Below are positions 1 through 20,205 of a stretch of DNA of 20,205 bases, in pieces. The notes under the pieces are model-generated. The model had not been told where the DNA came from, searched no databases, and was given only the letters and a program-made list of their open reading frames with translations. A program made the position numbers and the translations under genes. Every line of letters begins with the position of its first letter. Position 1 is the stretch's first letter. This DNA is from a virus. The DNA lies in IMG/VR virus record IMGVR_UViG_3300037485_000153, positions 1 to 20,205 of that record, one strand, 5' to 3'.

Positions 1-131
1 TCCTTCTCCATTTCTTTGGCTTGGTCAAGTAGTTCATTGAACTTTTCATTTGAAATAAAACCAAGTTGCCTTGACCTTAATACTTGCTTTGCAAACCATT
101 CTACTGCTGTCATCTTATTCTGATTTATCAT
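1..131 (-). CDS. small phage protein, partial (runs off left end)
   Basis: An open frame begins at ATG 131 (MINQNK, then MTAVEWF) and continues past base 1, so only 43 residues are visible. A second in-frame ATG at 113 gives MTAVEWFAKQ and may be the true start. The visible part is helical and charged, with a motif of the form FISNEKFNELLDQAKEMEK. Small proteins beginning MTAVEWL and containing a QAKEMEK stretch are frequent in Bacteroidota phages and carry no known function; that comparison is from memory. It follows the MazG-like gene by about 25 bases and is the last gene of the early run seen here. No function is claimed. Confidence 0.6.
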   Translation of the reverse strand, partial: MINQNKMTAVEWFAKQVLRSRQLGFISNEKFNELLDQAKEMEK

Positions 132-156
132 TTCTATTTAATATAAGGGGCAACTT

Positions 157-402
157 TTACCCCTTTTTGTTTATAGATTTGGGCATTGTTCTACTTAAAT
201 CTTTGCTTTTGTATTCGTCTTTCAAACGCTCAAGATACAGGCAGAAATCCATAGCTTCATCCTGTGCGTGTGTAAGCCATTCTAACGTACTTAAATCGGT
301 TCTTTCTAACGTTGTGTTGTACTTAGCTATTCCTACTTGCGAACGTTCAGTAAATCGGCTTAAAACACGTAACACTATTTGGTCTTCTATTTGTTGTTTC
401 AT
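157..402 (-). CDS. MazG-like / all-alpha NTP pyrophosphohydrolase candidate
   Basis: An 81-residue protein. Residues 20-57 read like the core of small phage MazG-type proteins: GIAKYNTTLER (24-34), then LSTLEWLTHAQDEAMDFCLYL (38-57 region) with E41, H45, E49 and D52 spaced as in the ExxxD-type metal site of all-alpha NTP pyrophosphatases. Enzymes of that superfamily hydrolyse NTPs or dNTPs to monophosphates and can trim the nucleotide pool. The full EExxE...ExxD set is not complete here, so it may be a divergent or non-catalytic member. Its ATG at 402 overlaps the stop of the upstream gene as ATGA, indicating translational coupling. A 6-bp GC-rich hairpin begins at its stop codon. Confidence 0.5.
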   Translation of the reverse strand: MKQQIEDQIVLRVLSRFTERSQVGIAKYNTTLERTDLSTLEWLTHAQDEAMDFCLYLERLKDEYKSKDLSRTMPKSINKKG

Positions 403-620
403 AAGTTCGTTTTTTTAAGTTCCGCAAAAATCCTTCCTTCATAAACATCTTTTATAATTTGCCACCTTATAAACTCACGAATAGTTAACCAATAATCAGG
501 GTTGCGTACATTAGTGTAAAACTGAGCTGCTTTAAATTCAATTAGCAATTCTCTTTTATGAAGCATTAAACTCCCACGCATTCCGTTAATGTCAATGCTT
601 ACTTTTATGTATTCTTTCAT
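399..620 (-). CDS. small protein of unknown function downstream of exonuclease
   Basis: A 73-residue protein starting MKEYIKVSIDING. I chose ATG 620 because it overlaps the exonuclease stop as ATGA, the coupling used throughout this operon; an open frame extends further upstream to 656 but only inside the exonuclease gene. The N-terminal third is predicted beta (KVSIDINGMRGSLML) and the rest helical with many aromatic residues (FYTNVRNPDYWLTIREFIRWQ). I do not recognise a family. Its place after the ERF and YqaJ-like genes suggests an accessory role in recombination, but this is inference only. Confidence 0.6.
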   Translation of the reverse strand: MKEYIKVSIDINGMRGSLMLHKRELLIEFKAAQFYTNVRNPDYWLTIREFIRWQIIKDVYEGRIFAELKKTNL

Positions 621-1288
621 AGGAAATTTATTAAGGTGTTGTAATACTCTCGGCATAGTTCTACCTGCTCTTTGATTCGTTCAATTACTGCTTCGTCTTT
701 CTGTACATAAAATACTTTAACTCTGCGATTCTTTGGAATGTGTGAGAAGATGTGCTTCTTTTGGATTTCGTCTCGTAGGTCTAAACTCTCTTCCATTAGG
801 TTTAACTTCCAGTGAGTTCTGCGAATTTCGTCTTCCACCATTAGCTCAGGAGTATCAACAAGACAGTAACAAAGCATTGACTGTTGTTTTCCTGTTAACC
901 ACATATATCCCTGCAGTTGGTAGTAGTAATCCTTTGTAGGTATCTCAGTTTCAAAAAACGGAAAGGTAGAACCATCCCAAGAGCTTTTTACATCTAATAA
1001 TACTTGCTCCGTGTTTACATCGGGTGTTCCTGTAATCCAATCGTTTTGATAGAACTCCTCGTTCTTGTAGATAAATCCAACGTCCAGAACTTCATTGACT
1101 AAGTTGATTGATTCGTTTTCTACTTCGTTTCCTTTGTCCGTGTAACGTGAGCTAAACTCTTTTCTGATTCCGTATTTATCCTGCAGCACCATTTCGTGAA
1201 TGTATGTCTTCGCAGTTTGACTAAGCAACTCCGATTTATTTCTCGGAGCTGACATAATTTTTCCTATAGCAGAGCATCTAACTTTCAT
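617..1288 (-). CDS. YqaJ-like viral recombinase / PD-(D/E)xK exonuclease
   Basis: A 223-residue protein with the YqaJ (lambda exonuclease-type) layout. RCSAIGKIM (4-12) is the conserved N-terminal RxS segment; KGNEVENES (52-60) supplies the first acidic residues; GTPD (87-90) and LDVK (98-101) form the PD-(D/E)xK metal site with D90, D99 and K101; YYQLQGYM (122-129) matches the Q/Y helix of the family. Such enzymes chew one strand of double-stranded ends processively and hand the single strand to an annealing protein. The gene lies directly downstream of an ERF gene with an ATGA overlap, the classic exonuclease plus annealase pair. It is somewhat short for the family (often 200-320 residues), but all catalytic motifs are present. 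Confidence 0.88.
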   Translation of the reverse strand: MKVRCSAIGKIMSAPRNKSELLSQTAKTYIHEMVLQDKYGIRKEFSSRYTDKGNEVENESINLVNEVLDVGFIYKNEEFYQNDWITGTPDVNTEQVLLDVKSSWDGSTFPFFETEIPTKDYYYQLQGYMWLTGKQQSMLCYCLVDTPELMVEDEIRRTHWKLNLMEESLDLRDEIQKKHIFSHIPKNRRVKVFYVQKDEAVIERIKEQVELCREYYNTLINFL

Positions 1289-1803
1289 AGTGCGTTTAAT
1301 ATATCGGTTTGACCTTCTGTTAACTGAAACTTTGTCTCTAAAGACTCGCGTGTTATTTTGCCATCAACTACTGCTTTAACTGCATCTTGAAAACGTTTAG
1401 TGTCTAGCGTTTGTTTCTTTGGTTCGCTTTTTAATTGTTCTCCTCCTGCATCTGTATCTTTGTCAGTTACGATACCTAAGATTGAAGATAAAGCATATCT
1501 GCGAATGTAAGTAATTGCGCTACCAAGAACTTGGAAGTCATTCATTCCTTTGAGTTGTACGTTTTGTGGAATCGTAGTTGAACTTTGTAACTGCTCTCCG
1601 CTTTCTACGTGGAATAGAATAGTTAATACATCCCCTTCGTTAATCAACTGCGTAAATCCTAGTCCGTGTTTTTTTAGTAACGGATTGATTACGCTAAAGA
1701 TTTTAGGTAAATCTGAGTAAGAATACCCATAGCCCTGTGTCGCCTTGTGAATCACTGGTACTTCTTGTTGGAAATCTGCCAACGCTTTAAATAAATGTTT
1801 CAT
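1285..1803 (-). CDS. erf: ERF-family single-strand annealing protein
   Basis: A 172-residue protein with the ERF signature. FQ(Q)EVPVIHKATQGYGYSYSD (11-31) is the N-terminal K...YxYxxL block, PLLKKHGLGFTQ follows, and GSAITYIRRYALSSILGI (94-111) followed by DKDTDAGG is the hallmark Gs(a)xTYxRRYxLxxxLgixxDxDtD motif. ERF proteins anneal complementary single strands during phage recombination and genome circularisation. The C-terminal 45 residues after AGGEQLKSEPKK are a variable tail. It is the first gene behind the promoter at 1824-1853 and is coupled by ATGA to the exonuclease, so the two should be made together. Confidence 0.9.
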   Translation of the reverse strand: MKHLFKALADFQQEVPVIHKATQGYGYSYSDLPKIFSVINPLLKKHGLGFTQLINEGDVLTILFHVESGEQLQSSTTIPQNVQLKGMNDFQVLGSAITYIRRYALSSILGIVTDKDTDAGGEQLKSEPKKQTLDTKRFQDAVKAVVDGKITRESLETKFQLTEGQTDILNAL

Positions 1804-1823
1804 AATTAATTGTTTTGTTTAGA

Positions 1824-1853
1824 CAAATATATAAATTATATTTCAATTACAAA
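1824..1853 (-). promoter_or_regulatory. Bacteroidota-type promoter for the erf operon
   Basis: On the minus strand TTTG (1853-1850) is followed after exactly 18 bases by TATATTTG (1831-1824), matching the Bacteroidota -33 TTTG / -7 TAnnTTTG consensus read by the host primary sigma factor. It overlaps the 3' end of the upstream gene and leaves only a roughly 15-20 base leader before the erf start at 1803. Its spacing equals that of the early promoter at 7703-7732. Confidence 0.75.
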
Positions 1854-2204
1854 ATATTTTTCTAAAAAATCTTTCTTAGGAAGTAGTATTCCTTTGCTAG
1901 TATTAGAATCACCCCCTTTTCTATCTCTGTCAGTTCCTAAATATTTCCTGCACATTGCCTTTAATTTGTTGGTTTGTATCAAAACACAATGGTAATCACT
2001 TAGCCAGTAGCACCAATAATTAGCTTGTGTGGTACTTAATCCACTTAGCTTACCTCTGCTTTCGTATTCAACATATATATTTCCTGTTTCCAAACATTTA
2101 TAATCTCGCTTTACTTCTATCTTTTGATTAAGTAATTCTCCTAATTGCTTTTCATAAATTTGACCTAACATTAAATCAAATCTAAAATCATTGTTATATT
2201 CCAT
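1836..2204 (-). CDS. putative PD-(D/E)xK-fold nuclease-like protein
   Basis: A 122-residue protein without a firm family assignment. Residues 10-66 suggest a small restriction-endonuclease fold: D10, E18/E22 in a helix, then KIEVKRD (28-34) as an ExK strand (E30, K32), a hairpin ending GNIYVEYESRGK (41-52), and SGLSTTQANYWCYWL (54-68) as the following helix. The ExK...GNxYVE...GKxSGxxTTxAxYW pattern recurs in phage proteins I remember as nuclease-like. The start at 2204 shares one base with the NinG stop (TAATG), so it belongs to the recombination run NinG, this gene, ERF, exonuclease. A resolvase or end-processing role would fit; this is inference. Confidence 0.6.
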   Translation of the reverse strand: MEYNNDFRFDLMLGQIYEKQLGELLNQKIEVKRDYKCLETGNIYVEYESRGKLSGLSTTQANYWCYWLSDYHCVLIQTNKLKAMCRKYLGTDRDRKGGDSNTSKGILLPKKDFLEKYFVIEI

Positions 2205-2719
2205 TATTGTAATTGTCTTACTTTGTTTTTATAAACTCTGATTATTTCTTTGATTTCATCGATAGTCCATTTTTTTTCTATGTGTGCTTTTCCTTGAAGT
2301 TCAATTAATCTTTCTGCTCCTATCCGTTTTTCTATACCAATTTGATAGTTTAGTAAGTTGCCTGATAAATAAGTGTTACACGCTTCGCATTGTAAGTGAA
2401 CATTGTCCTCGTCAAAGCGAACGTTTGAATGTCCTCCGCTTGAAAAGTAGTGTCCAGCATTTTTTTTCTTTGGAGGTAAACCACACGATATGCACCATAG
2501 TCCGTTATCTCGTAGCCTAATAAATTGATTGAATATTGTCTGAGCTTCCTTTAACCAATCCTGTGTAGTTTTTAGTTCTGTTTTCATTCGTGTTTTCGTC
2601 TCTTTCCACGTCTTTTGTTTAATCTCCTCTGAAAATGCTTTAAGACATTCTATCTCCGTACAGTATTTCATATTAAACCTAATCGGCTCAAACTTCTGTT
2701 TGCAGTGTTTACATCTCAT
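2204..2719 (-). CDS. ninG: NinG / Rap-type recombination protein
   Basis: A 171-residue protein matching the lambda NinG (Rap) family. It has an N-terminal zinc-binding pair (C3, C6, C20, C25), a basic coiled segment (K/R-rich, 32-50), then the core LRDNGLWCISCG (69-80), NAGHYFSSGGHSNVRF (87-102), and LQCEACNTYLSGN (109-121), with C76, C79, H90, C111 and C114 forming the HNH-like metal site. Lambda Rap cleaves branched recombination intermediates. I use ATG 2719; a TTG six bases upstream is also in frame but less likely. It overlaps the methyltransferase end by 11 bases and is followed by a 1-base overlap with the next gene. Confidence 0.88.
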   Translation of the reverse strand: MRCKHCKQKFEPIRFNMKYCTEIECLKAFSEEIKQKTWKETKTRMKTELKTTQDWLKEAQTIFNQFIRLRDNGLWCISCGLPPKKKNAGHYFSSGGHSNVRFDEDNVHLQCEACNTYLSGNLLNYQIGIEKRIGAERLIELQGKAHIEKKWTIDEIKEIIRVYKNKVRQLQ

Positions 2720-3371
2720 AGTCAAAAATTGAAGTTTGATTAGTATCTGATTTTTTAATAATTCCTAATGCAGTTTCAAGAATTGTTCTACCTGCTTCAT
2801 AGTCAACAAGATTTCTTGCCATTTTACAAACACGTTGCTTACCTTTGTATTGAGTAAAATCGTAGTCGTGAAATTTAGACAGCTCTGAAACTTTTGTATT
2901 AATAAAATTACTTGCTTTTCTATCATTCAAATCAACAGGTAAGACAAAATTTGTCCAATACAAATGCCTACCTCTTTTTTGTGCGGTAATTAATGGTTCG
3001 TAATATGGAATCACATTTTCAACACAATACTTTCCTTTGAAAAAATGTTGAAGTAAAATTATTTCTTCGTATAACATCATATTTGGATAAGTCGCTTTTG
3101 ATTTTCTTTCACCTTCACCTGTGTTTGTTTTTCTCATTCTGCTATGAGTAGGACAAGGTGGTGAACTCCATATAAAATCAAACTCCTTGTAATGGTCTAA
3201 CAAATATTGATGTGCATCTGCTACAATTACAGTATCATTTGGAAATCTTTCTTGATAAAGTCTTGCAGCTTCAGAGTCTAACTCTACTGCAGTTACTTCA
3301 ATGTTATCCGCTACTTCATCCCATTTGTAACGGTTACCTCCTAAACAAGCGTATAAGTTTAATATTTTCAT
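2709..3371 (-). CDS. short cytosine-C5 DNA methyltransferase
   Basis: A 220-residue protein with the ordered motifs of C5-cytosine methyltransferases: motif I variant LNLYACLGG (4-12) for S-adenosylmethionine, ELDSEAARLY (30-39), motif IV SSPPCPTHS (69-77) with catalytic C73, motif VI VENV (117-120), and motif VIII QKRGRHLYW (131-139). It is far shorter than typical enzymes (300-400 residues), with a minimal target recognition region and a degenerate C-terminal motif (RNLVDYEAGRTIL) in place of the usual NAVxPxxa. No restriction gene is adjacent, so it is an orphan, probably protecting phage DNA from host restriction. Its start shares one base with the upstream stop (TGATG). Confidence 0.85.
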   Translation of the reverse strand: MKILNLYACLGGNRYKWDEVADNIEVTAVELDSEAARLYQERFPNDTVIVADAHQYLLDHYKEFDFIWSSPPCPTHSRMRKTNTGEGERKSKATYPNMMLYEEIILLQHFFKGKYCVENVIPYYEPLITAQKRGRHLYWTNFVLPVDLNDRKASNFINTKVSELSKFHDYDFTQYKGKQRVCKMARNLVDYEAGRTILETALGIIKKSDTNQTSIFDYEM

Positions 3372-3628
3372 CAGTCAAATTTTATTGTTTGTTCAATCCA
3401 TTGTCTAAATAGCAGTTGTAAGTCTACCTGCTGCGAGTATATTTCTTCTCGTTTTTCTCCGTATACCTGTAGAACTTTGTAGTCTACCTTGCGAATCTCA
3501 TCTGCTAAGATGTTTGCTTTACGTTTCAAGTCCTGCTTGAATACATACTGGTCGTTAAGGTCTTCGATGAAGTCAGCTAGTACAGGAAGTATTGCTGATA
3601 ATGTTACGAGTTTATGTTCCTTTGTCAT
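3371..3628 (-). CDS. small helical protein of unknown function
   Basis: An 85-residue, charged, almost entirely helical protein (LSAILPVLADFIEDLNDQY, then QDLKRKANILADEIRKVDYK). No motif or membrane segment is seen. It is coupled at both ends: its ATG at 3628 overlaps the stop of the 49-residue gene as ATGA, and its TGA shares a base with the methyltransferase start. Similar unnamed proteins are common in Bacteroidota phage replication regions as far as I recall. Function unknown. Confidence 0.7.
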   Translation of the reverse strand: MTKEHKLVTLSAILPVLADFIEDLNDQYVFKQDLKRKANILADEIRKVDYKVLQVYGEKREEIYSQQVDLQLLFRQWIEQTIKFD

Positions 3629-3774
3629 CTCTTTTGTTTTTGTTGTTCAATAAAAAATTCAATTAATTCTTTTAGTTCTTCACCATCCATTGTAGTTTGA
3701 ACTAATTGTTTAATATTGTCTATACTATCACCATAAAAGGCAGTATATATTTTACAAAATTCTTCGTTGCTCAT
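3625..3774 (-). CDS. 49-residue small protein of unknown function
   Basis: ATG at 3774 opens a 49-codon frame (MSNEEFCKIYTAFYGDS ... ending EFFIEQQKQKR) closed by TGA at 3627-3625. The gene would be missed by a 60-codon cutoff. Support comes from context: its start overlaps the upstream coiled-coil gene stop as ATGA, and its stop overlaps the next gene start as ATGA, so it exactly fills the gap. The peptide is acidic and helical with a basic tail. No function can be assigned. Confidence 0.75.
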   Translation of the reverse strand: MSNEEFCKIYTAFYGDSIDNIKQLVQTTMDGEELKELIEFFIEQQKQKR

Positions 3775-4067
3775 AATTCTACGTTTTTGTATTTTAGTTC
3801 GTGTTCAAGTTCTTCAATTCTTTTTTTCAATTCTCCGTTTATATGCAGACATCGGTTTATTTCTCGTCCGTGTAAACGTAGTTCTGTCTCTAACTCAACG
3901 ATTGCTAACTGCACTTGCTTTAAGTCGTTCTCCGTATCTCTAGCTCCGTTTATGTACGCTTCTGCTGATGGTCGTTTTTCTTGTAGTTCTTCTCTTGTTA
4001 GCTTTACCTTCCAAATGTTCTTTTGTATAAGTCCTTTGATGTAAAGTAGTTTTAGTCCTATGTCCAT
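3771..4067 (-). CDS. coiled-coil protein downstream of helicase
   Basis: A 98-residue protein. The first 35 residues (MDIGLKLLYIKGLIQKN..., EELQEKRPSAEAYINGARD) are helical and basic. From about residue 45 to the end a long coiled coil is evident: ENDLKQVQLAIVELETELRL and LKKRIEELEHELKYK with heptad leucine/isoleucine spacing. It overlaps the helicase stop by 10 bases and is coupled by ATGA to the following 49-residue gene. Its place suggests a partner of the replisome, perhaps oligomeric, but there is no direct evidence. Confidence 0.7.
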   Translation of the reverse strand: MDIGLKLLYIKGLIQKNIWKVKLTREELQEKRPSAEAYINGARDTENDLKQVQLAIVELETELRLHGREINRCLHINGELKKRIEELEHELKYKNVEL

Positions 4068-4987
4068 CCTTTGTTATTTAGTGCGTTTAATTTTTGTTCT
4101 GTCATTGTTATCTTTGCTTGAAAAGGTTCTTTTACTCTGTAAGGTTTCAATGGGTCTTTTCCGTGTATTTCAAAGCCGATTCCTTTATTGAAATCACATA
4201 CAACAGGCTCATCTATTCCTGTATGTTTACCTCCTGTTTCCATATCCTTAACTTTTTCTACTTGTACCCACGTTTTGTACTTTAATGTTTCGTGTTTGAT
4301 TAGTCTGTGGATAACTATCATATCATCACACCTGTTTAGAAACGCCTTACCACCTTCAATGTGGTCTTTTAACGGTGCTTTAAGATGTCCTTTTAATTCG
4401 CCATCTGGATACAGGTTTCCTGTTCTTCCGCTTTCTGTATTTGGATGCGTGTTTATGTAGATAGTCATTCCCGTTTGATTTACAAATTGTCTAGCTTGGT
4501 TCATAAATTCGTAGTTTCCAGCAAAGCTCATCTCTCTATCAAGTCCTGTGAACGGGTCAATCAATCCAACATCTGCTCCGCTTTCTAAAAATAGCTTTAA
4601 TACATCAGCAGGTTTGTAAAGTTGTGCATTATCAATGAACACAAATGACTGTTCTAAAAATGCAAGGTCTCCACTAATTTGAGAATGGCTAAGTTCTTTA
4701 AATGGTTTACCTCTGTACATCTGAATCATATCACGCAGGATTTGTCCTTTCTGATTCTCTCCTGACCAAATACAGAAGGTTAAATTGTGCTTTAAAGCTA
4801 ATGTAAGAAAGTACCAATTAATCCAATATGTTTTCCCTACGTTGTCGTGTCCTAAAATTATATTTAGTTGTTTAGGTTTGAATCTCAAATGCTCATCTAG
4901 GAAGCAGTCTAATCCTAATCCTTGTTTTATCTTTCCGTCTTTTACGTCTAGTAAATATTGTAGGGAATCTCCTTGTTTGAGTATCAT
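4058..4987 (-). CDS. DnaB-like / RecA-fold replicative ATPase
   Basis: A 309-residue protein with a RecA-type ATPase core of the DnaB/Twinkle helicase class. Walker A is GHDNVGKT (46-53); SGEN (75-78) carries the likely catalytic E77; VGLIDPFTGLD (140-150) is Walker B with D144; MTIYINTHP (174-182) is the sensor strand; EGGKAFLNRCDDMIVIHR (211-228) matches the DnaB H4 region that contacts DNA. It lacks the DnaB N-terminal primase-binding domain, so it is a helicase-core-only form or a loader-type ATPase. It lies 2 bases after the DUF6291 replication protein, the usual initiator plus helicase arrangement in these phages, and should unwind phage DNA. Confidence 0.85.
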   Translation of the reverse strand: MILKQGDSLQYLLDVKDGKIKQGLGLDCFLDEHLRFKPKQLNIILGHDNVGKTYWINWYFLTLALKHNLTFCIWSGENQKGQILRDMIQMYRGKPFKELSHSQISGDLAFLEQSFVFIDNAQLYKPADVLKLFLESGADVGLIDPFTGLDREMSFAGNYEFMNQARQFVNQTGMTIYINTHPNTESGRTGNLYPDGELKGHLKAPLKDHIEGGKAFLNRCDDMIVIHRLIKHETLKYKTWVQVEKVKDMETGGKHTGIDEPVVCDFNKGIGFEIHGKDPLKPYRVKEPFQAKITMTEQKLNALNNKGWT

Positions 4988-4989
4988 AG

Positions 4990-5628
4990 TTATTTGTTTA
5001 AGATTGCTAAGATACTATCACTTTCCGTTTTTATCGTCCTGTCAGCATATTTATCTAATGTTTCTGCTCTACTAAAAAATTCAGGTGTGCAATACTGGTA
5101 GTTGTTTTCTTTGTGGTATGGATTGTCTTTGCAGTTTCTTATAGCATTAATAATATCTTCTTTCTTGTACCCATCCTTTAGCCTAGCTTTGTAACTACGT
5201 TGAACTTTATCACCCACTACTTTGAAGTTTCTACCAAAAGATTTATTCACAAACTCAAGCAACGCTTGATAGTCTATATTATCTATTACATTAACATTAT
5301 CATTAACATTATCATTAACAGCTATTTTTGCTATCGTACTAATGCGTTTGCTATCGTTTGCTATCTCTTGCCATCGTTTGTTAGCTCCTGCTATACCTGC
5401 TTCACTTCTTTTAACTCGCTTTTCTTCAAATAATTTGAGGTCACGTTTCAGTTGCTGCTTGATAGGTTCAAAAGCAATTTCTACAATCAAGTCATCAGAG
5501 CTTGGATTCTCATCACTTACATAACTGTAAATGTGTTTGATTAATTTACCTGCTATTTCATCAGGTAGTTTGTTCCATAAGTCCTTTTGGTCAACGTAAA
5601 GGATAAACGATTTTTTGTCTTTTGCCAT
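4990..5628 (-). CDS. DUF6291 / Phg_2220_C-like replication initiation protein
   Basis: A 212-residue protein starting MAKDKKSFILY. I chose ATG 5628 because family members I remember begin MAKDKKSF and because a structured RNA ends just upstream; ATG 5637 is an alternative. The N-terminal part (1-75, LPDEIAGKLIKHIYSYVSD) is DUF6291-like and ends with the recurrent RSEAGIAGANKRW (74-86). A low-complexity NDNVNDNVN linker follows, made by a 12-base DNA tandem repeat. The C-terminal part (about 116-195: ALLEFVNKSFGRNFK, YKARLKDGYKKEDIINAI, YCTPEFFSRAE) matches the Phg_2220_C / DnaD-like helicase-loading fold. Likely loads the DnaB-like ATPase encoded next. Confidence 0.8.
   Translation of the reverse strand: MAKDKKSFILYVDQKDLWNKLPDEIAGKLIKHIYSYVSDENPSSDDLIVEIAFEPIKQQLKRDLKLFEEKRVKRSEAGIAGANKRWQEIANDSKRISTIAKIAVNDNVNDNVNVIDNIDYQALLEFVNKSFGRNFKVVGDKVQRSYKARLKDGYKKEDIINAIRNCKDNPYHKENNYQYCTPEFFSRAETLDKYADRTIKTESDSILAILNK
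5289..5320. repeat. 12-base tandem repeat in the linker of the replication protein
   Basis: The unit CATTAACATTAT (plus strand) occurs at 5289-5300 and 5301-5312 and begins a third time at 5313-5320. Being a multiple of three, it changes protein length without breaking the frame, and encodes the NDNV repeats between the two domains of the replication protein. Confidence 0.85.
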
Positions 5629-5647
5629 CTGCAACATTTTAAGCAAT

Positions 5648-5729
5648 AAAAAAGCCCATTAAGTTTCGTGGTTGCAGCACTACTCCCTAATGGACTTTCA
5701 ATAATTTTTTTATAAGGTCTGCAACACCT
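5648..5729 (-). ncRNA. structured leader or small RNA with complementary hairpin loops
   Basis: On the minus strand hairpin 1 (5729-5715) is AGGT, a 7-base loop GTTGCAG, then ACCT. Hairpin 2 (5695-5654) has a 10-bp outer stem GTCCATTAGG / CTTAATGGGC with two G-U pairs, an internal loop GAGTA / GAAA resembling a loop E (AGUA/GAA) motif, a 3-bp stem GTG/CAC and a 7-base apical loop CTGCAAC. The two 7-base loops are perfectly complementary and could kiss. Six T residues follow hairpin 2, as in an intrinsic terminator. A second GTTGCAG (5635-5629) sits directly before the ATG of the replication gene and could compete. It may be a terminator-attenuator, a small RNA, or both. Confidence 0.6.
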
Positions 5730-5732
5730 GTA

Positions 5733-5740
5733 CAAATATA
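5733..5740 (-). promoter_or_regulatory. -7 element TATATTTG upstream of the leader RNA
   Basis: A perfect TAnnTTTG box ends 3 bases before hairpin 1 of the leader RNA. No TTTG is seen 18 bases upstream, so the -33 element is weak or absent and the promoter may need an activator. The predicted transcript would begin at or near the first hairpin. Confidence 0.5.
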
Positions 5741-5747
5741 GACTTAA

Positions 5748-6158
5748 TTATTCTAATAAAGTTGCATCAGCATTAAAATTTTTATATCTACCTTCTTTAA
5801 TCCATCGTTTAACTCTCTGGAGCTTGTACAAATTAGTAGATTCCATAACGTCTGAAATTAAATCTCTTGGTTCAGCATAATACTCCGTGTTTTTTAAGAA
5901 TACCTGATATTCACGAATAAAACTTGTGTACTCGTGTTTATTGTACTTGTTCATATTCTTATGAGTTTCGATGTTATGTAAAACCGATGCGTGATGCTGA
6001 TTAAAATACGAACCTATTTCTCCAAGTGTTAACTGCTCTTTTCGTAGCCTGTGCATTAGGTAGCATTTCTTGTAGATGATTTCTCTATGTCTATTGCGTT
6101 TGTTTAATCCATCTCGTTCTATCAGGTACGTTACCTTGTCCATTAGGTTGTCTTTCAT
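5748..6158 (-). CDS. DnaA domain IV-like DNA-binding protein
   Basis: A 136-residue protein. Residues 25-65 resemble the DnaA C-terminal DNA-binding domain: REIIYKKCYLMHRLRK, then LGEIGSYFNQHHASVLHNI (45-63), which parallels the DnaA signature IGxxFggRDHsTVxxA, with HHAS in place of DHST. There is no AAA+ ATPase region, so it cannot act as a full DnaA. It probably binds DnaA-box-like DNA in phage replication control or competes with host DnaA. A perfect DnaA box lies 1.5 kb upstream over the promoter of its own operon. The ATG overlaps the previous 48-residue gene as ATGA. It is the last gene before the structured leader RNA. Confidence 0.75.
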   Translation of the reverse strand: MKDNLMDKVTYLIERDGLNKRNRHREIIYKKCYLMHRLRKEQLTLGEIGSYFNQHHASVLHNIETHKNMNKYNKHEYTSFIREYQVFLKNTEYYAEPRDLISDVMESTNLYKLQRVKRWIKEGRYKNFNADATLLE

Positions 6159-6301
6159 ATTTGCTCTATTTTAAATGTTCCGTTGTTAAATCTTCCTGTT
6201 TCTATTAAATCCATTTTCTTCCAATAGCATAAACTCTTAGAAGTAAAAATCCACTCCTGTACGGTTGCAAGTCCTACCTTGTATGTTAGTTTGTATTTCA
6301 T
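6155..6301 (-). CDS. 48-residue small protein
   Basis: ATG 6301 opens a 48-codon frame (MKYKLTYKVGLATVQEW..., ending NNGTFKIEQI) with TGA at 6157-6155. Both ends are ATGA overlaps, with the 38-residue membrane protein upstream and the DnaA-like gene downstream. It is basic and probably beta-rich, with WKKMDLIETGRFNNG as the most distinctive stretch. I remember similar tiny proteins in flavobacterial phages, without function. Confidence 0.75.
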   Translation of the reverse strand: MKYKLTYKVGLATVQEWIFTSKSLCYWKKMDLIETGRFNNGTFKIEQI

Positions 6302-6414
6302 AACGTAAATAATTTAATGATTCCTAATACTAATATTAACACTCCTGCGATTACTAAACTCACTACGATTCCAAGCATTGAAGCTTCGTAGTTTTCTTTT
6401 CTTTTATAGCTCAT
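6298..6414 (-). CDS. 38-residue single-span membrane protein
   Basis: ATG 6414 opens a 38-codon frame beginning MSYKRKENYEAS, followed by a clear transmembrane helix (about 13-36, LGIVVSLVIAGVLILVLGII) and ending KLFTL. The positive-inside rule puts the basic N-terminus in the cytoplasm. It is coupled by ATGA to genes on both sides, which argues strongly that it is expressed. Small early membrane proteins of phages often modify the host envelope or block superinfection; here that is only a possibility. Confidence 0.75.
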   Translation of the reverse strand: MSYKRKENYEASMLGIVVSLVIAGVLILVLGIIKLFTL

Positions 6415-6593
6415 AGTTCGTCTTTTTCTTGTGGTCTTAAATCGTATGCAATACATAACAATCCCTTGAATGTTATATCTGAAATCACGAATGGTGTTGT
6501 ATACCTCATTACAATTGAATCAACAATTGGTAACTTAACATCGTGACTTTTTAAATAATCTTCTAAGTTTTTTCTTGCTTCTTCCTTTGTCAT
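6411..6593 (-). CDS. 60-residue early protein of unknown function
   Basis: A 60-residue protein (MTKEEARKNLEDYLKSHD ... YDLRPQEKDEL) with a helical N-terminus and a probable beta segment (VDSIVMRYTTPFVISDITF). It is joined to the gene before and after by ATGA overlaps. No recognisable motif, signal or membrane segment. Function unknown. Confidence 0.7.
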   Translation of the reverse strand: MTKEEARKNLEDYLKSHDVKLPIVDSIVMRYTTPFVISDITFKGLLCIAYDLRPQEKDEL

Positions 6594-6850
6594 AGCTTTT
6601 CAATTTCGTTTTTAACTTCTTCCCAATAGTTAATGTACCACGTTACCGTTGAAAAATCATCTGATGAAGATTGGTCATTTCTATAGTCTCCAACATCGTG
6701 AAGGTCAAGATTTAACACCTCATCAACTGCAATCAATGCACAATCTTTGGCATAAATAACATTGCTAAAATATCCGCTATCTGTTTCATCGATTCGTATC
6801 GCCCAACAATACCTATCAAATAATTCTTTTGCTTTTTCTTTTGGCGTCAT
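6590..6850 (-). CDS. 86-residue acidic phage protein
   Basis: An 86-residue acidic protein beginning MTPKEKAKELFDRY, with AKDCALIAVDEVLNL (34-48) and ending INYWEEVKNEIEKL. Proteins with the layout MTPKEKAxEL...AKxCALIAVDEIL...YWxEVKxEI are very common in Bacteroidota phages and prophages from memory, always uncharacterised. The ATG at 6850 overlaps the upstream 42-residue gene as ATGA. The prevalence suggests a conserved early function, not deducible from sequence. Confidence 0.75.
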   Translation of the reverse strand: MTPKEKAKELFDRYCWAIRIDETDSGYFSNVIYAKDCALIAVDEVLNLDLHDVGDYRNDQSSSDDFSTVTWYINYWEEVKNEIEKL

Positions 6851-6975
6851 AACGTCTGATTAAATTTAATTTCACATATTCTTCTGTAAAGTTCCTCGTT
6901 GAAACTTCCTCTTATTGTTTCGTGTGATGACTTCGTTCTCCAGAACTTAATCATCCGTTGTAGTTTAAATACCAT
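6847..6975 (-). CDS. 42-residue small basic protein
   Basis: From ATG 6975 a 42-codon frame (MVFKLQRMIKFWRTKSSHET ...) ends at TGA 6849-6847, overlapping the next start as ATGA. This start would overlap the upstream gene by 11 bases; the internal ATG at 6954 (MIKFWRTKSS, 35 residues) is an equally good choice and leaves a 10-base gap. The peptide is basic and helical, with one Cys. Function unknown. Confidence 0.6.
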   Translation of the reverse strand: MVFKLQRMIKFWRTKSSHETIRGSFNEELYRRICEIKFNQTL

Positions 6976-7309
6976 AGTGCGCCCAATGTGTAAAGTCTTC
7001 CGTTTCTAAATCCTGCATCTTCTCAAGTGATTGATTGTAAAACCAAAGCGTGTTATTTCTAAACTCTTTTAATTTTTGATTTAAGAAAGCAGTATAATCT
7101 TCCGTGATTTCAATCGTTCCTGTTTCATCCGTAGTTTCGTGAAAAAACGTACCTGACAAAGGAGTAACCGAAAAGTCTATATAATTACTTGTACATTCGT
7201 CTGACCATTCAAAGTCACATAATACACTATAACAATACTCTCCGTAAACGTATTCTAGCTCCATTGTGTATGGACTATATTTGTAATCTGTTATTTCAAA
7301 GTTGTTCAT
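6965..7309 (-). CDS. 114-residue strongly acidic early protein
   Basis: A 114-residue protein, MNNFEITDYKYSPYTMELEY to its end HWAHYGI. By my count it has about 22 Asp/Glu against 5 Lys/Arg, and it is rich in Tyr, Phe and Trp. The first half looks beta-stranded and the part from about residue 73 (FLNQKLKEFRNN) helical. It lies one base after the upstream membrane protein gene. No family is recognised. The acidity and early position would suit a host-inhibitory or DNA-mimic protein, but this is speculation. Confidence 0.7.
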   Translation of the reverse strand: MNNFEITDYKYSPYTMELEYVYGEYCYSVLCDFEWSDECTSNYIDFSVTPLSGTFFHETTDETGTIEITEDYTAFLNQKLKEFRNNTLWFYNQSLEKMQDLETEDFTHWAHYGI

Positions 7310-7310
7310 C

Positions 7311-7508
7311 TTATTTGTTTTTAGTAATTAGTTGTCCGTATTTCTCTAATACAGGTGATTGAACGTGTTTAGCTTCGATTTGCGGAGCTTTCTCTGTTTT
7401 CATATACGTTGGTTGCGTAGCAATAAAATAACTCATTACAATCCAAAATAATGATAAAGCGAATACAGTACCGATAATGTCCTTTTGATTTTCGTTTAAA
7501 GTTTTCAT
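7311..7508 (-). CDS. 65-residue single-span membrane protein
   Basis: The start is taken at ATG 7508 (MKTLNENQKDIIG) because it overlaps the stop of the first early gene as ATGA; an upstream in-frame start at 7547 lies inside that gene. One membrane helix covers about residues 12-30 (IGTVFALSLFWIVMSYFI), followed by a basic, Pro-containing tail (ATQPTYMKTEKAPQ ... LITKNK). The topology could be either way. Unknown function; second gene of the early operon. Confidence 0.7.
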   Translation of the reverse strand: MKTLNENQKDIIGTVFALSLFWIVMSYFIATQPTYMKTEKAPQIEAKHVQSPVLEKYGQLITKNK

Positions 7509-7669
7509 AGTCCTAAAGTTTTTAATAAGTTGTGAATAGTTGACCAACGTGTAGTCGCTGATTCTGTAATAGGGTCGTGAATTCCTAAGATGTCAATACA
7601 TTGCTGAAGGTCATCGTATAATTTACCTTCTTCTGCTTTAATTAAATCAATCATTTCTTGTTTTTTCAT
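7505..7669 (-). CDS. 54-residue first gene of the early operon
   Basis: ATG 7669 starts a 54-codon frame (MKKQEMIDLIKAEEGKLYDD ... LLKTLGL), stop TGA at 7507-7505 overlapping the next ATG as ATGA. It is all helical and amphipathic, with WSTIHNLLKTLGL at the end resembling a short recognition or dimer helix. It is the first gene behind the early promoter at 7703-7732, with a leader of about 30 bases. Being the first product made after infection it is a candidate host-takeover or regulatory peptide; no function can be read from sequence. Confidence 0.75.
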   Translation of the reverse strand: MKKQEMIDLIKAEEGKLYDDLQQCIDILGIHDPITESATTRWSTIHNLLKTLGL

Positions 7670-7695
7670 AGCGTTTTAATTAGTTTGTGAATTAA

Positions 7696-7704
7696 TTATA
7701 CACA
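7696..7704 (+). promoter_or_regulatory. perfect DnaA box
   Basis: TTATACACA matches the 9-base DnaA box consensus TTATNCACA. It overlaps the downstream edge of the early promoter -7 element, so binding by host DnaA or the phage DnaA-like protein would block or modulate early transcription. A poorer match (TTATACATG) lies at 7843-7851. Confidence 0.55.
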
Positions 7705-7732
7705 AATATAAATACTATTTCTGAACTACAAA
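7703..7732 (-). promoter_or_regulatory. early promoter, Bacteroidota type
   Basis: On the minus strand TTTG (7732-7729), an 18-base spacer and TATATTTG (7710-7703) match the Bacteroidota primary sigma consensus. The predicted start lies about 25-30 bases before the first early ATG at 7669. It should drive the tightly coupled run of small genes down to the DnaA-like gene. Confidence 0.8.
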
Positions 7733-7808
7733 ACTTTTTCAACAATTTTTTTTAATTATTTTACATTTATTTTTAAAATGCTTGATTTTACAGGGGTTTG
7801 CGATGTAT

Positions 7809-7848
7809 GGAAAAACGTGTAATGTAAAGGAAAAACGCTTAATTATAC
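7809..7848. repeat. two 20-base tandem units starting GGAAAAACG
   Basis: GGAAAAACG occurs at 7809-7817 and again at 7829-7837, 20 bases apart (about two helix turns), each followed by a similar TAAT-containing segment. Same-face spacing next to an AT-rich stretch is typical of iterons or paired operators. Confidence 0.55.
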
Positions 7849-7919
7849 ATGATTGCGGATATTTTTCGTATGTATTTCATCCAATAAATCAAAATAGTGG
7901 CAAATGTTTGTAACAAAAC

Positions 7920-8034
7920 AAGGGTAAATATGTGACATTCTTGTAATAGAATAAGGGTAAATGTCAAGTTACTCGTCACAAATACTTGATAAATTGGGAC
8001 AAGAATGTCGCAAATATCTGCTAAATATGCGACA
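7920..8034. repeat. cluster of direct and inverted repeats around GTCRCA
   Basis: AAGGGTAAAT is repeated at 7920 and 7953. GTCACAAATA (7975-7984) and GTCGCAAATA (8007-8016) are 32 bases apart. ATATGTGAC (7928-7936) and ATATGCGAC (8025-8033) carry the same GTCRCA core in the other orientation. An 11-base perfect inverted repeat, GACATTCTTGT (7934-7944) and ACAAGAATGTC (7999-8009), links them, and TGTCGCA / TGCGACA (8006-8012, 8028-8034) forms a hairpin. Probably protein-binding sites. Confidence 0.6.
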
Positions 8035-8087
8035 AAATTTAAGGTTATAGCTTGAATTAATGATATGAAACATAAGGTTATACCCAT

Positions 8088-8118
8088 AAAAAAAGGGAAT
8101 CCATTTCTGAACTCCCTC
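8088..8118 (-). terminator. intrinsic terminator of the late operon
   Basis: On the minus strand GGGAGTTC, loop AGAAAT and GGATTCCC form an 8-bp stem (two G-U pairs, extendable by two pairs), followed by seven T residues. It lies about 40 bases after the phosphoesterase stop and separates late from early transcription. Confidence 0.85.
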
Positions 8119-8155
8119 TCTACTAAAAACAATCTAACTATGAACTGCAAATATA

Positions 8156-9193
8156 TTAAAATAAATGGGAAATTCTGCAGATTTGACCAAATTCTTTATG
8201 ATGCAAAAATCCTTCCAAAGCCTTAGGAACGTGAGCATATCCCGAACGATGATGCCACGAGTCTGTCCCTGAGGGACTTCTAAGAGATTCAACAGTTACT
8301 CCAATGTAATCCTTTGATGTCTTGTGATGAACGTGATGAGTATAAACATACCTGTGCTTAGACAAGCTCCATTCGTGTGGAAACTCGGTAGCCATCAATA
8401 AAGGTAGGTCAGCTTGTTTAGCTCCGTCTCCGTGTGTAGTTCCGATTAGATTCTTTCCATATAGAAATCCCTTGCGATGAGCAATAGAGCAATCAAAAGT
8501 AATATTATCACAATTTCTAAACCACGTCTGTATGCAATCTGCAAGGAAGAAGCCGTGTGTATAGTCGTGATTAGATGGATTAAAGGTAAAATGCACATCA
8601 GCAATAGATAGCAAAGTTTCCAAGATGTCAACATATAAACGTTTTGCGATTAGAAAATTAGAGTACCACATTCCGTCTGTGTCTTGTGGCGTTCCTGCAG
8701 TAGTGGTTCGTCTTGGAGTATCAATATGAAGTATGTCGTTTCCTCCAATAAATAGAATCTTGTCAATGTTGAAGCCAGTGCATTTGTCAAGTATTCCTTG
8801 CACTCCTTCTTTAACTCGTTTAACTGCGATTTGATTGTTGTATTCTTCACCTGTTTCAAACGCATCGCATAGTTTACCTATGTGGATGTCAGCAGGGTCT
8901 ACCACTAGTAAGTGACCATCCGTTGATGGATTCCTAAAGATTGTAGGATATTCAGGTTTAAAATCTTTTATGTCCTGCAGGATTAACTCCTGTAATTCTT
9001 TGTAATTTACTTCCTCAGCTTCTTTAAAGTTCGGATTTTTAAAAAATAGAGAAGCGTTTTTAGACTTTAACCATCCGTGTTTTACATCTGCATCGTCTAA
9101 ACCCATTCCATTGGATTCGATTTTTATTGCCCTATAAGATTCTAAAATTTCAATCTCGTCTTCTTGTAATCTGAATCTCGTTTGTTTACTCAT
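8156..9193 (-). CDS. calcineurin-like metallophosphoesterase
   Basis: A 345-residue protein with the complete metallophosphoesterase motif order: DIH (102-104), GGND (150-153), SNHD (207-210, standing for GNHD), THGD (253-256) and YTHHVHH (284-290, standing for GHxH). These residues bind the two metals that cleave phosphodiester bonds. The N-terminal 80 residues (FRLQEDEIEILESYRAIK...) are helical and may bind DNA. Phage proteins of this layout are often found in Bacteroidota phages and could be a DNA phosphodiesterase or nuclease of SbcD/Mre11 type, but the substrate is not visible. It is coupled to the spanin gene by ATGA and is the last late gene before the terminator. Confidence 0.85.
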   Translation of the reverse strand: MSKQTRFRLQEDEIEILESYRAIKIESNGMGLDDADVKHGWLKSKNASLFFKNPNFKEAEEVNYKELQELILQDIKDFKPEYPTIFRNPSTDGHLLVVDPADIHIGKLCDAFETGEEYNNQIAVKRVKEGVQGILDKCTGFNIDKILFIGGNDILHIDTPRRTTTAGTPQDTDGMWYSNFLIAKRLYVDILETLLSIADVHFTFNPSNHDYTHGFFLADCIQTWFRNCDNITFDCSIAHRKGFLYGKNLIGTTHGDGAKQADLPLLMATEFPHEWSLSKHRYVYTHHVHHKTSKDYIGVTVESLRSPSGTDSWHHRSGYAHVPKALEGFLHHKEFGQICRISHLF

Positions 9194-9669
9194 CTGAATA
9201 GTTTAGTAAGAAGTTGCAACCTACTTCTAAAGGTTTCACTAAAGGATAACCTAACTAGGAATCCTACAATAAATGCAATGATTACAAATAGCCAATTAAC
9301 TTTTGTTTTAGTTATGTACTTGTTTTGATATTTTACCTTTTGAACTTCCGCTTTAATGTATTTTGTCTTGTACTTGTATTCAATACGTGTCAGGAATCGT
9401 GTTTTAGGCACGAAAGAAGCCTTGTAACGAACTATCGTATCTTTCTGAACGATTACCTTCTCCCAATAAATTGAGTCTCTTAGAACGTAAGGAATTGAAT
9501 CTATTGTCGAAACTTGTATTGTGTCGCTAGTTTCGTCACATCTGTAACCTTTTTTGATTGCACGTAGAACGTGATAATTAGCAGAACACGAAAATAAAGT
9601 AACGCAAATTGCGATACCAAATATTACGGTGTAAATGTTTTTTGATAATCGTTTAATCGATTGAGCCAT
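9190..9669 (-). CDS. candidate unimolecular spanin (lipoprotein plus C-terminal TM)
   Basis: A 159-residue protein with a basic N-terminus, a hydrophobic signal helix and a lipobox-like LFSC with C28 as the lipid attachment site; no acidic export signal follows, so it should stay on the periplasmic side of the outer membrane. The middle (30-122) is periplasmic and rich in Lys, Tyr and Thr, with beta-like or coiled repeats (YKYKTKYIKAEVQKVKYQNK). A C-terminal membrane helix covers about 125-142 (NWLFVIIAFIVGFLVRL) and a basic tail. Lipid anchor in the outer and helix in the inner membrane is the architecture of u-spanins such as T1 gp11, which fuse the membranes at lysis. It overlaps the endolysin gene by 46 bases. 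Confidence 0.7.
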   Translation of the reverse strand: MAQSIKRLSKNIYTVIFGIAICVTLFSCSANYHVLRAIKKGYRCDETSDTIQVSTIDSIPYVLRDSIYWEKVIVQKDTIVRYKASFVPKTRFLTRIEYKYKTKYIKAEVQKVKYQNKYITKTKVNWLFVIIAFIVGFLVRLSFSETFRSRLQLLTKLFR

Positions 9670-10187
9670 CCGTTCAAAAATTTAGCGTTTTTACCTGTTG
9701 AGATTGCGTAAAAGAATCGTTTTCTTTCGTTGATTAATTCATCAAATAGCTTACGTGGTTCGATTGAATTTGCAAGTAATATTGTTTTTGTTCCTATGAT
9801 TCCGTCTATTGTGCAAAGTAAACCACAGTGATTGATTGCTACCTGTAAAGATTTGGACGCTTGTTTAACACCAGAACCCCAAGCCATACCTGTAACAAAT
9901 ACTGCAATGTTTTGAGAGTTGTAAGCATCACCTCGAACTTTATCCCAATATCCTTTTTTAAAGACTTTAAACCAATCTTCCGTGTTCATCGCATAGAATC
10001 TATGGTCGTTTTCTACTCCATAAAATCCTGCCCAAGTTGCGTAAGTTATTCCTGCGTTCGTGTGATATCCCGTTTTTCCTTTGTAAGCAGTAGGACACGG
10101 ATAACTAGAAGCTGAGTCTGATTTATCTCTACTTAAACCACCTTCCCATTTCTTAGTGAACTTAACGTACTTTTCTATTATTGTCAT
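9624..10187 (-). CDS. GH108-family endolysin
   Basis: A 187-residue protein. The catalytic EGG motif lies at E15 (KKWEGGLSRDK), followed by GYHTNAGITYATW (40-52), matching the GH108 N-acetylmuramidase family, and a peptidoglycan-binding-type C-terminal half with TIDGIIGTKT (126-135). It hydrolyses the glycan strands of peptidoglycan. There is no signal peptide or membrane helix, so release to the periplasm depends on the holin encoded 31 bases upstream. The insertion between EGG and the GIT block (SDSASSYPCPTAYKGK) is typical of the Bacteroidota versions I remember. Confidence 0.88.
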   Translation of the reverse strand: MTIIEKYVKFTKKWEGGLSRDKSDSASSYPCPTAYKGKTGYHTNAGITYATWAGFYGVENDHRFYAMNTEDWFKVFKKGYWDKVRGDAYNSQNIAVFVTGMAWGSGVKQASKSLQVAINHCGLLCTIDGIIGTKTILLANSIEPRKLFDELINERKRFFYAISTGKNAKFLNGWLNRLNDYQKTFTP

Positions 10188-10218
10188 AAATTGTTTGATT
10201 TTAGAACAATCGAATGTT

Positions 10219-10644
10219 TTATTTTAAATCGTCTAAGGTTTCTTTTCCTCTTTTGGCAAACTTAACAAACTTATCCCATACGTTAACTCCAGTAACACTA
10301 AAGTAACTTTCGTTAATACTTTTAACTTCCGTGTAAACGCAGAACGTAGTAAACGCTTTTGTCATCAATAAATCAATCGCTATAAAGTGTCCTAAGATAT
10401 CCGCTACAACGTATTTTTCTAGTAAGAAGATAAACACAATAGCACCACTATACAAAAGGCTCTTAGAAATCGTGTGTGATAGTCTACGTGAACGAATAGA
10501 CTTCCATCCGCTTTTTTTAACTGAACGCCAAATGCCAAAACATGTATCTAAAATTATTGCTATAACTGCGATTAATACTAAAGGCTTTACAGGTGTTAAA
10601 ATCGTAAGCACTGAAAAAACGAGGAGAGAGATATTAGTTTTCAT
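10219..10644 (-). CDS. phage holin (Cph1/holin_4-like)
   Basis: A 141-residue membrane protein. A long hydrophobic N-terminus (5-38, with VLIAVIAIILDTCFGIW) is followed by a basic loop (RSVKKSGWKSIRSRRLSH, 40-57) and two further helices (about 60-78 and 84-105). The D-x-x-F-G-I-W after helix 1 and the basic, Ser-containing loop are typical of the phage holin_4/Cph1 family. It should form the inner-membrane lesion that times lysis and releases the endolysin encoded just downstream. Its start overlaps the previous gene as ATGA. Confidence 0.8.
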   Translation of the reverse strand: MKTNISLLVFSVLTILTPVKPLVLIAVIAIILDTCFGIWRSVKKSGWKSIRSRRLSHTISKSLLYSGAIVFIFLLEKYVVADILGHFIAIDLLMTKAFTTFCVYTEVKSINESYFSVTGVNVWDKFVKFAKRGKETLDDLK

Positions 10645-10898
10645 ACTCCTGCAAATTGATGTTTAGGATTGTTAGGAAAAACTAAGTTAGTTCCGAAGTC
10701 GTAATCTTTGTCACTCATAACGTCGTAATGGTAACCTTCTGCGTTCGTGTTTTCATCCAATGCAATAACTCCGATTTCAACTACTGCGTGAACTCCTTTG
10801 CCGTAGCTTAATCCTTCCTTCGTGTTTATGTAGATTCCTTTAGCAAGTAAATCTGCTAATGCAGTATCTTTGTCTAAATATGTTAGCTTGTAAATCAT
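10641..10898 (-). CDS. conserved small protein between fibre and holin
   Basis: An 85-residue protein, MIYKLTYLDKDTALADLLAK to FPNNPKHQFAGV. Probably an alpha-beta fold; the C-terminal YDVMSDKDYDFGTNLVFPN and NPKHxFAGV are distinctive and I remember them from other flavobacterial phage proteins found between fibre and holin genes. It has ATGA overlaps on both sides. It may be a fibre chaperone or a virion component, but there is no direct evidence. Confidence 0.7.
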   Translation of the reverse strand: MIYKLTYLDKDTALADLLAKGIYINTKEGLSYGKGVHAVVEIGVIALDENTNAEGYHYDVMSDKDYDFGTNLVFPNNPKHQFAGV

Positions 10899-12052
10899 AG
10901 CGTTGTAAGTTGTGTGAGTTGTGTGTCAGTTAATGGAGTTGCCCATAGTGCCATTTGGTTGATGTTCTTAGGAACGTCGGTAGAAAAAGCCACGAGCCAC
11001 TCTAAAGTGGTTGCAGTAAATGCCGTTGCGCTTACTTGCTTCACTCCGTTTACAAAAACGTCAGCAGTAGTCCCGTTCCATTTAATAGCAATTTTAGCGG
11101 TATCGGTTGAGGTTGTGAATAGAGTTGTGTTTGAGCCGCTCACCCTTTTCATTATGCTATTTCTTGAAGTTGGAAATTCTTGTCGAATGTATAAGGCATT
11201 AACGTCCAAAGCCGAAGAACTACCAACCCCAAAACCTGCGTTTGAAGCATCTCTTGTTCTTGAAATGTTATTCCTCAACTCCACAAACCAAGTACCACCA
11301 CTAGCTGAAACCAAACCATTTGTAAAAATATTTCCCCTTGTGATTGAATCAGCATTACGAGTAACACTTGCAGTTGTTGTAGGAATGTATGACGTTGCGT
11401 ATGCTCCCGCTTCTAGTTGTGCGCCCCAAGCATCAAAGTTTCCCGAAGCGTTACCAAAAACAATACCTAGTGCTGTTGTAATAGCTCCCGTTGTTCTTGT
11501 TATTTCAAAACGTTGCCAAGATGTTGTTAGATTGCATAATAATGTTGTTTCAATGCCCGTTGATTGGTCTCTTAAACGTAGTGTAATATTTCCGCTTCCT
11601 TTTAAATAAACACTAAAAGTGTATGCTGTTGAAGACGACAAAGAAGTTATTTGCCTATTTAAAGTATTTATACCACCCCACCCCGTTGTACCCGTTGCGC
11701 CTATAATTGTATCAGCGGTCAAAGTTCCACTTGGAGCATTTGATGTATTTACATTAACACTAACACCCGCATTTTTTACCCAGTTTGCATCATTAAATTC
11801 AGTTGAAAACGTAGCTAAATTCGTTCTTTGTGGCTCTAGAAGTAAGTTAGGACAGCTACCTAGTGAATAGTCACGTCTTACCATTCCCGTACCTGTAACT
11901 TCAACAAGTCCTGCTGAGTTAACTCGTGTTGCAGTAGTGGCTCTAGTTACCGTGAAATCACCGTTTCCGTTCGATGGAATCACGGAGTATAGTTTGCCTG
12001 TTTTGTTAGCATTTGGTGTTACTACTAATGTAGCATCTGTAAGTAAACTCAT
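10895..12052 (-). CDS. tail or head fibre with carbohydrate-binding and LamG-like domains
   Basis: A 385-residue protein from ATG 12052 (MSLLTDATLVVTPNANKTG); this start overlaps the preceding stop as ATGA, whereas the further upstream start at 12091 lies inside that gene. The N-terminal part ends with TRVNSAGLVEV and LLLEPQRTNL. Residues about 80-235 form a beta-sandwich of phage spike-fibre / CBM4_9 type ending WGAQLEAGAYATSYIPT, and residues 250-385 a concanavalin/LamG-like domain (TWFVELR, IAIKWNGTTADVFVNGVK). Such domains bind glycans, so it is likely the receptor-binding fibre. Base composition is slightly richer in Thr/Ala codons than neighbours, as in other fibres. Confidence 0.8.
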   Translation of the reverse strand: MSLLTDATLVVTPNANKTGKLYSVIPSNGNGDFTVTRATTATRVNSAGLVEVTGTGMVRRDYSLGSCPNLLLEPQRTNLATFSTEFNDANWVKNAGVSVNVNTSNAPSGTLTADTIIGATGTTGWGGINTLNRQITSLSSSTAYTFSVYLKGSGNITLRLRDQSTGIETTLLCNLTTSWQRFEITRTTGAITTALGIVFGNASGNFDAWGAQLEAGAYATSYIPTTTASVTRNADSITRGNIFTNGLVSASGGTWFVELRNNISRTRDASNAGFGVGSSSALDVNALYIRQEFPTSRNSIMKRVSGSNTTLFTTSTDTAKIAIKWNGTTADVFVNGVKQVSATAFTATTLEWLVAFSTDVPKNINQMALWATPLTDTQLTQLTTL

Positions 12053-12297
12053 GAGATAGCGTCTAAAATTTCTAATGTTGTTAATAAGCAAGAATTTGCT
12101 TCGTATGTTCCTCCGTCTGTGGTAACACGAGCTGAGAAGTTAGAAACAAGTCCTCCTTCATTTCCTACAATGTCAGTTTCTCCACTCCAACTTACGTAGT
12201 GAGAAGCACCCCATCCAACAGAGTTGTTAAAAGCACCTTGTCCCCATCCAACATTATTGTTGTTTGCGCCCTGTCCCCATTCACTACTATTTGCCAT
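12049..12297 (-). CDS. GWGQGA-repeat structural protein
   Basis: An 82-residue protein whose first third is a three-fold repeat of about 11 residues: EWGQGANNNN, GWGQGAFNNS, GWGASHYVSW. The rest (SGETDIVGNEGGLVSNF...) is beta-like. Proteins with GWGQGAxNNxxGWG repeats sit next to fibres in many flavobacterial phages I remember and are probably virion adhesion or fibre-associated parts. It is coupled by ATGA to the fibre gene downstream and overlaps the 32-residue gene upstream by 11 bases. Asn/Gly-rich repeats may build a beta-solenoid or fibre tip. Confidence 0.7.
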   Translation of the reverse strand: MANSSEWGQGANNNNVGWGQGAFNNSVGWGASHYVSWSGETDIVGNEGGLVSNFSARVTTDGGTYEANSCLLTTLEILDAIS

Positions 12298-12385
12298 TTT
12301 CGTTTTTATTTAGTTTAGCAAGAAACACAATTAGTTTCTTTACGTTAGTTTCTTTTGGTTTGTAAACCTTAACTACTGCTCTCAT
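12287..12385 (-). CDS. 32-residue basic protein
   Basis: ATG 12385 overlaps the connector stop as ATGA and opens a 32-codon frame (MRAVVKVYKPKETNVKKLIV ... KNENGK) ending at TAG 12289-12287, inside the next gene. About nine Lys/Arg in 32 residues. The precise coupling upstream supports translation, but it may simply keep ribosomes moving between two structural genes. Confidence 0.55.
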   Translation of the reverse strand: MRAVVKVYKPKETNVKKLIVFLAKLNKNENGK

Positions 12386-12882
12386 ATAAACCAAGAAGTG
12401 TAATTATTATTTGTATCTGGGAACATGTCTCCAGAAGTGTTCGTTGAGTATTCAGGAAACAAACTATTGTTCGTAAACACGTAATCAATAAATCTTTCTG
12501 TGTAATGCTGTGCGATTGCAGTTTGTTTTTCAATCAAGTAATCTACTTCGTTTTTTTCTACGTTAGTAGCGTTTTCCGAAGTGTGTTTAAATACTCCTTT
12601 GTTTGAGATTGTGTACGCCGCAAATGGCAAATAATACTTCATGCTCAAATGAATAAGCATAGGCTTTAAATAATCCCTTGTAAGAATCAAATAATTACCT
12701 GTAAGCGTATTTGCTACGATGTCCGCTTTAATCTTGTTTAAGAGCTTAGAACCTGTGTAATTTTGTAAGTCTGTATCTTGTGCAATTTTGACGAACTGTA
12801 TAAATTTATCCGTATCTACGTTTCCGTTTAACGCTGTGAACTTAACAATGTCTTCTCTAGTTACTAGTAATGCTTGTGCCAT
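12382..12882 (-). CDS. head-tail connector-like protein (DUF6712-like)
   Basis: A 166-residue helical protein: TREDIVKFTALNGNVDTDKF (8-27), QNYTGSKLLNKI (40-51), YLPFAAYTISNKGVFKHTSE (84-103), ERFIDYVFTNNSLFPEY (129-145) and a polar C-terminus ending W-F-I. This pattern agrees with the Bacteroidota phage family I know as DUF6712, which by position and helical content resembles HK97 gp6-type head-tail adaptors that ring the portal. It follows the portal gene with a one-base TAATG overlap, which supports that role. Confidence 0.75.
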   Translation of the reverse strand: MAQALLVTREDIVKFTALNGNVDTDKFIQFVKIAQDTDLQNYTGSKLLNKIKADIVANTLTGNYLILTRDYLKPMLIHLSMKYYLPFAAYTISNKGVFKHTSENATNVEKNEVDYLIEKQTAIAQHYTERFIDYVFTNNSLFPEYSTNTSGDMFPDTNNNYTSWFI

Positions 12883-14648
12883 TATCTTGTGATTGTTCGG
12901 TTAGGTTGTGGATTGCTTGGAAGGAATCCGTAATTAGGCATATCAACAGGACGAGTTGAAACTAAATTAGGATTTGTAATAACGTATCCAAATTTCGCAG
13001 CTTTCGCCTGTGCGATTCTTTTTTGATTTGGTAAGTCTAAAGCAGTACCTTCAAAAACAGCGTAAACTTGTTTGTTCCATCTGTGATGACAATTACCACC
13101 ACCTTTATATAACCAAATTGAATACGTGTCAGCTCCTTTTGGGCCCCATCCTTTATTTACTACTTGACTTCCCATATTTAAGATATCTTCTTTACGGTAA
13201 AGTTTGTTTGCTGCCATCATTGCAGTGCAAAAGTCTCTAGGATTATCAGAACTAAGACCTTCGTATTTGTATCTTACAACGAATTTAACGCCGTCAATCG
13301 TCTTGTCTTGCTTATCTGTTATATTAGGTCTTGCATCACCTGTAGAGACAAGATTTATAATCTTACTCAAAAGACTTTGTTTGTCTTCTTTCGCTAGGTT
13401 TTCGTTTTCTAAATCGTCATTATCGTAATCAACAGGCTTTTCATCAATTAAAACCCACTCAGGATTCAAGTCTTCGCCTAAATCAATCAATGCGTTTGTT
13501 TGTGCGCTTAGTTCTGTACCTGTTTCTTCTGCTACTTGTTCAGCATTTTGCGTGTTTTCAAGGTCTACGAACTCTAAAGGTTGTAATGTTTTAAAGAATA
13601 GTTTTAAACTGATTCCGTTAAACGCTAGAATCATATCAAATGCATCCAATAACTCCTCCTGATTTGGACGAATTACCATGTTATCAAACAAGATAGTAGA
13701 GTTTTTAAGCTCATCAGCGTTAGAACCGAACCCGTTTGAACTAGCAACTCCAAATAATAACGGAGAAGTAACGTTGTGACCTAGCATAATCTTGCGTAAA
13801 CATTCTTCAGATAGGTAAGTGTAATGCTCTGGAGCGTCGTTTAACGGAATGTCTTCTACAGTTGTTTTAGATTCTGCGTTATTGTTAAACGCAACGATTA
13901 CTTTTTGTCCTCTTGAACCCGTCAATTTGCTCATTACCTTAGAAGTAATAATAGCTTGTTGCTCGTCTGTTGGTATTCCGTTGTTAAAGTTAACCACCTT
14001 TGTACCTGAGAATCCGTTTTGTACTTCATTAATCAAGTAATCTCCGATTTCTTCCTCCAATAATGCATAGCTTAAACTACCTTGATAGTCAGGATAGCTA
14101 TAATACTTCATAGAAGGCGAGTAAGGCTTAACGTAAAGAATCTCTACTTTCTCTTTTGAGAATCCAAAAGCGTTGTATCTTACAGGAACATATTTTTTAG
14201 TATCGTTCCAATTATCAGAATAGTAATAACCTGCAATCTCGCCTTCTTTGTTACATTTCTCAGCTCTTACCAAGTTTAAAGGAATGTGATAAGCCTTTAG
14301 AATCTTGTCGTGTTTGTCGTTGTAGTGTACTTGAATAGCAAACTGACCGAATAACTTTTTATCTAATGCTAATTTTCTAACATCTTCCTTGTTAAATAAC
14401 GACATCATTTGAGCGTACTCAGAAGGCTTTTTGTTCGCGTCTAATGCACTTAGACCTTTTCCGTAAATAAGTCTCGCTACGTTGTTTATAATAGCGTTAT
14501 TCGTCGTTGAATTGCTGTATCTTGCAATCAAGAAATCATAGAACTGCTCTCCGTCTTCTGTAAGGAAGTCAACCCAGTTATCTTGATTCGTTTCGCTTAC
14601 GATTGGCGAAGTGTACGAAGACAAATTTGTTACGTGTAAATTATTCAT
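12882..14648 (-). CDS. portal protein with C-terminal FC/CHHRW domain
   Basis: A 588-residue protein. ATG 14648 (MNNLHVTNLS) is preferred; 14663 is possible. The first about 365 residues are a phage portal core: NNAIINNVARLIYGKG (50-65), FGQFAIQVHY (100-109), EEEIGDYLINEVQNGFSG (198-215), LGHNVTSPLLFG (289-300) and the ELKNSTILFDNMVIRP stem region (313-328). It forms the DNA entry ring. An acidic linker (about 365-445) leads to a separate domain with RDFC (C474), LYRKEDI, GADTYSIWLYKGG and NCHHRW (C520, H521, H522), like the FC...CRHxW domain at the end of phage minor head proteins. It follows an 8-base overlap with the gene upstream. Confidence 0.85.
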   Translation of the reverse strand: MNNLHVTNLSSYTSPIVSETNQDNWVDFLTEDGEQFYDFLIARYSNSTTNNAIINNVARLIYGKGLSALDANKKPSEYAQMMSLFNKEDVRKLALDKKLFGQFAIQVHYNDKHDKILKAYHIPLNLVRAEKCNKEGEIAGYYYSDNWNDTKKYVPVRYNAFGFSKEKVEILYVKPYSPSMKYYSYPDYQGSLSYALLEEEIGDYLINEVQNGFSGTKVVNFNNGIPTDEQQAIITSKVMSKLTGSRGQKVIVAFNNNAESKTTVEDIPLNDAPEHYTYLSEECLRKIMLGHNVTSPLLFGVASSNGFGSNADELKNSTILFDNMVIRPNQEELLDAFDMILAFNGISLKLFFKTLQPLEFVDLENTQNAEQVAEETGTELSAQTNALIDLGEDLNPEWVLIDEKPVDYDNDDLENENLAKEDKQSLLSKIINLVSTGDARPNITDKQDKTIDGVKFVVRYKYEGLSSDNPRDFCTAMMAANKLYRKEDILNMGSQVVNKGWGPKGADTYSIWLYKGGGNCHHRWNKQVYAVFEGTALDLPNQKRIAQAKAAKFGYVITNPNLVSTRPVDMPNYGFLPSNPQPNRTITR

Positions 14649-14973
14649 ATACGATAAAATCATTAGTTGTTACATTAGAAACATACTCTCCGTTGTTTAC
14701 AGAGAATGTCGCTATGTTTTGTGAGGTGCAAAAAATTCTGTCCTTGTAAAGTATAGTAGAACCGTTCTTTAAAACCAAATTATAAAAGTGTCCGTCTATC
14801 AAAGCAAACGTTGCTGTAATCGTGTTTACATAGTCTCCAGTTGTTGAGCTTGTAATAGTGATTGTTTGCGTTACGTTTGTTTGGTCATCTGTAATCTGCA
14901 TTACATTGTAGGTTGTATCTCTAGGAATAAAACTAAATGTTTGCGATGTTACTGAAGGAGTTAATACTATCAT
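14641..14973 (-). CDS. small beta-rich structural protein
   Basis: A 110-residue protein, almost all beta: TFSFIPRDTTYNVMQITDDQ, ITATFALIDGHFYNLVLKNG, LYKDRIFCTSQN, NNGEYVSNVTTNDFIVYE. The same layout recurs in Bacteroidota phage structural clusters before the portal gene, by memory. An Ig-like or jelly-roll fold and a role as a virion decoration or neck component are plausible, not shown. It begins 45 bases after a strong terminator and is reached by read-through, perhaps helped by a tiny upstream frame that ends on its ATG. Confidence 0.7.
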   Translation of the reverse strand: MIVLTPSVTSQTFSFIPRDTTYNVMQITDDQTNVTQTITITSSTTGDYVNTITATFALIDGHFYNLVLKNGSTILYKDRIFCTSQNIATFSVNNGEYVSNVTTNDFIVYE

Positions 14974-15017
14974 ATCTTTATAATTAGATTTCCGTGTTTT
15001 TGTTCTTTTTTAGGCAT
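14970..15017 (-). CDS. 15-codon micro-ORF overlapping the next start
   Basis: Directly after the terminator T-run, ATG 15017 opens MPKKEQKHGNLIIKI and stops with TGA at 14972-14970, overlapping the following ATG as ATGA. This is the same junction used between proven neighbours, but at 15 codons chance cannot be excluded. It could serve to load ribosomes after the terminator. Confidence 0.35.
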   Translation of the reverse strand: MPKKEQKHGNLIIKI

Positions 15018-15047
15018 AAAAAAAAGCCACCTGTAATAGATGGCTTT
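15018..15047 (-). terminator. strong intrinsic terminator after the tail-tube-like gene
   Basis: On the minus strand AAAGCCATCT, loop ATTAC and AGGTGGCTTT give a 10-bp stem with one G-T pair and a run of eight T (15025-15018). It starts about 20 bases after the stop at 15069. It should cut transcription before the portal gene block. Confidence 0.9.
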
Positions 15048-15068
15048 AATTTTAAAGTGTTGAACTTC

Positions 15069-15629
15069 TTAGTTCGGGTCAATCGTTGCTCCTGTGAATA
15101 CAGCAGGTGCTAATAATGCATCTGTGTAAGGTGAAGCTACGTTCAAGAAGTTAGCAGGGATAGCTTCCATTCCTACCAAAGTCATTGTGTATCCGTTCAA
15201 ATCACCCATTGCAGTACCGTTTGCAAGAACTCCTGTAGTTACTTCCATTCCGTGTTCCAAACCTGCGATGAAGAAATTGTTAGCGTTTGTTTTGATTACT
15301 ACGTGAGGACGTCCCCAAGCTAGTAATTTCATTTGTTTTGTAGTGACAACGTCTTGACCTTTGATTGTAAAAGTCAATGTTTGTTCTACAAATGTAGTTC
15401 CGTTATCACGTGAACTTGTAATCGTTTGCTCGAAAGAGTTTGCTCCTTTAAGGTCGTATTTGTATAGTGTTCCTGCACCTGCGATGGTAGCAATAGCATC
15501 TTCTTCGTCAACTGTAGCATCATAGGTAATTGCACCTAGTGTTCCATAATTGATAAAATAAATACTTTTGATTCCCCCTACAAATTCCTTGCAAACTTCG
15601 GCTCTACCGTGTGTCAGTAAACATGCCAT
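15069..15629 (-). CDS. putative major tail (tube) protein
   Basis: A 186-residue beta-rich protein: MACLLTHGRAEVCKEFVGGI, then strands around FEQTITSSRDNGTTFVEQTL and VVTTKQMKLLAWGRPHVV, then LEHGMEVTTGVLANGTAMGD and NGYTMTLVGMEAIPANFL. Size, composition and its place right after the capsid gene fit a tail tube or other abundant virion protein; related sequences from Bacteroidota phages are usually unnamed. It lies between two intrinsic terminators, implying its own expression level, high but below the capsid. A tail-tube identity is inferred from fold-like features and position; a head decoration protein is the alternative. Confidence 0.6.
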   Translation of the reverse strand: MACLLTHGRAEVCKEFVGGIKSIYFINYGTLGAITYDATVDEEDAIATIAGAGTLYKYDLKGANSFEQTITSSRDNGTTFVEQTLTFTIKGQDVVTTKQMKLLAWGRPHVVIKTNANNFFIAGLEHGMEVTTGVLANGTAMGDLNGYTMTLVGMEAIPANFLNVASPYTDALLAPAVFTGATIDPN

Positions 15630-15650
15630 AAGTACTTGATTTTGTGTTAG

Positions 15651-15685
15651 TTATAAAATAAAGCGGAGGTTTAACGCTCCGCTCT
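15651..15685 (-). terminator. intrinsic terminator after the capsid gene
   Basis: On the minus strand AGAGCGGAG, loop CGTTAAAC and CTCCGCTTT make a 9-bp GC-rich stem followed by TTTATTTTAT. It begins 8 bases after the capsid stop and probably acts as a leaky attenuator, since no promoter is seen before the next gene. Confidence 0.8.
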
Positions 15686-15692
15686 GTAAATG

Positions 15693-16628
15693 TTATGCTC
15701 CGTATGTAACTGCGTCTCCAGCAAATCCTACTGCAACACCTGCGTTGTAACGTAAAATTACTCTTACATTGTTTGAACCGTCAATGTCTTGCATGTCCAA
15801 AGTTTTCACAAGTTGTTGGTCGGAAAGGAGTCCGACTCCAAAATACAAGTTGTCTACTGTTGTAGCAATCATGTTATCAGCTCCAAGTCCGTTAGCCATA
15901 AAGATTGGAATACCTTCAAAACTCAAAGAACCGTTAGTGTACCATTGTGAACCTTGTGTGTTTGTACCTGCTGCTCCTAATCCTGATGCACCAAATCCAC
16001 CCAATGCACGAACGTACAATTTAGCGATTTTTTGAGATACATAAAGACGAAGACCTTCGTTTCCGTAAACTGCTGCAGGAATCAAGTCAACTACACGTGC
16101 CATTTCTGAAACGATGTTTGCTGCTGTCAAAGAGGCACCTGTTAATGGAGTACCTACTGCGATAGAACCACCTGCGATTAATTGCGCTTTCAAACCTAAG
16201 TAAGAACCTGATGTAGCTGTACCACTCCAGATAGCCGTCTCAGTTCCTGAAGCTACTTTCTCAGCAACGTGTGCGATTAAGAAGTCAGAGAATGTTTTAG
16301 GTAAAGTCTTGTAAGCTGAGTAACCCATCTCAGCCGATTGCCAAGTTTGGAATAAATCAGTTTTACAAAGTTGAACGTTAACTTGTAATTCTTTTGTTGT
16401 TAATACAGACTCAGTTAATGTAACTGTTCCTGATGGTGTAAAGTCACAAGACGCATCTGTTACGATACTTCCTGTAGCTACTTTTTGCAAGACTGTTTTG
16501 TATCCTGCGTTAGCCATGATGGTAACTCCACCTTGCTCTAATGTTGGTGCGCTTAATAACGCTGCTGCGATGTACTTACCTGCAAATTCTCCTGCATATG
16601 TAGTTCCCGCTGTAACTGGATTCGGCAT
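15693..16628 (-). CDS. major capsid protein (HK97-fold)
   Basis: A 311-residue protein starting MPNPVTAGTTYAGEFAGKYI. The segment after the N-arm (APTLEQGGVTIMANAGYKT, then CDFTPSGTVTLTESVL, TKELQVNVQLCKTDLF) matches capsid proteins of Bacteroidota phages I remember. The helical spine and A-domain follow, with LGLKAQLIAGG, RLYVSQKIAKLYVRALG, FEGIPIFMANGLG and the C-terminal VRVILRYNAGVAVGFAGDAV. No separate delta domain is obvious; the scaffold is encoded by the gene just upstream and maturation is by the XkdF-type protease. It is followed at once by a terminator, as expected for the most abundant virion protein. Confidence 0.85.
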   Translation of the reverse strand: MPNPVTAGTTYAGEFAGKYIAAALLSAPTLEQGGVTIMANAGYKTVLQKVATGSIVTDASCDFTPSGTVTLTESVLTTKELQVNVQLCKTDLFQTWQSAEMGYSAYKTLPKTFSDFLIAHVAEKVASGTETAIWSGTATSGSYLGLKAQLIAGGSIAVGTPLTGASLTAANIVSEMARVVDLIPAAVYGNEGLRLYVSQKIAKLYVRALGGFGASGLGAAGTNTQGSQWYTNGSLSFEGIPIFMANGLGADNMIATTVDNLYFGVGLLSDQQLVKTLDMQDIDGSNNVRVILRYNAGVAVGFAGDAVTYGA

Positions 16629-16653
16629 TTTCTTTTATTTTAAAATGTTAATA

Positions 16654-17229
16654 TTATTTGTTTATTTTTTCTAGGATACTATCCATAACTGAACGAGGTC
16701 TTTTAGCTCCAAATTGGAAATGCTCTACTTCGTTCGTGTTTTCAGGATTAAAAGAAATAGGCTTAACTTCTGAAAGTTCGGTTGCTTCTTCTGCAACTTC
16801 GTCAACTTTAGAAAGCAATTCTAATTTTGCTTTTAACTCAATGTTTTCTGCTTGTAATTTTTCAATCTCTGAAAAGAATGTTTCTTTAACTTGACTCTCA
16901 ACAGTTTTTTTGATTGGAGATGCAACTTCTGTAGCTTCAACTTCTACTTCAACTTCTGCTTCAGGTGCTTCTGGTTCTTCTACTACTGCTTCTTTAATCT
17001 CAGCAATAATACCTTCAACTGTTACTACTAAAATCATACCGTCTTCTAATTCGTATTCTCCGATTGGAACAGGAATCTTTTGTTCGTCTTCTGTGATAAT
17101 GAAAACTTCGTTATCCATTTCGAAAGCGTCTGCTTCAAAGATGGTAACTCCGTCCATCAACTTCATTTGCATCAAAGCAACTTCCATTCCTAAAAGAGCT
17201 TTGATTTTGTTAATTGTGCTATTTTTCAT
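16654..17229 (-). CDS. capsid scaffold-like acidic protein
   Basis: A 191-residue acidic protein. An N-terminal folded part (1-78: INKIKALLGMEVALMQMKL, DAFEMDNEVFIITEDEQ, PVPIGEYELEDGMILVV) is followed by a Glu/Val/Pro-rich linker (about 79-105, EEPEAPEAEVEVEVEATE), a coiled coil (about 114-142, FSEIEKLQAENIELKAKLEL), and a basic C-terminal end (RPRSVMDSILEKINK). A flexible acidic linker, coiled coil and basic C-terminal helix that could contact the capsid shell are typical of scaffolding proteins. It is encoded directly upstream of the capsid gene, as scaffolds usually are. Expected to be removed or cleaved during maturation by the upstream-encoded protease. Confidence 0.75.
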   Translation of the reverse strand: MKNSTINKIKALLGMEVALMQMKLMDGVTIFEADAFEMDNEVFIITEDEQKIPVPIGEYELEDGMILVVTVEGIIAEIKEAVVEEPEAPEAEVEVEVEATEVASPIKKTVESQVKETFFSEIEKLQAENIELKAKLELLSKVDEVAEEATELSEVKPISFNPENTNEVEHFQFGAKRPRSVMDSILEKINK

Positions 17230-17247
17230 TTTTCGTTTTTATTTAGA

Positions 17248-17628
17248 TTACATTAATACAGAAACTTCTTTATTTTTAGAATCTGCGTTTGTTTTGGCTT
17301 TATTTAGGATTGCAGTCATTTCGTTATATTCTTTTTGTTTAGGAGAACCATCAACTGTCATACCCAATTCTTTCGCTTTAGCTACAAGGTCTTTATATTC
17401 AGCATCCATTTGTTTTTGTAAATTGAATAAACTTGAACTATAATCATCAATAGATTTTTTACTCATTCTAATAGCAGTTCTGAAACTTTCTCTATAAACA
17501 TTAAATAACTTATCAAAATCTCCTTTATATGATTTAAAATCATAACCTGCTAATTCAACTTCGTGAGAAGCTAACTCTGTAGTCTCGTTAATCTTTGCAA
17601 TTTTACCTAAAACATTATTTAATGACAT
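17248..17628 (-). CDS. helical protein of the head assembly cluster
   Basis: A 126-residue, fully helical protein starting MSLNNVLGKIAKINETTELAS, with EVELAGYDFKSYKGDFDKLF and a long coiled segment (SLFNLQKQMDAEYKDLVAKA). Similar proteins starting MSLNNVLxKIxK followed by a V-E-L-A motif occur between the XkdF-type protease and the scaffold in other flavobacterial phages, from memory. It may help assembly of the procapsid. It stands 61 bases from the Cys-rich gene, in a very AT-rich spacer without a clear promoter box. Confidence 0.7.
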   Translation of the reverse strand: MSLNNVLGKIAKINETTELASHEVELAGYDFKSYKGDFDKLFNVYRESFRTAIRMSKKSIDDYSSSLFNLQKQMDAEYKDLVAKAKELGMTVDGSPKQKEYNEMTAILNKAKTNADSKNKEVSVLM

Positions 17629-17688
17629 CTGTATTTTTTTAGCGTTATATTATAATAATTAAACTATTTATTTTTTGTTGTATTTTCA

Positions 17689-17835
17689 CTAGACGTTTCC
17701 AATGCCTTGCGCCTGTAGAGAACCATTACAGCACTTTACAGAGTACTTCTTTCCGTCTTTACATAGACACCCTCTCTTGCCACCTTTAGGACTTGTCTGA
17801 GATTGTTTTACGTCTTTAGTTTGTTTGTCGCTCAT
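17689..17835 (-). CDS. 48-residue Cys-rich protein
   Basis: ATG 17835 opens a 48-codon frame, MSDKQTKDVKQSQTSPKGG, then KRGCLCKDGKKYSVKCCNGS and LQAQGIGNV, stop TAG at 17691-17689. It overlaps the protease gene end by 20 bases. The four Cys (CLC and CC) lie within 14 residues and could bind a metal or form disulfides; the following GSLxAQGIGN is a strikingly specific motif that I recall from many Bacteroidota phages. It is always near the head genes, so a virion or assembly role is likely. No function is known. Confidence 0.75.
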   Translation of the reverse strand: MSDKQTKDVKQSQTSPKGGKRGCLCKDGKKYSVKCCNGSLQAQGIGNV

Positions 17836-18406
17836 CTTCTTCGATTATTTGTTTTATACGTTCAATTAATAAATCGTCTTCTGTCATCATAGACATTTCT
17901 AACTTGTCAGCAAAGTAACCTTCGATAGAAAATCCTTTTACCTTTCCGTCTTTTACTTGTCTCCAAACATCGTCATTGTTTACCTTCATTGAAATCATCC
18001 AAGTTCCTACAGGTAAATCAAACCCGTAGTTTTTAGACTTGTCGTTTTCGCCTTCAATAATCCAACTTTCAACTACAGACATTCCGTCTAACTTTTGCTT
18101 GTGTTCGTAGGTTGCATTGTTTTGGTTTCCTTTCATTAAGAATAACTCCGATGCTTGTCTAACCGTGTCTTCTGAAAAGTAGATGTAATACTCCTCGTCC
18201 TGTTTGTTCTTACGGTAGATTTGTTTGTTAGGGATTAAAGCAGCACCCATTAAGATACGTTTCTCTGCGTCTATTTCTTTCAGTTCTACTTCGTGTTTTC
18301 CTAACGCTACGAAATCACTTTCAATAGCTGGAGTTAAGACCACAGAAACAGCTCCAATTCCTGAGAGTATTTCTTTTTCGTCTATTATAAGTTCGATGAT
18401 TTTCAT
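17816..18406 (-). CDS. XkdF-like prohead serine protease
   Basis: A 196-residue protein matching the XkdF-type (Peptidase S78_2) phage protease. GAVSVVLTPAIESDFVAL (18-35) is the typical N-terminus, GAALIPNKQIYR (54-65) the core strand, EHKQKLDGMSVVESWI (101-116) carries the catalytic His (H102), PVGTWMISMKV (132-142) the central strand, and VKGFSIEGYF (156-165) the nucleophile S160. It should cleave scaffold and capsid N-termini during head maturation. It is placed after the tape measure gene, 15 bases downstream of its stop, and before the scaffold and capsid genes. Confidence 0.85.
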   Translation of the reverse strand: MKIIELIIDEKEILSGIGAVSVVLTPAIESDFVALGKHEVELKEIDAEKRILMGAALIPNKQIYRKNKQDEEYYIYFSEDTVRQASELFLMKGNQNNATYEHKQKLDGMSVVESWIIEGENDKSKNYGFDLPVGTWMISMKVNNDDVWRQVKDGKVKGFSIEGYFADKLEMSMMTEDDLLIERIKQIIEEDERQTN

Positions 18407-18421
18407 AAATATGTAATTAAA

Positions 18422-20205
18422 TTATTGTACTAATGTTGCATTTTCGATTCTGTTTCTATCTAAAGATTGTGCAGTTGTCATATCTCCAGAAACCACGTAA
18501 GCCTTTGTTGGAGTTTGTTGAAGTTGTGCTAACTGATTTATTCCTGAGTTACCTACTACGTTAAAGTTTGGTGACATAACAGAACCACCGCCACCGCTAC
18601 TTGCACCTGTTCTTCCACCTGAAGGAGGTGAACCACCGCCTAATGTTCTTAGAGCTTTTGCAGTTGCTGCTATATTGGCTGCGATACCTATTCCCGTAGA
18701 TATGTTGTTCATTGCTATTACAGGTGCTGCTGCTACTCCACTTGTTGCTACTGCCTGTGGTGTTGCTAATGCTGCTACGTTTGCTAGTTTGTTTGCGATA
18801 ATCATTTTAGCAATACCAATAGCCGATTCTGCAATTACTGCTGCTTTCTGAACTCCTTTTTGTTTTTCAAATAAACCTTTGATTAACTGAACTCCTTGTA
18901 ATGCAGTGTCTAATCCTTGCATTTGAATAGCAGCCTTTTGTTCTGCTACTGCCTTGGCTTCGGCAATTTCCTTTTCGTTTGCTTTCTTAGTTGCTTCTTC
19001 TGTTTTTAATCTCGCTTCTTCTTTTTGCTTGTAATCTAAATCTTGATATTTTAAGTTGATGTCATTCAACTCATTCATCTTAGCAAGTTCAATTTCTGCT
19101 AATGCATCTTTGTTTTCTCCTGCTAGTGTTTCTAAAGTAAAGTATTTATCCTGAACTGCTAGTTCTTCTTTTTGTTGGTCGTTTAAAGTGTTGAGATAGT
19201 TTTGCTCTGCTATGTCTTCAATTGCATTGTCAAACTCTTGTTGCTTTTCTAATGCGTTACGTTTAGCATCAGCATCTGCTTTATCTATTACCTCTTGTTT
19301 TGCTTTTGCTTCTTCTGTTGCTTGTTTTGTTACTTGGTCTTTTTTGTCTTTTGCTTCTTTTGCTCTATCCTTACTATTTTGAATTGCTGTTGCTTTAGCA
19401 TCGGCATCCATATTCTCAAGTTCGGTTGCTAAGGCATCACGTTGTGCTTGTGCTTGAGCTAAAGCATCTGCTGCTGCATCATATTGTTTTTGGCTTCCTG
19501 TTGATGAATATTTTAAATACAACTTCATTGCCGTATCTACTTCTTCTTCTAAAACAGATAATCGTTTTTTAGCTCCATTTAAGGTAATGCTTGATAATTC
19601 CTTGTCTGATGCACCTCGTTTTTTTGCGTTGTTTAGTTCACGTTGTGTTTGCCCATCTAAAATATCAGCATAATCAGAAGTTGATTTTTTAGTTTGAGCA
19701 ATTTCGTCATTAGTTGCTTTTAATTGTTTTTCTAATTTCTTTTGCTTTTTTTCTACCTCCTCTGTTGAATCTCCAAAAACACCCATTGCATTTGCTGCAA
19801 GAGCAAGTGCAGTAATTAGCAAACCAATACCCCCTACTAGAAATGCTTTAGATGCAGTAGTCATTGTGCTAAACGCAGTCTTAACAACTGCTCCTAATTG
19901 CTTAAATGAATCAATGCTTTCTCCTACTGCTTGTGCGCCTGATGCTAATGCCATTGCTGACTGCACCTTTAATAAGGCTTTTTCTACATCTTCACTTTGC
20001 GCTCCAAATGCACCCATTGCACCTGTAACAACAGAGAAACCACCTGCAACACCAGTTAATGAACCTGAAAGAGCCTTAAACTTTGCGTCAGGGTTAAAGG
20101 CATCAGTTAAACTTTTTGCATCTGCAATCTTGTCTTTAAGTATTGCTGCTGACTTAGCTGCGGCAACTGCTTCACGTGATGTAGCACCAAATTTCTCTGA
20201 TAAAG
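18422..20205 (-). CDS. tail tape measure protein, partial (start outside window)
   Basis: The frame stays open to base 20205, so 593 C-terminal residues are visible and the N-terminus is missing; the internal Met at 20017 is not the start. Sequence is Ala/Lys/Gln-rich: a helical stretch, a hydrophobic segment (visible residues about 120-143, VGGIGLLITALALAANAMG), a long coiled coil (about 148-430, with repeated KAKDKKDQ and EAKAKQE-type motifs), a second Ala/Ile-rich hydrophobic block (about 455-520) and a Gly/Ser-rich segment before the end. This is the usual composition of tape measure proteins, which set tail length and reach the host membrane during DNA injection. Implies a long-tailed virion. 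The position upstream of capsid genes is unusual. Confidence 0.8.
   Translation of the reverse strand, partial: LSEKFGATSREAVAAAKSAAILKDKIADAKSLTDAFNPDAKFKALSGSLTGVAGGFSVVTGAMGAFGAQSEDVEKALLKVQSAMALASGAQAVGESIDSFKQLGAVVKTAFSTMTTASKAFLVGGIGLLITALALAANAMGVFGDSTEEVEKKQKKLEKQLKATNDEIAQTKKSTSDYADILDGQTQRELNNAKKRGASDKELSSITLNGAKKRLSVLEEEVDTAMKLYLKYSSTGSQKQYDAAADALAQAQAQRDALATELENMDADAKATAIQNSKDRAKEAKDKKDQVTKQATEEAKAKQEVIDKADADAKRNALEKQQEFDNAIEDIAEQNYLNTLNDQQKEELAVQDKYFTLETLAGENKDALAEIELAKMNELNDINLKYQDLDYKQKEEARLKTEEATKKANEKEIAEAKAVAEQKAAIQMQGLDTALQGVQLIKGLFEKQKGVQKAAVIAESAIGIAKMIIANKLANVAALATPQAVATSGVAAAPVIAMNNISTGIGIAANIAATAKALRTLGGGSPPSGGRTGASSGGGGSVMSPNFNVVGNSGINQLAQLQQTPTKAYVVSGDMTTAQSLDRNRIENATLVQ

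Follow-up and report, generated by a model that had tools for sequence, protein, structure and literature searches.

What does the stretch directly upstream of a phage replication initiation gene do when it carries two small hairpins with fully complementary 7-nt loops, and a copy of one loop recurs at the start codon? The locus lies in a viral record, from a Bacteroidota phage, of which positions 1 to 20,205 were analyzed (referred to here as the window). The first-pass annotation of this DNA had proposed a switch acting on transcription and translation of the phage's replication gene. Here, the element was examined in the window and in its relatives, and possible modes of action were weighed.

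The Element and Its Surroundings in the Window

The -7 box, both hairpins, their loops, the six-T tract and the second GTTGCAG all read in the sequence exactly as the first-pass annotation had described them (Table 1). Absent from that annotation was an in-frame ATG at 5637-5635, which overlaps the second GTTGCAG (ATG TTG CAG ATG); were translation to begin at this ATG, the start codon itself would be covered by the copy.

Table 1. Features of the element and of the adjoining genes; positions are those of the window.
Feature	Position	Strand	Basis
-7 promoter box, Bacteroidota type, TAnnTTTG, TATATTTG	5733..5740	-	sequence
Hairpin 1, predicted 5' end of RNA: stem AGGT 5729-5726 / ACCT 5718-5715, 7-nt loop GTTGCAG 5725-5719	5715..5729	-	sequence
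Linker, A-rich, single-stranded, conserved ATTATT	5698..5714	-	type A alignment
Hairpin 2 outer stem: AAGTCCATTA 5697-5688 with TAATGGGCTT 5661-5652; 10 bp, one U-G	5652..5697	-	
Hairpin 2 internal motif: AGTA opposite GAA	5684-5681, 5667-5665	-	
Hairpin 2 inner stem: GTG with CAC, 3 bp	5680-5678, 5670-5668	-	
Hairpin 2 loop: CTGCAAC, 7 nt	5677-5671	-	
Six T after hairpin 2 stem, predicted intrinsic terminator tail	5648..5653	-	sequence
Second GTTGCAG (third partner), directly before ATG 5628-5626	5629..5635	-	sequence
Replication initiation gene, DUF6291 + Phg_2220_C; possible in-frame ATG at 5637	4990..5628	-	Pfam PF19808 3e-21; PHROG 428/18020 replication initiation
Next gene, primase/helicase-like ATPase	4058..4987	-	phrog_18375 8e-19, phrog_239
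Upstream gene, DnaA C-terminal (domain IV)-like helix-turn-helix protein	5748..6158	-	PF08299 5.5e-6, below gathering score

Taken alone, the window made no more than a suggestive case for the element. Each of the 7-mers was present 3-5 times in the window, with about one occurrence expected per strand. Folding energy of the whole leader gave a z of -1.35 in a single-sequence test, which is weak evidence. Hairpin 2 alone gave a fold z of -2.2 in the window and of -3.4 to -4.6 in three of four relatives. It is the comparison with relatives that settles the reality of the element.

Elsewhere in the window, positions 2709-3371 encode a 220-aa protein resembling C5 cytosine methyltransferases. It matches the N-terminal third only of the Pfam model and is possibly truncated or divergent. 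Near 7-9 kb (7000-9000), a clearly negative GC skew gives way to values around zero or slightly positive. Annotated DnaA-like genes occur near the replication region in the cultivated phages tooticki6-1 and phi19:3, and elsewhere in the genome of Harreka_1.

Conservation and Covariation of Loops and Stems

In total, 80 related loci were fetched by the replication protein alone, and their upstream stretches were then read. The element lay within 160 nt of the gene in 59 of the 73 protein-fetched loci that held at least 160 nt upstream; five other loci (L012, L039-L041, and L043) contained it further upstream.

A non-circular set of 91 hairpins was chosen by hairpin 2 alone (AGTA-NNN-loop-NNN-GAA with inner stem pairing, an outer stem and T5), ignoring hairpin 1, from the protein loci and from scans with patterns that left the loop free in part or in full. 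Under a strict criterion, 73 of these 91 hairpins had a complementary hairpin 1 loop; the count for shuffled loops averaged 1.4 and never exceeded 5. Once larger hairpin 1 loops and 3-bp stems were allowed, the count rose to 90 of 91. The set contained 26 distinct kiss sequences, all compensated, and combinations of foreign loops drawn from these 26 alleles were complementary in 3.8% of cases.

Covariation was measured as APC-corrected mutual information on a structure-registered matrix of 41 unique elements of types A and C (described below). Thirteen pairs from hairpin 1, the kiss and the inner stem were tested, and 12 of them fell within the top 14 of 703 column pairs; pairing of the inner stem was required for entry to the set, that of hairpin 1 and the kiss was not. 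The other two of the top 14 were outer-stem pairs, and the thirteenth tested pair hardly varies. Hairpin 1 pairs held ranks 1, 2, 5, and 6 of the 703. In type B, 11 of the 16 expected pairs occupied ranks 1-11 of 496 (19 unique rows, partly selected on complementarity). Each of the four positions of the hairpin 1 stem was represented by 5-6 standard pair types among 82 elements, and G-U pairs occurred within stems.

The kiss took in the whole hairpin 2 loop in 85 of 88 elements. There were no extra pairs beyond the loop on one side in 82 of 88 and on the other side in 85 of 88, and elsewhere there were at most two. Complementarity thus ends at the loop borders, a pattern that points to two intact hairpins able to kiss and away from an alternative helix. 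Predicted energies of the kiss duplexes ranged from -6 to -12.6 kcal/mol. Loop-loop (kissing) pairing is, as judged from these alignments, conserved while the loop sequence itself varies freely, and a physical contact between the two loops is its probable meaning. The kissing pair that had been proposed from the window is therefore borne out by its relatives, which exclude the contrary case of stems and loops lacking conservation and covariation.

The AGTA...GAA motif, a candidate loop E (bulged-G) motif, was kept in types A and C, although most of the A/C elements that did not come from the protein search had been detected with patterns that include it; type B differs at this motif. One recombinant type B element (L160:2930-3018) combined hairpin 1 and hairpin 2 loops of different alleles in a mismatched kiss. 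This natural test case shows that recombination between modules occurs and that the match can be imperfect.

Architectures of the Element

The elements fell into two main architectures, A and B, with a third form of hairpin 1 (type C). In type A, which includes the window, hairpin 1 has 4 bp and a fully paired loop of 6-7 nt. In type B, hairpin 1 has 5-6 bp and a 14-nt loop made up of the 8-nt kiss and a conserved 6-nt tail (ATTATA, ACCATA, or similar), while hairpin 2 has a 4-bp inner stem and a loop of AR plus 8 nt; the type B linker, RGTATTATT, resembles that of type A. Type C pairs a type A hairpin 2 with a hairpin 1 bearing a 13-nt loop (TCT-kiss-ATT). Linker length (median 16 nt) was uncorrelated with stem or helix length and so decides nothing between pairing in cis and in trans, leaving a cis geometry short of proof.

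Promoter Box, Predicted Terminator and Exchange of the Cassette

A strict TAnnTTTG was found within 20 nt of hairpin 1 in 65 of 84 unique A/C-type upstreams and in 33 of 34 unique B-type upstreams, mostly 2-6 nt from the hairpin (expected, 0.014). The promoter box recognized immediately upstream in the window is thus tied to hairpin 1 in the relatives as well. The stem of hairpin 2, which contains G+C and is followed at once by six U, has the sequence of a predicted intrinsic terminator. It was not listed by a simple terminator scanner; the internal loop and inner stem exceed the 3-8-base loop limit of that program. The T tract was present across the aligned relatives, and its end lay a median of 10 nt from the start codon (86 of 88 elements), in agreement with the earlier description of a terminator-like hairpin directly before the gene. 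With the -7 box locked to hairpin 1 and the T tract about 10 nt before the start, promoter, RNA and gene start constitute one cassette.

By sequence comparison, this cassette is exchanged as a unit between near-identical phages. The window and one relative (L003), whose proteins are 95% identical, have the promoter edge, T tract and gene in common and differ in the interior, which belongs to type A in the window and to type B in L003. Exactly one element, either A or B, was present in 37 of 38 phage records. Where several elements occurred in one genome, they carried different loops: G033, the L056 and L102 records (two elements each), G450, and tooticki6-1. The 47.5-kb phage G033 (L121 record) contained three cassettes, at 7935-8018, 10174-10258, and 21351-21432, with the loops GTTGCAG, GTTGAGG, and GTCGAAG. 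Each of these three preceded an HNH-type homing endonuclease gene, two of which were nearly paralogous.

The genes downstream of the cassette included replication initiators of several kinds, homing endonucleases (NUMOD4-HNH and GIY-YIG), an antirepressor, and others. A control specific to replication, as the first-pass annotation had envisaged, does not hold for a cassette that precedes such different genes.

A Copy of the Hairpin 1 Loop at the Start Codon

In 44 of 90 elements, a count that allows for an ATG inside ATGTTGCAG, the whole hairpin 1 loop recurred no more than 30 nt beyond the T tract; in 43 of these 44 the copy lay 0-5 nt before an ATG. The copy changed in step with the loop across seven alleles: GTTGCAG, GTCGCAG, GTGCAG, AAGCAG, GAGCAG, AGGCAG, and ATGCAG. 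A control using the loops of other alleles gave 0 matches in 500 trials. These phages thus offer the hairpin 2 loop a choice of two partners, and the three-way match that had been noticed in the window recurs in each of the seven alleles. Most copies preceded replication-type genes and one (L511) preceded an HNH-type gene.

Roughly half of the A/C-type elements had no copy, and type B elements almost never had one; L047 and L055 (CTTCGAC before the ATG) are type B elements that do. A second partner at the start codon, on which one arm of the switch first proposed depends, is thus upheld for about half of the A/C-type elements and is missing from the remainder; with so many elements devoid of the copy, translational control cannot be the general function.

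Distribution Among Phages

The element is carried by many viruses of Flavobacteria, before DNA-replication or homing-endonuclease genes. Five cultivated phages contained it: Olleya phage Harreka_1 (MT732457; GTGGTGG/CCACCAC), Flavobacterium phage tooticki6-1 (NC_048844; two copies, one with GTCGTCG and one with GTGAGACG/CGTCTCAC), Flavobacterium phage 11b (AJ842011; CGGGCAGG/CCTGCCCG), Flavobacterium phage FCL-2 (KM873719; CATCCAC/GTGGATG), and Cellulophaga phage phi19:3 (NC_021789; CTCTCAC/GTGAGAG). The first four were called by a finder with 0.08 chance matches per genome strand, and the phi19:3 element was read by eye. The second tooticki6-1 element matched the model weakly and was confirmed by eye. 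The element was located in the replication region in Harreka_1, FCL-2, 11b, phi19:3, and, for one copy, tooticki6-1. In the tooticki6-1 element at L586:2151-2240, the two halves of the kiss (GTGAGACG/CGTCTCAC) are swapped between the hairpins relative to type B elements such as L046.

An integrase (PF00589) was found in one of 38 uncultured records, some of which may be fragments, and most of these phages are therefore probably virulent. Phage phi19:3 carries an annotated tyrosine recombinase. No element was seen in Riemerella phage CRP19 or Vibrio phage D478, both of which have a distant homologue of the gene. Two models of the element, R1 and R2, gave 0 matches in 395 Bacteroidota genomes, under stricter filters and with no positive control, so that absence from those genomes does not follow. 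Application of the loop pattern to genome contigs was abandoned as too loose, yielding chance matches, and second R1 matches in G453 and G448 proved on reading to contain no element.

The first-pass annotation had suggested a scan with Rfam models. At the gathering score, no Rfam 15 covariance model matched the window, including Flavo-1 (RF01705) and c4 antisense RNA (RF01695). For ten related loci searched at E values up to 2, the sole match was a sub-threshold Phe_leader located elsewhere in L008. The open-access literature searched provided no description of the element and no phage transcriptome covering it. As far as Rfam 15 and that literature tell, the element represents an undescribed RNA family of flavobacterial phages.

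Proposed Mechanism and Alternative Readings

We consider the element to be, with reasonable probability, a promoter-coupled attenuator leader; wherever the start-codon copy is present, the loop of its terminator would have a choice of two partners. RNA polymerase would start at hairpin 1 and in most cases terminate at hairpin 2, releasing a short transcript of about 80-85 nt, and the kiss between the hairpins would set how frequently transcription stops at hairpin 2. In a read-through mRNA, the hairpin 2 loop may instead cover the start codon and lower translation; the copy would then be an added translational layer in those phages that have it. Short RNAs from sister genome copies, bearing the same loops, could compete in trans and render the system dosage-sensitive, with output falling as genome copies (and short RNA) accumulate. 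In the window, the effect would be to hold back or to time production of the replication initiator. Several points count against an attenuator leader: no -33 TTG box was seen in the window, many elements have no start-codon copy, linker length fails to follow stem length, L160 has a mismatched kiss, and a short RNA with self-pairing loops would be a poor inhibitor in trans unless the cis kiss is weak.

Loop diversity and swapping, together with the use of different loops inside one genome, point to a role for specificity, favoring some action in trans; loop drift compensated in cis could be an alternative source of that diversity. A tentative alternative, possible although we hold it somewhat doubtful, makes the terminated short RNA the main product, a specificity RNA that would target transcripts of co-resident genomes by loop pairing, with the variable loops defining interference groups. 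Plasmid incompatibility or P4/P1 immunity serves as its model. The exchange of alleles between near-identical phages, the 26 alleles with their 3.8% cross-complementarity, the different loops inside multi-element genomes, and the A-B-A layout created by the start-codon copy all speak for it, but a single molecule carries both complementary loops, which would pair in cis, cis-compensated drift could give the same diversity, and the lack of a tyrosine integrase in 37 of 38 phage records makes lysogenic immunity unlikely. A bolder proposal, which we regard as rather unlikely, is RNA self-recognition of virulent phages: short RNAs would sense the number of sister genomes, hypervariable loops would tell own from foreign genomes in a co-infected cell, only replication initiators or homing endonucleases with matching loops would be restrained, and alleles would be swapped to escape interference.

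Other readings place the function away from the downstream gene or from RNA. A structural small RNA, nuclease-resistant through a kiss that ties its 5' and 3' hairpins, might have another target (a host protein or defense system) while the neighboring gene is expressed from elsewhere. Hairpins at both ends of the predicted short RNA would suit such a molecule, and the conserved AGTA/GAA motif could bind a protein; we nevertheless judge it improbable, since the fixed orientation and spacing to the start codon (about 10 nt in 86 of 88) and the start-codon copy in 44 of 90 tie the element to the gene that follows. Action at the DNA level, with the inverted repeats as protein sites, or as a single-stranded DNA hairpin or replication primer at an origin, gains something from the adjoining replication genes and DnaA-like gene in the window, and a transcript of this kind might prime replication. 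It is very improbable given loop letters that vary freely with pairing kept, G-U pairs in stems, the fixed T tract and -7 box, and the same cassette before homing endonucleases. The statistics of the window alone were modest enough to admit an ordinary terminator of the upstream operon with a chance loop match, a reading of negligible probability now that it is refuted by the partner loop in 90 of 91 independently chosen hairpins and by the covariation ranks.

Comparison With Known RNA Systems

The P4 CI and P1/P7 c4 RNAs derive from their target's own transcript, contain short stretches complementary in the order target-RNA-target, and control an operon by termination or translation. The leader described here has a comparable arrangement of complementary A-B-A segments (GTTGCAG/CTGCAAC/GTTGCAG) before a replication gene, found in seven alleles and absent in half of the elements. 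It differs in that both complementary stretches are hairpin loops forming, with their own promoter and terminator, one cassette; in that the hosts are Flavobacteriia and the phages mostly lack an integrase; and in having no match to the Rfam c4 model. The c4 antisense RNA (RF01695) is listed for Proteobacteria and phages (PMC2864571).

Copy-number control by plasmid antisense RNAs (ColE1 RNA I/II, the pT181 and pIP501 attenuators, R1 CopA/CopT, and pMV158 RNAII) is similar in its fully complementary 6-8-nt loops that kiss at a replication gene, in loop specificity, and in attenuation of a rep gene. In contrast to a sense RNA and its countertranscript, both loops here are on the same strand and molecule. 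An antisense -7 box was not conserved (6 of 90 elements, with a background of 9.5%). A YUNR U-turn in a recognition loop is a mark of plasmid countertranscript control (PMC4485353); here this motif occurred in one of the 26 loop alleles only. Classical attenuators and riboswitch expression platforms likewise combine a leader, an intrinsic terminator and a downstream gene, but the present element has no mutually exclusive helix overlapping the terminator stem, and complementarity is confined to its loops. The IncI/IncB repZ leader forms a pseudoknot when the loop of one hairpin base-pairs with another site close to the start of rep, which alters translation. The effect of that pairing is activation; in the present element, the second site touches or overlaps the start codon, and the loop of the 5' hairpin is a rival for pairing with hairpin 2.

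Loop-loop contacts assemble the phi29 pRNA into multimers. The ornate RNAs GOLLD and ROOL form homo-oligomers (PMC12286853). The loops of the present element could in a similar way assemble RNAs into multimers; it is much smaller than these RNAs, occupies a leader position, and has no demonstrated sequence relation to them. Taken as analogy, and short of established membership, the element resembles the loop-based RNAs of copy-number control and phage immunity.

The loop-loop contact in this widespread RNA family has unusually clear covariation. With it, virulent phages of an under-studied host group gain an RNA that is a candidate for controlling genes of replication and homing. Its natural, mutually distinct loop pairs are open to direct tests in the cultivated phages and might find use as RNA regulators that need no further design.
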